Shown here: positions 1-64,000 of the stretch, piece by piece | How positions within the stretch are numbered: position 1 is the first letter of the stretch | How the letters are laid out: each line of letters starts with the position of its first letter | From: Bryobacterales bacterium | GTDB taxonomy: Bacteria; Acidobacteriota; Terriglobia; Bryobacterales; UBA6623 | Assembly (NCBI GenBank): GCA_026713545.1 | Contig: JAPOOG010000142.1 | Span: 1 to 64,000, forward strand | Direction of reading: 5' to 3' | DNA: 64,000 bases | The notes under the pieces: model-generated | Databases searched by the model: none | The model's input: only the letters and a program-made list of their open reading frames with translations | Told to the model about the DNA's origin: nothing | Translations under genes and position numbers: made by a program

Positions 1-202
1 CTGGATTCCCGTCGTGCCGCCGCGTCGGACCCGCCTGCAGCCGTGGGAATACGACCGCCTGCTGTACCGCCGCCGTAACGAAGTCGAGCGGCTCTTCCGT
101 CGGCTCAAGGGCTTCCGGCGCATCTTCTCGCGGTTCGATAAGCTTGATGTGATGTTCCTCACTTTCCTACACTTCGCTCTGATTGTCGAGGCCCTGCATT
201 AG
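1..202 (+). CDS. IS5-family-like transposase, C-terminal end only (runs in from window edge)
   Basis: The frame is open from the first bases of the window to a TAG at 200-202. It encodes the last ~66 residues of a DDE transposase. The motif around YDRLLYRRRNEVERLFRRLK matches the C-terminal Y-(2)-R-(3)-E-(6)-K signature of IS4/IS5-superfamily enzymes: tyrosine and arginine, the catalytic glutamate in NEVER, then a lysine. The tail RFDKL..FLTFLHFALIVEAL is also typical. A GTG at position 14 could be mistaken for a start, but similarity continues upstream of it. Whether the element is intact cannot be judged here, because the 5' part lies outside. No terminal inverted repeat was recognised in the ~90 bp after the stop. 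Confidence 0.75.
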   Translation, partial: WIPVVPPRRTRLQPWEYDRLLYRRRNEVERLFRRLKGFRRIFSRFDKLDVMFLTFLHFALIVEALH

Positions 203-295
203 TATTAACAGGACCTAGCGAAGTGGCTGTTCGAGAGCGGACAACACTTGACTCTTCTACTACCGAACTGTCCTCTGCGACACCCCCGCCGGTGG

Positions 296-1159
296 CTAAT
301 CCGTAGGAAACGACAGGGGGAAAGTCGGCTCACTGCCCTGATGGCGCACGCGGGGCTCGATCTCTCGAGCGTGGTACTCGGCGATGTAATCGCTGAGGTT
401 GCGGCTCGCCTCCTCGAGGCAAAGCCTGCCCTTCTCGGCCGTGGCTTTCTCGGCCTCGCCTATGACGCCGCTGTCGGTGTACTGGCTCGTCCACTGTACC
501 TCGCCGACCGCGCCGCTGCCGAACAGATCGACGTAAGTGAACTTCGATGCCCGCTTGTTCGTCTTCGCAATTTCGCTCTTGATCTTGTCCGCGCGCACGC
601 TCTCCGGGGCCAGGTGCAGCAGCATGGATGTCTCCAGTTCCCCGGCATGCGCGCAGCCGCCCGGAAACACGCTCTCGCGCCACTTCGATGAAAACTCCGG
701 ATCCACCTGCAGCAACTGCCACCAGTTGCAGAAGACGCAATGCGCGTCCGTCTCCACGACCAGCCGCCGCGCGGCCAATTCGACCAACGGGCCGTTCGAG
801 CCGTGTCCGTTGACGATCACCATCTTCTTGAACCCGTGGTAGGCCAAGCTCTTGCAGATATCGAGCACGAACTGGATGAAGTGCTCAAAGTGAATGTTGA
901 TCGAGCCCGGGAAGTCCATCACGTGGTGGACGTAGCCATAGCTCACCGGCGGAAGGACAAGGCTGATCTCCGGCCGTAGCCGCGCCGCTGCCGTCGCCAC
1001 CGCGTTGGCGCAAAGATGATCGACCTTCAGCGGCAAATGATGGCCATGCTGCTCGACCGAGCCGGTCGGGATGATCGGGATCTTGCCCAGCTTGACGGCC
1101 TCGTTGACGTCGGGCCACGTCAGTTCGTCGAAGCGATATTCATCACGAATAGAAGGCAT
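296..1159 (-). CDS. Creatininase-family amidohydrolase
   Basis: The 287-residue product has the creatininase fold signatures. GSVEQHGHHLPL (33-44) with D47 supplies metal ligands E36, H38 and D47. NGHGSN (117-122) and HAGELETS (171-178, E174) complete the di-metal site. Family members hydrolyse cyclic amides or related C-N bonds (creatinine, FAPy-type and mycofactocin-precursor substrates). The sequence alone does not identify the substrate, and no mycofactocin or purine-degradation genes are nearby. There is no signal peptide, so it is probably cytoplasmic. The start is an ATG at 1159. It is transcribed away from the PBP gene and has no obvious operon partner; the IS remnant lies just downstream of its 3' end. 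Confidence 0.85.
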   Translation of the reverse strand: MPSIRDEYRFDELTWPDVNEAVKLGKIPIIPTGSVEQHGHHLPLKVDHLCANAVATAAARLRPEISLVLPPVSYGYVHHVMDFPGSINIHFEHFIQFVLDICKSLAYHGFKKMVIVNGHGSNGPLVELAARRLVVETDAHCVFCNWWQLLQVDPEFSSKWRESVFPGGCAHAGELETSMLLHLAPESVRADKIKSEIAKTNKRASKFTYVDLFGSGAVGEVQWTSQYTDSGVIGEAEKATAEKGRLCLEEASRNLSDYIAEYHAREIEPRVRHQGSEPTFPLSFPTD

Positions 1160-1392
1160 ATGCTGAATGCCGGCCAGTTTATCACGTGGTCATTCGGTTG
1201 GTGAATCCACAAGATCAGTTCGGAACCGTGCACTCCGAAGCAGCCGGCCGTGACAGGCCCCCTGGACAACTAGTGCCCGCTGCTCCCGTGGGCCTGAAGA
1301 AAGCCCGGCGCTTCAGCCAGGGATAAATCGTCCACGAGGCGTCCATCTGGAACGGACGGATATTGTGCATCGTCGTCACCATCAAAATCGAC

Positions 1393-1398
1393 TACAAT
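1393..1398 (+). promoter_or_regulatory. -10-like box (TACAAT) 10 nt before the PBP start
   Basis: TACAAT lies ten bases upstream of the TTG start at 1409. If it is used, the 5' leader would be only a few bases long. No convincing -35 hexamer was found at 16-18 bp. It belongs to a recurring pattern in this window of -10-like boxes very near start codons. Confidence 0.3.
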
Positions 1399-1408
1399 AC
1401 GGCTGCCC

Positions 1409-2485
1409 TTGAGAAAAACTGCTTTACAAGCCGTCCTCCTCTGCGGGCTGACACTGGCGGCAGGTTCCGGAGAAGAAGGAACGGGAGGTGCGCCCCGGCG
1501 CGTCAATGAGCAGCCGCCCCGCCCGGCGCGCTGGGCCGGTGACGACATACGCGGCGAAGATCCGGCCGTGCGCCAAGCTGCCACGGACGCGCTGGGCGAC
1601 AATCGGGGCGCTGTCGTTGTTGTCGATCCACTGAATGGCCGCCTCCTCACCGTGCTCAATCAGAAACTCGCCTTTTCCAGCGGCTACATCCCGTGTTCGA
1701 CCATCAAGCTGGTTGTTGCGCTCGCTGCTGTCGAGGAAGGGCTCGTCGCTCCGGAGACGAAAGTCTGGTTCGATGGCTATTGGTTCATGACGATCACTGA
1801 GGGCTTGGCGATTTCGAACAACGTCTACTTCAGTCATCTCGGCGAGCGCCTCGGCTTCGAGCGGCTCAAGCGCTATGCGCACCGCTACGGCTTTGGGGAA
1901 AAGGCGGGCTGGCATCTGGCGGGAGAGCAACTCGGCGAGTTTCCGGCCGAGGAACACTCCTACGGCATCGGCCGCATGTCGACCTTCGGTGACGGGATCT
2001 CGGCCAGCCCGCTGCAACTGGCCGCCTTCGTGTCGGCAATCTCCAACGGCGGACGACTCTATTACCTGCAACGATCGGACAGTCCTGCTCGCAGGGCCGG
2101 TTTCCAGCCTCGTTTGAAGCGGGATCTCCGACTGAGCGAACGGGTGCGAGCCGTCGAGCCCGGTATGTCCGAAGCGGTCCGCCGCGGGACGGGCCGGAAG
2201 GCGCGCACGCCCGGCCAAAAGGTGTGGGGCAAGACGGGAACGTGTAGCGAGCGGATCCGGGGGCGCCGCACCCGGGTGGGTTGGTTCGCTTCCTACAATG
2301 AAGCGGACGGCCGGCGGCTGGTTGTCGTGGTGCTGCTCAAGGGTCGCTCCGACGCCGCCGGGCCGCGCGCCGCCGAGGTTGCGGGAAAGATCTACAAAAC
2401 GTTGGGCGAGCGACAGTACTTCTCTTCGACCGGAGACGTACGGCAACAGGCCGCGCTGGCTCTGCCCGGCTGTTGCTTCGAGTAG
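1409..2485 (+). CDS. Penicillin-binding transpeptidase domain protein (transpeptidase module only)
   Basis: The 358-residue product has the three serine acyl-transferase motifs in order: S97-T-I-K100 (SxxK), S136-N-N138 (SxN) and K275-T-G277 (KTG). The preceding residues (~68-95) resemble the strand leading into a PBP transpeptidase domain. An N-terminal hydrophobic stretch (residues 4-18) looks like a signal peptide or anchor. There is no glycosyltransferase or PBP dimerisation module, so it is much shorter than class A or B PBPs. The SxxK-SxN distance (~39) is short, as in minimal PBP-like or class D beta-lactamase-like proteins. The start is TTG at 1409. It may act in peptidoglycan cross-linking or in beta-lactam binding or hydrolysis. 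MutL follows 87 bp downstream and is probably unrelated in function. Confidence 0.75.
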   Translation: MRKTALQAVLLCGLTLAAGSGEEGTGGAPRRVNEQPPRPARWAGDDIRGEDPAVRQAATDALGDNRGAVVVVDPLNGRLLTVLNQKLAFSSGYIPCSTIKLVVALAAVEEGLVAPETKVWFDGYWFMTITEGLAISNNVYFSHLGERLGFERLKRYAHRYGFGEKAGWHLAGEQLGEFPAEEHSYGIGRMSTFGDGISASPLQLAAFVSAISNGGRLYYLQRSDSPARRAGFQPRLKRDLRLSERVRAVEPGMSEAVRRGTGRKARTPGQKVWGKTGTCSERIRGRRTRVGWFASYNEADGRRLVVVVLLKGRSDAAGPRAAEVAGKIYKTLGERQYFSSTGDVRQQAALALPGCCFE

Positions 2486-2572
2486 CCGAGCTCTTTTGTA
2501 GTCAAACCGCGCATCAAATAAACGACAGTCGCAGGACGGATGCCATGCAGCCGTTCTTTGCAAAGCACCGCC

Positions 2573-4567
2573 ATGGGCCGAATCAAAGTGCTGCCTGACA
2601 CGATCGCGAACAAGATCGCGGCGGGAGAAGTTGTCGAGCGGCCCGCTTCCGTGGCCAAGGAGCTGATCGAGAACTCTCTCGATGCCGGCGCGCAGCGTCT
2701 GCGCATCGACGTGGAAACAGGTGGGAAGCGGCTGATCCGCATCTCCGACGACGGCGTCGGCATGGGCAATGACGATGCTCTGCTCGCCTTCGAACGTCAC
2801 GCCACCAGCAAGCTGCGCGCGGTGCACGACTTGCAGTCGATCTCGACGCTCGGCTTTCGCGGCGAAGCATTGCCCTCGATCGCCAGCGTTTCGCGGCTGC
2901 TGCTCGAGACCCGCACCGAAGAAGAGGCAACCGGCACCAGGATCGAAATCGCGGGCGGGCGCATGTTGAGCGTCACCGAGGAAGCCCGTCCAGCGGGCAC
3001 GACGGTTGCAGTGCGCAACCTTTTCTATAATGTGCCGGCGCGACGCAAGTTCCTCCGCACCGAGAAGACTGAACTTTCACACATCGCTTCGCTTGTCACG
3101 CACTACAGCCTCGCACACATCGACAAGACGATCTTGCTCACAAACGAGAACGGAGAGTTGTTGAAGGTAACGCCGGTCGAGAGTCAGCGGGAGCGTGTTT
3201 ATCAGGTCTTCGGCAGTTCGACCCTCGATCAATTGGTGGAACTCAGCCCCGTCCAGCGCGAGTTGCAAGTGCAGCCCCAGCCGGCGCCGCGGACGCGAGC
3301 CGTGTCACGTGCGAAAGACGGCCTCGATCAGCCTCGGCTTCAGGTCTTTCGGCTCAGTGGGTTCGTCTCTCAACCACAGATCCAGAAGCTGAATCGCAAC
3401 TCGATCTATGTATTCGTGAACCAGCGGCTGGTCCGCGACCGCCTGGTGCTCCGAGCGATCTCGAGCGCCTTCCACAATGTGATCCCTTCGGGCTCTTTTC
3501 CGTTCGCCCTGCTGTTTCTCGACCTGCCGTTTGATGAAGTGGACGTCAATGTCCATCCCTCGAAGACTGAAGTGCGCTTCCGCCATCCGTCCTTCGTTCA
3601 CGACTTCGTGCGGGATGAAATACGGGCGTGCCTGGTTGCCTCGAAGCCGATCTCGACCTTTCCGGTGCCGCCGTCATCGCAAAAAGAGGTGCGCGCGCAG
3701 CCGGCGGCAGACATCCCTTTCTCGGAAGCCTCTCTGACGCTCAGCCGTTCCGACCTGCCGCCGTTCGACGGGGCGATCTTGAAACACGGGCATCCTCCGG
3801 CTCGGGCACTCGATTTCACGGCAGCACCGCCTATCGACGTGGGAATGGTCGTCAACGAACCGGTCGGACGGTCGGACGATTCCGTGGCTGCCTCACTCGA
3901 CGAAGTGTCGACTCCGGGGACAGTCCTTCAGCAGAAAACCCACTCCCGCGACCCCATCGTCGAGCTGCCGGCTGATTCGATGGCCCGGCTTGGCCAGTTG
4001 CGGCCGCTCGGGCAGTTGCATGACAGCTTCATCATCGCGTCAGGACGCGACGGCCTGTGGATTATCGACCAGCATGTCGCGCACGAACGCATCCTGTTCG
4101 AGAAAGTGTTGCGGGAGCGCGCGAGAGGTGATACGGAATCGCAACGACTGCTCGTGCCCGCCATCATCACGCTGCGCCCGGATCAGGAGATCACGCTGAC
4201 GCGCATCGACGAGGAGTTCCGAGCCAACGGCTTCGAGCTCGAACCCTTCGGCCATCGGACGATTGCCGTGAAAGCGGCTCCCGCGGGCCTGAGTCCCTCG
4301 CAGGTCGAAGCCCTGCTGAATGAGATCCTCGACACGCCTGAAAAAGAGCTGCGCGAACTGTCGCTCGACGACCTGCAAAGCCGAGTCGCCGCAACGATAG
4401 CCTGCCACGCGGCGATCAAGGTCAACATGCCGCTCGAACCCGCCAAGATGCAATGGTTGCTCGATGAACTGGCCCGCGCGGAATGTCCGATGTCGTGCCC
4501 CCACGGCCGCCCCATCGCCTTGCAATACGGTCTCAGGGATATTCTCAAGGCTTTTCATCGCCTTTGA
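2573..4567 (+). CDS. mutL: DNA mismatch repair protein MutL
   Basis: The 664-residue MutL couples MutS mismatch recognition to strand processing. GHKL ATPase motifs are intact: E30 and N34 in KELIENSLDAG, DDGVGM (59-64) and TLGFRGEALPS (~92). The C-terminal domain carries the endonuclease signature DQHVAHERILFE (~499-510), equivalent to DQHA(x)2E(x)4E with Ala replaced by Val. ACHAAIK, CPHGRP (~642) and a terminal FHR are also present. This predicts a nicking MutL, as in bacteria that lack MutH. The middle (~360-470) is a low-conservation linker. I chose ATG 2573 because the protein then begins MGRIKVLP, the usual MutL start; an in-frame ATG at 2540 adds 11 residues with no family similarity. 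Confidence 0.95.
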   Translation: MGRIKVLPDTIANKIAAGEVVERPASVAKELIENSLDAGAQRLRIDVETGGKRLIRISDDGVGMGNDDALLAFERHATSKLRAVHDLQSISTLGFRGEALPSIASVSRLLLETRTEEEATGTRIEIAGGRMLSVTEEARPAGTTVAVRNLFYNVPARRKFLRTEKTELSHIASLVTHYSLAHIDKTILLTNENGELLKVTPVESQRERVYQVFGSSTLDQLVELSPVQRELQVQPQPAPRTRAVSRAKDGLDQPRLQVFRLSGFVSQPQIQKLNRNSIYVFVNQRLVRDRLVLRAISSAFHNVIPSGSFPFALLFLDLPFDEVDVNVHPSKTEVRFRHPSFVHDFVRDEIRACLVASKPISTFPVPPSSQKEVRAQPAADIPFSEASLTLSRSDLPPFDGAILKHGHPPARALDFTAAPPIDVGMVVNEPVGRSDDSVAASLDEVSTPGTVLQQKTHSRDPIVELPADSMARLGQLRPLGQLHDSFIIASGRDGLWIIDQHVAHERILFEKVLRERARGDTESQRLLVPAIITLRPDQEITLTRIDEEFRANGFELEPFGHRTIAVKAAPAGLSPSQVEALLNEILDTPEKELRELSLDDLQSRVAATIACHAAIKVNMPLEPAKMQWLLDELARAECPMSCPHGRPIALQYGLRDILKAFHRL

Positions 4568-4647
4568 AGATTTTCCGAAATCGATGGCCCTATGTTCCTG
4601 TTCGACGCGGGAACGCGGCGGCGAGTGAAAGACCCCGGCATGGCTCT

Positions 4648-4902
4648 TCAAACCGGGTTCGGTGAAGACAGCCCGATCTGGCTGAGAGATTCGGAGGGGA
4701 TTTCCGGTGCGGCTTCGGTCGGATGGACAGCCGGTTTCGGTTGCAAGGCCGCGGGCGTGTTCGGATGCGAGAGAAGAAACTCATAGTGGTCTTGACGCGC
4801 TTGCCGGATCACTGCCCGCTCCGCAATGATCAATCCCCAAAGCACGAATACCAGAATGCCGATGACCGCCAGTCCACGATTCGAGATTCCGAAGAGTTTC
4901 AT
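4648..4902 (-). CDS. Small single-pass membrane protein, unknown function
   Basis: The 84-residue product starts at ATG 4902, which has AGGAG five bases upstream. That site decides against the longer in-frame start at 4935. Residues ~9-29 (GLAVIGILVFVLWGLIIAER) form one transmembrane helix followed by a charged segment (RQARQDHYEF) and a proline-rich tail (~50-84). I recognise no family. It lies tail to tail with mutL (80 bp gap). A small inner-membrane protein with a cytoplasmic or periplasmic tail is all that can be said. Confidence 0.55.
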   Translation of the reverse strand: MKLFGISNRGLAVIGILVFVLWGLIIAERAVIRQARQDHYEFLLSHPNTPAALQPKPAVHPTEAAPEIPSESLSQIGLSSPNPV

Positions 4903-5441
4903 GTCAGCTCCTGCATCTCTGTTAGCAATCGCCATGCCAACTTCTCCTGGACGCCGCTTCGAAAAAAGATGACTCCGCCCGCGACTCGTTCAGAAACGAG
5001 TCCTCCACGGCAGATATCAACTCACGCCTTGAGAATCAATGGTTTACAGCCCTGATTCGGCCTGGGATTCCCGGAATGGCACTCCTGAGAGGCCGTGTTT
5101 CCTTCTGCCTGCGCTTCTTTTTCGGCAACGGCTTCGGAGCACCCGCAAACCTGGATCCGGCTTGCCGTGTAAAATGTGCTCCTTTAGAGGACGAGGCGCG
5201 GAGGCCGTGTATTTTTTACACGCCAACAAGCGGCTTGGTGAACATCCCGCATGTCCGTCACCGCGCCACGCAATCGGCGGAAGAAACAGGTCATTTGGTG
5301 GTTTTCGGCCAATCAGTGGTTCACGACGGACACGCTCCTCCTGCACGCCGAGCACTCCTCCGCAAGGGCGGCTGTAAGCTTTCACACCCCTGTTGCAGCC
5401 GCAGCGGTTTTCGACCAGGCATGGCTCGATAGACTGAGATC
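4903..5441. other. Intergenic spacer with two short inverted repeats
   Basis: No convincing gene was found in this 539-bp spacer between two divergent genes. It holds a perfect 8-bp inverted repeat (4983-4990/4995-5002, loop CAGA) and a 6-bp one (5206-5211/5217-5222, loop of five T). Neither is followed by a T-run in either direction that would make a good terminator. They could be operators. Short open frames here show no coding features. Confidence 0.4.
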
Positions 5442-8162
5442 ATGGCTGGTAGGCTTTTCTTTTGTGCAAGGTTGACCTTGTGCGGCCTTCTGGCCGCTGC
5501 CGCGCTTTCGGGACTGGGCGGGCCGCCCGGCGCCCGCGTCTATGACTTGTTCGCCGATCCGGAAGAACACGATGTCTTCTTCGCGGCCACCGACAACGGC
5601 ATCTTTCGCACCGACAACGGCGGTCTCAGTTGGAGGCCGAGCAGCTTCGGCCTCACGAATGCCGGCACCGTCGTGATCACAGGCGCGAAGGGCAGGCTCT
5701 ATGCAGGCACGACCATAGACGGCGTCTTCCTCTCCGACAACAACGGAACGGCCTGGCAACGTGTCAGCAACGGTTTGACAACCCTCGACGTCCGCTCGCT
5801 GGCGGTCGATCCCAACGACCCCGGCGTCCTCTACGCCGGAACGCGCAACGGCGGCATCTTCAAGACAGAGAACGGTGGCCAGGATTGGATCGCCGTCAAT
5901 AACGGCCTGTTGCTGTTCACCCCCGACGAAGGCACGCCCGTCTTCGAAGGCGACTACACCTCTATCGCCATTGATCCGAACGACTCCCAGGTGCTGTACG
6001 CCGTGCAATCAAGCATCGTCGTGCCTGGTAACGGCGTTCTGTTCCGTTCCAGCGACGGCGGCGCCCAATGGACCCACATCAATATCCGTTCCGCTGGGCT
6101 CAGTTTGAAGATCGACCCCAACGACTCCGACACGATATACGTCGGCACGAATCTCGGCCTGATCGTCACCCGAGACCGCTTCGCGAGCACCGAGGTCCCG
6201 GCAGGCCTGCTCGGAGCCTCCGTGACAGACATCGATATCGACAAAAGCAATACCGATACTGTCTACGCCTCTACCCGATTGGCCCGCACATTCCGCAGCG
6301 GCGACCGGGGCGTAACTTGGCAGCCGATCAACCTGGGCATGGCGTTGGGAGAATCCCTCTCTCTGGCAGTCGACCCCCATACGCCGGCGACGGTCTTCGC
6401 GGGTCTCAACGGTGCGGGCGTGTTTCGATCGATTGACTCGGGTGCCCATTGGGAACTCTCGTCCGACGGCATGTTCGGGGCGGATATCCGTGTCATCGAA
6501 CTCGATCCGCAAAACTCCGCTAACGTCCTGGCGGGCGCCTTCGGCGGGGCCATGTTCCTCTCGCAAAACGCCGGCGGCCGTTGGGAAGAAGCTCGCAACG
6601 GCTTCATCGCCGTCCAGCCGCACTCGATCGCCTTCAGTCCGCAAGACCCGCAAATCGTCTACGCCGGCTCGGTCAATCCTTTCTCGCAAGGCAACGGTAC
6701 GCTCTTCCGCAGCACCAATGGAGGCCGTGACTGGCAAAGCCGGGCCACGGGCAGCTCGATCTATTCCGTCGTGGCCGACCCGGCCAACACTGAGAGGCTC
6801 TACGTCGCTACCGCCACCGGCGTCTTCCGAAGCGACGACGGCGGAAACAACTTCACCGGCCTGAACGATATCGACGGCCTCGGGTCGGATGCCCTGCTCA
6901 ATTGGTCCATCACCGACCTGGAGATGGACCCCGGCAACAGCAATGTTCTTTACGCCGTCGGCAACACGTTCGACTTTTTCTCAGGTCGGATCTACCAGTT
7001 TTTCAAGACCGACAACGCCGGTGGACACTGGCAGGACGGAGGCACGACTCCTACGCCGCTGATCGACATCGCCATTGATCCGACTGACACGAGACGAATC
7101 TATATCGGTTCGAGCCTCGGTATGTTCCGCAACCAGGACGCTGCCGAGAACGACGGCTTCGAGATGCTCACTGCTGGCCTGCCGAACGGAGGCAATGTTA
7201 CCGTCACCTCGATAGACGTCGATGCCCAGGATAACGCCGCCGTCTATGCCGCAACGTCCGCCGGAATGTTCAAGAGCACGAACCACGGTTCTTCATGGAC
7301 CATCGCTGACACCGGCTTGCAGACCACCCTCGCCAGGGTTGTGCGGGACGACCCCAGCAACGCGGGAACGCTCTACGCGGGGACATTCAGCAACGGTGTC
7401 TTCAAGACCGTTGACCGCGGTGCAACCTGGAATCCCACGCGCAACCCGCTCACGCTGCTTCCCGTGCTCTCGCGCAAAGGCCTGGTTGGCGCAGCCGATT
7501 TCGACGCCGAGGGCGTCGCGGCAGGCGAAATTGTCTCACTCTTTGCGCTCAACGCGGGTCCGGAGGCCGGCGCCTCGGCTCAGCTCGACCCTGAAACGGG
7601 TACGCTGCCGACCCTCCTGGCGGGTGTCCGCGTCTTCTTCGACGGCATTCCGGCGGCTCTCTTTTTCGTTCGCTCCGGGAGGATTGATTGTCAGGTCCCG
7701 TTCGAAGTCGCCGGCCTCGGCGAGGCCGAAGTCCGCATCGAGGTCGACGGCGTCGAGAGCAACGTCATCACCGCCGATATCCTGGACTCGCACCCCGGCC
7801 TCTTTCCCCTGGTATCGAACTCCGATGGAACCATCAACTCCGAGTCCAACACCGCCTCGGAGAACAGCTTCGTGAATCTCTTAGCCACCGGACAGGGGCT
7901 CGTCACCCCGGAGTTGATGTCCGGTTCACCGACCCCGGCGGGTGAAACCCTCTTCGTTCCGGTCCTGCCGGTTCGGGTCCTGCTCGGTGAGCAGGAACTC
8001 GCCAGCAGCGCCTCCCTCGCGCCCACCTTCGTCGGGCTCCTGCAGGTCAACGTCCTCCTTGGCGGCCTTGCTCCCGGTCAATACGAGCTCTTTCTGGAAA
8101 TCGGCGGCCGCCGCAGCCGACGGGGCGTCAACATTTTCGTCGGCTCGCAATCCGGGGTGTAG
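5442..8162 (+). CDS. Secreted BNR/Asp-box beta-propeller with Solibacter-type C-terminal domain
   Basis: The 906-residue product begins with a signal peptide (~1-30). It then carries about twelve Asp-box repeats of the form S/T-x-(D/N)-x-G-x-x-W, such as RTDNGGLSW, KTENGGQDW, RSTNGGRDW and KSTNHGSSW. Each follows a VLYAGT-type strand, spread over residues ~35-660, as in sialidase/Vps10-like propellers. Residues ~667-900 match the Solibacter C-terminal module (TIGR03437 type): VSLFALNAGP, FDGIPAALFF, INCQVP-like DCQVPFE, then ATGQGLV and LLQVNVLLGG. The catalytic arginine triad of true sialidases was not recognised, so a binding or structural role outside the cell is more likely than glycosidase activity. 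The C-terminal module is the strongest taxonomic clue in the window. The gene stands alone. Confidence 0.85.
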   Translation: MAGRLFFCARLTLCGLLAAAALSGLGGPPGARVYDLFADPEEHDVFFAATDNGIFRTDNGGLSWRPSSFGLTNAGTVVITGAKGRLYAGTTIDGVFLSDNNGTAWQRVSNGLTTLDVRSLAVDPNDPGVLYAGTRNGGIFKTENGGQDWIAVNNGLLLFTPDEGTPVFEGDYTSIAIDPNDSQVLYAVQSSIVVPGNGVLFRSSDGGAQWTHINIRSAGLSLKIDPNDSDTIYVGTNLGLIVTRDRFASTEVPAGLLGASVTDIDIDKSNTDTVYASTRLARTFRSGDRGVTWQPINLGMALGESLSLAVDPHTPATVFAGLNGAGVFRSIDSGAHWELSSDGMFGADIRVIELDPQNSANVLAGAFGGAMFLSQNAGGRWEEARNGFIAVQPHSIAFSPQDPQIVYAGSVNPFSQGNGTLFRSTNGGRDWQSRATGSSIYSVVADPANTERLYVATATGVFRSDDGGNNFTGLNDIDGLGSDALLNWSITDLEMDPGNSNVLYAVGNTFDFFSGRIYQFFKTDNAGGHWQDGGTTPTPLIDIAIDPTDTRRIYIGSSLGMFRNQDAAENDGFEMLTAGLPNGGNVTVTSIDVDAQDNAAVYAATSAGMFKSTNHGSSWTIADTGLQTTLARVVRDDPSNAGTLYAGTFSNGVFKTVDRGATWNPTRNPLTLLPVLSRKGLVGAADFDAEGVAAGEIVSLFALNAGPEAGASAQLDPETGTLPTLLAGVRVFFDGIPAALFFVRSGRIDCQVPFEVAGLGEAEVRIEVDGVESNVITADILDSHPGLFPLVSNSDGTINSESNTASENSFVNLLATGQGLVTPELMSGSPTPAGETLFVPVLPVRVLLGEQELASSASLAPTFVGLLQVNVLLGGLAPGQYELFLEIGGRRSRRGVNIFVGSQSGV

Positions 8163-8370
8163 CAGGAGGGTCAGGACCACAGACTGCGGCGAGCTCGAAC
8201 GTTGAAGGCTCGGCATCTTGGCCGCCGCCGCTGCAGCGGGCTGGGCACGGAGTGACTCCGCCAGGCAATCGTGGGTAGAGGCAGGAAGTAGCGCGGCGGG
8301 AAGGGCCTCTCCGATGATCGAGGGGCTTTCGCCTATCCCCCGGTTGTGGCGGAGAATCCTTCCAGTGAGC

Positions 8371-9264
8371 CTATCTCTTCACTTCCACTCCTGCCCATTC
8401 CTCCAGCAGGGTCACCACCGAGCAGAAGTCTTCGTCGCCGTGGCCTTTCGCGATACTGGCCCCGAACAGTTCATGCACGAGCGACGTGGCCGGCAGCGGT
8501 ACCTTCATCTCGTTACCCGACTCGAGCATCAGGCCCACATCCTTGTGCATCCACTTGAGTGGGAAGGCCGCGTCGAAGTTGCGATCGAAGATGTACGGCG
8601 CCTTGAAGCTGATGAGTCCGGCTTTGGCGGCGCTTGCGTTGAGCACTTCGAGCATCAACTCCGGCTTGACGCCGGCCTTCGTCGCCAGGACCATGCCCTC
8701 GATGAAGCCTTGCATCATGTTGGCGAGCACGAGGTTCTGCGAAAGCTTGGCGTGCAACCCCATGCCCTGCGAACCGCAATAGAAGAGCGTTTGCCCCATC
8801 GGCAGAAAATACTCCCGGACGCTCTCGAAAACCTCCTTGCTCCCGCCAATCATGAAGGTCAGCGTACCGCCGATCGCCCCGGGGGTCGATCCCGTGCAGG
8901 GAGCGTCGAGGAAATCCACTTCCTTCTTTTCGAGCGCTACGGCAATCCGCCGGGCCGCCGTCGGGGCGATGGTGCTGCAATCGGCCACGACGCTTCCCGG
9001 CTTGACGCCGTCCGCGACGCCGTCCTCGCCGATGAGAACGTTCTCGGACATTTCGGTATTCCCGACGCAGAGGAAAATGCAGTCGGCAGATTCGCCGACC
9101 GACTTGGGCGTCTCGCAATAGGTGGCGTTCTCGAACCTGTCTGCCAGAGCCTTGGCCTTCGCGGATGTATGGCTCCAGACAGCGACATCGTGCTCGGCTT
9201 TGAGAAGGTTGGCGGCCATGGGGCCGCCCATGAGTCCGAGTCCGAGAAATCCGAGTTTCGCCAT
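8371..9264 (-). CDS. NAD(P)-dependent 3-hydroxyisobutyrate dehydrogenase-family oxidoreductase
   Basis: The 297-residue beta-hydroxyacid dehydrogenase begins MAKLGFLGLGLMG, with the dinucleotide motif GLGLMG at 8-13. The family substrate motif appears as DAPCTGSTPGA, and the catalytic lysine lies in GLHAKLSQN (~170). The C-terminal all-alpha domain (KWMHKDVGLMLE) is complete. Relatives reduce or oxidise 3-hydroxyisobutyrate, tartronate semialdehyde or succinic semialdehyde. I set the start at 9264 because AGGAG lies six bases upstream; the open frame extends 28 codons further without similarity. It is divergent from the 2-hydroxyacid dehydrogenase gene, with repeat D-A between them. Together they could handle glyoxylate/tartronate-type acids, but that is inference. 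Confidence 0.85.
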   Translation of the reverse strand: MAKLGFLGLGLMGGPMAANLLKAEHDVAVWSHTSAKAKALADRFENATYCETPKSVGESADCIFLCVGNTEMSENVLIGEDGVADGVKPGSVVADCSTIAPTAARRIAVALEKKEVDFLDAPCTGSTPGAIGGTLTFMIGGSKEVFESVREYFLPMGQTLFYCGSQGMGLHAKLSQNLVLANMMQGFIEGMVLATKAGVKPELMLEVLNASAAKAGLISFKAPYIFDRNFDAAFPLKWMHKDVGLMLESGNEMKVPLPATSLVHELFGASIAKGHGDEDFCSVVTLLEEWAGVEVKR

Positions 9265-9347
9265 CGATCGCTCCTGAAAATGCGTCCAAGCCGCTGCCGC
9301 GAAATCCCCAATTGTACGACTTCGAAAGCCTGTGACACAATGTATCA

Positions 9348-9441
9348 CTAGTGAGGCTACACCTCAGACCGACAAGCAGGACCACGGATCTCCGCGTGAA
9401 CTTGACTCGAATGTGAACCTTGGCCAGGGACAAAAAACTAG
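9348..9441. repeat. Dispersed repeat family D, copy A
   Basis: A ~94-bp element bounded by CTAG at both ends (9348-9351 and 9438-9441). It starts with a short hairpin (TGAGG/CCTCA around CTACA). It contains GACCGACAAGCAGG, then ACTTGACTCGAATGTGAACC, and ends in an A-rich stretch. Two further copies lie at 21645-21829. The last base of its right CTAG is the first base of the GTG start of the next gene. Confidence 0.75.
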
Positions 9442-10418
9442 TGAAACCGGCTGTTCTCGTCACGAAACGCATCTACCCGTCGGCGATCGACTATTTGAGC
9501 CTGCGGACCGCCCTCGACTATCACGAATCCGACCACAGCATGCCGGCCGGGGAGTTGCTCGAGCGCTTGCGGGGTAAACAGGGCGCTGTGGGCCAACTGA
9601 CCGACAAGTTCAACGCGGAGGTGATTTCCGCCTTGCCGGATTTGAAGGTCATCTCCAACGTAGCGGTCGGCTTCGACAATATCGACGTCGCCGCCGCCAC
9701 CGAACGCGGCATCGCGGTGACGAACACCCCCGAGGTGCTGACCGATACGACCGCAGACTTCGCCTTTACTCTGCTGATGGCCACCGCCCGGCGACTCGTC
9801 GAGGCGGACAACTTCCTGCGCGCCGGCAAGTGGAGCCAATGGCGCATCAACCTGCTTTGCGGCGCGGACATCCATCACGCGGCACTGGGCATTGTCGGCA
9901 TGGGTCGCATCGGCCAATCCCTGGCGCGGCGAGGACTCGGCTTCGAAATGCGCGTCCTCTATAGCGACGTGCAGCGAGCGGCGCCGGACGTCGAGCAGGA
10001 ATTGCGCCTGGAATACGTACCCTTCGAGACGGTCTTGAAAGAGTCGGACTTCATCAGCCTTCACGTCCCTCTCTTGCCCGCGACACGGGGCCTGATCGGA
10101 GCCGCGCAGCTCGCCCAGATGAAGAACAGCGCCATTTTGATCAACACGTCGCGGGGACCGGTGGTCGATGAGCCGGCTCTCGCCGAGGCTCTGGCTGCGG
10201 GAGAGATCGCGGGAGCCGGGCTCGACGTGTTCGAGCGTGAACCCGAGGTCGAGCCCCGCTTGCTCGAAATGCAGAACGTCGTTCTCGCGCCGCACATCGC
10301 CAGCGCTTCCGTCGCTACACGGACGAGGATGTGCCTGATGGCCGCCGAGAACTGCGTGGCGGCGCTCGCGGGCGAGCGCCCTCCCAACCTTGTCAACACG
10401 TCGCTGTTCGACAACTAG
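9441..10418 (+). CDS. D-isomer specific 2-hydroxyacid dehydrogenase (glyoxylate/hydroxypyruvate reductase-like)
   Basis: The 325-residue product has the Rossmann motif GIVGMGRIGQSLA (~150). It has the family triad: Arg in NTSRGPVVDE, Glu in AGLDVFEREP and His in APHIASAS. VAVGFDNIDV and GIAVTNTPEVLT also match glyoxylate/hydroxypyruvate reductases and are closer to these than to PGDH; there is no ACT domain. I prefer the GTG at 9441, giving MKPAVLVTKR, over a TTG at 9420, because the latter would read through repeat D-A. AGGGA in the repeat, ~12 bases upstream, may serve as ribosome-binding site. It lies divergent from the 3-hydroxyacid dehydrogenase gene and is probably cytoplasmic. Confidence 0.88.
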   Translation: MKPAVLVTKRIYPSAIDYLSLRTALDYHESDHSMPAGELLERLRGKQGAVGQLTDKFNAEVISALPDLKVISNVAVGFDNIDVAAATERGIAVTNTPEVLTDTTADFAFTLLMATARRLVEADNFLRAGKWSQWRINLLCGADIHHAALGIVGMGRIGQSLARRGLGFEMRVLYSDVQRAAPDVEQELRLEYVPFETVLKESDFISLHVPLLPATRGLIGAAQLAQMKNSAILINTSRGPVVDEPALAEALAAGEIAGAGLDVFEREPEVEPRLLEMQNVVLAPHIASASVATRTRMCLMAAENCVAALAGERPPNLVNTSLFDN

Positions 10419-10507
10419 CGCAAGTCGCACCGCTCGTAATCCGCAACCCGGCAGTTGGCGGCCGGCCGGCGCAAACGCCTGCTCCAGACCGCTATCGCGG
10501 ACATCGT

Positions 10508-11164
10508 TCAATAAACGGCCTTCATCACATCGGGGTTGCGGTCCAACCAACGGCGCGTGTTCGGTGGTACGCCAGGATCCGAAGCCAGCCGCGCCAGCTC
10601 GGCCTCGGTGTCGACGTCGTACCATTCGGGAAGAAATGAAACGCTCAACGAACAGGCGCGAAAGGCGGCTTCCGTCTCGCGGAGGGTATCCTCGCTTGAC
10701 CAGGTCACATCGGCGAACATGCGCGTATCGGGCCGGCGGCAGCCGACGGCGTAGTAGCCGCCGTCAGCGGTCGGTCCCAGGACGGTGTCCGTGCGATCGA
10801 GCGCCATGAAGGCCTGCTCGACATGTGCGATGGGCAACGTGGGGCTGTCGCTTCCGAGCAGGAGAATACGGTCGTGCCGGCGCAACGACAGCTCCTTCAT
10901 GCAGTTGATCATCCGCGCCCCCAGATCGACGCCGTGCTGGATGGCGAAGCGTTCCCGGCCGGCCAGTTCCTCGAACGGTTCCCAGGCCTGGTCGCAATAG
11001 AGATAGCGTCTCACGCCGGTCGGCACCGTCAGTCTCCGCCAGGTGTCCGCGACGAAGGCCTGATGCAGCTCGGCGGCCTGAGCGGCGCTCATGCAGGTCC
11101 GCAGACGCGTCTTGACGCGGCCCGGCAAGGGCGCCTTCGTAAAAACGGCGATCGCTTTGGACAA
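10508..11164 (-). CDS. DUF2064/TIGR04282-type glycosyltransferase (MobA-like fold)
   Basis: The 218-residue product opens with AIAVFTKAPLPGRVKTRL, the hallmark N-terminus of the family once tied to arsenosugar biosynthesis. It then has GARM, the nucleotide-binding GSDSPTLP and GPTADGGYY. The fold is the nucleotide-diphospho-sugar transferase type. The activity and substrate are not established for most members, and no arsenic genes or radical SAM partner are nearby. The start is TTG at 11164; no ATG is available near it. It faces away from the cytochrome c gene 98 bp to the right. Confidence 0.82.
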   Translation of the reverse strand: MSKAIAVFTKAPLPGRVKTRLRTCMSAAQAAELHQAFVADTWRRLTVPTGVRRYLYCDQAWEPFEELAGRERFAIQHGVDLGARMINCMKELSLRRHDRILLLGSDSPTLPIAHVEQAFMALDRTDTVLGPTADGGYYAVGCRRPDTRMFADVTWSSEDTLRETEAAFRACSLSVSFLPEWYDVDTEAELARLASDPGVPPNTRRWLDRNPDVMKAVY

Positions 11165-11262
11165 AGACCGTCCTCGAAACGCATCGCGGAGGATGACGGA
11201 GGATGCGCCGGAATCAGTTAGAATAGTGGTTTCATTCGTTCCGCAGGGAGGTTGATCGAAAC

Positions 11263-11592
11263 ATGGTTCGCTTGATGACAGGGATTGTTGTTCTCACGGC
11301 CGCGCTCGTGGGCGTACCGGCATCCGCGGCAGAGGGGGATGGAGACGCGGAAGCAGGCAAGGAGTTGTTCGAAACCAAGTGCGCCCTCTGCCATAACGCG
11401 GACAGCAAGGAAAAAAAGATCGGCCCCGGCCTCCAAGGCGTCAAGGACGGCAAGCTTCCCAGCGGCAAGGACGCCACCTATGACAACCTCCTCGATAATC
11501 TCAACAAGGGCGGCAACGGCATGCCGGCGTTCGAAAAGCTGATCACGCAGGAAGAGAAGGACAACGTCATCGCCTACGTCTTGACTCTCTGA
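11263..11592 (+). CDS. Small periplasmic class I cytochrome c
   Basis: The 109-residue precursor has a signal peptide (~1-22, ending ASA). The mature protein has one heme c motif, CALCH (~40-44), the IGPGL strand that often precedes the loop, and a methionine in GNGMPAF as likely sixth ligand. It ends with the helix DNVIAYVLTL. GGGAGG lies nine to ten bases before the ATG, a strong ribosome-binding site. A soluble electron carrier for a respiratory or dehydrogenase system is likely. The long repeat-filled spacer follows, so it appears to be monocistronic. Confidence 0.88.
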   Translation: MVRLMTGIVVLTAALVGVPASAAEGDGDAEAGKELFETKCALCHNADSKEKKIGPGLQGVKDGKLPSGKDATYDNLLDNLNKGGNGMPAFEKLITQEEKDNVIAYVLTL

Positions 11593-11835
11593 TGTGAAAC
11601 AAATCCCTGATCCAGCGGCGTTGACATCGGTCCGGATGTTTCCCGCTTGTATGATCCGCACTGGGGCGGAGGAAAAACTGATCCGTTCCGGAAAGACAAG
11701 AGGAACCAGCCTCTCGCGCAGGGTGTCTCTGTCCCCTTTTTCCCATTAGCCGCAGTCCTGTCGGCGCAATGGGAGAAGTTCCCCTGGTGAGCGAAGGAGA
11801 AGGCGAAGGGGGAAATTCCCCTTCGGAAAAAAGGT

Positions 11836-11859
11836 ACTGAAGCCCTTCAGTCTTTTTTT
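11836..11859 (+). terminator. Intrinsic-terminator-like hairpin, copy 1
   Basis: The arms ACTGAA (11836-11841) and TTCAGT (11846-11851) enclose GCCC and are followed by C and seven T. This has the layout of a short rho-independent terminator on the plus strand, 240 bp after the cytochrome c gene. The same hairpin and ~60 bp of context recur at 12195 and 28447. Confidence 0.5.
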
Positions 11860-12194
11860 CCGCCCCGGCCTGCTTAGCATGAGGACAGCGAGGCCGGAAT
11901 CCTGGCCCTCGCGAAGAAAAAAGCGGAAAAATCGAGGAAGGGAGATCACGCGCATGCGTCTGCGGCGAAGTTTGTTCTTCATGGCGCCGGCAACCCCGGG
12001 CGGCAGCACAAGCTGCAAGCCGCTCGCGCCAGCAACACGGCCTTTACGGTTCAGCGGTCGTCAGATATTTCTTCTGGAGCGAATCAGGCCCCATCCCCTG
12101 GTTTTCACGAAACACGAGTCACGAAACACGGCTTTTACGCATGGCGGCCATATCGCGTGCTTCTCCCGCCAGGTGAGAATTGATGCAGGACGGT

Positions 12195-12219
12195 ACTGAA
12201 GCCCTTCAGTCTTTTTTTT
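12195..12219 (+). terminator. Intrinsic-terminator-like hairpin, copy 2
   Basis: The arms ACTGAA/TTCAGT (12195-12200/12205-12210) with loop GCCC are followed by C and eight T. It sits inside element E copy 1 and would block transcription entering the aldehyde dehydrogenase gene from the left. Confidence 0.5.
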
Positions 12220-12480
12220 CCGCCCCGGCCTGCCTAGCATGAGGACAGCGAGGCTAATGATCGACGTGCCGTCGGCGCGGCGCTCGCTGTAGAGGCTGCC
12301 GCGCCCCCAAGAGGTTTTCACGAATCACGAGACACGAGTCACGAAACACGGCCTTTATGTTTTTCACGAGACACGAGTCACGAGACACGGCTTTTTTTCG
12401 CCGTGGGTGCGAAAGAGTCGGACAACCGAAATCCGTCGCCGGACCTCTGCGTCCTCCGACAAGTCATGGCTTCCCTGCCT

Positions 12481-12522
12481 ACCATTTCCCACTATTTCCC
12501 GGCATTTCCCGGCATTCTTCGG
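12481..12522 (+). repeat. 10-bp tandem array, copy 1
   Basis: Successive 10-bp units are ACCATTTCCC, ACTATTTCCC and GGCATTTCCC, followed by a degenerate GGCATTCTTC and GG. The unit start bases (ACC, ACT, GGC) parallel those of the array at 28711, but the unit core is TTCCC instead of TGTTC. Confidence 0.75.
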
Positions 12523-12699
12523 ATACCCCCCTCCCCCCGACGCGCACCGTCCGCCATTCTTGGTCGGCCTCACGACCAGCGCTGTTCGCAGCGGCTCCGG
12601 ATGCCCTCGGTTCGGAACTTCCTCCCCTGGCCTCCGCATCAGCGCTATCCTGTAGAAGCTTCTCCGCGGCGCGGCCCCCTCACAATCAGGAGCAAACCC

Positions 12700-14118
12700 A
12701 TGCAGATGCTCATTGCAGGACAGTGGGTTGACGGCAACGGCACGATCCCGGTCATCAACCCCTTCGACAACGCAGAGATCGATGCGATCCCCAAGGCCAC
12801 AGCCGGCGACGTCGACCGCGCCATGGCTTTCGCCGTGGAAGGCGCCAAGCGGATGCGCCGCAGCTCGGGATACGAACGCTATCGCCTGCTGATGCGGGCC
12901 GCCGAGCTGATGGACGAGCAACGCGGCGATCTCGCCGAGACGATTACGCTCGAGGAAGGGAAGATCATCGGCGAGTCCAAGGGCGAGGTGGCCCGCGCCA
13001 TCGAGACAATGATCGGTTCCGCCGAGGAAGCGAAGCGCCTCGGCTCGGAGGTCGTGCCGCTTGACGGCGCGTCGGGAGGCGGCAACCGCTTCGGCTTCAC
13101 CTTGCGCGTGCCCTGCGGGGTTGTGCTGGCCATCACTCCGTTCAACTTCCCTTTGAATCTGGTCGTTCACAAGGTCGGACCGGCGCTGGCCGGCGGGAAC
13201 AGTGTGATCATCAAGCCCGCGACGGATACCCCTCTGACGGCGCTGAAGCTGGCCCGCATTCTGCTCGAAGCAGGCGTGCCCGAAGAAGGCGTCCAGTGCC
13301 TCACCGGCTCGGGCGGCGAGATCGGCGACATCCTGGCGAGCGATCCCCGTGTCCGCAAAATCAGCTTCACCGGCTCGCGCGACGTCGGCGAGCGCATTTG
13401 CCGCACGGCCGGCCTCAAGAAAGTCACGATGGAACTCGGCAGCAACGCGCCCCTGATCGTGCTTCCCGACGCCGACCTCGAAAAAGCGTCCCATGCCATT
13501 GCCGCAACGGGTTTCGCCAATGCCGGGCAGGTCTGCATCAGTGCGCAACGGGTTCTGACGCACGCGAGTATCTATGGCGACCTCATTGACTCCCTCAAGC
13601 CCAAAGTGGAAGCGCTCTCGACCGGCAATCCGCTCGATCAGGCAACGAAGGTGGGACCGATGGTGCGCGCGTCCGATGCGGCGCGTGTGGCGGAGTGGGT
13701 GGACGAAGCGGCGAACCAGGGAGCACGCCTGGTGACCGGGGGCGGCTGCGACGGAGCGATCCACGCGCCCACGATCCTCGCCGACGTGCGGCCTGAAATG
13801 CGGATTTCCCGCGAAGAGGTCTTCGGGCCGGCGGTTGGCTTGACGCCGGTTGAAACCGTTGAGGAGGCGATCGGGCTGGCCAACGATACGAACTACGGCT
13901 TGTCAGCGGCGATCTTCACGGAAAACCTCGAAAATGCCATGAAGTTCGCACGAGAGGTCGATTCGGGCAATATTCACATCAACTGGGGTTCGCAATGGCG
14001 AGCCGACCTGATGCCCTACGGCGGACTGAAAGAGAGCGGCTTCGGCAAAGAAGGGCCGAAATACGCCGTAGAAGAGATGACGGAGACCAAGATGGTCGTC
14101 ATGCACCTGCAAGGGTGA
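12700..14118 (+). CDS. Aldehyde dehydrogenase (lactaldehyde / non-phosphorylating GAPDH-like)
   Basis: The 472-residue NAD(P)-dependent dehydrogenase has the general-base glutamate E245 (TMELGSNAP), the catalytic cysteine C279 (GQVCISAQR) and the oxyanion asparagine in TPFNFP (~N149). PYGGLKESGFGKEG is near the C-terminus. The signatures LNLVVHKVGPALAGGN and GGLKESG fit lactaldehyde/GAPN-type enzymes, but the substrate is not proven. I set the start at ATG 12700, with AGGAG eight bases upstream. The frame stays open to 12403, but the extra 99 codons cover repeat and spacer. It is isolated from the cytochrome c gene by element E with its terminator hairpin. Confidence 0.88.
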   Translation: MQMLIAGQWVDGNGTIPVINPFDNAEIDAIPKATAGDVDRAMAFAVEGAKRMRRSSGYERYRLLMRAAELMDEQRGDLAETITLEEGKIIGESKGEVARAIETMIGSAEEAKRLGSEVVPLDGASGGGNRFGFTLRVPCGVVLAITPFNFPLNLVVHKVGPALAGGNSVIIKPATDTPLTALKLARILLEAGVPEEGVQCLTGSGGEIGDILASDPRVRKISFTGSRDVGERICRTAGLKKVTMELGSNAPLIVLPDADLEKASHAIAATGFANAGQVCISAQRVLTHASIYGDLIDSLKPKVEALSTGNPLDQATKVGPMVRASDAARVAEWVDEAANQGARLVTGGGCDGAIHAPTILADVRPEMRISREEVFGPAVGLTPVETVEEAIGLANDTNYGLSAAIFTENLENAMKFAREVDSGNIHINWGSQWRADLMPYGGLKESGFGKEGPKYAVEEMTETKMVVMHLQG

Positions 14119-14262
14119 GCTGCTCTCAGGACCCGCTCAACGCCATGGAATGGGTTCCGCCCCGATCTGTAGTTGCCCGGGTTGGGGCTGAATAGAATGG
14201 TAATGCCTGATGGTTTTCACGCACTTATTCGTCGCCTTTTCCCGATCCGGCTATCGCGCTAG
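14119..14262. other. Short spacer before repeat R1
   Basis: No gene is seen. With R1 this makes a ~310-bp gap between the aldehyde dehydrogenase and the PSCyt gene. No clear terminator was noticed. Confidence 0.3.
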
Positions 14263-14438
14263 CCTGCCTTTCTCGCCACGCGGCGAGGTGAAGTGCGGGA
14301 GAGGGCCGTCAGGACGAGGCGCGAGCCGCTTGGCGCGCGCAACATGGCCTTTAAGGTTTTTCACGAATCACGAGTCACGAGTCACGAAACACGGCCTTTT
14401 ATCGTGTGCTTCGGCCGTCGGGTGGTGAGACATGCAGG
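14263..14438 (+). repeat. Inverted-repeat-ended element R, copy 1 (chimeric)
   Basis: It begins CCTGCCTTTCTCGCCAC and ends GTGGTGAGACATGCAGG, near-perfect terminal inverted repeats. The left ~80 bp match other R copies. The centre is replaced by the AACATGGCCTTTAAGG and CACGAATCACGAGTCACGAG-type sequence of element E. The ATG in its right end is the start codon of the next gene, and GGTGAG in the same end sits at ribosome-binding distance. Confidence 0.75.
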
Positions 14439-17400
14439 TCAGGCTCCCACAACTCACCTCGCTGTTGCTCGCCGTGCTGGGCACGGCGGTCTCGAGCGCT
14501 CAAACCAGCTCCCAGGGCATCGAGTTCTTCGAAAAGAAGATCCGACCGGTTCTGATACAGCATTGCTACGCCTGCCATAGCGCCAAAACGCAGGCGATGG
14601 CGGAACTGAGGCTCGATTCCAAGGCGGGACTCGCGATGGGTGGCAGCCGGGGGCCGGCGATTGTCCCGGGTTCTCCGGAAACGAGCCTGTTACTCAAAGC
14701 GATCTCCTATCGTGATCCCGATCTGAAGATGCCGCCCACCGGAAGACTCGGTGCGGAGCAGATTGAGGATTTCACGACGTGGGTTCGTATGGGCGCCCCG
14801 GACCCTCGTGTCGACGAGGTGCCCCCATCGACTGCCCCCGTGTCGATCGACATCGAGGAGGGCCGCCGGTTCTGGTCGTTCCAGCCGATTCGAAACCCTG
14901 CGCCGCCATCGGTGCGCCGAACCGGCTGGCCGATCAATGAGGTGGACAACTTCATCCTGGCTGCACTCGAATCCAAAGGCCTGTCCCCTGCTGCGCCGGC
15001 CGACAAACGCACCCTCCTGCGGCGAGTCTCGTTTGACCTGATCGGCCTTCCGCCGACGCCCGAAGAGATCGGGGACTTTCTCGCCGACGACTCACCGCAA
15101 GCTTTCCAAAATGTCGTCGAGCGGTTGCTCGCATCCCCGCACTACGGAGAGCGCTGGGCGCGGCACTGGTTGGATCTTGTCCGCTACGCCGAAACGAACG
15201 GCCACGAATTCGACAACAACAAGCTGGATGCCTGGCGCTATCGCGACTACGTTATTCGCGCCTTCAACGACGATCTGCCCTATGACGAGTTCATGCGCGA
15301 ACAGATCGCCGGCGACCTGCTCGACCGGCCACGGCTCGCTACCGGCGGCTCTTCACTCGCTTCCCCGGTCGGTACCGGCATCTACTGGTTTGGAGAAGTC
15401 CTCAACAGCGCCACCGACTCGGTCAAGGCCCGCGCCGACCAGGTTGACAACCAGATCGACGTCATCGGCAAGGCGTTCCTGGGGCTCACCGTCGCCTGCG
15501 CCCGTTGCCACGATCACAAGTTCGACCCCATTCCCACGGCCGATTACTACGCGCTGGCCGGCGTCATGCACAGCACCGACATCCGCGAAGCCGTCGTCGA
15601 TTCACCCGAGCGCGAGAGGGAAATCGCCGGCTTGGCCGCCAAGCTTGCAGGAACGAATGATCAGATTCGCGAGCTGCTTGCCCCCGTGCCGCAGCGCCTT
15701 GCCGCGCGTCTGGCATCGGATCTGACGAGGGCGGCCGATCTGGTTGTCGGTGAAGACGGGTATCTCTCTGCCGAAGCGGACTCGCTGCACGTCGCCCGAG
15801 CGAACCAGTTCCGTCGAGCGCTGGAGGACCCTTCTCACCCCTTCTACCCGTTGATCCGCATCGCACGAAGCATCGCAAGAGGCGAGGCCGCCGATTTCGA
15901 TCGCGCCGTCGAAAAGGTCAAGGTCGGGATCAGAGCGAAGTCCGTCGAGGCAGCCTCGCGGCGCAACGACATCGAGTTCGAAGATTTCGAGAAGCCCGGC
16001 TTCCCATCGTGGATCGTTTCCGGGCAGGCTTTTGCCGGCGGCGCACGCTATCAGCCGGCCCCCGATCTGCCGCTCGCCGCCTACCGTGGAGAAGGAGTCG
16101 CCGACTCCTATCGAAACGGTTCCGACACTTTCGTAGGAAGCTTGACCTCTCGCAAATTCCGCATGCCCAGGCGCTGGCTGCACGTGCGGCTGACGGGGCG
16201 CGGCGGAAATCTCGTTCGAACGCGCCTGTCGGACGTTCGGCTGACGCTGGTCGCCGACAGCTACAAGAGCAAGGCTTTCGTGCCCACCGGCACGGACAGC
16301 TTCGAATGGCAGTCCGCGCGAATGACGACGCAGTTCGACCGCCTCTGTTACTTCGAGCTCGTGGACCGCAGCCGGGAGGGACACATTATCGTTGACCGCA
16401 TTGTTCTCTCTGACTCCAAAGAGCCGCCCGGTGATGGTCCCGTCGATGCGAGAGTCTCCTCCCTGCTGGAGCGAAAGGACATTCGATCGTCAGGCGGCCT
16501 GGCGGGCGCGTACCAGAAGCTGTTCGACACCGTTGTGAGCCAACAGCCAAGCGGTCGCGGCGCCGATCCGCTCTTTGCGGCCGTGTATCCGTTCCCGAGC
16601 CTGGAGCAGGCCGCCGTGATCCTCCCCGAAACCGCGCGAGTGCAACTTCGCAAACTCCAGCGCGACCGGACTTACCTCGTGAAGTCGATCCCGGAGTCTA
16701 CGTTCGCGATGAGCAGCCGCGACGAGGCTCCGCACGACGTCAGCATTCACCTGCGCGGCAATCACAAGAACCTTGGGAAAGAAGTGCCCCGCGGGTTCTT
16801 GCGTGTCATCTCGTCACCGCCGACCGGTAAAACGAGCAACGGCAGCGGCCGGATGCATGTCGCGCGACAACTCGCTCGGCCCGACAACCCTCTTCCCGCG
16901 CGAGTGATGGTCAACCGCATTTGGAAGCACCATTTCGGAGAAGGCATCGTCCGTTCGACCGACAATTTCGGTAATACCGGACAGCCCCCCACGCATCCAG
17001 CACTGCTCGACTACCTCGCGAAGCGGTTTATCGATAGCGGCTGGTCGATAAAAGCCATGCATCGCCTCATGTTGTTGAGTCGGACCTACCGCATGTCGGC
17101 TCAATCGACACCGCGAGCGCAAGCGGTTGATCCGGAAAACCGGCTGCTTCATCACATGCCCGTGCGGCGGCTCGAAGCGGAGATCATCCGCGATTCGCTG
17201 CTCGCCGTTTCAGGTTCGCTCGACCCGGCCCTTTACGGCCCCTCTGTCACACCGCACATCAGCGAGCATCAAGATGGACGCGGCAAGCCGCCAAGGCCCG
17301 GCCCGCTCGACGGCAAGAGCCGGCGCAGCCTCTACATCGGCGTGCGCCGCAACTTCCTGACGCCGCTGTTCCTGGCTTTTGATTACCCGCTCCCGATATC

Positions 17401-17716
17401 CACGATCGGCCGCCGGAATACATCCACCGTCCCGTCGCAAGCCCTGATGATGATGAACAACGAGTTTGTCGCCCTGGAGGCCCAACGCTGGGCCGAGCGG
17501 CTGTTGCGTGATATGCCGGACCGCAGCGGCCGCATGCAGAGCATGTTTCTCCGCGCCTTCGCCCGGCCGCCCAAGGAGGACGAGAGGCGCGAGGTTTCCG
17601 CGTTTCTCCGCCAACAGGCGAACCGCTATCATGGAGCCGGAATCGACGACCCGCGCGTTTGGGCCGACTTGGCTCACGTGCTGATCAACAGCACGGAGTT
17701 CATTTTCGTTCGATGA
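14432..17716 (+). CDS. PSCyt-type protein: cytochrome-c-like domain + DUF1549 + DUF1553
   Basis: The 1094-residue secreted protein has a signal peptide (~1-24). A planctomycete-type cytochrome c domain follows, with heme motif CYACH (~47-51). DUF1549 comes next (NEVDNFILAALESKGLSP, ERWARHWLDLVRYAETNG, second CARCH motif ~355). A variable middle (~450-700) resembles a carbohydrate-binding insert. DUF1553 closes the protein (LPARVMVNRIWKHHFGEGIV, SLYIGVRRN, STVPSQALMMMN). These families are abundant in Planctomycetes and Acidobacteria and are linked by context to polysaccharide or sulfated-glycan breakdown; the biochemical role is unknown. The start ATG lies within the end of repeat R1. The stop overlaps the ATG of the DUF1501 gene (ATGA), so the two are translationally coupled. 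Confidence 0.9.
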   Translation: MQVRLPQLTSLLLAVLGTAVSSAQTSSQGIEFFEKKIRPVLIQHCYACHSAKTQAMAELRLDSKAGLAMGGSRGPAIVPGSPETSLLLKAISYRDPDLKMPPTGRLGAEQIEDFTTWVRMGAPDPRVDEVPPSTAPVSIDIEEGRRFWSFQPIRNPAPPSVRRTGWPINEVDNFILAALESKGLSPAAPADKRTLLRRVSFDLIGLPPTPEEIGDFLADDSPQAFQNVVERLLASPHYGERWARHWLDLVRYAETNGHEFDNNKLDAWRYRDYVIRAFNDDLPYDEFMREQIAGDLLDRPRLATGGSSLASPVGTGIYWFGEVLNSATDSVKARADQVDNQIDVIGKAFLGLTVACARCHDHKFDPIPTADYYALAGVMHSTDIREAVVDSPEREREIAGLAAKLAGTNDQIRELLAPVPQRLAARLASDLTRAADLVVGEDGYLSAEADSLHVARANQFRRALEDPSHPFYPLIRIARSIARGEAADFDRAVEKVKVGIRAKSVEAASRRNDIEFEDFEKPGFPSWIVSGQAFAGGARYQPAPDLPLAAYRGEGVADSYRNGSDTFVGSLTSRKFRMPRRWLHVRLTGRGGNLVRTRLSDVRLTLVADSYKSKAFVPTGTDSFEWQSARMTTQFDRLCYFELVDRSREGHIIVDRIVLSDSKEPPGDGPVDARVSSLLERKDIRSSGGLAGAYQKLFDTVVSQQPSGRGADPLFAAVYPFPSLEQAAVILPETARVQLRKLQRDRTYLVKSIPESTFAMSSRDEAPHDVSIHLRGNHKNLGKEVPRGFLRVISSPPTGKTSNGSGRMHVARQLARPDNPLPARVMVNRIWKHHFGEGIVRSTDNFGNTGQPPTHPALLDYLAKRFIDSGWSIKAMHRLMLLSRTYRMSAQSTPRAQAVDPENRLLHHMPVRRLEAEIIRDSLLAVSGSLDPALYGPSVTPHISEHQDGRGKPPRPGPLDGKSRRSLYIGVRRNFLTPLFLAFDYPLPISTIGRRNTSTVPSQALMMMNNEFVALEAQRWAERLLRDMPDRSGRMQSMFLRAFARPPKEDERREVSAFLRQQANRYHGAGIDDPRVWADLAHVLINSTEFIFVR

Positions 17717-19170
17717 CCGAGCGCACACCACACCGGCGCCGCTTCGCTTCGACGGGGGTATTCTCCCGGCGGGAAATGCTCTGCCGCGCCGCCAACGGTT
17801 TTGGCGGTCTCGCGCTGACCGCGCTGATGGCTGAAGCGTCGGCGGCCGCCGAGACGAGGCGGGACGTAAACCCGATGCTCCCCCGGCCCTCGCACTATCC
17901 CGCCAAGGCCAAGGCGGTGATCTTCCTCTTCATGGACGGCGGCCCGTCGCAAATGGATACCTTTGATCCGAAACCGCGGCTCGCCAGGGAGGCCGGCCGC
18001 AAGATTCCGCTCGAGACACCGACCACCGTCTTCAACATCAGCGACCAGATCTTCCCGTCTCCTTTTGCGTTCCGCCGGCACGGCGAGTCCGGGGCCTGGG
18101 TCAGCGAACTGTTTCCCCATGTCGCCGAATGCGTTGACGATCTGGCGATCATTCGTTCGATGGTCGCGGATCACTCCGAGCACACCGCCGCCAATTACTT
18201 CATGCACACCGGATCGGGATTCCAAGGCCGCCCGAGCATGGGCTCCTGGATCACCTACGGCCTCGGCAGTCATTGCCGGAACCTGCCCGGATTTGTGGTG
18301 CTCGACAGCGGCCTGATCCCTCCGGGCGGACTCGATATCTTCGGCAGCGGCTTTCTGCCGGCCGCGTACCAGGGTATGCTTTTCCGGCGCGGGAAGCATC
18401 CGATCGCCGACCTCGAGCCCCGTGAGACGACTCCGGAACATCAGCAGGGAAAGTTGGCTCTGCTCCGTAAACTGAACCAGAGCGTGCTCGAGCGCTTTGG
18501 CGCCGTCAGCGAAGTCGAGGCCGCGATTTCGAACTACGAGCTTGCTTTTCGCATGCAGTCGGAAGTCCCCGGCCTGCTCGACTTGGGCGGCGAGTCGGCG
18601 GCCGTTAGAAAACACTACGGCCTGGACGAGTCGGATACGGAGGAGTTCGGGCGGCAGTGCCTATTGGCGCGGCGGATGATCGAACGGGGCGTACGGTTCA
18701 TCGAATTGCTCACGCCCAGGCGCCGGACCGATCGCTGGGACCAGCATGCCCGCCTCGAACAAGGGCACCGCATGAATGCCAAGGCGACGGACAAGCCCAT
18801 CGCCGCTCTGTTGAAAGACCTCAAGGCGCGGGGCCTTCTCAAGGATACGCTCGTCGTTTGGGGCGGAGAATTCGGGCGCACTCCTACAGCGCAGTTCCAT
18901 GCCGATCCGAATGCCACGGGCCGCGACCACAACCCCTTCGGTTTTACGATGTGGATGGCCGGCGGCGGCGTCAAGGGCGGTACGACCTACGGCGCGACCG
19001 ACGAGTACGGCTACTTCGCCGTGGAGGACAAAGTTCACGTGCACGACTTGCACGCCACGATCTTGCACCTTCTCGGCATCGACCACACCAAGCTCACCTT
19101 CCACTTCAGCGGACGCGACATGCGCCTGACCGATGTCCACGGGGAAGTGATTCACGACATCCTGGCGTAG
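17713..19170 (+). CDS. DUF1501 protein, Tat-exported, sulfatase-like fold
   Basis: The 485-residue product has a twin-arginine signal (SRREMLCRAANGFGGLALTALMA, ~18-40). The DUF1501 body has FLFMDGGPSQMDTFDPKP (~76), HTGSGFQGRPSMGSW, WGGEFGRTP and DVHGEVIHDIL at the C-terminus. DUF1501 belongs to the alkaline phosphatase/sulfatase superfamily, and the Asp and His residues in these motifs are candidate metal ligands. Its partner is always a DUF1549/DUF1553 protein, here overlapping by 4 bp. I chose ATG 17713 over an earlier in-frame GTG because the coupled ATGA arrangement is typical. A folded, cofactor-bearing periplasmic partner of the cytochrome protein is the best inference. Confidence 0.88.
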   Translation: MTERTPHRRRFASTGVFSRREMLCRAANGFGGLALTALMAEASAAAETRRDVNPMLPRPSHYPAKAKAVIFLFMDGGPSQMDTFDPKPRLAREAGRKIPLETPTTVFNISDQIFPSPFAFRRHGESGAWVSELFPHVAECVDDLAIIRSMVADHSEHTAANYFMHTGSGFQGRPSMGSWITYGLGSHCRNLPGFVVLDSGLIPPGGLDIFGSGFLPAAYQGMLFRRGKHPIADLEPRETTPEHQQGKLALLRKLNQSVLERFGAVSEVEAAISNYELAFRMQSEVPGLLDLGGESAAVRKHYGLDESDTEEFGRQCLLARRMIERGVRFIELLTPRRRTDRWDQHARLEQGHRMNAKATDKPIAALLKDLKARGLLKDTLVVWGGEFGRTPTAQFHADPNATGRDHNPFGFTMWMAGGGVKGGTTYGATDEYGYFAVEDKVHVHDLHATILHLLGIDHTKLTFHFSGRDMRLTDVHGEVIHDILA

Positions 19171-19270
19171 CCGGCTCCTCACCCACCTCATGCCCCGGCC
19201 TTGCCCCATGCAAGGTAGGGAGTAAGGCAGGCTGGTTTTTCCTCCGCTCGTGGGCGGCCCATTCAAACAG

Positions 19271-19317
19271 GAAACATCCGGATGGGTGTCAACCCGGCTT
19301 GATAAACAGGATGTTTC
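19271..19317. terminator. Large inverted repeat between convergent genes
   Basis: The 9-bp arms GAAACATCC (19271-19279) and GGATGTTTC (19309-19317) flank a smaller GGGT/ACCC hairpin (19284-19287/19292-19295). It lies between two converging stop codons, so a bidirectional transcription barrier is plausible, although no T-run follows. Confidence 0.35.
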
Positions 19318-19320
19318 AGG

Positions 19321-20013
19321 TCAGGACCGCCCGTAAACAGGGAGCAGCGCGCCGCTGACGTCAGACGCTTCCTCGGAGCACAACCAGAGGATCTGGCGCG
19401 CGATCGACATGGGCGCCACCCACTTCGAGAAGTCCGCCTTGGGCATGGCCTTGCGGTTCGCGGGCGTGTCGATGATGCTCGGCATCACCGCGTTGGCCGT
19501 GATGCCGCGTCCCTTCCCCTCGAGAGCGATCGTCCGGATCAACATGTGCAACCCCGCCTTCGACACGTTGTAGGCGCTCAACCCGCCGGCCGGGTCCGCG
19601 CCGGCCCGCGCGCCCACCGCGACGATGCGGCCGTAACCGGCGTCGATCATGGGACGCAGCACGGCCCTTGTCACCAGAAAGGCTGCTCTCAGGTTGAGGT
19701 TCATCATGTGGTCCCAAGTCGCCTCGTCGGTTTCGTGAACCGGCGCGCCCCCCGCGAAACCGCCGGTGACGTGCACGAGCGCGTCGATCCTGCCGATCGG
19801 CTCCAGGCCGGCGGCCAGCATGTCGCTGACTCCCCGGGCTGTGGTGAGATCAGCGGCGACTTGCGTGCAGGCAGGCTTCGCTGAAGTCTCCGGGAAGTCC
19901 AGGGCAACGGCAACGACCGTCGCCCCTGCCGCCAGAAAGATGTCGGTAACAGAGCGTCCCAAGCCGCCGCTGGCTCCGGTGATGAGCACGGTCCGATCAG
20001 TGAGGTCTGTCAT
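19321..20013 (-). CDS. Short-chain dehydrogenase/reductase lacking the catalytic serine
   Basis: The 230-residue SDR has the cofactor motif TGASGGLG (~13-20) and the active-site Y-N-V-S-K pair. The position thirteen residues before the tyrosine, normally serine, is alanine in VGARAGADPAGGLSAYNVSK. This occurs in quinoid-dihydropteridine-reductase-like SDRs, which work without that serine. NAG of the classical motif is replaced by TGG. The start is ATG 20013. It converges on the DUF1501 gene and is followed upstream by comM on the same strand 99 bp away; no functional link is evident. Confidence 0.82.
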   Translation of the reverse strand: MTDLTDRTVLITGASGGLGRSVTDIFLAAGATVVAVALDFPETSAKPACTQVAADLTTARGVSDMLAAGLEPIGRIDALVHVTGGFAGGAPVHETDEATWDHMMNLNLRAAFLVTRAVLRPMIDAGYGRIVAVGARAGADPAGGLSAYNVSKAGLHMLIRTIALEGKGRGITANAVMPSIIDTPANRKAMPKADFSKWVAPMSIARQILWLCSEEASDVSGALLPVYGRS

Positions 20014-20112
20014 TACGCGGAAGCCTCCTTATCACGCAAGAGAGAACAATGCAGTCCCATTGACCCAGATCGTTGCTTCCTCTTGACGATTCGCGGCGGA
20101 GGTCCTTATCTG

Positions 20113-21642
20113 TCAGGCCCAGTACGTCCGGTCCAGGCTTCGGTACTGCACGGCCTCCGCGAGGTGGCTGACCATTACCTGGTCCGACCCGCCGAGGTCG
20201 GCGATGGTTCGGGCCACTTTGAGAATGCGGTCGTGGGCGCGCGCCGAAAGCCCCATTCGCTGTACCGCGTTCTCGAGCGTTCGCTCGCCTCTCTCATCCA
20301 GTTTGCAGAATTCGCGGATTTGCTTCGACGGCATGCGGGCGTTCGGATAGCCGCGGCGCATCTGCACTTGCCGCGCCGTTTCGGTGCGCCGTCGAATGGC
20401 TTCGGACGGTTCAGCAAGCTGGTCGGAGCGCAGTTCGCGGTACTTCACCGGCGGCACTTCGACATGGATGTCGATGCGGTCGAGCAGCGGTCCGCTGATC
20501 TTGCCGACGTAGCGCTGAATCTGCGCCGGCGTGCAGCGGCAGTCGCGGGTCGGGTCGCCGAAGTACCCGCAAGGACACGGGTTCATCGCCGCCACCAGCA
20601 TGAACAACGATGGGAACGTGAGGCTGAGGTCGGAGCGCACGATCGTGATCTCGCCGTCTTCCAGCGGCTGGCGAAGGAGTTCGAGAACGTTGCGAGGGAA
20701 TTCCGGGAACTCATCGAGAAACAGCACTCCGTTGTGAGCCAGGCTCACTTCACCCGGCTTCGCCATCCCCATGCCGCCGCCGACGAGTCCGGCGTTCGAA
20801 ATGCTGTGATGGGGCGACCGAAAGGGTCGCTCCCGGATGAGGCCGACATTCGACGCAAGCACTCCCGAGACGCTGTGCACCTTGGTCGTCTCCAGCGCTT
20901 CTTCGAAGGTCAACCCCGGAAGGATGCCCGGGAAGCGCTTGGCGAGCATCGTCTTGCCCGAGCCCGGCGGCCCGACCATCAGGACGTTGTGTCCGCCGGC
21001 GGCGGCGATCTCGAGAGCCCGCTTGGCGGTCTCTTGTCCTTTGACGTCGCGGAAATCATGGCTCGGGGCGCTCCACGTTGGGTCACCGTTGAGCGCATCG
21101 CCTCCGTTGACGGGTTTGAGCGATTCGGGCTTCTCGATCAGGCGGACGACATCGGCCAGATAGTCAACGCCGTAGACGTTCACCCCTTCGACCACGGCCG
21201 CTTCGACCGCGTTTTCCTTGGGGACGACGACATTCGGGACGCCTTTCTTCTTCGCGCAGACGGCCGTGGGCAGCGCCCCTCGCACCGGCCGCACGCCGCC
21301 ATCCAACGACAACTCACCGACGACAAGAAAGTCCTCCAGCGCTTTGGACGGGATCGCTCCCATCGCTCCCAGGATGCCCAGCGCTATCGGCAAATCGAAG
21401 CCGGCGCCTTCCTTGCGAATGTTGGCCGGGGCAAGATTCACCGTCACGGCCTTCGCCGGATAGCCGAATCCTGCGTTGATCAACGACGACTTGATGCGCT
21501 CGCGGCTCTCCCGCACCGCGGTATCCGGCAGACCGACCGTGATGAAGCTTTTCGGGTCGCCGAGGTACATGTCGACTTCCACGTCGATGTGCAGCGCATC
21601 GACGCCATAGATCGCCGCCGTCCGTGTCTTGAACAAAGGCAT
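20113..21642 (-). CDS. comM: YifB/ComM-family Mg chelatase-like AAA+ ATPase
   Basis: The 509-residue product has the N-terminal ChlI-like domain ([25 protein letters not shown]). An AAA+ core follows, with Walker [11 protein letters not shown] (~222), Walker [10 protein letters not shown] (~305) and a sensor/arginine region ([10 protein letters not shown]). A C-terminal Mg-chelatase helical domain ends the protein. ComM acts as a hexameric helicase that extends heteroduplex during natural transformation; in species without competence its role is unclear. The start is ATG 21642. The upstream frame runs through repeat D-B and is rejected. The repeat begins 3 bp before the start codon, so the leader and any ribosome-binding site (CGGAG, ~11 bases upstream) lie in repeat sequence. 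Confidence 0.92.
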
Positions 21643-21644
21643 GG

Positions 21645-21739
21645 CTAGCGAGGCTCCGCCTCCAACCAACATGCAGGATAACGGATCGCGGCGAGAACTT
21701 GACTCGAATGTCAACCTTGGCCAGCGACAAGAAAACTAG
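21645..21739. repeat. Dispersed repeat family D, copy B
   Basis: CTAG (21645) to CTAG (21739). The left hairpin GAGGC/GCCTC is intact. The central ACTTGACTCGAATGTCAACC block is one base different from the other copies. It shares its right CTAG with copy C, so the two form a head-to-tail tandem. Confidence 0.75.
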
Positions 21740-21829
21740 CGAGGAAGTCCTCAGACCGACAAGCAGGACAACGGATCGCCGCGTCAACTTGACTCGAATG
21801 TGAACCTTGGCAGCGAAGAAAAAAACTAT
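21736..21829. repeat. Dispersed repeat family D, copy C
   Basis: Starts at the shared CTAG (21736). The left hairpin is GAGG/CCTC around AAGT. GACCGACAAGCAGG and ACTTGACTCGAATGTGAACC are identical to copy A. It ends in an A-rich stretch and CTAT, where CTA is the stop codon of the small minus-strand gene. Confidence 0.75.
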
Positions 21830-21945
21830 TCCGATTCGTCGGGAGGCTCTTGGCCCGGCTGCTCGAACGAACGCTTGTAGAAAAACGACCAGATCCACAC
21901 CAGGCCCAGCAGCAGAGCGGCTTCGACGAGAATCCGTACCGTCAT
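21826..21945 (-). CDS. Possible 39-residue single-pass membrane peptide
   Basis: Starting at ATG 21945 the product is a short N-terminus, one hydrophobic helix (VRILVEAALLLGLVWIWSFF) and an acidic tail (~25-39, rich in E, P and D). A GTG at 22014 would add 23 low-complexity residues and is less likely. I recognise no family. The stop codon coincides with the end of repeat D-C, so the C-terminus may have been set by the insertion. Confidence 0.4.
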   Translation of the reverse strand: MTVRILVEAALLLGLVWIWSFFYKRSFEQPGQEPPDESE

Positions 21946-22126
21946 CGACTCGAACACAGGCGTGCCTTTCGCGCCTGGGCCGAAAGCGCGGCCCCGGCCT
22001 CGAGAAGAACCCACAGCGAAGAGGTTGCCGCCATTATACAGAGACGAAAAAACCCGGATCTGCGGCTTTCATCGCCTCGGCGATGGACACTTGGCCAACC
22101 TTGCCGAAGGCCGCGGAACCGCGTCT

Positions 22127-22681
22127 CTAGCGGCGATACAGAAACAGTTTATGGATCGGGATATCTTCGTCTTCGGGATCTTCCACGACGATCTCGCGCT
22201 CGATCTCCCAGCCGCGAAAGGTGAAGTCATGAGAGACCACACGGGCCCCTGACTTCATCTGGTCTTCCAGCAACGGCTGGATCTTGTCATTGGATGCCGG
22301 CAACAGGTAGACCGTGATCAGGTCGGGCTGGGAGAGGTCGGCCAGCATCAGGTCCTGTTGTTCGATGGAGGCGAGCGCCGTCAGTTTGCGCTTCCTGATG
22401 CGCTCCCGGCTCTGGTACACCAGCTTGGGGTCGATCTCGAATCCCACCGCTTTGGCGCCGAACTGCTGGGCGGCCATGATGACGACCCGCCCGTCGCCGC
22501 TTCCCAGATCGTAGAGGAGTTCTCCCGGCTTCAACTCACCCAGCTCCAGCATCTCTTTCACCACCTTGGTCGGGGTCGGATAATACGGGGCGAGATTGAG
22601 CGGCTTGGGGTCGTCCGCGCCGAGCAGCAGAAGCGCCGCGGCAGACGTGTACAGGACGACAGATAGTACGAGCTTTCTCAT
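22127..22681 (-). CDS. SAM-dependent methyltransferase-like protein with signal peptide
   Basis: The 184-residue product has a clear N-terminal signal peptide (~1-21, LVLSVVLYTSAAALLLL). A class I methyltransferase core follows: SAM motif I YDLGSGDGR (57-65), an acidic residue ending strand 2 in AVGFEIDP, and VYLLPASND around motif IV. It lacks a substrate domain. Export of a SAM enzyme is odd because SAM is cytoplasmic, but this signal-bearing family is seen in several phyla. The start is ATG 22681; the open frame to 23089 crosses repeat R2 and is not coding. R2 begins 9 bp upstream, so it forms most of the 5' leader. Confidence 0.78.
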   Translation of the reverse strand: MRKLVLSVVLYTSAAALLLLGADDPKPLNLAPYYPTPTKVVKEMLELGELKPGELLYDLGSGDGRVVIMAAQQFGAKAVGFEIDPKLVYQSRERIRKRKLTALASIEQQDLMLADLSQPDLITVYLLPASNDKIQPLLEDQMKSGARVVSHDFTFRGWEIEREIVVEDPEDEDIPIHKLFLYRR

Positions 22682-22693
22682 GGAAGTCGTTAG

Positions 22694-22880
22694 CCTGCAT
22701 TTCTCACCACGCGGCGAGGCGAAGTGCGTGAGAGGGCCGTCAGGACGAGGCGCGCGCCGCTTGGCGCGCGCAGGCGTACTTGGCGGTACGTCGAGCACGG
22801 CAAGCAAGCGTTGCGAAGGAAAAGCGAAGTCATGGCGGTCGTATCGCGTGCTTCGGCCGTCGGGTGGTGAGAAATGCAGG
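22694..22880 (+). repeat. Inverted-repeat-ended element R, copy 2 (best-preserved)
   Basis: 187 bp with perfect 17-bp ends: CCTGCATTTCTCACCAC and GTGGTGAGAAATGCAGG. It is flanked on both sides by TTAG (22690-22693 and 22881-22884), a probable target-site duplication. Internally it has a GCGCGC/GCGCGC hairpin around CGCTTG (~22758-22775) and GTAC arms. It is non-coding. Confidence 0.8.
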
Positions 22881-22965
22881 TTAGTGCTCCTGTCTCGAAT
22901 TCTACCCCATCCCTGTTGCGAAAACGCCGACCACCACGAAGAAACCACACGGTAGACTATTGCTC

Positions 22966-23571
22966 GTGAAACGGCGTTCGCTTCTGACGGCTGCGTTGCT
23001 GGCTCTGTCGCCGCGGGTCCGGGCGCTTGCACAGTCTGCTGATACCGCGGCGCCGGCGAACGACAATCCCGTCGTGACGATCGCCACATCCAAAGGCAAG
23101 ATTTCGGTCGAACTCTGGCCCGAGGATGCTCCCGGCACGGTCGCCAACTTCCTGCGCTACGTCGACACCGGATTCTACGACGACACGATTTTTCATCGCG
23201 TCATCGCAGGCGTCTTGATCCAGGGTGGAGGACTGACGCCGGAACTCAATAGGAAGATCGCCGGACCGCCGATCAAGATCGAATCGAACAACGGACTGCT
23301 GAACGCTCGCGGCACGATCGCAATGGCGCGCGGCCAGGACAAGGACAGCGCCACGAGCGAGTTCTATATCAACTTGCAGGACAATCCCGTCTTCGACGCG
23401 ACGTTGAAGCGATACGGCTACACCGTCTTCGGTCAGGTCATCGACGGCATGCAGGCCGCCGACCGCATCGGCAAGGTCCAAACCAGCCGTCGGGGCAGGC
23501 ATGCCGACATACCGATTCTGCCGGTCTTCGTCGATACCATTCGACGATCCGAGCCGGAACAGACACCCTGA
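22966..23571 (+). CDS. Periplasmic cyclophilin-type peptidyl-prolyl isomerase
   Basis: The 201-residue product has an N-terminal signal (RRSLLTAALLALSPRVRALA, ~3-24). A cyclophilin domain follows: YDDTIFHRVIAGVLIQGGG (catalytic Arg in FHRV), MARGQDKDSATSEFYIN and YTVFGQVIDGM. It catalyses proline cis-trans isomerisation during folding of exported proteins. I prefer GTG 22966 to TTG 22960, because it gives the usual MKRR-type signal n-region. R2 and a short spacer separate it from the divergent methyltransferase. Confidence 0.88.
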   Translation: MKRRSLLTAALLALSPRVRALAQSADTAAPANDNPVVTIATSKGKISVELWPEDAPGTVANFLRYVDTGFYDDTIFHRVIAGVLIQGGGLTPELNRKIAGPPIKIESNNGLLNARGTIAMARGQDKDSATSEFYINLQDNPVFDATLKRYGYTVFGQVIDGMQAADRIGKVQTSRRGRHADIPILPVFVDTIRRSEPEQTP

Positions 23572-23823
23572 GTCTTGCGCGATCCGCCGAGGCCGCAACG
23601 GCCTCTGGCGCTCGTGAGGGAACCGTTGCCGAAGCCCCCACGGGAGGCTCTCGGAGAGAATGCCGTTCGTTGTCGTTCGAGCGCGGCGAGAGATGGGGGC
23701 AGGGGCGCCTCCTCCTGCTGACCTGTCGCTGGCTGAGGACAGGCTCGGCCGCCCAATACTCCGGCAACATGTCCCTATCCATGTCGTACGACCGGGTGTG
23801 CCGCGCACCCTCCGTGCCTCCGA

Positions 23824-23829
23824 TATAAT
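23824..23829 (+). promoter_or_regulatory. Consensus -10 box (TATAAT) six bases before a start codon
   Basis: TATAAT ends six bases before ATG 23836, so transcription would begin at or next to the A of the start codon, giving a leaderless mRNA. No good -35 hexamer is seen near 23801, which weakens the case. Confidence 0.4.
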
Positions 23830-23835
23830 TCGCAA

Positions 23836-25017
23836 ATGTCGAAAGATGATGACCGGCGGACATCTGCTAGCCGCTTGAACGTCCTCCCTCCGAAAGCATC
23901 TCCTCTGACGCGCCGTTCGCTGATCGCCAGCTCCGCTGCCGCCTTCTCGGCCCCCGCGGTGCTGTCGGCGCAATCTCCCAATGACGAGATCCGCGTCGGG
24001 ATCATCGGCGTAGGCGGGCGCGGGTCGAACCTCCTCCGCCGAATCATCAGGTCGCCGGGCGTGAAGCTCGTCGCGATTTGCGATATCGATCCCGAGGCGA
24101 TCGCTCGCGCCAGGCAGACCTCGTCAGAGCACAATCCGGATTCGGATACGTACGCCGAGTTCCGCGCGTTGCTGGACCGCAAAGACATCGACGCGGTGTT
24201 CGTCGCGACTCCCGTGAATCTTCACAAGGAAATGGCGATGGCGGCGCTGGAGGTTCACAAGCATCTCTATCTCGAGAAGCCTATCGGGCGGACGAAGCAG
24301 GACGTGGCGGCGGTGATGCGCGCTTCGCAGACATCGCGGGGTCTGCTGCAACTCGGTTTTCAGCTTCGCTACGACCCCCGGCGCAACGCGGCCGTCCGGC
24401 ATGTGCGTGAAGGCGGCATCGGCCGGATTGCTTACATGCAGGCGGACCGGCATTCCGGCGACTTGCCGCGCCGCAAGACGTGGTACTTCGATGCGTCGAT
24501 CTCGGGCAACATGATCGTCGAGCAGGCGGTGCACATCATCGACTTGATGAATTGGGCCATGGACGGGCACCCCGTAAAGGCATACGGCGCAGGCGGCATC
24601 AACGTCTACCGCGGCGAGCCGGCGGGCCGAACGACCTACGACAACTACATCTGCATCTACGAATACCCCAACGACGTGCGGCTGGCGTTCAGCCATATCT
24701 TCATCAACCCGCGCGGCTTCGGGGGATCGCGGGAGCAGATCTGGGGCACGGAATGGGCGATCGACCTGGTTACCGCCACCAAGTACAAACTCGATCCTCA
24801 GCCGCGCCGGCCGGCCGAGGCCGAGGAACTGAAGGTGGAAGGCGAAGACGAGAACATGAATCAGCGCGCCGTGGATGCGTTCTTCCGCCACGTGCGCGAC
24901 AACTCCGAACCGCTCAACAACGCCGAGTGGGGCCGGCGGGCGACCCTGGCGGCCATCATGGGCCGCACTGCGATCGAAGAGCAGCGGATTGTCCGCTGGG
25001 ACGAGCTGGCCGAGTAG
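23836..25017 (+). CDS. Gfo/Idh/MocA-family oxidoreductase, Tat-exported
   Basis: The 393-residue product has a twin-arginine-type signal (LTRRSLIASSAAAFSAPAVLS, ~24-44). A Rossmann domain follows (VGIIGVGGRGSNLL, ~54-67), then the family EKP motif (LYLEKPIGRTKQDV) and the C-terminal alpha/beta substrate domain with the EQAVHIIDLMNW catalytic-type histidine. Relatives oxidise or epimerise sugars and inositols with tightly bound NAD(P), which suits folded export by Tat. The substrate is unknown. The start is ATG 23836, directly after a -10-like box. It is tail to tail with the SDR gene at 25076. Confidence 0.88.
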   Translation: MSKDDDRRTSASRLNVLPPKASPLTRRSLIASSAAAFSAPAVLSAQSPNDEIRVGIIGVGGRGSNLLRRIIRSPGVKLVAICDIDPEAIARARQTSSEHNPDSDTYAEFRALLDRKDIDAVFVATPVNLHKEMAMAALEVHKHLYLEKPIGRTKQDVAAVMRASQTSRGLLQLGFQLRYDPRRNAAVRHVREGGIGRIAYMQADRHSGDLPRRKTWYFDASISGNMIVEQAVHIIDLMNWAMDGHPVKAYGAGGINVYRGEPAGRTTYDNYICIYEYPNDVRLAFSHIFINPRGFGGSREQIWGTEWAIDLVTATKYKLDPQPRRPAEAEELKVEGEDENMNQRAVDAFFRHVRDNSEPLNNAEWGRRATLAAIMGRTAIEEQRIVRWDELAE

Positions 25018-25075
25018 CAACGGCTCTCGCCGCCGGGCATGGCGCGACCCCTGCCTCGGCTTCCGTGACGGTGAT

Positions 25076-25831
25076 CTACAACGCCGTCCAGCCGCCATCG
25101 ATGGCGAGGATAGAGCCGGTGACGAACTCGGCTTCGTCGGAGCAGAGGTAGAGGACCATGTGGGCGATCTCCTCGGGTTTGCCCATGCGGCCAATCGGCT
25201 GGCGGGCGTGGACCTCGGCTCTGACCTTGTCCTTCTCGTGTTTGTGGAACTTCTCCAGGTACCCCTCGACGAACGGCGTATGCACGGTTCCGGGACATAC
25301 GCAGTTGACGCGCAGCTTGCCTGCGTACTCGGCCGCGAGTTGCCGCGTCAGAGCGACCACGGCCCCCTTGGTGGCGCAGTAGGCAAACCGTTGCTTGACG
25401 GCCACCAGCCCCGCCACGGAACCCATGTTGACAATAGAACCGTATTCCGAAGCGAGCAACAGGGGAAGTGCTTGCTTGGTAACGAGGAAAACGCCGTCGA
25501 CGTTGACGCGAAACAGGCGGCGCCAGTCTTCAAGACTCGTTCCTTCGATGCTGCCGACATGGCCGATCCCGGCGTTGTTGACAAGAATGTCGAGGGCATC
25601 GAGTCCGGCGAAGGCCTCTTGAACCGACTCGGCGTCGGCGATATCGACGGGGACCATGGAAACACGCTCGCCGATCTCGGCGGCAAGCTTCTCGGCCGCT
25701 TCATGATCAAGATCGGCAATAACGACCGACGCTCCCGCTCCCGCGAGAGCGCGGACGGTCTGTTCGCCGATCCCGCTGGCGCCGCCAGTCACCAGAGCCC
25801 GACGGCCATCGAGTCGAAAAGGCTGTTTCAT
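25076..25831 (-). CDS. Short-chain dehydrogenase/reductase (classical)
   Basis: The 251-residue classical SDR has TGGASGIGE (~15-23), NNAG (~90), the serine in NMGSVAG and the YCATK catalytic pair. PGTVHTPF and the C-terminal GSILAIDGGW are also present. It is probably a cytoplasmic NAD(P)-dependent alcohol/ketone oxidoreductase acting on a sugar or hydroxy acid. I chose ATG 25831 (MKQPFRLDGR); the 16-codon extension upstream has no family match. It converges on the Gfo/Idh gene. Repeat R3 begins 58 bp upstream of its start. Confidence 0.87.
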   Translation of the reverse strand: MKQPFRLDGRRALVTGGASGIGEQTVRALAGAGASVVIADLDHEAAEKLAAEIGERVSMVPVDIADAESVQEAFAGLDALDILVNNAGIGHVGSIEGTSLEDWRRLFRVNVDGVFLVTKQALPLLLASEYGSIVNMGSVAGLVAVKQRFAYCATKGAVVALTRQLAAEYAGKLRVNCVCPGTVHTPFVEGYLEKFHKHEKDKVRAEVHARQPIGRMGKPEEIAHMVLYLCSDEAEFVTGSILAIDGGWTAL

Positions 25832-25889
25832 GCGGTTGTCGGCGGGATGAAGCGGCCGGTCAGTCCTGGGCCGCCCCATGATCTTCTAG

Positions 25890-26054
25890 CCTGCATTTCT
25901 CACCACGTGGCGAGACGAAGTGCGTGAGAGGGCCGTCAGGACGAGGCGCGAGCCGCTTGGCGCCCGCAGGTGTACTTGAAGCACGGCAAGCAAGCGCAAC
26001 GAAGTCATGGCGGTCATATCGCGTGCTTCGGCCGTCGGGTGGTGAGAAATGCAG
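25890..26054 (+). repeat. Inverted-repeat-ended element R, copy 3
   Basis: 165 bp with ends CCTGCATTTCTCACCAC and GTGGTGAGAAATGCAG. Its internal hairpin is damaged (GCGCGAGCCGCTTGGCGCCC) and the GTAC section is shortened. It lies in the 485-bp gap 25832-26316; the remaining ~260 bp after it (26055-26316) show nothing I can identify. Confidence 0.78.
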
Positions 26055-26316
26055 CTCAGATCCGGTTGCAGAGCCGAAAGCATATGGTAGGTGATGTTGA
26101 AGAACCAATGCAGTCCGGTTGGATCGTTGTACCTTTCGTTGGACTGCTGGAACGGGCGTGCTCAGGTTCAGGCTGCTCTCCAAGACCCCGACGGGTAGCG
26201 GAAGACTTGCCGGAAGAACACTTGCCCTTCGGCCTCGCAGGGAAGCCGACCGGTGTTCGTCATGAGTCGATGCGGATTCTGATTTCCCTCTCCCGCTCGG
26301 AGTTCGACCTGTGGAG

Positions 26317-27423
26317 TTACCCGTATTTTTCGTAGTGAACGGCCTGCTCGTCAAACCCGGATGCGGCCAATGCCGCCCGAACGTCATTGACCATGGCTTT
26401 GGGACCGCATAAATAGAAGTCAAGCCTCTGACGTTGGTTGACCAGGGCTTCTTGGAGATGATCCTGAACGTGGCCGCGAAGGCCGCTCCATTGCTTCTCG
26501 GGACCGCTGATCGTAGGCCAGAACCGGAAGTTCTCGCGACGCCGTGCAAGATCCTCGAACTCATCGCGGAAGTAGAGCCCTTCGGGCGTGCGCGCTCCGT
26601 ACAGCAGCGTGAACTTGGCGCGAGGACTCGGGTCGGCGTCTCCGGCCAACAAGTGCCGGAGCATGGCCCGTAAGGGTGTGATGCCGGTTCCCGCGGCCAG
26701 GAAAACGGCATCGCGGACGGGATTCGAGAGGCGGAAGCTGCCCCCGGGTCCTTTGCACTCGAACATATCCCCAGGTTCGATGTGCGCCAGATGATCACCG
26801 AATGGGCTTCCGTCGCCGACGGGTTTGACGCAAAGCTCGAAGATACCGCTGCCATTGGGCGCCGAGGCGATTGAGTAGTAGCGGTCGACTTCTTGACCGT
26901 CAAGGGTCGTGCTCAAGCAAACATGTTGTCCGGGCTCGAAGTCGAACGGTTGCTCATCGGCCAACTCGAGGACGAGGTGGCGCGTATCGGGAGTCGGCGC
27001 GCCGATCCGCTTCAGCCGGACGGGACGGGAGGAGCCGCTCATCGATCCCATCAGTTCCCTCGCCCGGTCGGCAACGATGTCCACCAACGCCGGGTGTCCG
27101 TCCAGCGGCGGCGCGTGGCTTAAATCGAGAGTGGGCCGTTTCGCGGCGATTTGACGCAGGAGTTCCGGCAGATCACGTTGCAGATGAATGCCCATGGTCA
27201 AGAAATAGGGAGTGACGATGATCTTTCCCGCACCCCGTTCTGTGAGCCGCTCGACCGAAGACTCCAGAGTCGGCTCGGCGAGTTCCAGGAAGGCAGCCTC
27301 CCAGATCGAAATCCCGCAGCGTTCGGCAGCGCGCTCCGCCACGCGGCGAACGGCTTCGTTGGCTTTCGGAACGCGCGAACCGTGGGCGAATACGACCAGC
27401 CCGATTCGCGGTTTCGGCGTCAT
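26317..27423 (-). CDS. CbiX/SirB-type chelatase fused to an FAD/NAD(P) reductase
   Basis: The 368-residue two-domain protein. Residues 1-125 are a single CbiX/SirB unit with the metal-handling histidines H14 (FAHGSR) and H80 (TPYFLTMGIH..DLPELL). This class inserts Co2+, Fe2+ or Ni2+ into sirohydrochlorin. Residues ~133-368 form a ferredoxin-NADP reductase-type module with the FAD motif RYYSIASAP (181-189), the pyridine-nucleotide motif GTGITP (245-250), CGPKAM (339-344) and a C-terminal YEKYG. There is no 2Fe-2S domain. No other siroheme, cobalamin or sulfite reductase gene is in the window. The reductase might supply reduced metal or act on the tetrapyrrole; this is inference. The gene is not in an obvious operon. 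Confidence 0.85.
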   Translation of the reverse strand: MTPKPRIGLVVFAHGSRVPKANEAVRRVAERAAERCGISIWEAAFLELAEPTLESSVERLTERGAGKIIVTPYFLTMGIHLQRDLPELLRQIAAKRPTLDLSHAPPLDGHPALVDIVADRARELMGSMSGSSRPVRLKRIGAPTPDTRHLVLELADEQPFDFEPGQHVCLSTTLDGQEVDRYYSIASAPNGSGIFELCVKPVGDGSPFGDHLAHIEPGDMFECKGPGGSFRLSNPVRDAVFLAAGTGITPLRAMLRHLLAGDADPSPRAKFTLLYGARTPEGLYFRDEFEDLARRRENFRFWPTISGPEKQWSGLRGHVQDHLQEALVNQRQRLDFYLCGPKAMVNDVRAALAASGFDEQAVHYEKYG

Positions 27424-27499
27424 TCCGGCTTAGTCTACCACCCGCTTTCAAGAGGCAGAGCAGTGGAGGTCGACAGCCGGATGACCAAGGAAATGGCGT

Positions 27500-28132
27500 T
27501 CAGCGGCCAACGTTGAGAACCGGCGATGGGGCCTCTTCGGAGGGACGAAAGTGGAGCTGCAGAAAGTCGAGGAACGCTCTGCCTTTGGGACGGCCGTTAT
27601 CGCGGTCGAGCGCCATACGGAGCAGGAAGACCCATGTCGACAAGACATCGGAATCGCGAGTGCGCGCAAAGCCGGACTGTTCCTGTTCCTCTCGCAGAAA
27701 GCGCTCGATCCTCTGCCTGAGTTCATCGAAGATTCTCGCCGCGTAGAGGGAGTCCGGGCGCGAATCATAGTAGAGGCCGCTCTGGCGGGTCTTGTACGTG
27801 CGGATCAGCCCTTCGAGAGCAGTTCGGCTATCCGCATCGACGGTGCCGGTCGTCGACAATGACGCTTCCAGCAGGGCCTTTCCACACGTCTCGACCAACT
27901 TGGCGTGGTCCCGCAGGAAGCTCTGATCAATACGGATTTCCTTGTAAGGAAAGTCTTTGGGATCGAGGCCTCCGCTGTAGTCCCGTTCGCGGCTCTGCTG
28001 CAGGTAGCGGCAATCGAAGGGACAGGTGATCGTCACCTCTCGTTGCTCGCCGCAGCAGCGTTGGCAGATTTGTTTGTTCTTGGCGGGGCAGAAGCGCTTG
28101 GGCCTGCGCTTCTCGCAGATGGGGCAGGCCAT
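27500..28132 (-). CDS. Cysteine-rich putative zinc-binding protein, unknown function
   Basis: The ~210-residue product starting at ATG 28132 has eight cysteines within its first ~41 residues (CxxC-x8-C-x7-CxxCC-x9-CxxxC), suggesting one or two zinc sites. The rest (~60-210) is predicted helical and charged (RQRIERFLREEQEQS). An ATG at 28141 is in frame but overlaps a perfect TATAAT, so the start three codons later is favoured. The translated family is not one I can name; similar CPxC..CCG..CPxDC proteins occur in Acidobacteria. There is no signal peptide. It lies 76 bp upstream of the CbiX fusion gene on the same strand and could be co-transcribed with it. Confidence 0.65.
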   Translation of the reverse strand: MACPICEKRRPKRFCPAKNKQICQRCCGEQREVTITCPFDCRYLQQSRERDYSGGLDPKDFPYKEIRIDQSFLRDHAKLVETCGKALLEASLSTTGTVDADSRTALEGLIRTYKTRQSGLYYDSRPDSLYAARIFDELRQRIERFLREEQEQSGFARTRDSDVLSTWVFLLRMALDRDNGRPKGRAFLDFLQLHFRPSEEAPSPVLNVGR

Positions 28133-28139
28133 GGGTGCC

Positions 28140-28145
28140 ATTATA
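28140..28145 (-). promoter_or_regulatory. Consensus -10 box (TATAAT) seven bases before a start codon
   Basis: On the minus strand TATAAT is followed by seven bases and then ATG 28132, which implies a leaderless transcript for the cysteine-rich protein. No -35 element was recognised. Confidence 0.4.
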
Positions 28146-28446
28146 CGCGGCGGATCGGCGGAGCCCCGCGACGCGCCGGGGCTTGGGTCTGTCGGCGTAA
28201 TGAGAGTAGTGCCCCCGGGTGAACCAACGAGAACGTTCCCCTTCTAGCGAGAAAAGCTGGGAGGATGAACAAGACATTGGCGCTCACCGAGGATCTGTAA
28301 CAGGTACAACCCCGCTCGATGGAAGAGGTCGAACGCGGCGCATCGCGAATCATGAGACACGAATCACGAGTCACGAAACACGGCCTTTACGCATGGCGGC
28401 CATATTGCGTGCTTCCCCCGTCAGGTGAGAATTGATACATCAGGGT

Positions 28447-28471
28447 ACTGAAGCCCTTCAGTCTTTTTTTT
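28447..28471 (+). terminator. Intrinsic-terminator-like hairpin, copy 3
   Basis: The arms ACTGAA/TTCAGT (28447-28452/28457-28462) with loop GCCC are followed by C and eight T. It would insulate the NfeD operon from upstream plus-strand transcription. Confidence 0.5.
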
Positions 28472-28710
28472 CCGCCCCGGCCTTCCTAGCATGAGGACAG
28501 CGAGGCTGATGATCGACTTGCCGTCGGCGCGGAACTCGCTGTAGAGGCTGCCGCGCCATCAAGAGGTTTTCACGAATCACGAGACACGAGTCACGGCCTT
28601 TATGCTTTTCACGCGACACGAATCACGGCTTTTTTTCGCCGTGGGTGCGCAAGGGTGGCGCCACCGGAAACCGCCGTCCGGACCGTCGCCCGGTCACTGT
28701 TTTCCAGTTC

Positions 28711-28762
28711 GCCATTGTTCACCATTGTTCACTATTGTTCGCCATTGTTCGCCATTGTTCGG
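28711..28762 (+). repeat. 10-bp tandem array, copy 2
   Basis: Five consecutive 10-bp units: GCCATTGTTC, ACCATTGTTC, ACTATTGTTC, GCCATTGTTC and GCCATTGTTC. A degenerate unit precedes them (TTTCCAGTTC, 28701-28710) and GG follows. The period is close to one helical turn. There are no spacers, so it is not a CRISPR. Confidence 0.85.
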
Positions 28763-28967
28763 CAAAAAATATTGCCCCGCGGCAGTGTCCTTGCCCCGTC
28801 AGCCGTTCCCGGCCGGCCTCCCGGCGAAAGCCGTTCTCCGCAGCTCCCGTCGCTCTCCAGGCTCCTTGGGCTGTGGCAACCGCGAAAGGGACCCATGCCG
28901 AGAAAGGGAAAAGGTCTCGGTTGCGCAAACAGGGGAACGTTCTCGATTGCGTTGACAGCCAGGGGCT

Positions 28968-28997
28968 TTGGTCTTGATCGGAAGCGTATACTACAAT
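28968..28997 (+). promoter_or_regulatory. Candidate promoter for the NfeD operon
   Basis: TTGGTC (28968-28973) and TACAAT (28992-28997) are 18 bp apart; an overlapping TATACT lies at 28987. The start codon is 14 bases after the -10. A perfect TTGACA at 28952 is too far from either -10 to pair with it. Confidence 0.35.
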
Positions 28998-29011
28998 AAC
29001 GGTAGAAATCC

Positions 29012-30337
29012 ATGAAATCACGATACTTAGGCTGGCTCGGTGCCGTTGTCCTGTTGCCAGGCCTGGGTATCCTTCCCTCGCAGGCTCGGAGCGCCCAAGT
29101 CATCCAGGTTGACGTCGAGCACGTGATCCATCCCCTGACTGTCGAACTCGTTCAGGAAGCGATCCAGCAGGCTGACGAGGAAGGGGCTGCGGCCGTCTTG
29201 TTGCGGCTGAATACCCCCGGCGGTTTGCTGTCCGCCGCCAAGGATGTCATCCAGACGATAGTTGCCTCGGATGTCCCGATCATCGCCTACGTGGGGCCCA
29301 GCGGAGGACGAGCGGCTTCGGCCGGCTTCATGATCCTGGTGTCGGCCGACGTGGCCGCGATGGCGCCGGGGACGAACACCGGCGCGGCGCACCCCGTCCT
29401 GATGGGCGGTGAAATGGACGAGGTGATGAAGGCGAAGGTCGGCAACGACACCGCCGCCTCGGTTCGTTCGGTCACAAGCAAGCGGGGGCGAAATCCGGAG
29501 ATTGCGGAGAAAGCCGTTCTCGAAAGCAAGTCGTTCACGGAGAGGGAGGCGCTTGACGAGAAGCTCATCGAATACATCGCGCCTGACGTGAAGGACTTGC
29601 TCGCAAAGCTGGATGGCAAGACGATCAAGCGGTTCGACGGCAGCGAGACGACGCTTTCCCTGGCGGATGCCGGTGTCGTGCCTTTCGAGTTGTCGTACCG
29701 CCAATCCATCTTGCTGGCATTGATCGACCCGAACCTGGCCTTCATCCTGTTTGTGCTGGGGTTGGTCGGAGTGTACGTCGAGTTTTCAAACCCGGGTCTG
29801 ATCGTGCCGGGCGTTGGCGGCGCGATCCTGATGATTTTGGGTGCGATGGCGTTGACGGTGCTGCCCATCAATTGGGCGGCGGCGGCCCTGGTCGTCTTGG
29901 GACTGGTCTTCTTTATACTGGAAGCCACGACGACGACGAACGGAATTCTTGCGGCCGGCGGCGTGATCGCGATGGTGCTGGGCGCGGTAATGCTGATCGA
30001 CACCGACATGCCGGAACTCTCGATCAACTGGGGTACCGCCATTGGCGTGACGCTGCCGTTGGCGGCGATTACGGTTTTTCTGCTGCAGCTTGCGGTCCGA
30101 TCCTTCCGGGTCAAGGTCGTGACCGGACGGCGGGGCATGATCGGAGAGGTCGGTGTCGCGAAGACGGACGTCCACGCGAAGGGCCGCGTTTTCGTTCACG
30201 GCGAGTGGTGGAATGCGTCGTCGGACTCGCCGATACGATCGGGCGCGCCCGTGCAAGTGGTCGGAGTGGATGACCTCAAGCTCAGGGTGAAGCCGCAATC
30301 GGACGAAGCGCCGGCAGCCGAGTCGCCGGCCCCTTGA
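29012..30337 (+). CDS. NfeD-family membrane serine protease (ClpP class)
   Basis: The 441-residue long-form NfeD. A signal peptide/anchor (~1-28) is followed by a ClpP-like protease domain with oxyanion motif NTPGG (67-71), catalytic serine S103 (AASAGF) and probable catalytic lysine K142 (KVGN). Several transmembrane helices lie at ~230-370 and an OB-fold NfeD domain at ~375-430 (GMIGEVGVAKTDV...VHGEWWNA). Long NfeD proteins partner with slipin/stomatin proteins and cleave their hydrophobic C-terminal regions, as shown for the archaeal homologue. The slipin gene follows 63 bp downstream, as expected. The start is ATG 29012 with a weak upstream GGTAG. Confidence 0.92.
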   Translation: MKSRYLGWLGAVVLLPGLGILPSQARSAQVIQVDVEHVIHPLTVELVQEAIQQADEEGAAAVLLRLNTPGGLLSAAKDVIQTIVASDVPIIAYVGPSGGRAASAGFMILVSADVAAMAPGTNTGAAHPVLMGGEMDEVMKAKVGNDTAASVRSVTSKRGRNPEIAEKAVLESKSFTEREALDEKLIEYIAPDVKDLLAKLDGKTIKRFDGSETTLSLADAGVVPFELSYRQSILLALIDPNLAFILFVLGLVGVYVEFSNPGLIVPGVGGAILMILGAMALTVLPINWAAAALVVLGLVFFILEATTTTNGILAAGGVIAMVLGAVMLIDTDMPELSINWGTAIGVTLPLAAITVFLLQLAVRSFRVKVVTGRRGMIGEVGVAKTDVHAKGRVFVHGEWWNASSDSPIRSGAPVQVVGVDDLKLRVKPQSDEAPAAESPAP

Positions 30338-30400
30338 CCCGGCAGCAGCGAAGAGTTTCGTGGATCGCCGCTTGTGACGCGGCGGAGGAGAAGAAACGTT

Positions 30401-31216
30401 ATGTTTGGTTTGAACTTGAGCTATGTCTTCATCTTCATCGTGGTTCTGTACTTGATCAACTGCATCAAGATCCTGCCGGAATATGAACGAGGAGTGATCT
30501 TTCGTCTGGGCCGTTTGTTGCCGCGGCCGAAGGGGCCGGGATTGGTGTTCGTCTTCGCGCCGATCGATCGCATCGTCCGGGTGTCATTGCGGGTGGAGAC
30601 GCTGGACGTTCCTCCCCAAGACGTCGTTACTCGCGACAACGTCACGGTGAAAGTCAGCGCGGTGATCTTCTTCCGCGTGATCGACCCGGCGAAGTCGATT
30701 GTCGAAGTGTCGCACTATGTGCACGCCACCTCCCAGCTTGCTCAGACGCGGTTGCGTTCCGTGCTCGGTGAAGCGGACCTCGACGAGTTGTTGAGCAAAC
30801 GAGAGAAGTTGAATGCGCAGATCCAGGCCACTTTGGACGAGCACACCGGGCCTTGGGGAATCAAGGTCCAGGCCGTCGAAGTCAAGAATGTCGATCTGCC
30901 CGAGCAGATGATCCGGGCCATCGCGCGGCAAGCCGAAGCCGAGCGCGAGCGCCGTGCGAAAGTCATCCACGCGGAGGGCGAGATGCAGGCGGCGACGAAA
31001 CTCACTGAAGCCGCCCGCGCCCTGTCGACCCAGCCGACGTCGGTGACGCTGCGTTACCTGCAGACCCTCACGGAAATCGGCACGGAGAAAAACACTACGG
31101 TCGTGTTCCCGCTGCCCATCGATCTGTTCCGCGGGTTGGCGAAGTGGGCCGATCAGATAGGCGGCGCAAAGCAGGATGGAGATGGCGGCGGGCCGCCGCC
31201 GAGCACGCCGGCATAG
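30401..31216 (+). CDS. Slipin (SPFH/stomatin-like membrane protein)
   Basis: The 271-residue product has one N-terminal membrane helix (~5-25). An SPFH/band-7 domain follows ([42 protein letters not shown]), then the alpha-helical [17 protein letters not shown] coiled region (~190-215) and a glycine/proline tail. Slipins oligomerise into membrane microdomain scaffolds and are substrates of the NfeD protease. I chose ATG 30401, with AGGAG about ten bases upstream, over the GTG/TTG-type start nine codons earlier. It is the second gene of the NfeD operon. The hairpin at 31239 separates it from the SPOR gene. Confidence 0.92.
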
Positions 31217-31238
31217 GCGGATTGCAAAACATCTTTGG

Positions 31239-31266
31239 AACCCATTGTTTTTAGGTACAATGGGTT
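31239..31266 (+). promoter_or_regulatory. Perfect 10-bp inverted repeat over the SPOR gene start region
   Basis: AACCCATTGT (31239-31248) and ACAATGGGTT (31257-31266) enclose TTTTAGGT-type loop sequence. The right arm ends three bases before ATG 31270 and overlaps both a -10-like TACAAT (31256-31261) and the only GGG that could bind the ribosome. It could be an operator dyad or an mRNA hairpin that hides the start. No T-run follows, so it is not a standard terminator. Confidence 0.55.
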
Positions 31267-31269
31267 CAT

Positions 31270-31857
31270 ATGCCCCCCCGGCAAGACGAAGAGTTTGAAC
31301 TTGTTCTCGGGAACAAGCAGTTGCTGAGCTTGTTCTTCGTAGTGGTCGCTCTGTTTGCGGTCTTTTTCTCGTTCGGATACACGGTTGGCTTCAGCCGCGG
31401 GCAGCAGGATCGAGTGATCGCGGCCACGAGCAGCTTTGCGGCCGAACCGGAAGTGACGGATGTTCGCATCCCGGACACGTTGCTCGAAGATGAGCCCAAG
31501 CCGCAAGAAGTTCTATCGCCGCCGCCCGAGCCCGTGAAGCCGGAACCGCCCGAGCCCGCGGTACAGCCCGCGCCTCCGCCTGAGAAGGCCGCGGCCCCCG
31601 CGACGCCTGCCCCCGCGACGGGTGCTCAGATCGCTCGGGGCATTCATGTTCAAGTGGCGGCGTTGCGGGTACGGTCCGATGCCCAATTGCTGGTCAGCAA
31701 GCTGAAAGACAAGCAATACCCCGTTGCGCTCTATGACAAGGGCGGGGATGGCTGGCACCGTGTCGTGGTCGGCCCGTTCGCGAGCGTCAACGAGGCCAAG
31801 GACGCCCAGAACAGAATGCGCGCCGACGGGTTGCAGACAATACTGCGGCGGCCCTGA
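31270..31857 (+). CDS. SPOR-domain membrane protein
   Basis: The 195-residue bitopic protein has a short cytoplasmic N-terminus and one transmembrane helix (~18-42, LLSLFFVVVALFAVFFSFGY). A proline/glutamate-rich periplasmic linker (~75-118) leads to a C-terminal SPOR domain (~123-195: IHVQVAALRVRSDAQLLVSKL...WHRVVVGPF). SPOR domains bind denuded septal peptidoglycan and recruit proteins to the division site. The gene sits between slipin and lipA on the same strand but has its own -10-like box and hairpin, so separate control is likely. Confidence 0.9.
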   Translation: MPPRQDEEFELVLGNKQLLSLFFVVVALFAVFFSFGYTVGFSRGQQDRVIAATSSFAAEPEVTDVRIPDTLLEDEPKPQEVLSPPPEPVKPEPPEPAVQPAPPPEKAAAPATPAPATGAQIARGIHVQVAALRVRSDAQLLVSKLKDKQYPVALYDKGGDGWHRVVVGPFASVNEAKDAQNRMRADGLQTILRRP

Positions 31858-31864
31858 GGCGGGT

Positions 31865-31902
31865 TTCTCCCATGGGAGAATAAGGAGTCGCTGCCAACTC
31901 CT
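31865..31902 (+). promoter_or_regulatory. Two dyads in the SPOR-lipA gap
   Basis: The perfect 16-bp palindrome TTCTCCCATGGGAGAA (31865-31880) is followed by AGGAGT/ACTCCT arms (31883-31888/31897-31902). The second pair contains the only strong Shine-Dalgarno-like sequence before lipA (start 31912). A repressor site or a translation-controlling hairpin are both possible. Confidence 0.4.
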
Positions 31903-31911
31903 GTTATTCCC

Positions 31912-32814
31912 GTGGACCTGATTCAAATCGCTTCGCCGCAACGAACGCCCGGCCCGCGCTTGCCGGAGTGGGTGCGCAGCGGTACGACGCACTATCGGGC
32001 TCTTCACGACCTCAAGATCGAGTTCCGCGAGCGCAACCTGCACACGGTCTGTGAGTCGGCGCGCTGCCCCAACATTCACGAGTGCTTCAGCCGCAAGGTC
32101 GCCACGTTCATGATCCTGGGGAACGTCTGCTCGCGGCGGTGCGGCTTCTGCGCGGTGCCCCAGGGAACGCCTGAGGCTCTCGACCCGGATGAACCGCGGC
32201 TCGTTGCCGAAATGGCTCGCCGCATGGGACTGCGCCACGTCGTGATCACGAGCGTCAACCGCGATGAGCTTCCCGATGGCGGCGGCGATCACTTCGCGCA
32301 GACCGTGAGAGCCGTGCAAAATCTTCTGCCGGAAGCGCGGGTCGAAGTTCTGACTCCTGATTTCCTCGGCGACACGGACGCCGTGGCGCGGGTTCTCGAC
32401 GCCGGTCCGGATGTTTTCAACCACAATATGGAAACCGTATCGAGGCTCTACCGGCGGGTGCGCCCGCAGGCGATCTATGAGCGCTCGCTGCGAGTGCTCG
32501 CCTTCGCGAAGCGCTATCGGCCGCAGGTGATGACGAAGTCGGGGTTGATGGTCGGGCTGGGTGAAACTGAGGCGGAGGTTCGCCGGTTGCTTGACGATCT
32601 GCGCGCGGCGGACACCGATGTCGTCACGATCGGCCAATACCTTCAGCCCGCGCGGCGGCGTCTCCCGGTCGAGGAGTTTGTTCGACCGGAAGTGTTTGAA
32701 ACCTATCGCGAGTACGGCGAGTCGATCGGCTTCCGGGCGGTCTTCAGCGGACCGCTGGTGCGCAGTTCCTACATGGCCGAGCAGGTCGCAGAGAGCGCCG
32801 TGGCAACAGTGTGA
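31912..32814 (+). CDS. lipA: Lipoyl synthase
   Basis: The 300-residue radical SAM enzyme inserts two sulfurs into octanoyl groups on lipoyl carrier proteins. The auxiliary [4Fe-4S] cluster ligands are C47, C52 and C58 (CESARCPNIHEC). The radical SAM motif is C73SRRCGFC80. The C-terminal RSSY motif (VRSSYMAEQ) provides the serine ligand. The length is normal for the family. The start is GTG 31912; an in-frame stop lies just upstream. The stop overlaps the lnt start (GTGA), so the two are coupled. lipB was not found in the window. Confidence 0.96.
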   Translation: MDLIQIASPQRTPGPRLPEWVRSGTTHYRALHDLKIEFRERNLHTVCESARCPNIHECFSRKVATFMILGNVCSRRCGFCAVPQGTPEALDPDEPRLVAEMARRMGLRHVVITSVNRDELPDGGGDHFAQTVRAVQNLLPEARVEVLTPDFLGDTDAVARVLDAGPDVFNHNMETVSRLYRRVRPQAIYERSLRVLAFAKRYRPQVMTKSGLMVGLGETEAEVRRLLDDLRAADTDVVTIGQYLQPARRRLPVEEFVRPEVFETYREYGESIGFRAVFSGPLVRSSYMAEQVAESAVATV

Positions 32815-34346
32815 CAACTCTCGTTCGAAGGGGCAGGCCTGTTCCGTGCTGCTCTTCACAAGCGTATTCTTTCCCACTCGCTGCGCTTGGCGGCGTACTC
32901 CAGGTCCTGGTTTTTCCACGTTTCGGTTTCACGTGGTTGGCTCCAATTGCGGTTGCTCCTCTTCTCATCGCTTGCGCCCGCGAAGATACGTGCCGGGCGC
33001 GGTTCCTCGTGGGGTGGTTGGCGGGCTCGATCTACTGGGCTGGAGCCTGCTATTGGATCTACGGCGTGATGCACAGCTACGCCAACCTTTCAGCGTCAGG
33101 CGCCGGCGCCATCTTCATGGGATTTTTTCTTTATAAGGGGCTGTATCTGGCCGTGTTCTCGGTCGCCGCGGGACCGTTGATGAAGCGCTCATGGGCGATC
33201 CCCGTTGTAACGGCTTTGTGGGTTTCTTTCGAAGGATTGCATCAGTACCTGGCGTTCACGTGGTTGCAGTTGGGAAACGCCGGCATCGACATGCCGCTAT
33301 TGCCTCGCCTTGCGCCTCTGACGGGAATCTACGGTCTGTCGTTCGTGCTGGCGATCGTGAATGTCGCGGTCGCCGTCCTGTTCCTGCGTAGGTTGCGGCG
33401 GGAGGCGCTCTGGCTGGCGCCACTGCTGCTTCTGCCTTTCCTGCCCGAGCTTCCTGACGTTGACGGACCGCGAGAGACAGTCCGGCTGGTCCAGCCCAAC
33501 GTTCTCCCGGACGAGCTTCGATCGGGAGGATGGGACCATGCGCGGCATGCGCAACACCTCGAGCGCATGGCGCATCTCTCCACGGGAATCGCTGTCGAGA
33601 AGGATTCGACACCACCGGCGCTGGTCATTTGGCCCGAGTACCCGGTGCCGGCCTACTACTCGATGGATGCGTCGATCCGCGACTTTCTCCGTAGACTGGC
33701 GTCGAGCGTCGATGCTCCCATCATCTTCAATTCCGTCGAGCGGGGAGGCGTGGACGGCAAGCAGCCGCTGAACAGCGCGTTGATCGTAAACGAGCGTGGC
33801 GATGTCGTTTCGCAATACGACAAGATGTTCCTCGTTCCGTTTGGGGAGTTCGTGCCGTGGCCGTTCTCGCTATTCGTTGAAAAGATCACGCTCGAGGCCG
33901 GCAACTTCCACCCTGGCAGCCGCGTCGTTGTGACCGAGGTCGGAGGGCATCGCGTGGGCACGTTCATTTGCTATGAATCCGTGTTCCTGCGCGGCGTGCG
34001 CGAGTTCGTGCGCCAAGGGGCGGAGGTGCTGGTGAACATCTCGAACGACAGTTGGTACGGCAGCAGCGCCGCCCGCCACCACCATCTGCTGATCGCTCGC
34101 ATGCGCGCGCTCGAGAACGGACGCTGGCTGCTGCGGGCGACAAACGACGGCGTCACTTCCGTGATCGACCCGATCGGTCGGGTTGCGGCATCGCTTCCGT
34201 CGTTCGAGCAGGACGTGCTGGTTGCACGTTTCAACTACCGAACGGAGCTGACCCTGTTTACGCGCTGGGGCCAGTGGTTCCTGTGGCTCTGCTGGCTTGC
34301 GGCCGGCGGAGGTCTGGTCGTTTTGTTGCGAAGTCGGCTATCTTGA
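32811..34346 (+). CDS. lnt: Apolipoprotein N-acyltransferase
   Basis: The 511-residue inner-membrane enzyme N-acylates the diacylglyceryl cysteine of lipoproteins. Multiple N-terminal transmembrane helices (~20-215) precede a nitrilase-type periplasmic domain with catalytic triad E276 (IWPEYPVP), K338 (YDKMFLVPFGE) and C387 (FICYESVF). NDSWYG and a C-terminal helix complete the fold. The GTG start overlaps the lipA stop by 3 bp, and the frame agrees with family length. Its presence implies triacylated, probably outer-membrane lipoproteins, consistent with a diderm cell. prfB starts 15 bp downstream. Confidence 0.95.
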   Translation: MTTLVRRGRPVPCCSSQAYSFPLAALGGVLQVLVFPRFGFTWLAPIAVAPLLIACAREDTCRARFLVGWLAGSIYWAGACYWIYGVMHSYANLSASGAGAIFMGFFLYKGLYLAVFSVAAGPLMKRSWAIPVVTALWVSFEGLHQYLAFTWLQLGNAGIDMPLLPRLAPLTGIYGLSFVLAIVNVAVAVLFLRRLRREALWLAPLLLLPFLPELPDVDGPRETVRLVQPNVLPDELRSGGWDHARHAQHLERMAHLSTGIAVEKDSTPPALVIWPEYPVPAYYSMDASIRDFLRRLASSVDAPIIFNSVERGGVDGKQPLNSALIVNERGDVVSQYDKMFLVPFGEFVPWPFSLFVEKITLEAGNFHPGSRVVVTEVGGHRVGTFICYESVFLRGVREFVRQGAEVLVNISNDSWYGSSAARHHHLLIARMRALENGRWLLRATNDGVTSVIDPIGRVAASLPSFEQDVLVARFNYRTELTLFTRWGQWFLWLCWLAAGGGLVVLLRSRLS

Positions 34347-34361
34347 AAACAGAGGAACTTG

Positions 34362-35490
34362 ATGACATTAGACGAGCTTGACCGCAGCTTCGGCAACCTT
34401 CGTCCCCGTATCCAGGGGATTCGGGGGTATCTTTGACGCGGCCGCCAAGAAATCCCAACTCGCAGCCATCGAGAAGCAGACCGCCGATCCCGAGTTCTGG
34501 AACAACTCCGCAAAAAGCCGATCGGTCATGCAGGAGCGCAAGCGACTGGTGCAGGCGATCGAGTCGGAGAAGGAACTTTCTCAGCGCGCCGCTGACCTGG
34601 AAGCGTTCTTCGAGCTTGCCGCAGAGGGCGAGAGCGTCGAAGACGAGATCGCGGCCGAGCTGAAGTCGCTCGAAGAGCGCGCGGACCAGATCGAAACCGA
34701 GGCCCTGCTGTCCGCGGAGCACGACCACTCGAACGCCATCGTCGTGCTGCACTCGGGGGCGGGCGGCACCGAGTCGCAGGACTGGACCGAAATGCTGCTG
34801 CGCATGTACGTCCGCTGGGCGGAGCGCAAGGGGTTCAAGACGGAGCTGACCGACTCGCTTCCTGGTGAGGAGGCAGGCCTCAAGTCCGCTACCTTCACCG
34901 TCGCCGGAGACAACGCGTACGGGCTGATGCGGTCGGAGATTGGCGTCCACCGGCTGGTGCGGATTTCACCGTTCGACTCTGCGGCCCGGCGGCATACTTC
35001 GTTTGCATCGGTGTTCGTCTACCCGGAGATCGATGATCAGATCAAGGTGGACCTCCGGCCCGACGACTTGCGCATCGACACCTACCGGGCCGGCGGCGCA
35101 GGCGGGCAGCACGTCAATATGACGGACTCGGCGGTCCGCATCACTCACGAGCCGACCGGAATCGTGGTGCAATGCCAGAACGAGCGTTCACAGCACAAGA
35201 ACAAGGCGAGCGCGCTGAAGATGTTGAAATCGCGTCTCTACGACCACGAAATGAAAAAGAAACAGAAAGAGATGGACAGGCTCGAAGCTTCAAAGTCGGA
35301 CATCAACTTCGGCAGCCAGATCCGCAACTACGTTCTGGCGCCGTATCGGCTGGGGAAAGACGTGCGCACCAAGCTCGAGCAGGGCGACGTCGATCGCGTG
35401 CTCGACGGAGACCTCGACCCCTTCATGCACGCATTTCTGGTGCATGCGAAGACCGGAAAGACGGCCGGCGAAGACCGTGAAATCGAATAA
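34362..35490 (+). CDS. prfB: Peptide chain release factor 2, with programmed +1 frameshift
   Basis: The true start is ATG 34362, with AGAGGA upstream. The first 24 codons (MTLDELDRSFGNLRPRIQGI...) end at TGA 34434-34436. Reading continues one base later at GAC 34435, giving a ~375-residue RF2. The slip site is TATCTTTGAC preceded by a GGGGG ribosome-pausing signal, the classical autoregulatory site: low RF2 favours the frameshift. RF2 motifs are present: SPF for UGA recognition (VRISPFDS), GGQ (GGAGGQHVNM) and the coiled-coil domain 1. A zero-frame TTG start at 34378 gives an N-terminus unlike the family and is rejected. A tRNA-Gln lies convergent 18 bp downstream. Confidence 0.96.
34421..34437 (+). 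promoter_or_regulatory. prfB programmed +1 frameshift site
   Basis: The site contains GGGGG (34423-34427), TAT, the slippery CTT (34431-34433), the in-frame TGA (34434-34436) and then C. Peptidyl-tRNA-Leu slips from CTT to TTT and the ribosome reads GAC. It matches the E. coli prfB site from GGGGG to C. Confidence 0.93.
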
Positions 35491-35508
35491 AAGGGGAGAG
35501 TTTGCTAC

Positions 35509-35582
35509 TGGCTGGCCGGGGAGGATTCGAACCTCCATTCCAGGCTCCAAAGGCCCGTGTCCTGCCATTGGACGACCGGCCA
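35509..35582 (-). tRNA. tRNA-Gln (anticodon TTG)
   Basis: The 74-nt minus-strand gene folds into a full cloverleaf. Acceptor TGGCCGG pairs with CCGGCCA. The D-arm GTCC/GGAC has a 7-nt loop. The anticodon stem CGGGC/GCCTG encloses CTTTGGA, so the anticodon is TTG. The variable region has four bases, and T-stem GGAGG/CCTCC encloses TTCGAAT. Discriminator G and an encoded CCA end the gene. It lies tail to tail with prfB. Confidence 0.95.
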
Positions 35583-35905
35583 GTTTGCAGATTCAGAATA
35601 ACATGCGGGTCTCGGAACCCTGCCGCGGACACATGACGAGTCCCTGAACCGTCGCAAGGGGTGGCAAGCAGGAGCGCTGAGACGAATCGCGGCGGCTTCG
35701 GGGAGAGGTTCGACAGCCTGGGCCGGACAACACAGGGAGACGGAGTGGGCGGCGCCGGGTTCCTCACCGCCCACGACCCTCCAACAGCGGCTCAGAGCAC
35801 CTCCTGGCTCACCTTGGTTCCGCCGGTTGCCGCCGCCGATTCAGGTGTTCCGAGTGACGGCAACGAACGTCCGGTCCGCCTGTCGCCACGCAAGAACAGC
35901 AGCCT
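35583..35905. other. Spacer between tRNA-Gln and TonB receptor
   Basis: 323 bp. The tRNA promoter should lie in the first ~60 bp on the minus strand, but I could not identify a clear -35/-10 pair. Nothing else was recognised. Confidence 0.3.
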
Positions 35906-38900
35906 TCATCCTCCGAGGCTGAGGGCCGACTGACCCTTCTTTTGTAGATGCGCCGCTGCGATTTGATCCTTGAGCGCTAGCTGCTTCATTTCGGCGCTTC
36001 TTCCGAGAGGCTCGACATCTTGAGCGGCGGTTCTTCTTGCAAAACTTGTCCGCAACATCGCCATGTCTCGCTCTTTCGCCATCTGCGCCTTGGCTACCTG
36101 CTCTCCAGCCCAGCGTTGTAACCACAAATCGGTCTGAGACTCCTGGATCTCCTTCAGGTGGCCGATCAACTCGTCGTGCAGTTCTTCGAGCTCCGCGATC
36201 TGTTCAGCCACCTCTTTGCGCACCCGCAGCGGATCGCGTTGGGGCGCCTCCTGATCCCGAGACGACCTTTCCGGCGACGGGCGGCTCATGCCCCAGCCAT
36301 AGTTGACCCGCACGTAGAAGTTCGTGCCGTTGAACCCGAAGGGCGAGAACTGGCCGTATTGATTGCCGACCGTCATGGCGCCGTACTCGTTCACCTCGGG
36401 GTACGTATTCAGTATGTTCTCACCGCCGATGGCCACAGCGACGTTTTCTCCGATCGGGATGCCCAACTCGACATCGAGCAGCGCCTTGCCGGAATAGGAC
36501 GGGTACATCACCGACGAGGCCACGACACCCAAGTCAGCGTTGTTCCGCGCATCCTCGCTATCCCAGAACGCACCGAAGTAGTTCAAGCGGCTCATGAAGT
36601 TCCAGCGGCGGGCGTCGTGATTGACGCCGAAGCTCCACCGCGTGTTCGGCAGCCCCCGTTCCAGCGTATGGATGCGGAACGCGTCGATCACGGAAGATTC
36701 GACGTTCTTGACCGCTGTATCCGTGTAGTTGAAGACCGCACTGATCGTCGTGCGCCCCTGCACCAGCGTAGAGATCAAGTCGATGCCCTGGGTCGTCGTT
36801 GCAAAGTCGTTCAGGAAGAACCGGAACACGGGAAAATTCCGTGCTTCCGGGATCCCTTCCGCTAGCAACGTCTCGATCTCGTCGTCCGACAAACTGATTT
36901 CCTGGGCCAGGGCGACGCGGTCGTCGATGTCGATCCGGAAAAAGTCCGCAGTGAAGGTGAACGGGCCCTCCTCGAGGACGACGCCCGCGCTGTAGTTGCG
37001 CGATTTCTCCGGTTGGAGCTGGCCGCCGCCCCGCGCCAAGGCCACGGCCGAGGTAGCCGGAACCACACCCTGGTTGGTCAGTTGCCCGCCGATAAAGGCC
37101 GTCGTCACGTTGAACGCGTTCTGCTGCCCCGGCGTCGGCGCCCGAAAACCGGTGCTGAAGGCGCCTCGCAGCGCGGCTAGGTCGTTGAGCTTGACACGCC
37201 CGGAGACTTTGTAGTTGATCGTCTTGCCGAAATCGTCGAAGTTCTCGAACCGGAGGGCCGTGCCGAGCGTCCAGCGGCCCGCTTCGCTGAACTCGATGTC
37301 GCCATAGACCGCGATGTTGGTGCGGTCCCAGACTCCCGCCGTCGTGTCGGCCCGGTAGCCGTTGAAGCCGTTCGAACCGGAACTGAAGCCCTGTGCGGCA
37401 TAAGGCCCGATCGTCCACGACGCATCATCGCCGGCGCCGATCGTGAACTCCTCCCTCCTCCACTCCGTGCCGGCGGCCAAGTGCACCATATCGCTGACGG
37501 GGTAGGAAACGTCGAAGTTGAGATTGGTTTCCTCCTGCCGGTAGATGCCGGGCCGGAACTTCGTCGGGGTGTCGAAACCGAGCGACGCATTGACCGTATC
37601 GTTGATGAACTGATCGATCTCGCTGATGCCGATGCTGGCGCTCGCGTCCCAGGTGAAGCCGTTGCTGGCGAACCCGCGCAGGCCGCCCACGACCGAGTAG
37701 TCGATCAGGTCCCCGCCGAACTGCGGCGTGAATCCTCCAGGAAACCGGCTGTAGAGGGTGAAGCAGTTCGGGTCGGCCTCGACCGCGGAGAGAGCGGAGG
37801 CGTCGGGGACGTGGCTCATGATCGGTATCGTGGGGCAGTTGCCGGCCTCCTGTACACCGCTGTTCGCCCAAGCTTGGTCGCCCACGAGGAGCGACGAAAT
37901 GCCGGCTTGCCCGGGAAGGTTTACGGCTTGGCCGTTGGCGTCGTAAACGATGGCGTCGCGGTGATCAGACTCGGTCGGGTCGAGCTCGTTGGGGTCGGGG
38001 AAGTTCGTGATCTCTCCGTCGGCGTTGTATACCCTCAGCAGAGAGTCGGGGTGAAGTCTGGGGCCTCGAAAGACCCCGCCTCGCGTGTGCGGATTCCGGA
38101 AGTAAAAGCCGCCGGTCACCTTGCGGGACGCGTAGTTGCCGTGACCGTAGAGTTGATAACGATCGTCGAACAGATGGCCGAAGTTCGCGAACAGCTTGAA
38201 GTCGTGGTTGACTCTCGGGGACCCCCAAACCTGGGCCGTGTCGCGCAGATTCGTATTGCCCGCGTTGATGATGTTCAACGCGTCCTGGCGCTGGATGGCG
38301 CGGTTGGTCGGCTCGGCGGTGCCGTACTCCAGGCTGATGTTGCCGAAACCGTTCTCTCCAAGCGGTACCCCGACGTTGCCGGCCAGGGATAACGTCCGGC
38401 CGTGTCCGCCGATGCCGTTGCAGGAGTGCTGGATGTCGCCGATGACGCCCGAACCGCACGTCCCCGGGTTCCCCATGTTGGAATCGCGGAAGCCCCCGGT
38501 CTGGACTTCCAGGCTGCCTCCCGAGGGATCGTCCTTCAGTTGGAAGTTCATGACTCCGGCGATGGCGTCCGAGCCGTATTGCGCCGCCGCGCCGTCGCGC
38601 AGCACTTCGACCTGCCGAATGGCGATCGAGGGAATGATGGAGATGTCCGGCCCCTGCGAGCCGTCGGCGATGCCGTTTCCCAGCCAGGTGATGACCGCCG
38701 CGCGGTGGCGGCGCTTTCCGTTGACCAGGACCAGCGTGTGGTCGGGCGCCAGGTTGCGCAAGTTCGCCGGACGGACGACGGTCGCCGCATCGCTGATCGG
38801 TTGCGTGTTGATGTTGAAGGAGGGGACCACCGTCCGCAACTGGGTTACCAAGTCCCGGCTCCCCTGTCTGGAGAGGTTCTGGGTGCTGATGACGTCCACG

Positions 38901-39301
38901 GGCACGGTGGACTCCGTCACCGACCGCGGCTCGGCGCGGCTGCCGACGACCACGATGGATTCGGTGACGGCGGCCAAGGCGAGAGTAAAGTTTCGCTGGA
39001 CCGATTCGCCGGTAACCGCTTCGACGCCATCGGCGATGCCGATCTCGAAGCCGGGATTCTCTGCCGTGACCGTGTAGGTCCCTGGCTCCAGTGTCAATTC
39101 GTACTCCCCTGAGTTATTCGTCGAACCGCTGACCTCGTCTCCGGTGGCGTTGTTGCTGGCCGTTACTCTCGCTCCGGGGATGACTGACCCGCTATCATCG
39201 GTTACCTCTCCGCTCAGGGTGGACGATTGCTGAGCGTATGCTGCTCCTGAATTCCCGATCAGGAGCAGCGCTATCATGACAACAAGCTTTCTTGAAAGCA
39301 T
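35906..39301 (-). CDS. TonB-dependent receptor with carboxypeptidase-regulatory-like domain and C-terminal helical tail
   Basis: The 1131-residue outer-membrane receptor has a signal peptide (~1-24, ending AYAQ). A carboxypeptidase-regulatory-like beta-sandwich follows (~28-110, LSGEVTDDSGSVIPGARV). The plug (~125-255) includes VNGKRRHRAAVITW, VEVLRDGAAAQYGSDAIAG and VMNFQLK. The 22-strand-type barrel's last strand is FYVRVNYGW (~995-1003). Uniquely, 128 residues follow the barrel (35906-36292): an acidic/basic linker, then EVAEQIAELEELHDELIGHL-type heptads and further helices. AGGAG lies upstream of ATG 39301. The ligand is unknown. It is divergent from a paralogous receptor of normal length. 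Confidence 0.9.
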   Translation of the reverse strand: MLSRKLVVMIALLLIGNSGAAYAQQSSTLSGEVTDDSGSVIPGARVTASNNATGDEVSGSTNNSGEYELTLEPGTYTVTAENPGFEIGIADGVEAVTGESVQRNFTLALAAVTESIVVVGSRAEPRSVTESTVPVDVISTQNLSRQGSRDLVTQLRTVVPSFNINTQPISDAATVVRPANLRNLAPDHTLVLVNGKRRHRAAVITWLGNGIADGSQGPDISIIPSIAIRQVEVLRDGAAAQYGSDAIAGVMNFQLKDDPSGGSLEVQTGGFRDSNMGNPGTCGSGVIGDIQHSCNGIGGHGRTLSLAGNVGVPLGENGFGNISLEYGTAEPTNRAIQRQDALNIINAGNTNLRDTAQVWGSPRVNHDFKLFANFGHLFDDRYQLYGHGNYASRKVTGGFYFRNPHTRGGVFRGPRLHPDSLLRVYNADGEITNFPDPNELDPTESDHRDAIVYDANGQAVNLPGQAGISSLLVGDQAWANSGVQEAGNCPTIPIMSHVPDASALSAVEADPNCFTLYSRFPGGFTPQFGGDLIDYSVVGGLRGFASNGFTWDASASIGISEIDQFINDTVNASLGFDTPTKFRPGIYRQEETNLNFDVSYPVSDMVHLAAGTEWRREEFTIGAGDDASWTIGPYAAQGFSSGSNGFNGYRADTTAGVWDRTNIAVYGDIEFSEAGRWTLGTALRFENFDDFGKTINYKVSGRVKLNDLAALRGAFSTGFRAPTPGQQNAFNVTTAFIGGQLTNQGVVPATSAVALARGGGQLQPEKSRNYSAGVVLEEGPFTFTADFFRIDIDDRVALAQEISLSDDEIETLLAEGIPEARNFPVFRFFLNDFATTTQGIDLISTLVQGRTTISAVFNYTDTAVKNVESSVIDAFRIHTLERGLPNTRWSFGVNHDARRWNFMSRLNYFGAFWDSEDARNNADLGVVASSVMYPSYSGKALLDVELGIPIGENVAVAIGGENILNTYPEVNEYGAMTVGNQYGQFSPFGFNGTNFYVRVNYGWGMSRPSPERSSRDQEAPQRDPLRVRKEVAEQIAELEELHDELIGHLKEIQESQTDLWLQRWAGEQVAKAQMAKERDMAMLRTSFARRTAAQDVEPLGRSAEMKQLALKDQIAAAHLQKKGQSALSLGG

Positions 39302-39722
39302 AAAGGACTCCTAAAAACTAAAAACAAAAAAGAAACAATGTGACTTACCATTATCACACTCTGCAAAGACAAACCGCTACCTCCGAACCGCGTATTGCAG
39401 ACCTCCATCGGCATGACTCCCGAACATTGCGGTCAGGATTCTGGACGGGTACGCCGGGGTCCGACCGTACCGGCAGCCGATGAGGATTTCTGTTCGACGA
39501 TCGACTGCAAGCCGTGCGAGTTGTTGTTGCCGACGGGTTTGCGTTAGGCGTCAGAGCCGGCAGTGGCTTCCACCTACTGACACCCGGTCTGGCGTGCTGG
39601 GAAAGGCACATGGATTCCAGCTAAGGCCATTGCGAATCGAGTGTTCACATGCCAGCGGCCCATGCGCTTTGGTGTCGGTTGTCTTGTGCATGCCAAGGAG
39701 TGGGAAATTTATGGTCTAAGTT
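39302..39722. other. Shared upstream region of divergent TonB receptors
   Basis: 421 bp that must hold both promoters. Next to the minus-strand gene is an A/T-rich leader (39306-39340) unlike its surroundings, with AGGAG at the receptor start. I did not find a clear operator dyad or a Fur-like site. Confidence 0.35.
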
Positions 39723-42479
39723 ATGCGCGAAACCTGTGGAGTCATTGCAGCGAACGTTGCGCTGCTGCTGAGTTTATCCATCAACACGTTTGCCCAGGGC
39801 GGCGCAGCATTGCGTGGAACCGTGACCGACAGCACTGGAGCATTGATTCCCGGTGCGGAAGTCACCGCGACCAACGACACGACGGCGATTTCCGTAAGGC
39901 AGGTAACGAACGAAGTCGGAAATTTCGAGTTTAGCGGTTTGCAACCCGGGCTCTACACGCTCACCGCGGAGGCGGCCGACTTTCAAACCGGGATTCACAG
40001 CAATGTCGAACTGCGAGCGGGCCAACGTGTCCTGCTGAACTTCAGCCTCGAGGTGGTCGTGGTGGACACGATCGTCGTGATCGGTTCGCGTGCGCGGCCA
40101 CGTTCGGTGACCGAGTCTACGGTACCGATCGACGTCATCTCGACCGAGGAGATCGTGAGCCAAGGCGACACCGACTTGAGCAATCGGTTGCGGGCGATCA
40201 TTCCGTCCTACAACGTCAATACCCAGCCGATCGGCGACGCCGCCACGATCGCCCGTCCGGCGAACCTGCGCAACTTGGCGCCCGACCACACGCTGGTTCT
40301 GGTGAATGGCAAACGGCGCCACCGCTCGGCGATCATCACCTGGCTGGGCAATGGCGTGTCGGACGGCGCGCAGGGGCCGGACATCTCGCCCATCCCGACG
40401 ATCGCTCTGCAGCAGGTGGAGTTACTTCGCGATGGAGCGGCGGCGCAGTACGGCTCGGACGCCATTGCTGGTGTGCTGAATTTCCTGCTCAAGGATGACC
40501 GGTCTGGCGGCAGTGTCGAGTTTCTCAGCGGGATTCACCAAGACGGAGGAGCAGGATACACTGTCGCCGGCAATGTCGGGTTGCCGCTCGGCGCAACCGG
40601 CTTCGCCAATCTCAGCCTTGAATACGGCAACTCCAATCCGACCGACCGCAGCATTCAGCGCACCGATGCGGCGGCGCTGATCGAGGCCGGCAACAACCAT
40701 GTCCGCAACCCGGCCCAGATCTGGGGTTCTCCGGACATCGACGATAATTTCAAGTTCTTCGGCAATTTCGGCTACCTGTTCGGCAACGGGTTGCAGTTCT
40801 ACGGACACACGAACTACGCCGGCAAGAGGGTGGACGGCGGCTTCTTCTTCAGGAACCCCAACACCCGCGGCGGCGTGTTCAGCGACGACGGCGGCCAGAC
40901 CCTGCTCATCGGTGACGTGCTCGCCGCGCGCGGCGAAGGCTTCGCCAACTGTCCCAAGGTGACTGTCACCGACAACGTACCCGATGCGGCCGCTTTGCAA
41001 CGTGTCACGGACGATCCGAATTGCTTCTCCTTCCAGGAACTCTTTCCCGGGGGCTTCACTCCGCGGTTCGGCGGCGAGGCGACCGATGCATCGGTGGTCG
41101 CCGGGCTGCGCGGATACACCTCCAGCGGCTTCATCTGGGATGCCAGCGTCAGCGTCGGCTCCAACGAAGCGGACTTCTTCATCTACAACACCATCAACGC
41201 CTCCTTCGGTCCGGACACGCCCACGTCATTCGATCCCGGTCTCTATGGTCAGCAGGAGATCGGCGTCAACTTCGACGTCTCCTATGCCGTCAACGACATG
41301 ATCAACCTAGCCGCCGGCGCCGAATGGCGTGACGAGAGGTTCGAGATCGGCATCGGCCAGCGCGAGTCATGGGACTTCGGCCCTTTCGCAGCACAGGGCT
41401 TCAGCGCCGCGTCCAACGGCTTCCCCGGCTTCAGCCCGATCGCAGCGGGGAACTGGAGCCGCAGCAACGTGGCATTCTACGGCGATGTCGAGCTCCGAGG
41501 CCGGAAAGAGCGATGGACGCTCGGCACGGCCGTCCGGATGGAAGACTTCGAGGACTTCGGAACCACGATCAACGGCAAGCTCTCCGGACGCGTTCAGCTT
41601 AACCGTGACGTCGCGCTCCGCGCGGGCGTCAGCAGCGGGTTCCGCGCGCCGACGCCCGGACAACAGAACGCCTTCAATGTGTCGACGCAGTATGTCCCGG
41701 AACTCATGGACCTAGTGAACCGAGGCACCATCCCGTCGATTTCCGCACTCGCTCAACAGTACGGCGGGCGGCCGCTGCAGCCCGAGACATCCCTCAACTA
41801 CACCGTCGGGACGGTAATCGATAGCGGCCCCTTCACTTTGACGGCCGACTATTTCCGGATCGATCTGTCCGACCGCTTTGGGAATTCGAGAGACATCAAT
41901 CTCTCGCCGGACGATGTCGACATCCTGGTCGCGGAAGGAATCACCAGCGCCAGGAACCTGCGGAGCTTCCGGTTCTTCATCAATGACATCGCGACGAGAA
42001 CGCAGGGGCTCGATGTGGTCTCGACGTACACGCCCCCGGTGCTGGGCGGCGACACTGCGTTCAGCGTCGCCTTCAACCACACCGATACCAAGGTCACGGA
42101 CTTCAACCCGCAGACGCTCTCGCCCAACCGCATCCGTCGACTGGAGGCGGCGCTGCCAGAAACCCGCTGGTATTTCAGCGCCAACCAGCGCGTCGGACGG
42201 CTGAAAATCCTCGGCCGCCTGAGCTACTACGGCGGCTGGTATGACGACGACGACCCGGCGTTCTACGATGGCAAGCCCATCGTTGATCTGGAATGCAGCC
42301 AGCCTCTCTCCGAGGCCGTTACGTTGAGGTTCGGCGTGCAAAACATGTTCAATACCTACCCGGCCGTAAACCCCAGTGCGTTGCGAACCGGGGAACGCTA
42401 CAGCGAGTACACGCCGTGGGGCTTCAACGGCGCCTACTATTTCCTCGGCCTGCGCTACTCCTGGAAGGCGTCACCATAG
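39723..42479 (+). CDS. TonB-dependent receptor with carboxypeptidase-regulatory-like domain
   Basis: The 918-residue paralogue of the divergent receptor. It has a signal peptide (~1-25), a regulatory-like beta-sandwich (LRGTVTDSTGALIPGAEV, ~30-110) and a plug whose VNGKRRHRSAIITWLGNG and LLRDGAAAQYGSDAIAGVL segments nearly match the neighbour. The barrel ends GAYYFLGLRYSWKASP. The terminal strand is close to the C-terminus, as required for ordinary barrel assembly, which contrasts with the tailed paralogue. It probably imports a carbohydrate-derived or metal-bound ligand; the substrate is not deducible. The amidohydrolase follows 71 bp downstream on the same strand and may be co-expressed. 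Confidence 0.92.
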   Translation: MRETCGVIAANVALLLSLSINTFAQGGAALRGTVTDSTGALIPGAEVTATNDTTAISVRQVTNEVGNFEFSGLQPGLYTLTAEAADFQTGIHSNVELRAGQRVLLNFSLEVVVVDTIVVIGSRARPRSVTESTVPIDVISTEEIVSQGDTDLSNRLRAIIPSYNVNTQPIGDAATIARPANLRNLAPDHTLVLVNGKRRHRSAIITWLGNGVSDGAQGPDISPIPTIALQQVELLRDGAAAQYGSDAIAGVLNFLLKDDRSGGSVEFLSGIHQDGGAGYTVAGNVGLPLGATGFANLSLEYGNSNPTDRSIQRTDAAALIEAGNNHVRNPAQIWGSPDIDDNFKFFGNFGYLFGNGLQFYGHTNYAGKRVDGGFFFRNPNTRGGVFSDDGGQTLLIGDVLAARGEGFANCPKVTVTDNVPDAAALQRVTDDPNCFSFQELFPGGFTPRFGGEATDASVVAGLRGYTSSGFIWDASVSVGSNEADFFIYNTINASFGPDTPTSFDPGLYGQQEIGVNFDVSYAVNDMINLAAGAEWRDERFEIGIGQRESWDFGPFAAQGFSAASNGFPGFSPIAAGNWSRSNVAFYGDVELRGRKERWTLGTAVRMEDFEDFGTTINGKLSGRVQLNRDVALRAGVSSGFRAPTPGQQNAFNVSTQYVPELMDLVNRGTIPSISALAQQYGGRPLQPETSLNYTVGTVIDSGPFTLTADYFRIDLSDRFGNSRDINLSPDDVDILVAEGITSARNLRSFRFFINDIATRTQGLDVVSTYTPPVLGGDTAFSVAFNHTDTKVTDFNPQTLSPNRIRRLEAALPETRWYFSANQRVGRLKILGRLSYYGGWYDDDDPAFYDGKPIVDLECSQPLSEAVTLRFGVQNMFNTYPAVNPSALRTGERYSEYTPWGFNGAYYFLGLRYSWKASP

Positions 42480-42550
42480 GTCGTGCTGCCGGCGCCAACA
42501 GTCCGAGGCTGGGTTACATCAGCCGCATGCTAAAATCCGCCTGAATAGCT

Positions 42551-43900
42551 ATGTCCATTCACAGCCCTCGACACGAGAACATTAGCCTTGTACAACGCCT
42601 TTTGGTCCTTGGATTGGTTGCCGCGGCAGGCCTTGCAGCGCAAGTCATCGCACTCAAGAACGTCCGCCTCATCGACGGCACGGGGAGCCGCGCCATCGAA
42701 AACGCAACCCTCGTTCTCGCCGGCGGCAAGATCCGTAACGTCGGACCGGCGTCCAAGATCAAGATGCCGGGCGAGGCCGAAGTCGTCGACCTCACGGGCA
42801 AGACCGTCATGCCGGGCATCATCAACCTGCACGGGCACGTCGGCATGGTCAAGGGCTTGAGCCAGGACATGGCGAACTACACACGCGAGAACGCCGAGGC
42901 GCAGCTCAAGACCTATGCGATGTACGGCGTCACAACTACTACGAGCATGGGTACCGACGCGGAGCTGATTCTCGACATCCGCGACGAGCAGCGTCGAGGC
43001 AAAGTCAACGGCACCCGGGTCTTTACGGCATTGCAGGGCTTTACGACCATCGGCGGTTACCCGACCCACGCGCCCGGCGTCAAGGGCGTGGCTCAGGAAG
43101 CGGCGACCGCGGCCCAGGCCCGAGCATGGGTCGACCGGCTCGCCGACAAGGGCGCCGATGTCGTGAAGATGTGGGTCGACGACCATCACGAGACTTTCGA
43201 GAAACTACCTCCGTCCATCTACTCGGCCATCATCGAACAGGCCCACAAGCGAGACATGCTCGCATTCGCTCATCTCTATGAGCTGACTGATGCCAAGGGC
43301 CTCGTCAACGCCGGCCTCGACATCATCGCCCACAGCATCCGCGACGCAGAGGTCGACGACCAACTGATTGCCGCCATGAAAAAGAACAAGGTCACGTACG
43401 TCGCGACCCTCAGCCGCGAGCAGTCAACATTCGTCTATGCCGACTCGCCCGCCTGGCTCGACGACGCCTTTTTCCGCCAGGGCGTCGATGATGCCACTGT
43501 TCAGGCTGTCAAAACTACCCTCAAGGACAAGCAGGCCAATGACCCCGAGCGCGAGATCAACATCAGGGGCCTTGACATCGCCATGAAAAACCTCAAGAAG
43601 CTCTCTGACGCGGGCGTTCGTATCGGCTTCGGAAGCGACACCGGCCCGCCGGCTCGATTCTCCGGCTACTTCGAGCACTGGGAAATGGAGCTGATGGTCA
43701 AGTCCGGTCTCACGCCGGCGCAAGTGATCACGGCGGCGAGCAAGACATCCGCCGAAGCTCTGGGCATCGCCAAGGATTTCGGCGCCCTCGAAAAAGGCAA
43801 GGCCGCCGACCTGATCGTCCTCAACAGCAATCCGCTCGACAACATCCTCAACACCCGCGACATCCATTCCGTGTATCTCGCCGGCCGCAAGTTCGAGTAG
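42551..43900 (+). CDS. Secreted amidohydrolase (imidazolonepropionase/prolidase-like)
   Basis: The 449-residue metal-dependent hydrolase has a signal-like hydrophobic segment (~14-31). Metal-site motifs are H94-x-H96 (INLHGHVG), the carboxylated-lysine candidate in VVKMWVDD, His in FAHLYE and IAHSI, and Asp in FGSDTG. The C-terminal beta-strands GKAADLIVLNSNPL match the amidohydrolase composite domain. Relatives cleave Xaa-Pro dipeptides, N-acyl or cyclic amides. Its position directly after a TonB receptor suggests it processes the imported ligand in the periplasm, an inference only. Confidence 0.88.
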   Translation: MSIHSPRHENISLVQRLLVLGLVAAAGLAAQVIALKNVRLIDGTGSRAIENATLVLAGGKIRNVGPASKIKMPGEAEVVDLTGKTVMPGIINLHGHVGMVKGLSQDMANYTRENAEAQLKTYAMYGVTTTTSMGTDAELILDIRDEQRRGKVNGTRVFTALQGFTTIGGYPTHAPGVKGVAQEAATAAQARAWVDRLADKGADVVKMWVDDHHETFEKLPPSIYSAIIEQAHKRDMLAFAHLYELTDAKGLVNAGLDIIAHSIRDAEVDDQLIAAMKKNKVTYVATLSREQSTFVYADSPAWLDDAFFRQGVDDATVQAVKTTLKDKQANDPEREINIRGLDIAMKNLKKLSDAGVRIGFGSDTGPPARFSGYFEHWEMELMVKSGLTPAQVITAASKTSAEALGIAKDFGALEKGKAADLIVLNSNPLDNILNTRDIHSVYLAGRKFE

Positions 43901-44263
43901 TCTTGGCGCTTGCCTGCCTGTAAAGGGCGCCCGGGAACACCCGATCTCTGAATCACCGAGGAGCCAGCGCAGTCATCTCTTCCCCGCCCCTTGCACATTC
44001 TTGCCGCCGCCCAAGGCATCGAAGGCATTCTTCGTTGCCAACTCATCCCCTTGGGCGCGTTGGGTTTCGACATGCACACCCTATCGAATCCGTCAGACGA
44101 AACCACCCGGTTCACCGCCGCCGGCAACACCTCATACATCCCTGCGGCGACATGCTGAGGGGTCGATCTACTCTCGCTCCGGCAGGACTTGCAGGCGGAT
44201 CAGAAACCGCAATTGCTCTCGAGGCGCCTTGGGCGCCGGGGCTGCTTGCCGGGGAACCGCAGG
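43901..44263. other. Spacer between convergent genes
   Basis: 363 bp with no credible gene. It has a GGCGCC/GGCGCC hairpin around TTG (~44222-44236) near the right end, without a T-run. Low-quality open frames on both strands show no family features. Confidence 0.35.
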
Positions 44264-45673
44264 CTATGCGAGGAGCTTGTGGACCACTTCCCCGTGAACA
44301 TCCGTCAACCGAAAGTCGCGGCCGGCGTGACGGTAGGTAAGTTTCCTGTGATCGAGACCCATCAGGTGCAGGATCGTTGCGTGCAAATCGTGAAAATGCA
44401 CCTTGTCTTCAACACCATAATATCCGTATTCATCGGTACGACCGTAAGAGAGCCCCGCCTTGACGCCCCCGCCAGCCAGCCACATCGTGAAGCCGTGCGG
44501 ATTGTGATCGCGTCCGTCGGCATTCTCCGCTGTCGGAGTTCGGCCGAATTCACCTCCCCAGACGACGAGCGTATCCTCCAGCAGTCCGCGTGTTTTCAGG
44601 TCGGTCAGCAGGCCGGCAATGGGCTTGTCCACCTCGCCGCATTTCTTGGTGATCTCTTCTTTGAGCTTGCTGTGATGGTCCCAGCCGTTGCTGTTGCACT
44701 GCACGAATCGCACGCCGCGCTCACAGAATCGGCGCGCCATGAGGCATTGCCGTCCGAAGTCTTCGGTCAAGGGGTCGTCAAGGCCATAGAGGCGCCGGGT
44801 CGCACCCGTCTCCGAGCTGATGTCTTGCACGCGCGGCGCTTCGGTCTGCATCCGGAACGCCAACTCGAATGTGGCGATGCGGCTTTCGAGCTCGCTTTCA
44901 TATCCCACTCGGTCGAGATGGTGTTGCGAAAGGCCGCTCAGCATATCCAACTCGAGCCGCTGCAGGTCCGTGCGCCGTTTGCCGTCACCGATAAACGGGA
45001 ACCGGGCGTCCTTGGATTTCGTGTTCCCATACCCGAGAGGCGTTCCCTGGTAAGCCGCCGGGAGAAACGCGGAACTGTAATTGTTGGCCCCACCCTCGGC
45101 CAACGCCTGTCCCATCGTGATGTAGCCCGGCAGGTCTTGATTCTCCGATCCGAGCCCGTAGGTCAGCCAAGACCCCATCGCGGGTCGTATGAATGTGTCG
45201 CTCCCCGTGTGCCACTCAAGAACGGCTCCGCCATGCCTTGGATTCGAGCAGTGCATCGACCGAATAATGGCGAGGTCGTCCACCATGCGCGCCACGTTCG
45301 GAAACAACTCGCTGACCCAGGCGCCGCTTTGCCCATGTTGCTTGAATTCGAAAGGCGAACCGATCATGTTGCCGCCGCGGCGCGGGAACGAAATCACGCG
45401 GGGCTTGGCGAACGGCAACGGCTTGCCGCTGTCTCGATTCAGAAGCGGCTTGGGGTCAAACGTATCGATGTGCGACGGCCCCCCGAACATGAACAGCATG
45501 ATCACCCGCTTCGCTCGCGGTGCGAAATGCGGAGGGCGTACGGCGAGAGGGTTTGCCGCAGCTCCCGGGGATTCCTCGGCCAGCAACGCGGAGAGCGCCA
45601 GGGCGCCGAACCCCGCACCCATCCGGCTCAACCATTCTCTTCGCGACAGTCGCCGCATCGGATTCAGATCCAT
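44264..45673 (-). CDS. DUF1501 protein, Tat-exported (second copy)
   Basis: The 469-residue product has a twin-arginine signal (LSRREWLSRMGAGFGALALSA, ~9-29). The DUF1501 motifs are FMFGGPSHIDTFDPKP, HTGSDTFIRPAMGSW, WGGEFGRTP, DGRDHNPHGF and DVHGEVVHKLLA. It is a paralogue of 17713-19170, sharing the C-terminal half closely (DEYGYYGVEDKVHFHDLHAT). Conserved Asp and His residues in these motifs suggest a sulfatase/phosphatase-like metal site. It follows its DUF1549/DUF1553 partner by 16 bp on the minus strand. Confidence 0.88.
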   Translation of the reverse strand: MDLNPMRRLSRREWLSRMGAGFGALALSALLAEESPGAAANPLAVRPPHFAPRAKRVIMLFMFGGPSHIDTFDPKPLLNRDSGKPLPFAKPRVISFPRRGGNMIGSPFEFKQHGQSGAWVSELFPNVARMVDDLAIIRSMHCSNPRHGGAVLEWHTGSDTFIRPAMGSWLTYGLGSENQDLPGYITMGQALAEGGANNYSSAFLPAAYQGTPLGYGNTKSKDARFPFIGDGKRRTDLQRLELDMLSGLSQHHLDRVGYESELESRIATFELAFRMQTEAPRVQDISSETGATRRLYGLDDPLTEDFGRQCLMARRFCERGVRFVQCNSNGWDHHSKLKEEITKKCGEVDKPIAGLLTDLKTRGLLEDTLVVWGGEFGRTPTAENADGRDHNPHGFTMWLAGGGVKAGLSYGRTDEYGYYGVEDKVHFHDLHATILHLMGLDHRKLTYRHAGRDFRLTDVHGEVVHKLLA

Positions 45674-45689
45674 CTTACTGCGTACCTGA

Positions 45690-48140
45690 CTACATCACAT
45701 ACACAAACTCATTGGACGACAGCAGCACCCGGCACAATGCCTGCCAGGCCCGCATGCGCCGATTGGCCGAATCGCCCTCGGTGGTCGCCGCAGCCTGCTC
45801 GTAGCGTTCCAGGAAATCCTTCCAGCGGTTCGACTCCTCGCGATCGGGCGGCCGCAAATGCACCAAGCGATACACGGCATCCAACCGCCCGGCATCATCA
45901 GCGTTTTCCCTTACCACCCGCTCCGCCACGGCCAGCGAGGCGTGCTCGATCAGCCCGCTGTTCATCATGAACAACGCTTGAGGTGCAATCGTTGTCGTCG
46001 ATCGCCTGCCGTTGGCCGTCGAGGGATTCGCAAAGTCGAACGTTTCGAACATCTCGTAAAGCGCGCTCCGAAGCACCGGCAAGTAAACGCTGCGGCGTTC
46101 CGAAGCGTAGACCTCGGAATCGCGCGATTTTCCATCGTTCAGGTTGACAAAGCTGGCGTGGGGCAGGGTCTTGCCGCCAATATGGTCGTCCAGGTATTCT
46201 GACAGCGCCAGAAGCGAATCGCGGATCACCTCAGCCTCCATGCGGCGGCGGTGCATTCGCCAGAGCAGTCGGTTCTGAGGGTCGATTTCCGCATGACGCG
46301 GGTTCGGGCTGCTTCTCATGCGGTAGGCGCTCGAGAGCATGATCAGCCGGTGCATGGCTTTGACAGACCAGCCATCCTCAACAAATCTCAGCGTCAGCCA
46401 ATCGAGCAGGCCGAGGTTGTCGGGCCGCTCCGCCAAGAGCCCGAAGTTGTCCATCGAGCGAACGATGCCCTCTCCGAAGTGACCCTTCCAAATGCGGTTG
46501 ACCATCACCCGTGCGGTCAAGGGGTGCTCCTGCCGTGTAAGCCATTGGGCGAGCTCGAGCCGGCCGCTGCGGTCGCTCCCGATCACGTGATCGGCCCGGC
46601 CTTGAAGGATGTGCGGGAAACGGCGCGGGGCGGTCTCCCCCGGCGTGAGATGGCTGCCCCGAATCATCACCGGCAAGTCGGCGATCTCTCCCTCACCCAC
46701 GGCCATCGCCTTGGGAATCGCTTCGTACTGCTCCTTGGCGAGATCGATCGACTTCTTGTGCTCTTCGAGCACCTCCTTGGGCGTGGTCGCCGAGTTGGAG
46801 TTCGTGACGAAATCATCGTGGAAATCAAAAGAGTCTTCAATTTCCGTCAGGCGCTGTTCGTCTCTTTCGCTCAGCAGGGCGGTGGCATTGAGCTTGGATG
46901 TGACTCGGTAGCTGAGGACGGTTTTTGTGCTCGTGAAGATTCCCAATAGGGAATAGTAGTCTTCGGTCGTAATCGGGTCGAACTTGTGGTCATGGCAACG
47001 GGCGCAGTCGACGGTCAAAGCCATGAAGGCGCGGCTTGTAGTGGCAAGTTGCTCATCGGCGAAGTCGAGTTTCTGCTTGACGGGGTCGTCTTCACCGACC
47101 ATCTTGGGGCCCAACATCAAGAAGCCCGTTGCTATCAACCCCTCGGCACGATTGTCGTCGCCCCAGTCGGTCATCAAGTCACCAGCGAGTTGCTCCCGCA
47201 CAAATCGGTCGTAGGGCTTGTCGTCGTTGAAGGCTTGGATGACGTAGTCACGATACCGCCAAGCGTCAGCATGAACGATGTTGTCATCCATCCCGTTGCT
47301 GTCGGCGTAGCGTACGACATCGAGCCAGTGCCGGCCCCACCGCTGGCCGTATCGCGGCGAGGCCAGCAGGCGGTCGACCACTTTTGCGAAGGCATCGTGA
47401 GTGTCGTCGGCCAGGAAGAGTTCCACTTCCGCCGGTGTAGGCGGCAGTCCGTGAAGATCGATCGTCGCTCGCCGGATCAGCGTACGCTTGTCCGCCGGAC
47501 CTGCGGGGACAAGGCCTTTGGCTTCGAGAGAGGCGAGCAGAAAGCGGTCGATCGGCGACTTGGGCCATTCCGAGTCCGACTCCGGCGGCTTATGCCCTTG
47601 TAGTGGCTGAAAAGCCCAATGTGTCATTTGCTCTTTGCTGAAGCGCGGTTGTTCAGATGAGGAGGCCGGCGACGGCCTCTTGGGCCGAATAGGAATCAGA
47701 GAATCGGGCCAGTGCGCACCGGTTTCTACCCAGTGCGTCAGCGTCCTTATCGCATTCAAAGACAGCTTCCTCTTGGGCGGCATCTGCACGAAAGTGTCGT
47801 GGTTGACCGCGTGAATCAACAAACTCCGATCCGGCTCGCCCGGCACGAGCACCGGCCCGGAACGGCCGCCATTCAGCATGCCCGCCAGCGAGTCGAGGCG
47901 TAGACCGGCCTGCCCCTCGCCGCTTGCCGGGCCATGACAGGGATAACAGTTGTTCGCCAGGATCGGGCGGACTTGCTTCTCGAAGAAATCGTCCGTTTGT
48001 CCCCAGACGCAGGGCGTCACACACAGGACGACGCCGAACAAGATCAGTCTCCTGATCCGGCTCTTGCTCTGAGCCCGAGTGAGTAGACTCGTCACAGTTC
48101 CAAACAGCAATCTGAGCCTAACAAACTCCCGGTCCAGCAT
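45690..48140 (-). CDS. PSCyt-type protein: cytochrome-c-like domain + DUF1549 + DUF1553 (second copy)
   Basis: The 816-residue product has an N-terminal hydrophobic segment (~32-46, LILFGVVLCVTPCVWG). The heme motif is CYPCH (~65-69). DUF1549 follows (IDRFLLASLEAKGLVPAG, GQRWGRHWLDVVRYADSNG, second CARCH) and DUF1553 ends the protein (LTARVMVNRIWKGHFGEGIV, STTTIAPQALFMMNS). It lacks the ~280-residue insert of the first copy. I chose ATG 48140, with GGGAA upstream; the frame stays open through repeat R4 to 48359, but that part is non-coding. R4 lies 77 bp upstream with the same end facing the gene as R1 does at the first copy. Confidence 0.88.
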   Translation of the reverse strand: MLDREFVRLRLLFGTVTSLLTRAQSKSRIRRLILFGVVLCVTPCVWGQTDDFFEKQVRPILANNCYPCHGPASGEGQAGLRLDSLAGMLNGGRSGPVLVPGEPDRSLLIHAVNHDTFVQMPPKRKLSLNAIRTLTHWVETGAHWPDSLIPIRPKRPSPASSSEQPRFSKEQMTHWAFQPLQGHKPPESDSEWPKSPIDRFLLASLEAKGLVPAGPADKRTLIRRATIDLHGLPPTPAEVELFLADDTHDAFAKVVDRLLASPRYGQRWGRHWLDVVRYADSNGMDDNIVHADAWRYRDYVIQAFNDDKPYDRFVREQLAGDLMTDWGDDNRAEGLIATGFLMLGPKMVGEDDPVKQKLDFADEQLATTSRAFMALTVDCARCHDHKFDPITTEDYYSLLGIFTSTKTVLSYRVTSKLNATALLSERDEQRLTEIEDSFDFHDDFVTNSNSATTPKEVLEEHKKSIDLAKEQYEAIPKAMAVGEGEIADLPVMIRGSHLTPGETAPRRFPHILQGRADHVIGSDRSGRLELAQWLTRQEHPLTARVMVNRIWKGHFGEGIVRSMDNFGLLAERPDNLGLLDWLTLRFVEDGWSVKAMHRLIMLSSAYRMRSSPNPRHAEIDPQNRLLWRMHRRRMEAEVIRDSLLALSEYLDDHIGGKTLPHASFVNLNDGKSRDSEVYASERRSVYLPVLRSALYEMFETFDFANPSTANGRRSTTTIAPQALFMMNSGLIEHASLAVAERVVRENADDAGRLDAVYRLVHLRPPDREESNRWKDFLERYEQAAATTEGDSANRRMRAWQALCRVLLSSNEFVYVM

Positions 48141-48216
48141 GGTTTCCCATGGGGACCGGTTGCCCCGGCCGCCTCGAAAGGTTCGTATCGCAAGGCTTGG
48201 AGATGGGCCGCCCCAG

Positions 48217-48393
48217 CCTGCATTTCTCACCACCCGACGGTCGAAGCACGCGATACGACCGCCATGACTTCGTTGCGCTTGCTTGCCGTGCTCAACGTAC
48301 GGTTCAAGTACGCCTGCGCGCGCCAAGCGGCGCGCGCCTCGTCCTGACGGCCCTCTCACCCACTTCGCCTCGCCACGTGGTGAGACATGCAGG
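48217..48393 (-). repeat. Inverted-repeat-ended element R, copy 4
   Basis: 177 bp, inverted relative to copies 1-3. The ends are CCTGCATTTCTCACCAC and GTGGTGAGACATGCAGG. The internal GCGCGC hairpin is intact. It abuts the stop codon of queA (48394) and lies upstream of the second PSCyt gene. Confidence 0.8.
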
Positions 48394-49446
48394 CTACACG
48401 ATCAGCATGCAGTCGCCGTAGGAGTAGAAGCGGTATTTCTCCCGGACGGCATGGTGGTAAGCGGCCAGCGTAAGATCCTTGCCCGCGAACGCCGCCACCA
48501 GCATGATCAGCGTGGACCTCGGTAAATGAAAATTGGTCAGCAGAGCGTCCACCGCGCGGAATGCAAAACCCGGATAGATGAACAGCGATGTCTTTCCGGA
48601 TGATGCCCGGAACACACCGCCACCCTCGCGAATGCCTTGCTCGAGAGTCCGTACCGCGGTCGTACCGACCGCGACGCGGCGCGCCGCATCATTGAGTGTC
48701 CGAGCGGCAGCCGCTGATATTTCGTAGCTTTCGGCGTGCATCTCGTGCTGCTCGACTTCATCGACTTCCACCGGCTGGAATGTGCCGCGTCCCACGTGGA
48801 GCGTGATCTCGACAGGCTTCACGCCTGCCGCCTTGAGTCGGTCGAGTCGTTCTCGCGTAAAGTGCAAACCGGCTGTGGGCGCCGCGGCCGCGCCGGGACG
48901 GCGGGCGAAAACGGTTTGATAACGCTCACGGTCAGAGATTTCGTCGGACCGCTTGATGTAAGGCGGCAGCGGCATGTGCCCAACACGTTCCAGCAATGCC
49001 GGGAAGTCCGGAACCGGAGCGAACTCGATCACCCGCAGGCCCCGCTCGCCACGGCCGACGATCGTTCCTTCAAGGCCCCCGGGAAAGTGGATGCACTCAC
49101 CCACTCGCAGCTTCCGGCCCGGTCGGACCAGGGCCTCCCAGCGATTGGGATCTTCCGAGACTCGCTGCAACAGAAGGGCCTCGACAATACCCGTAATCTT
49201 TGACTTCGAGGTTGTGGCGTGGACGCCCGCACGGCGCCCGTAGAGCCTGCAGGAGAGCACCATCGTGTTGTTCAGAACGAGCGCGTCTCCTCGCTCAAGA
49301 AAGCCGTGCAGGTCAGCGAAAGACAGATCCGACCAAGTTCCCGCCGTCCGGTCAACTACGAGCATGCGGCTCGATGCTCGATCGGGGAGGGGGCTTTGTG
49401 CAATCAGCTCCTGGGGGAGCTCGTAGTCAAAATCTGAGACGCGCAA
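48394..49446 (-). CDS. queA: S-adenosylmethionine:tRNA ribosyltransferase-isomerase
   Basis: The 350-residue enzyme transfers and isomerises the ribosyl part of SAM onto 7-aminomethyl-7-deazaguanine in tRNA, making epoxyqueuosine. The motifs are DFDYELPQELIAQ at the start, RGDALVLNNT, RPGRKLRVGE, YQTVFA, AAPTAGLHFT, VGRGTFQPV, VGTTAVRTLE and TNFHLPRSTLIMLVAAFAG. The start is TTG 49446, as no ATG or GTG fits the conserved N-terminus. The stop is created 1 bp from the end of repeat R4. No other queuosine gene is in the window. Confidence 0.95.
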   Translation of the reverse strand: MRVSDFDYELPQELIAQSPLPDRASSRMLVVDRTAGTWSDLSFADLHGFLERGDALVLNNTMVLSCRLYGRRAGVHATTSKSKITGIVEALLLQRVSEDPNRWEALVRPGRKLRVGECIHFPGGLEGTIVGRGERGLRVIEFAPVPDFPALLERVGHMPLPPYIKRSDEISDRERYQTVFARRPGAAAAPTAGLHFTRERLDRLKAAGVKPVEITLHVGRGTFQPVEVDEVEQHEMHAESYEISAAAARTLNDAARRVAVGTTAVRTLEQGIREGGGVFRASSGKTSLFIYPGFAFRAVDALLTNFHLPRSTLIMLVAAFAGKDLTLAAYHHAVREKYRFYSYGDCMLIV

Positions 49447-49962
49447 GAACTGGTTACCGCCTGTGCCGGGTTCGCGCGCCGCTAACGGGTCTTGATGCCA
49501 GTTCCGGCGAGGCGAGCCGGACGGTTTGCTCCACAGCCGGGCCGCCGAGGCCGGTATAGCAGCACCCGAAGATTCTCACCCGCTGCCCGGTACGTCTTTC
49601 CGTAAGTGCGGCAACCTCCTATATCGAGGCTCCGCATTCTCTTGGAACGAGACTAGCACAACGGCCTGCCGCCCTTGCTTGGGCCTGCAACACGATTATG
49701 CGCATGTTGCAGGGCTTTCGAGGCTGAGCTGTACGCCTGACTGCTCTGGTTTGAACAGCACGGCGAGCAAGCGCAACGAAGTCATGGCGGTCGTATCGCG
49801 TGCTTCGACCGTCGGTTGGTGAGACATGCAGGCTAAGCCACATCTCCGCATGTCTCGGCACGGCCTGATCTCTTTCAAGCTGTTACCCTTGGATGGGTGC
49901 CGGCTTCGCCTTCCCGTTTCGCCAAAGACAGTCTCTCTATCTCCGCAAGCAGATAAGGCCCA
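49447..49962. other. Spacer with inverted repeat and partial R element
   Basis: 516 bp between divergent queA and permease genes. It contains a 9-bp inverted repeat CCTGCAACA/TGTTGCAGG (49684-49692/49705-49713) and the right half of an R element (49754-49832). No gene was seen. Both promoters should lie here, but I could not place them. Confidence 0.45.
49754..49832 (+). repeat. Element R, partial copy 5 (right half)
   Basis: It matches the right ~78 bp of R copies: AGCACGGC.AGCAAGCGCAA, GTCATGGCGGTCGTATCGCG, TGCTTCG.CCGTCGG, and the terminal GTTGGTGAGACATGCAGG. The left half is missing. Confidence 0.7.
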
Positions 49963-51354
49963 TTGACTGACTCCCCTCTCGTCCGCCGCATCGGATTCGT
50001 CAGCGCCACCGCCATCGTCGTGTCGAACATGATCGGCACCGGCATCTTTACAATCCCCGCCTTCCTGGCGGGCGACCTCGGCACGCCTACTCTCGTCATC
50101 GGGATCTGGTTCGTAGGGGCTGCCATCGCCGTCATCGGCGCGCTCTGCTATTCGGAGCTCGGCGTCAACTTCCCGCGTTCGGGAGGTGAGTACATCTATC
50201 TCACCGAAGCCTGGGGGCCGGCCTGGGGTTTCATCGATGGCTGGGTGACGTTTTTCGCAGGGTTCTCGGCGCCCATCGCCGTCGCGGCGCTGGCCATCTC
50301 GGCGTACCTCGCCTACTTCTTCCCGCTCCTTGGTCAGGAAGCCGCCGGCGAACCGATGATGAGCCTGGGCTTCCTCACAATCCAACTCGGCGGGGCTCAA
50401 CTCACCGCCTGCGCCGTGGTGATGGTCTTCACGGTTCTCAACGTTTTCAACGTGTCGAGGGTGGCGGCGCTCCAGAATGTCTTGACGGCAATGAAACTGC
50501 TCGTTCTGCTGGCTTTTCTGGTCCTTGGCTTCAGCGTGGGCGACGGCGGCTGGGATCACTTTTCTCAAGCCGCCCAGCGCGGCTCTTCATTACCCGTCGG
50601 AGCGCAGTTCGCGATCTCCCTCGTCTTCATTTATCTCGGCTATAGCGGTTGGAACGCCGCGGTCTATGTCGCCGAAGAAATTCGCGAGCCCGAGAAGACG
50701 CTGCCACGAGCCCTCCTCTGCGGCACGCTGGTCGTAGCCGTGTTCTTCGTTGCACTGAACTGTCTGTACATCTACGCCAACCCCCTGGAGCAAATGGCCG
50801 GCAAGCTGGCCGTCGGCGCCACTGCATCAGCCGCCCTCTTCGGACCGGGTGCTGCAGGTTTCTTCGCCGCGGCCATGACCGCCTCGCTGCTGGCGACCGT
50901 CAACGCCATGTGTCTCATCGGACCACGTGTCTACTACGCCATGGCCCGCAATCGCGCGTTCCTGGCGATCGCGGGCAAGACGCATCCCAAATGGAAGAGT
51001 CCGTGGGTGGCGGTTCTTGCTCAGGGCGCTTGTTGCTGCCTGCTCATCTTGACCGGCACGTTCGAAACGCTGCTCTACTACATCGGATTCACGCTGAACC
51101 TGTTCAGTGCGCTCTCCGTCCTTGCGCTGTTCAAGTTCCGCAGGCGACCGGACTGGAAGCCCATCGGCTGGGTCAGCTTCGCCTACCCGACTGTTCCCGC
51201 GCTCTACATCGGCGTCAATCTGCTGATCTTCAGCTACTTCGTCTCGAACAAGCTGCAGGAAGCAACCTGGGCATTGCTCACCATCCTTGCCGGCGCCGCC
51301 GCCTATCACTTCTACCTCAGGACACACCCCGCCGACCCCACTGCACCGACCTGA
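49963..51354 (+). CDS. APC-superfamily amino acid permease
   Basis: The 463-residue transporter has about twelve transmembrane helices. The first helix carries the APC substrate/Na motif IGTGIF (VVSNMIGTGIFTIPAFLAGD, ~20-39). CYSELGVNFPRSGGEYIYL marks TM2-3 and YSGWNAAVYVAEEIREPEKTLPRAL marks TM6-7 of the family. It moves amino acids across the inner membrane; the substrate is not identifiable. The start is TTG 49963, with AAGG six bases upstream. It is on the same strand as aconitase 134 bp downstream, with no evidence of an operon. Confidence 0.9.
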   Translation: MTDSPLVRRIGFVSATAIVVSNMIGTGIFTIPAFLAGDLGTPTLVIGIWFVGAAIAVIGALCYSELGVNFPRSGGEYIYLTEAWGPAWGFIDGWVTFFAGFSAPIAVAALAISAYLAYFFPLLGQEAAGEPMMSLGFLTIQLGGAQLTACAVVMVFTVLNVFNVSRVAALQNVLTAMKLLVLLAFLVLGFSVGDGGWDHFSQAAQRGSSLPVGAQFAISLVFIYLGYSGWNAAVYVAEEIREPEKTLPRALLCGTLVVAVFFVALNCLYIYANPLEQMAGKLAVGATASAALFGPGAAGFFAAAMTASLLATVNAMCLIGPRVYYAMARNRAFLAIAGKTHPKWKSPWVAVLAQGACCCLLILTGTFETLLYYIGFTLNLFSALSVLALFKFRRRPDWKPIGWVSFAYPTVPALYIGVNLLIFSYFVSNKLQEATWALLTILAGAAAYHFYLRTHPADPTAPT

Positions 51355-51488
51355 CCGCCGGTCGAAGTCTTGTCTCCCGCCGACACGAACTGAGAAGATG
51401 AGGATGGGGATGCGGATCACGCATCTACTCTTCCTTTCAACTCGCTGCTAATGGGCGTTTTGCCCCAAATAAGGGAAACCTGCTCGTC

Positions 51489-54173
<2,685 letters not shown>

Positions 54174-54371
54174 CGCGGCTCTGCAGCGTCGCCCCCGGGT
54201 TCGGTTTTGCCATGCTCGGTTACGTCCTTGGGGGGCGGGCGCGTGGACGGCATGTTGCCCCCCTGCATGCCGCGCAGGCGCGGCGTTGCGCGGCAATCCG
54301 TGTTGGCGGGACAGAGGACCGCACGTAGACTTGGGACAGCTTGATCCTCAGGCCACTTGCCACCCCTATGC

Positions 54372-54377
54372 TATAGT
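54372..54377 (+). promoter_or_regulatory. -10-like box (TATAGT) before the Rieske oxygenase
   Basis: TATAGT ends nine bases before ATG 54387, implying a leader of about two to three bases. It argues against the in-frame TTG at 54357 being the start. Confidence 0.3.
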
Positions 54378-54386
54378 CCGGTTGAA

Positions 54387-55508
54387 ATGGGGCCGCAGGC
54401 TCAGACGAGGCGGAACGGACCTGTCCCGGAAGCGTCTCGGAGCATCCCCACCAAGCTCGCCGACACGGACTGGTGCCTCGACTCCTGGTACCCGGCGCTG
54501 AGAAGCAGTCAGGTCAAAGCGGGCAAGCTTCAGGGCGCGATGCTGCTGGGAATTCCTCTGGCAGTAGGCCGCGATAAGAAGGGGCGAGTATTCGTTGTCC
54601 GTGACAGTTGTCCTCATCGCGGAATGCCGTTCACCGAGGGCTGGTTCGACGGCGAGTTGATCGAGTGCTCGTATCACGGCTGGAAGTTTGACGGCCATAC
54701 CGGACGATGCCATGAGATCCCTTCGCTGATGCCCGACCAGGGTCTCGACGTCGGACGTATCCGCGCGAAGAGCTTTCCGTCCGAGGAGCATGACGGCTAC
54801 GTCTGGGTATACATGGCGCATCCGGGGTCGCGGTCTGCTCGGGAGGCGGCGCCCCGATTGCCGGTCTTCAGCGACACCTACAAGCGGGAGCAACTGTTTG
54901 CTCACCTGCCTTGCAGCATCGACCACGGCATTATCGGGCTGATGGATCCGGCTCACGGGCCATTCGTGCACAAGGCGTGGTGGTGGCGGGGACGCCGCAG
55001 CATCCACGAGAAGCAGAAGATCTTCGAGCCGATTCCCAACGGCTTTCGCATGCGGGCGCACGCCCCGTCGTCCAACAGCGCGCCATACAAGCTACTGGGC
55101 GTTTACGGTAAGCCGCTGACGACGATCTCGTTCGAGTTGCCGAACATCCGCCGCGAAGAGATCCACTGCGGCAACTACTGGTTCTCGAGCCAGACAACGG
55201 TGACGCCTGAGACCCATGACCGCTGCCGCATCGACTTCGTCGCCGCCTGGAACATCTTCCGGTGGGTTCCGTTCCTCACGCCGGTCCTGCGCTGGTTCGG
55301 CAACAGATTCATCGGTCAGGATCAGCGCACGATGGAGAAACAGTCCATCGGACTCAAATATGACCCGGCTCTGATGCTGATCGACGACGCCGACCGTCCT
55401 GCCAAGTGGTACTTTCAGTTGAAGAAGGCTTATATCGAATCAAAGCGGGATGGAGTGCCGATGAAGCACCCCATGGACGGTCCGGTTACACTCCGCTGGC
55501 GCAGTTAG
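54387..55508 (+). CDS. Rieske [2Fe-2S] non-heme iron oxygenase
   Basis: The 373-residue oxygenase alpha-subunit type. Rieske cluster ligands are C75/H77 (CPHRGM) and C94/H97 (CSYHGW). The catalytic domain has the 2-His-1-carboxylate candidates H190 and H195 in PAHGPFVHK; nearby D187 is the likely Rieske-to-iron bridging acid. WWWRG after this motif recalls pheophorbide-a-oxygenase and steroid-desaturase relatives more than ring-hydroxylating dioxygenases. No ferredoxin or reductase partner is adjacent. ATG 54387 is preferred over TTG 54357. The pseudouridine synthase gene follows 35 bp downstream on the same strand. Confidence 0.88.
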   Translation: MGPQAQTRRNGPVPEASRSIPTKLADTDWCLDSWYPALRSSQVKAGKLQGAMLLGIPLAVGRDKKGRVFVVRDSCPHRGMPFTEGWFDGELIECSYHGWKFDGHTGRCHEIPSLMPDQGLDVGRIRAKSFPSEEHDGYVWVYMAHPGSRSAREAAPRLPVFSDTYKREQLFAHLPCSIDHGIIGLMDPAHGPFVHKAWWWRGRRSIHEKQKIFEPIPNGFRMRAHAPSSNSAPYKLLGVYGKPLTTISFELPNIRREEIHCGNYWFSSQTTVTPETHDRCRIDFVAAWNIFRWVPFLTPVLRWFGNRFIGQDQRTMEKQSIGLKYDPALMLIDDADRPAKWYFQLKKAYIESKRDGVPMKHPMDGPVTLRWRS

Positions 55509-55543
55509 GCCTCCGGTTTCCGTTTGCCGTTCAGCCGAGAGCC

Positions 55544-56266
55544 ATGCAGCAGCGTTTACAAAAAATCATTGCTCGCGCCGGGGTCACTTCCCGCCGCAAG
55601 GCCGAGGAACTGATTACCTTGGGGCGCGTGGCCGTGAACGGTGAAGTCGTCACGGAACTCGGCACGAAGGCCGACCCCGAGCTGGATTCCATCAAAGTCA
55701 ACGGCAAGCGGCTCGCTTCTTCAATCGGATCAAGAGTCTACTTGATGCTCAACAAGCCGCGGGGCTATATCAGTTCGACCTCCGACCCGAACGGCCGCTC
55801 GACAGTGATGTCGTTGCTGGGACGCTATCGCTCGCGTGTCTATCCGCTCGGCAGGCTCGACTACGCAAGCGAAGGCCTGTTGCTTTTCACCAACGACGGA
55901 GACTTTGCGAATCACGTCTTATCGGCCAAAAACAAGATCCCGAAGACCTACCGTGTGAAGATCAAAGGCAACCCTTCCGAAGAGGAACTGCAAAAGCTTC
56001 GGAACGGCATTCGGCTGGACGGCCGCCCCACCGCACCGGCTCGGATCAAGCGTATCCGCTCAGGAGAAAACCCATGGTTCGAGGTGGTGCTTACGGAAGG
56101 CCGCAATCAGCAAATCCGCCGCATGTTCCTGCGCTTCGGCTATCTGGTAGAGAAGATCAAGAGAGTCAAGATCGGCCCATTGGGCCTCGGAACCCTGCCC
56201 GTCGGCAAACACCGCCTCCTGACCGAGCGTGAAGTGCAACGTCTCGCAGCCGACCCCAGACCCTAG
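55544..56266 (+). CDS. RsuA/RluB-family pseudouridine synthase
   Basis: The 240-residue product has an N-terminal S4 RNA-binding domain (RLQKIIARAGVTSRRKAEELI, ~4-24). The catalytic domain has GRLDYASEGLLLFTNDGD (catalytic Asp in GRLD), LMLNKPRGYI and EGRNQQIRRMF. Members isomerise uridine in rRNA (RluB/RluE/RluF/RsuA). The exact site cannot be assigned. The start is ATG 55544; the upstream open frame overlaps the oxygenase gene and is rejected. The CoA-binding protein follows 28 bp downstream. Confidence 0.93.
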   Translation: MQQRLQKIIARAGVTSRRKAEELITLGRVAVNGEVVTELGTKADPELDSIKVNGKRLASSIGSRVYLMLNKPRGYISSTSDPNGRSTVMSLLGRYRSRVYPLGRLDYASEGLLLFTNDGDFANHVLSAKNKIPKTYRVKIKGNPSEEELQKLRNGIRLDGRPTAPARIKRIRSGENPWFEVVLTEGRNQQIRRMFLRFGYLVEKIKRVKIGPLGLGTLPVGKHRLLTEREVQRLAADPRP

Positions 56267-56294
56267 CCACTTTCACGGAGCCTCGCCAAGAAAG

Positions 56295-56699
56295 ATGACC
56301 AACGACGATCAAATCGCCAAAGTGCTCGCCGCCGCCAAGACCATCGCGGTCGTGGGCCTCTCGGATAAGCCCTGGCGTCCCAGCTACGGCGTCAGCAGCT
56401 ACATGCAAAAGCAGGGCTATCGCATTATCCCCGTAAACCCGAACATTGAGGCATCACTCGGAGAGAAGGCCTATCGGCGGTTGGAGGACATGCCGGAAGA
56501 GATCGACATTGTCAACATTTTCCGGAAACCGGAGTACGTCGGTGCGATTGTCGACTCGGCAATCCGGTTGGGAGCGAAGTGCGTCTGGATGCAAGAGGGT
56601 GTCTATGATCACGCCGCGGCGGGACGCGCTTACGCTGCGGGCCTCACGGTCATCGAGAATCGCTGCATCCTCAAATACCACCGCAATCAGGTCGCCTGA
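56295..56699 (+). CDS. CoA-binding protein (YccU-like)
   Basis: The 134-residue single Rossmann-like domain has the family motifs KTIAVVGLSDKPWRPSYGVSSYM and YRIIPVNPNI. VNIFRKPEYV, KCVWMQEGV and NRCILKYH follow. The fold is that of the CoA-binding domain of succinyl-CoA synthetase. The function of stand-alone YccU proteins is not settled. The start is ATG 56295 (MTNDDQIAKVL). It is likely co-transcribed with the pseudouridine synthase. Confidence 0.92.
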   Translation: MTNDDQIAKVLAAAKTIAVVGLSDKPWRPSYGVSSYMQKQGYRIIPVNPNIEASLGEKAYRRLEDMPEEIDIVNIFRKPEYVGAIVDSAIRLGAKCVWMQEGVYDHAAAGRAYAAGLTVIENRCILKYHRNQVA

Positions 56700-56711
56700 A
56701 GCGAAGAAACG

Positions 56712-58367
56712 TCAGTCGGCCGGCCTCGCCAGTATCGCCCTCGTCTCTTCCACAATCCGGAGCAGATGCTGCCGCTGCTCTTCCTGCTCGAACACGAGCG
56801 AGGGGTTGCGATAGTACTCGGCCTCCTTCTCCCAGCGCTCACGCACGGCCGCCCGATCCGCTTCCACGTAGACCGGCTTATCATCCTTCAGAAAATAGGC
56901 CGGGTTGGCGTGCGCCCAAATCTCGTACTCTCCTTCGCGGTGCAGAGCGCTCGCCCGCGCCGCGATCCATGAACTTTCCGTCACCTCGGTCTCGAACGGA
57001 AGCTGCAACGCGGTCTTTTTCGTGTCGCCTCCTCGGATCGCGACCACACGCCCGTTCACCACGATCTCCAGCTTCTCAATCGGCCGGTGGAACACCACGC
57101 TCGCCTCGCCCTTCAGGGCTTTCGATCTGCCCGACCAGGACTCTGTTGCTCCCGACGACTTGCGGTTGACGGTAAATTCGAGTAACGGACCGTTCGAAAC
57201 CAACACCGCTCCCTGACGAACCCCTTCCTCCCATGCGTCATACGCTGACTCACCCGGCTCCGCTTTCACAAGCGCCCGCTCCGGACCTAGCAGGGGGAAG
57301 ATGCGCGGCCAGTCATTCCTCAGGCTGGCCGGGAAGTCACTTCCCGCGATCCCAACAACACGGAACCCCGCGTTGAGCAACTCATACCAGCGATTCGTGT
57401 GCAGAACCCCAAACTGAAACAGCTCAATGAAGTCGATCGTCTTCCGAGCCAGGTTCATGATCAACGTCGAGTTCGGCATACTGCCGTCGAAATGCGCGAA
57501 GCCGACCACGCCGCCGCTGTCCCGCCCCTGCTGAAAGAAAACCGTTGGAAACGGATAGGCTGCCGGTGAATTCGCGTAGATATGCCCTATGCTGAGCGGC
57601 CGGATCATCTGCTCGGGCCCGAGCACAAGTGTGTGCCCGTAAAATCGGCTGCGCGTCTCATGCCCGGAGCGGATCGAGAAGCCTCTTGCGCGAGCCTCGC
57701 CCTTGCGCCCGAAGGCATACTGCAACGCGGCGTGTTGCTGGCGCTGCAACTCCAAGAAGTTCCCAACCGCCAAGTCTTCCGCCTGCAGCCATTTGAGGAA
57801 AAGCTCGTCATCTTCTTGGGCACGCATCAAGTGGATGTGGTCGTCGGCAGCCAGCCACTTGTCTTGCCGGCCTGGCGCAATCGGCTTGAGGTCGATGCTG
57901 ATGGTTTTCTCCTCTTCGGCCTGCAAGGTGAATTCGATCTCCGCCGGCTCGAAAAACATCCCGTGATAGGCCTCCAGGCGGTACTTCTCGTTCTGGTCCG
58001 TTCTGGAGCGCGGCAGGTGGAACGCGGCCCGTCCCTCCAACAGGATGAAGTGAGATGCGTCGCGAGCGGTCACTTCCAGCACTTTCAATTCGCGGTTCTG
58101 ACGCCAAAGCCGCTCGCGATAGTACGTATCAGCCCGAAGCGGCAGCATCGCGTCAACCGGGCTCAGCCGATAGGGCCGGTTGCCCTTGAACAGGTAAACC
58201 CGCGACGGAACCGTCTCGCCGGTATCAGCTCGCCGCGTGACCACCGTCAGCTTCGTCGAAAAATCCGGACGCAGCGACGAGTCGCGCACCTGTGAGTACC
58301 CGAGCAGCAGCGCAAAAAGGGTCAATAAGTACACACGGCGGAAAGGACGGAAATGTAAATTCGGCAT
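56712..58367 (-). CDS. CehA/McbA-family PHP-like metallohydrolase, exported
   Basis: The 551-residue product has an N-terminal signal/anchor (~10-25). A carboxypeptidase-regulatory-like region follows (~38-160), then a PHP-like metal site with DDHIHL (175-180), AHFDG and AGSDFP. CehA and McbA hydrolyse carbamate insecticides, but the family is broad and the native substrate here is unknown. A beta-rich segment (~400-500, LEIVVNGRVVAIRGGDTKK) completes it. The start is ATG 58367. It is divergent from the sugar-isomerase gene across 102 bp. Confidence 0.82.
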   Translation of the reverse strand: MPNLHFRPFRRVYLLTLFALLLGYSQVRDSSLRPDFSTKLTVVTRRADTGETVPSRVYLFKGNRPYRLSPVDAMLPLRADTYYRERLWRQNRELKVLEVTARDASHFILLEGRAAFHLPRSRTDQNEKYRLEAYHGMFFEPAEIEFTLQAEEEKTISIDLKPIAPGRQDKWLAADDHIHLMRAQEDDELFLKWLQAEDLAVGNFLELQRQQHAALQYAFGRKGEARARGFSIRSGHETRSRFYGHTLVLGPEQMIRPLSIGHIYANSPAAYPFPTVFFQQGRDSGGVVGFAHFDGSMPNSTLIMNLARKTIDFIELFQFGVLHTNRWYELLNAGFRVVGIAGSDFPASLRNDWPRIFPLLGPERALVKAEPGESAYDAWEEGVRQGAVLVSNGPLLEFTVNRKSSGATESWSGRSKALKGEASVVFHRPIEKLEIVVNGRVVAIRGGDTKKTALQLPFETEVTESSWIAARASALHREGEYEIWAHANPAYFLKDDKPVYVEADRAAVRERWEKEAEYYRNPSLVFEQEEQRQHLLRIVEETRAILARPAD

Positions 58368-58469
58368 AGCCAGCCTCGGTCGGATTCTAGCACCGACCCT
58401 GCTCCTTAGCGCATCGCCTTGTACCGAGCAGCCCTATACTAGAGCCGGACGGTCTCTCAAGGAGTCACT

Positions 58470-59417
58470 ATGCCTTTCCAACTCACTCGCCGAGCGCTGC
58501 TCGCCGCCGCAGGCGCCCTCGCGACCACGCCACTTTACTCCGGAGGAGCCGACATCACCGTCGGCATCACGTCCAACACCCGCCCGGACTGGTCGGGGAC
58601 TGAGAACTTCCTGAAGTCCATCCGCGAAGCGTCCGAAGTGGGTTACCACTGGATCGAAACGTTCTGGCCCTGCGTCAACAGGTGGGAAGACCGCCCTGAG
58701 GAGTTGACCGACATCCTCGCCAAGCTCGATCTCAAGATGGAAACGGTATCGAACGGCGGGCAGATGAATACGAACTTTCAAGATCCCAGGCAGCACGACG
58801 AAGCCATCGACGATCACATGCGCCTCGTCCGCTTCATCAAGAAGCTCGGCTGCGATCACCTCAAAATCAACTGCGGCCGCGCCAACCCGGGCGGCAATAC
58901 GCCGGAAATCTATCGCAATATGGCCGCGGCCTTCAACGAGCTCGGCCGCCGCATCAGCGACATGGGCATTCAGTTCGGCATCCACCATCACTTGTGGAAC
59001 CAATACGAGAAGCGTGAGGACGTTGACGCGATCATGGAGCTCACCGACCCGCGCCACGTCTACATGATTCTCGACACTGGCCACACCACGATGGCCGGCA
59101 TGGACCCGGTGCGGCTCACCAGGGATTACGTCTCGCGTATCATCGAATTCCACATGAAAGATTGCGCCCCGGAAAACCGCGGGGGCTACAAGGGCCCCTA
59201 CATGGAGCGCAGCACGGTCAATACGAACAAAGACAATCTGATTTTCTTCCCGCTTGGCAAGGGCGGCGTCGACTATCCCGCCATCAAAAGGGAACTCGAC
59301 GTCAATGGATGGAAAGGCTGGATGACCGTCGAACTCGATATGACCGCCACCACCGCCCAGCACAGCGCCACCGTCAGCAAGAAGTATCTGGAAGAGACTC
59401 TCGGTTTAACCGTCTGA
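58470..59417 (+). CDS. Sugar phosphate isomerase/epimerase-like TIM barrel, Tat-exported
   Basis: The 315-residue product has a Tat-type signal (LTRRALLAAAGALATTP, ~5-21). An AP-endonuclease-2-type TIM barrel follows. Candidate metal ligands are Glu in WIETFW, His in GIHHH, Asp and His in MILDTGH and EFHMKD, and Glu in TVELD. Relatives isomerise or epimerise ketoses and inositol derivatives. AAGGAG lies seven bases before ATG 58470, and TATACT (58435-58440) is a -10 candidate. Together with the Tat-exported Gfo/Idh enzyme it points to periplasmic sugar conversion. Confidence 0.85.
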   Translation: MPFQLTRRALLAAAGALATTPLYSGGADITVGITSNTRPDWSGTENFLKSIREASEVGYHWIETFWPCVNRWEDRPEELTDILAKLDLKMETVSNGGQMNTNFQDPRQHDEAIDDHMRLVRFIKKLGCDHLKINCGRANPGGNTPEIYRNMAAAFNELGRRISDMGIQFGIHHHLWNQYEKREDVDAIMELTDPRHVYMILDTGHTTMAGMDPVRLTRDYVSRIIEFHMKDCAPENRGGYKGPYMERSTVNTNKDNLIFFPLGKGGVDYPAIKRELDVNGWKGWMTVELDMTATTAQHSATVSKKYLEETLGLTV

Positions 59418-59506
59418 CGCCTGCGACACGAACAGATGGGCGAAACCTGCGCCGGGTCAAGTGCAAAGACCCCGCCTGCACGTTGGTGAAGGCAGTCTCC
59501 CCACGC

Positions 59507-60652
59507 CTACTGACTCAGAAGCGCGAACAGGGACGGCAACCCGTAGAAAAGGACAACGATGTACATCACCGCCCAGCCCCGCGATTGACGGGCAACCCCG
59601 GCGAACCACCGGGCCAGCCCCAGAGGAATCTCACGAACGGCCGGGATCGGGTACACCATCACGATGCCGGTAACGTTGAACAGCAAGTGCACGAGAGCGA
59701 TGGTGATACCGGCCTGGGCATTGGCGCCTGAAACCGCCATCGAGGCCAGCAAAGCCGTTACCGTCGTGCCGACGTTCGCGCCCAGCGTAACCGGAAACGC
59801 CTGATTCAGGGTTATCAGGCCCGCACCGGCGAGCGGCACCAGCAGCGACGTCGTGATCGAGCTCGATTGAACCATCACCGTGGCGACCGTGCCGAAGAGA
59901 ATCGCCAACAGTGCATGACGGCCGAGGAAGAGGCTCACGTTCGACTCGATTTGGGATTGCATGGCGGCGCGCATCACCCTTACCAGCAACACCAGCGCGG
60001 CTATGATCACCAGCGCGCTACCGATGGCCATGAACGCGCCTCTCGACGGACCGCTCTCTACGAATGCTTCGGCCAGCCAGCGCAACGGAGAAGCGCCCGC
60101 GCTGATCGCCCCCTTCAAAGGGCTGTCGTAGTCCACGCCGCCCACTCCTGACACGAGACCGGACAGGGCCGTGGCGACCCGGCGGCCGAGCCCTGTCGCT
60201 ATTTCCAACGGGAGCAGTACCGCGACGATCAGGAAGTTGAAAAAGTCATGACAGGTCGCGACAGCAAAAGCTCTTTGAAACTCGTCTCGCCTGGTCATAT
60301 GGGCGAGTGAAACAACCGTATTGGTCACCGTCGTTCCGATGTTCGTTCCCATAACCATCGGGATGGCGTTCTCGATGGGCAGCGGGTTCTCCGGCGCGGC
60401 GACCAGACCCACGATCATCGATGTCGAGACCGAGGAACTCTGCACCAGCGTCGTCGCAAGGATCCCGATCATCAAGGCCACGAAGGGGTTTTCGGTGGCT
60501 CGAAAGAACGAATCCAACAGATCTTGACCGAGTAGTTTGAATCCGTCTCCGAGTCCCTTTACGCCTGTCAAGAAAAGAAACAGCAACAAGACAACCACCA
60601 GCACCCTCAAGGTGGGGTGGAGAGAACTCTCGGACGAGGGCGAAGCTGTCAT
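59507..60652 (-). CDS. Na+/phosphate symporter family protein (SLC34/NptA-like)
   Basis: The 381-residue integral membrane protein has two inverted repeats. Each carries the family QSSS motif (VQSSSVSTSM, 71-74; VQSSSITTSL, ~262) followed by a G-T/A-N-(I/V)-G-T-T loop. It transports phosphate with sodium across the inner membrane. The PhoU-like C-terminal domain of YjbB-type members is absent, so it is the short form. The start is ATG 60652. The TtcA-like gene lies just upstream on the same strand (gap 81 bp). Confidence 0.9.
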   Translation of the reverse strand: MTASPSSESSLHPTLRVLVVVLLLFLFLTGVKGLGDGFKLLGQDLLDSFFRATENPFVALMIGILATTLVQSSSVSTSMIVGLVAAPENPLPIENAIPMVMGTNIGTTVTNTVVSLAHMTRRDEFQRAFAVATCHDFFNFLIVAVLLPLEIATGLGRRVATALSGLVSGVGGVDYDSPLKGAISAGASPLRWLAEAFVESGPSRGAFMAIGSALVIIAALVLLVRVMRAAMQSQIESNVSLFLGRHALLAILFGTVATVMVQSSSITTSLLVPLAGAGLITLNQAFPVTLGANVGTTVTALLASMAVSGANAQAGITIALVHLLFNVTGIVMVYPIPAVREIPLGLARWFAGVARQSRGWAVMYIVVLFYGLPSLFALLSQ

Positions 60653-60733
60653 GAGGTCCTCATATCTCGACGAAGCAGCAAGGGAGTGAGTACTGATCCC
60701 GTAGTTGGCACAAGTCGTCGTTCCACAGTAAGG

Positions 60734-61534
60734 TTATAGGGTTTCTTCCCCTAAAACCGGCAATGGATCGGAGGTGGGGGTTGCCTCGAATCTATCGGCA
60801 CGGTCATCGAGGAAACGGCGGTCGAGAAGCCGGCGAGTTTCAATACGCTGCATGGCGGAAAGAATGTTCTCCAGAACGTGCGGGGTCTCCTTCTTCGTCT
60901 CCGTGAGGAAGCCGCGCAGCCTTTCGCGCACGGTGCCCGTCTTGTGGGAGCACACGCACGGCGTGACGGGTATGGACTGCTGCTCGGCGTAGCCCTGCGT
61001 GACTTCCTCGGAGACATACACGAGAGGGCGGATAAGCCGAAAATCACCCGAACGGGAATTCGTCAGCGCCGGCAGAGCACTCAGACGACCCGTGTAAAGC
61101 GTGTTGCGAAGCAGCGCCTCACAAAAATCGTCTTGCGTATGGCCCAGCGCAACGACATTGGCCCCCAATTGCGACGCGATGTCATAGACAGCCCGCCGCC
61201 GATAGCGGCTGCAGATGTCGCACCCATGCTCCGGCTGCTCTTCGAGAAGGCGGAAGGACGGTTCGTCGAGATAGCAGGTCCACGGCACGCCCCTCGCCTT
61301 CATGTGCTCGCCAAGCGGCGCAATGGGCCTCACGAACTTGCCCTGCTCGACGGTGAACGCCTGCAGACTATAACGAACTGGAGATCTCTTGCGTAATGAC
61401 AACAGGGCGTCGAGCAGAGCCAAGGAATCCTTCCCACCCGAAACTCCGATCGCGACCCGGTCCCCTTCGCGGATCATGTTATAGTCGTGAATCGCTTTGC
61501 CAACGCGGCGTAGGAGTAACTTCTGGAAGTCCAT
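60734..61534 (-). CDS. ttcA: TtcA-like tRNA thiolation protein
   Basis: The 266-residue PP-loop ATPase has SGGKDS (32-37), the CDIC pair (C105/C108) and a later CVC (~196-198). These form the labile [4Fe-4S] site of TtcA, which makes 2-thiocytidine at tRNA position 32. GHTQDDFCEALLRN is the conserved ATP/tRNA motif. I chose ATG 61534 (MDFQKLLLRRVGKAI). An ATG at 61615 adds 27 unrelated residues and overlaps the -10 box. A promoter at 61614-61641 would give an ~75-nt leader. Confidence 0.88.
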   Translation of the reverse strand: MDFQKLLLRRVGKAIHDYNMIREGDRVAIGVSGGKDSLALLDALLSLRKRSPVRYSLQAFTVEQGKFVRPIAPLGEHMKARGVPWTCYLDEPSFRLLEEQPEHGCDICSRYRRRAVYDIASQLGANVVALGHTQDDFCEALLRNTLYTGRLSALPALTNSRSGDFRLIRPLVYVSEEVTQGYAEQQSIPVTPCVCSHKTGTVRERLRGFLTETKKETPHVLENILSAMQRIETRRLLDRRFLDDRADRFEATPTSDPLPVLGEETL

Positions 61535-61613
61535 GAAGGCGCCGGTTTGAGGTGGATTTCGGAGTCCGCCGGGAAGGTGTGTGCAGTGGCAAGGCACCCC
61601 GATCAAGCGTCTC

Positions 61614-61641
61614 ATTATACATACCTGTTCTGTCCCGCAAA
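61614..61641 (-). promoter_or_regulatory. Candidate promoter for ttcA
   Basis: On the minus strand TTTGCG (61641-61636) and TATAAT (61619-61614) are 16 bp apart. The -10 is a perfect consensus and the -35 is moderate. Confidence 0.45.
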
Positions 61642-61714
61642 CTTCGAGAATGGTAAACGTTGCTGTCGGTCAGGTTGCGATCATGGGGCTCCGCCACGAG
61701 GGAGTTGAAGCAAT

Positions 61715-62959
61715 ATGACGAATCTTCTGTTGCGGCCATTGTTCATTGTCTGCCTGCTGACAGGCTCGCTCTTCGCACAATATGACCTGCTGCTCAAGGG
61801 CGGTCATCTGATCGACGCCAAGAACGAGATCGATGGGGCCAAGGACGTAGCCATTCATGACGGCCGTATCGCAACGGTCGCCGACAGCATCGATCCTTCC
61901 CAAGCCGCGAAGGTGATTGACGTCGGTGGCCTGTACGTCACGCCCGGGCTGGTCGATATCCACGTTCATGTCTACGCCGGCACCGGCATGAAGAATGCTT
62001 TTTCCGGCGACAACAGCGTCTATCCTGACGGCTTCTCGTTCCGCTCAGGCGTAACCACGATGGTGGATGTCGGGAGTTCCGGCTGGCGCAACTTCCCCGA
62101 CTTCAAACAACGTGTTATCGACCGCGCCCGCACCCGAGTTCTCGCCATGCTCAATATTGTCGGCAGAGGCATGGGCGGAGACCCGATCGAGCAGAATCTC
62201 GACGACATGGATGCCGCTGCCACTGCCAAGATGGCCATGCAATACCCTGAGACCATCGTCGGCGTGAAAACAGCTCACTACAGGAGCCCGGAATGGATCC
62301 CCGTTGAGCGCGCGGTTGAAGCGGGTACGAAGGCTGACATCCCGGTAATGGTCGACTTCGGCTCTTTTCTCAAGGAGCGACCCTTTGAAGAACTCGTGAC
62401 GAAGAAACTGCGGCCCGGCGACATGTATACGCATACTTATCTCGGCCGCGTGCCCCTGCTTGATGAGCAGGGCAAGCCTCGCCCCTATCTCTTTGAAGCA
62501 CAGAAACGGGGAGTCAAGTTCGATGTGGGCCACGGCGCAGGCAGCTTCTGGTGGTTCCAGGCCGTGCCGTCCGTGAAAAACGGCTTTATCGCCGATTCCA
62601 TCTCTACCGACCTGCACTTCCGCAGCATGAACGGAGGAATGAAGAACATGGCCAATGTCATGTCGAAGTTCCTGGCGCTCGGTCTGCCGCTCAAGGATGT
62701 GGTGCGCAAGTCCACCTGGGAACCAGCGAAGCAGATCAAGCGCACTGAGCTGGGACACCTTAGCATTGGCGCCGTCGCGGATGTTGCCGTCTTTCGCCTG
62801 GACAATGGAAAGTTCGGGTTCCTTGACATCAGGAACGCGCGCTACGAGGGCGATCAACTGCTCACCTGTGAACTTACGCTACGTGACGGCAGAGTCATGT
62901 GGGATCTCAACGGTCGCGCCGGCACGCCGTGGGAAGAGGTTCGGACGAGCGGCCGCTAG
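61715..62959 (+). CDS. Secreted amidohydrolase/deacetylase family metallohydrolase
   Basis: The 414-residue product has a signal peptide (~1-22, ending FAQ). The dihydroorotase-like amidohydrolase fold has metal motifs H83-x-H85 (DIHVHV), carboxylated-lysine candidate K185 (VGVKTAHY), His in YTHTY and VGHGAG, and Asp in ISTDLH. It is exported, unlike the cytosolic deacetylases and dihydroorotases it resembles. The substrate is unknown. The start is ATG 61715. A close paralogue follows after 47 bp on the same strand. Confidence 0.87.
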   Translation: MTNLLLRPLFIVCLLTGSLFAQYDLLLKGGHLIDAKNEIDGAKDVAIHDGRIATVADSIDPSQAAKVIDVGGLYVTPGLVDIHVHVYAGTGMKNAFSGDNSVYPDGFSFRSGVTTMVDVGSSGWRNFPDFKQRVIDRARTRVLAMLNIVGRGMGGDPIEQNLDDMDAAATAKMAMQYPETIVGVKTAHYRSPEWIPVERAVEAGTKADIPVMVDFGSFLKERPFEELVTKKLRPGDMYTHTYLGRVPLLDEQGKPRPYLFEAQKRGVKFDVGHGAGSFWWFQAVPSVKNGFIADSISTDLHFRSMNGGMKNMANVMSKFLALGLPLKDVVRKSTWEPAKQIKRTELGHLSIGAVADVAVFRLDNGKFGFLDIRNARYEGDQLLTCELTLRDGRVMWDLNGRAGTPWEEVRTSGR

Positions 62960-63006
62960 ATTCACTCGATCGGCGCACACCGCAGCTACTAGGAGACGTA
63001 TCGCAA

Positions 63007-64000
63007 ATGAAAACCCTGATACTGGCAGTCGCTTTGTTGTTGGCGGGATCCACCCTTGCACAAGCCCAGTTCGACATGCTGCTCAAGGGCGGTCACGTTA
63101 TCGACCCTCTCAACGAAATCAACTCCGCCCGGGACGTTGGCATCAAGGATGGGAAAATCGCCCAGGTCGCCGTCAACATCCCCGAATCCGAGGCCGAGAA
63201 AGTCGTCGATGTCTCCGGGCTCTACGTAACCCCCGGTCTGGTCGATATCCACGTGCATGTCTACGCCGGCACCGGCGCGCGACGCGGCTACAACGGCGAC
63301 AGCAGCGTCTACCCGGACGGTTTTACCTTGCGCTCGGGCGTCACCACCGTCGTCGACGTCGGCAGTTCCGGCTGGGAACAGTTTGAGGATTTCAAGGACC
63401 GCGTCATCGACCGCTCCCAGACGCGCGTTCTCGCGATGCTTAATATCATCAGTGCCGGCATGACCAGCGGCGATGAAGAGCATGACATCCGAGAGATGGA
63501 CTCCGAGGCGACGGCCAGGATGGCGATAAAATATCCGGAGCTGATCGTCGGGGTAAAGAGCGCACACTATCGCCACCCCGATTGGACTTCCGTCGAGCGC
63601 GCCGTTGAAGCCGGCCGGTTGGCGGACATCCCCGTCATGATCGACTTCGGAAGCAATCATCCCGACACGCGTCCATTGGCCGATCTGCTGACCAAGAAAC
63701 TACGGCGGGGCGACATCTACACGCATTGCTTCTCCGGCAACCGAGATGAGTTGATCTCCGAAACCGGCAAGATCAACCCGGGCATGTTCGCGGGCCGCCA
63801 GCGCGGCGTCTACTTCGACATCGGCCATGGCGGCGGCAGCTTTCGCTGGAACGTCGCGGTAGCAGCGTTGCAACAAGGCTTTCCGCCCGACTCCATTTCT
63901 ACCGATCTGCACATCGGCAGCATGAACCGCGGCATGCAGACGATGATCCGGACCGTCTCGAAGATCTACAACCTCGATGTTCCACTCTACGACGTTATCA
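63007..64000 (+). CDS. Secreted amidohydrolase/deacetylase family metallohydrolase, tandem paralogue (cut by window end)
   Basis: The frame is open from ATG 63007 (AGGAG about ten bases upstream) to the last base, giving at least 331 residues. It has a signal peptide (~1-21, ending AQA) and the same metal motifs as the previous gene: DIHVHVYAGTG, VGVKSAHYR, YTHCF, IGHGGG and SISTDLHIGS. The two share long identical runs (YVTPGLVDIHVHVYAGTG), so they are a recent tandem duplication. The C-terminal part lies outside the window. Confidence 0.88.
   Translation, partial: MKTLILAVALLLAGSTLAQAQFDMLLKGGHVIDPLNEINSARDVGIKDGKIAQVAVNIPESEAEKVVDVSGLYVTPGLVDIHVHVYAGTGARRGYNGDSSVYPDGFTLRSGVTTVVDVGSSGWEQFEDFKDRVIDRSQTRVLAMLNIISAGMTSGDEEHDIREMDSEATARMAIKYPELIVGVKSAHYRHPDWTSVERAVEAGRLADIPVMIDFGSNHPDTRPLADLLTKKLRRGDIYTHCFSGNRDELISETGKINPGMFAGRQRGVYFDIGHGGGSFRWNVAVAALQQGFPPDSISTDLHIGSMNRGMQTMIRTVSKIYNLDVPLYDVI

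What the first reader, a model, noticed from the sequence alone, without database searches (positions are those of the whole stretch)
28341..28762. 421-bp composite repeat (element E) in two near-equal-length copies before unrelated genes
12102-12522 and 28341-28762 align through the same seven modules in the same order, at nearly the same length (421 and 422 bp). Both lie ~180-250 bp upstream of a protein gene start (aldehyde dehydrogenase; NfeD operon). Modules include half of another repeat family, a terminator hairpin and a 10-bp tandem array. I know of no described bacterial element with this layout. The copies may be spreading 5' insulator/regulatory cassettes.
Basis: partly seen in the sequence, partly recalled or inferred. 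Interest (0 to 1): 0.75.

Follow-up and report, generated by a model that had tools for sequence, protein, structure and literature searches.

The report
Promoter-targeted, mosaic, non-autonomous transposon family
The 421-bp repeat is the inside of a larger, scrambled mobile element of a probably sponge-associated bacterium; elements of this family and a recent relative insert next to the "-35" promoter signal in front of genes, a target preference I found no report of for this kind of transposon.

Summary
E1 and E2 share modules in the same order (93% over 238 bp), but the last ~80 bp (10-bp arrays) differ in sequence. The unit is misdrawn. E2 is the middle of a 768-bp element (28190-28957) with terminal inverted repeats and a decayed 15/16-bp target duplication. 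E1 sits behind the same left end (11759) and has lost its right end. The host is a Bryobacterales-like draft genome: about 77 right ends and 121 copies of the terminator core, and 52 and 42 in a sister species. Across 52 elements the flanks peak sharply at a 15-bp duplication, and the right end faces a gene start in 34 of 36 scorable cases. Recent insertion sequences with related ends in two relatives sit directly upstream of TTGACA (19/24), often with a -10 at normal spacing. The ends look like the IS1202 (ISNCY) family, whose long-duplication members had no known target (PMC10132070). Interiors follow a loose grammar and turn over: both E blocks are absent from the sister's same loci, while a terminator-like 26-mer is hyperconserved. 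Best reading: non-autonomous relatives of a promoter-targeting IS1202-type element. Insulator function is undemonstrated. The mobilising transposase was not recovered.

The parts
28190..28957 (+). Complete TIR-bounded non-autonomous element that contains E2 (768 bp), oriented LE to RE toward the NfeD ORF
   Evidence: LE and RE profiles; flanked by GCCGGGGCTTGGGTC / GCCAGGGGCTTTGGTC
28175..28189 (.). Left copy of decayed 15-bp target-site duplication (GCCGGGGCTTGGGTC)
   Evidence: Direct reading; 15-bp rule from 52 pairs and exact duplications of the recent IS
28958..28973 (.). Right copy of the duplication (GCCAGGGGCTTTGGTC; one base longer, one substitution)
   Evidence: Direct reading
28190..28247 (+). 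Left end LE: TGTC plus two subterminal repeats (transposase-binding-like)
   Evidence: nhmmer LE profile, 41 bits
28868..28957 (-). Right end RE: TGTCAACGCAATCGAGAACGTTCCCC plus second repeat; outer tip reads outward GTTGACA
   Evidence: nhmmer RE profile; sequence model R1
28974..28979 (+). TTGATC, -35-like hexamer directly after the right duplication; the -10-like TACAAT at 28992 is not at standard spacing from it
   Evidence: Direct reading; family rule
28341..28382 (+). Heptamer array a (CACGARW units) of E2
   Evidence: TRF
28392..28440 (+). Module B2: half of the second repeat family (MITE-2)
   Evidence: Matches 26006-26041 and 22831-22866
28445..28470 (+). Module T: terminator-like hairpin core GTACTGAAGCCCTTCAGTCTTTTTTT
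   Evidence: 121 copies in the own genome; 1.8% mismatches versus 11.3% in the neighbouring 22-mer
28501..28560 (+). Module C
   Evidence: Module BLAST; limits approximate
28570..28630 (+). Second heptamer array
28631..28705 (+). Module F (GCCGTGGGTGCGC.. to ..GTCACTGTTTTCC)
   Evidence: Module BLAST; limits approximate
28707..28761 (+). Module H: 10-bp tandem array, unit GTTCGCCATT
   Evidence: TRF
28762..28835 (+). Module I (AAAAAATATTGCCC..CAGTGTCC..)
   Evidence: Module BLAST; limits approximate
11759..12612 (+). Element that contains E1; left end intact, right end (RE) not found, so the end coordinate is approximate
   Evidence: LE profile, 56 bits at 11759; RE-proximal module I-like sequence readable to about 12612
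11759..11816 (+). Left end LE of the E1 element
11834..11859 (+). First T module of the E1 element, just inside LE
12102..12522 (+).
12193..12218 (+). Second T module, inside E1
12483..12516 (+). 10-bp array of E1, unit CATTTCCCGG
   Evidence: TRF

Best explanation
E1 and E2 are interior segments of two members of a large family of non-autonomous transposable elements. SHOWN: elements (0.2-2.6 kb) are bounded by inverted ends LE (TGTCGGCGCAATGGGAGAAGTTCCCC..) and RE (TGTCAACGCAATATAGAACGTTCCCC..), with one or two subterminal repeats each, and as a set they are flanked by 15-bp duplications. SHOWN: where both flanking genes could be scored, the right end nearly always faces a gene start, and a TTGACA-like hexamer follows the duplication far more often than chance. 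SHOWN: recent, high-copy insertion sequences with related ends in two relatives sit directly upstream of -35-like boxes, and in the three copies that could be joined duplicate exactly 15 bp. INFERRED: an IS1202 (ISNCY)-type DDE transposase recognises the -35 hexamer, or a protein bound there, cuts with a 15-nt stagger just upstream and so lands in front of genes while leaving the core promoter intact. INFERRED: elements without a transposase were mobilised in trans by such an IS. INFERRED: the interior, which follows a loose grammar (LE-T-[C/K/B1/a/D]-F-H-I-RE), is rebuilt after insertion by recombination or conversion among the roughly 100 dispersed copies, which is how E1 and E2 came to share a block. 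INFERRED: the T module terminates transcription that enters from the left side.
For: Ends in both E-containing elements and 52 LE..RE pairs. Flank identity peaks at length 15 (0.471; 0.23-0.33 at lengths 5 to 14 and 17 to 20), with 14/52 pairs at >=11/15 identical against 0.1% of shuffled pairs. Exact 15-bp duplications of the recent IS in 3/3 joinable pairs. TTGACA at duplication+1: recent IS 19/24 on the LE side (elsewhere mean 1.9), old elements z about 5 on both sides; TANNNT at 17-18 bp in 13/24 recent LE flanks and at exactly 17 bp in 10/45 old RE flanks (means 0.6 and 1.0). Orientation: RE faces a gene start 34/36, p=2e-8; recent IS LE faces a gene start 19/22, p=9e-4. An IS in the congener G002 with ends TGTC plus two repeats and an ISNCY_2 transposase, 364 bits against cut-off 250. 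IS1202-family definition: TGT..ACA ends, an extra binding site near each end, duplication classes including 16-17 bp (PMC10132070; PMC10045372). Interior turnover at shared insertion sites, e.g. 877 versus 223 bp and 1194 versus 542 bp; E blocks absent from the sister's NfeD and ALDH loci. Grammar. T conserved at 1.8% versus 11.3% mismatch.
Against: The transposase of the multi-copy IS was not recovered because its interior is missing from the draft genomes. The ISNCY transposase found belongs to a different IS whose ends are only similar and whose duplication could not be read, and its closest plasmid relatives are Rhizobium ISNCY elements, a kind PMC10132070 lists with short duplications. 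Polarity is inconsistent: recent IS face the promoter with LE, old elements with RE. Many old pairs have no recognisable duplication (31 of 52 below 9/15). E2's own -35-like TTGATC has no -10 at standard spacing. The gene calls come from a simple codon-usage caller. Some G000/G001 pairs are the same ancestral insertion, so the 52 are not all independent (the promoter test was made on 45 after collapsing). Terminator function is untested, and its stem is weak (-4.9 kcal/mol).
Confidence: 0.78

Rival explanations
1. E is an autonomous regulatory cassette (5' insulator/attenuator) kept upstream of genes by selection, and the position near gene starts reflects function, not target choice.
For: The T module is hyperconserved; elements lie upstream of gene starts.
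Against: The exact 15-bp offset from a TTGACA box, also in recent IS of a genome without T, needs a targeting mechanism. Interiors, and both E blocks, differ between sister genomes at the same loci.
Confidence: 0.1
2. E1 and E2 are a simple local segmental duplication, of no wider meaning.
For: The full seven-module composite with B2 was found only in these two copies, 16 kb apart; neither is in the sister genome.
Against: Both sit in separate TIR frames with a different left context, and most of their modules recur in the same order in dozens of other elements.
Confidence: 0.05
3. The elements were mobilised by another kind of transposase with a 15-bp stagger, such as a casposase (Cas1) or an IS481 sensu stricto.
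For: Casposons were considered because some are reported with about 15-bp duplications (general knowledge; the papers located were not read); IS481 members generate 2-15 bp (PMC10045372).
Against: TGT..ACA ends with a second repeat at each end match the IS1202 family description, and an ISNCY_2 IS with matching end architecture exists in a congener. Cas1 was not searched for.
Confidence: 0.15
4. The interior grew by repeated nested insertion of whole elements followed by decay of their ends, not by recombination or conversion.
For: Reiterated T..F-H-I blocks; half of a second MITE family is nested inside.
Against: Internal T copies are mostly preceded by heptamers instead of a buried LE.
Confidence: 0.25

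Closest known systems
IS1202 family (ISNCY; Harmer, Pong and Hall 2023, PMC10132070)
   Same: TGT..ACA ends, imperfect TIRs with an additional repeat near each end, precise target choice at a fixed distance from a protein-binding motif in one orientation, long duplications in one subgroup (16-28 bp).
   Different: No transposase in the elements; target is the promoter -35 region instead of dif/Xer sites; duplication 15 bp. That paper found no target for the long-duplication group.
BOX elements of Streptococcus pneumoniae (PMC3049150)
   Same: Modular, MITE-like repeats with TIRs and duplications, size set by module number (67-637 bp).
   Different: Different sequence and modules; in the passages read, that paper reports no targeting of promoters.
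SPRITE repeats of Streptococcus pneumoniae (PMC3049150)
   Same: Repeat resembling a Rho-independent terminator.
   Different: SPRITE is a stand-alone repeat near 3' ends of genes; here T is one module near the left end of a TIR element.
MITEs in general
   Same: Short elements with TIRs and duplications that share ends with an IS; minimal members here are 202-229 bp.
   Different: Many members are far larger and mosaic, and three carry gene cargo.

Membership tests
IS1202 family insertion sequence | Ends 5'-TGT..ACA-3' with imperfect TIRs | tested here: met
   LE TGTCGG.., RE TGTCAACG.. in 52 pairs
IS1202 family insertion sequence | Additional transposase-binding-like repeat near each end | tested here: met
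   Repeats of the type GCAANNNGAANGTTCCCC at LE and RE; some REs keep only one. Binding itself not tested
IS1202 family insertion sequence | Characteristic duplication length (long subgroup 16-28 bp; 15-17 bp class in PMC10045372) | tested here: met
   15 bp in old elements and recent IS; one base below the range of PMC10132070
IS1202 family insertion sequence | Encodes a DDE transposase of the family | tested here: not met
   No transposase ORF inside the elements over 900 bp whose ORFs were read, so they are not IS themselves but possible non-autonomous derivatives
IS1202 family insertion sequence | The partner IS with matching ends encodes such a transposase | tested here: inconclusive
   The multi-copy IS of G002/G004 is collapsed out of the assemblies; a related-ended IS in G002 has an ISNCY_2 transposase
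MITE | TIRs, target duplication, no transposase, ends shared with an IS | tested here: met
   the ends are related to, not identical with, those of the recent IS
MITE | Small uniform size | tested here: not met
   202-2643 bp
BOX element | boxA-boxB-boxC sequence modules | not tested
   No BOX model was run. Resemblance is of layout only; BOX repeats are reported as almost confined to pneumococcus and its close relatives (PMC3049150)
Rho-independent terminator (module T) | Stem-loop followed by a U-run on the transcript strand | tested here: met
   Hairpin -4.9 kcal/mol then U8
Rho-independent terminator (module T) | Stops transcription | not testable with these tools
   Needs RNA-seq or an in vitro assay

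The most novel reading that the evidence does not exclude
Long-duplication IS1202-type transposases are 'promoter hunters': they recognise the -35 hexamer, or sigma-70 RNA polymerase bound there, and insert 15 bp upstream in one orientation. They seeded this lineage with about a hundred mosaic elements placed in front of genes, most carrying a conserved terminator.
Probability: 0.5. Interest if true: 0.82.

Novelty: new variant of a known kind. Interest (0 to 1): 0.66.

Why it matters
Few transposons choose a functional site at a fixed distance. For the IS1202 family the short-duplication members hunt dif/Xer sites, while the targets of the long-duplication group were left open (PMC10132070). 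The data here give that kind of element a concrete, testable target: the region immediately upstream of the promoter -35 box. Such targeting spares coding sequence and the core promoter, places elements where they could rewire transcription, and may explain why a genome can carry roughly a hundred copies. The mosaic interiors, turning over within fixed frames between two species 96% identical at the two gene segments compared, offer a natural record of recombination among dispersed bacterial repeats.

Tried and rejected
E as a CRISPR, integron or named RNA element: no Rfam match in the window besides a tRNA. IS21 as the partner: suspected from repeated subterminal motifs, but no matching ends were found beside the two full-length IstB loci fetched. 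MITE-2 as the carrier of E: only half of it is nested inside. Finding the IS interior in viral contigs or across the phylum (396 genomes): no match. A solo RE at G002:C45 carried a cytochrome-like ORF, not a transposase. Other rve proteins of G002/G004 (L331, L332, L334) lacked these ends. Plasmid and phage relatives of the ISNCY transposase that were listed are largely Rhizobium, ISKpn21, ISEsa1 or Acinetobacter types, not recognisably long-duplication members, so promoter targeting was not tested outside this bacterial family. Literature searches for a promoter-targeting IS with a 15-bp duplication found none; that library lacks most subscription journals.

Full report
1. The observation. 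A 238-nt stretch aligns without gaps at 93% (12106-12343 versus 28358-28595) and a further 67 nt at 81%; BLAST gives 87% over 327 query positions. The modules are in the same order. The 10-bp arrays at the right are in the same place but have different units, CATTTCCCGG (12483-12516) and GTTCGCCATT (28707-28761), so the near-equal length is partly accidental. In the own genome (5.6 Mb, 170 contigs) the E2 block finds 93 matches at E<=0.001. Among 60 relatives only one congener, G001, matches; G001 gives the same hits and coordinates as G061, the genome reached through the Bryobacterales MAG RHO3_bin_12. That the host lives with a sponge is inferred from this record's name only. The hairpin core GTACTGAAGCCCTTCAGTCTTTTTTT occurs 121 times in G000, 42 times in G001 and not at all in the congener G002. 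The exact series with the half repeat B2 next to the hairpin is seen only in E1 and E2 among the 108 core copies read.

2. The unit is larger. Reading outward from the core copies showed a recurring left sequence, TGTCGGCGCAATGGGAGAAGTTCCCCTGGTGAGC, and a different inverted right sequence, TGTCAACGCAATATAGAACGTTCCCC. Profiles of these ends found 52 inward-facing LE..RE pairs in the fetched loci of G000 and G001, spanning 202 to 2643 bp. E2 lies inside such an element, 28190-28957. E1 lies behind the same left end at 11759; its right end was not found. A sequence model of the right end counts about 77 in G000 and 52 in G001, and none in G002-G007.

3. It transposed. Flank identity, averaged over the 52 pairs, is 0.471 at a duplication length of 15 and 0.23-0.33 at lengths 5 to 14 and 17 to 20; 14 pairs have at least 11 of 15 identical, against 0.1% of shuffled pairs. 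For E2 the two copies are GCCGGGGCTTGGGTC and GCCAGGGGCTTTGGTC. G002 and the more distant G004 carry recent IS copies with related ends, found at contig ends, so their interiors are missing. The three G002 copies whose two flanks could be joined all have exact 15-bp duplications.

4. Where it lands. In the recent IS, the six bases after the duplication on the LE side match TTGACA in at least 4 of 6 positions in 19 of 24 copies, against a mean of 1.9 at other positions; a TANNNT -10 at 17-18 bp follows in 13. In the old elements TTGACA stands out at the same position on both sides (z about 5), with a -10 at exactly 17 bp on the RE side in 10 of 45 flanks (mean elsewhere 1.0). A codon-usage gene caller shows the RE facing a gene start in 34 of 36 G000 elements with both flanks scorable (p=2e-8) and the LE of the recent IS facing one in 19 of 22 (p=9e-4). 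The polarity therefore differs between old and recent elements; this is not explained. For E2 itself a TTGATC follows the duplication, but the nearest -10 (TACAAT, 28992) is not at the standard distance.

5. Which transposase. The elements carry none (ORFs read in those over 900 bp). IS21 was suspected and no matching ends were found at the IstB loci. A G002 locus (L335) holds an IS whose ends are TGTC plus two GCCAAGTAGAAATGTCC-type repeats each, RE starting TGTCAACGC like ours, with an rve transposase that matches NCBIfam ISNCY_2 at 364 bits against a cut-off of 250. The IS1202 family is described with TGT..ACA ends, an additional binding site near each end and target choice at a fixed distance and orientation; its long-duplication members had no detected target (PMC10132070), and a 15-17 bp class is noted in PMC10045372. 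The assignment is an inference: the transposase of the multi-copy IS was not recovered, and the ISNCY protein found has its closest plasmid relatives at about 40% identity in Rhizobium, a kind listed with short duplications.

6. The interior. Module calls in 53 elements give a loose grammar, LE-T-[C, K, B1, heptamers, D]-F-H-I-RE, with T in 48, F in 42 and I in 41; long elements repeat inner blocks. At insertion sites shared by G000 and G001 the ends and flanks align but interiors differ: 877 versus 223 bp, 745 versus 210, 1194 versus 542. The sister genome, 96% identical in the two gene segments compared, has neither E block. Its NfeD locus has only a MITE-2 copy ending at nearly the same base where RE ends in G000. 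Its ALDH locus keeps only the right part, with a different 10-bp unit. Recombination or conversion among dispersed copies is the simplest reading; nested insertion with loss of ends is the rival. Core copies found through an independent downstream anchor have 1.8% mismatches in the 26-mer T against 11.3% in the neighbouring 22-mer, T being recognisable in 96 of 98. That points to constraint or preferential conversion. A terminator role is plausible and untested. Three large elements contain gene cargo: FitA-like antitoxin plus PIN toxin, ORF6N plus an FGE-sulfatase fragment, and a DUF1016_N fragment.

7. Verdict. The repeat is real but is not the unit, and an insulator cassette is not shown. 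The best explanation is a family of mosaic, non-autonomous relatives of an IS1202-type element that inserts directly upstream of -35 boxes. As a class it is a new variant of a known kind. The target preference is the surprising part and can be tested directly.

Noticed in passing
window 14260-14441, 22691-22883, 25887-26058, 48214-48396; partial at 49757-49835: A second MITE-like family (MITE-2), about 170-195 bp, with ends TAGCCTGCATTTCTCACCAC; no clear target duplication by eye. Halves of it are nested in E1 and E2.
   Followed up: partly
L329 (G001 NfeD locus) versus window 28130-28960: In the sister genome a MITE-2 copy occupies the site and ends at nearly the same base where RE ends in G000, while LE, RE and the left flank are gone.
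   Followed up: partly
all old LE..RE pairs versus recent IS in G002/G004: Polarity relative to the promoter is reversed: old elements face it with RE, recent IS with LE.
   Followed up: partly
L143, L035, L177: Large elements carry cargo genes: FitA-like/PIN toxin-antitoxin pair, ORF6N protein with an FGE-sulfatase fragment, DUF1016_N fragment.
   Followed up: partly
modules H, e.g. window 12483-12516 and 28707-28761; L122, L031, L148: 10-bp arrays, one helical turn per unit, with locus-specific unit sequences that look homogenised within an array; at the ALDH locus the unit differs between sister genomes.
   Followed up: partly
G002:C25 positions 43-103 (L240): Two left ends 15 bp apart facing away from each other: possibly an insertion next to another copy's tip, as expected if the tip (TGTC..) mimics the target, or an assembly artefact.
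   Followed up: no
window 9339-9437, 21636-21734, 21726-21824: Another repeat family of about 90-100 bp (D5), partly in tandem, ending in A-runs.
   Followed up: no
L163 (G000:C151): Three near-identical tandem T-containing units about 193 bp apart with a variant downstream sequence.
   Followed up: no
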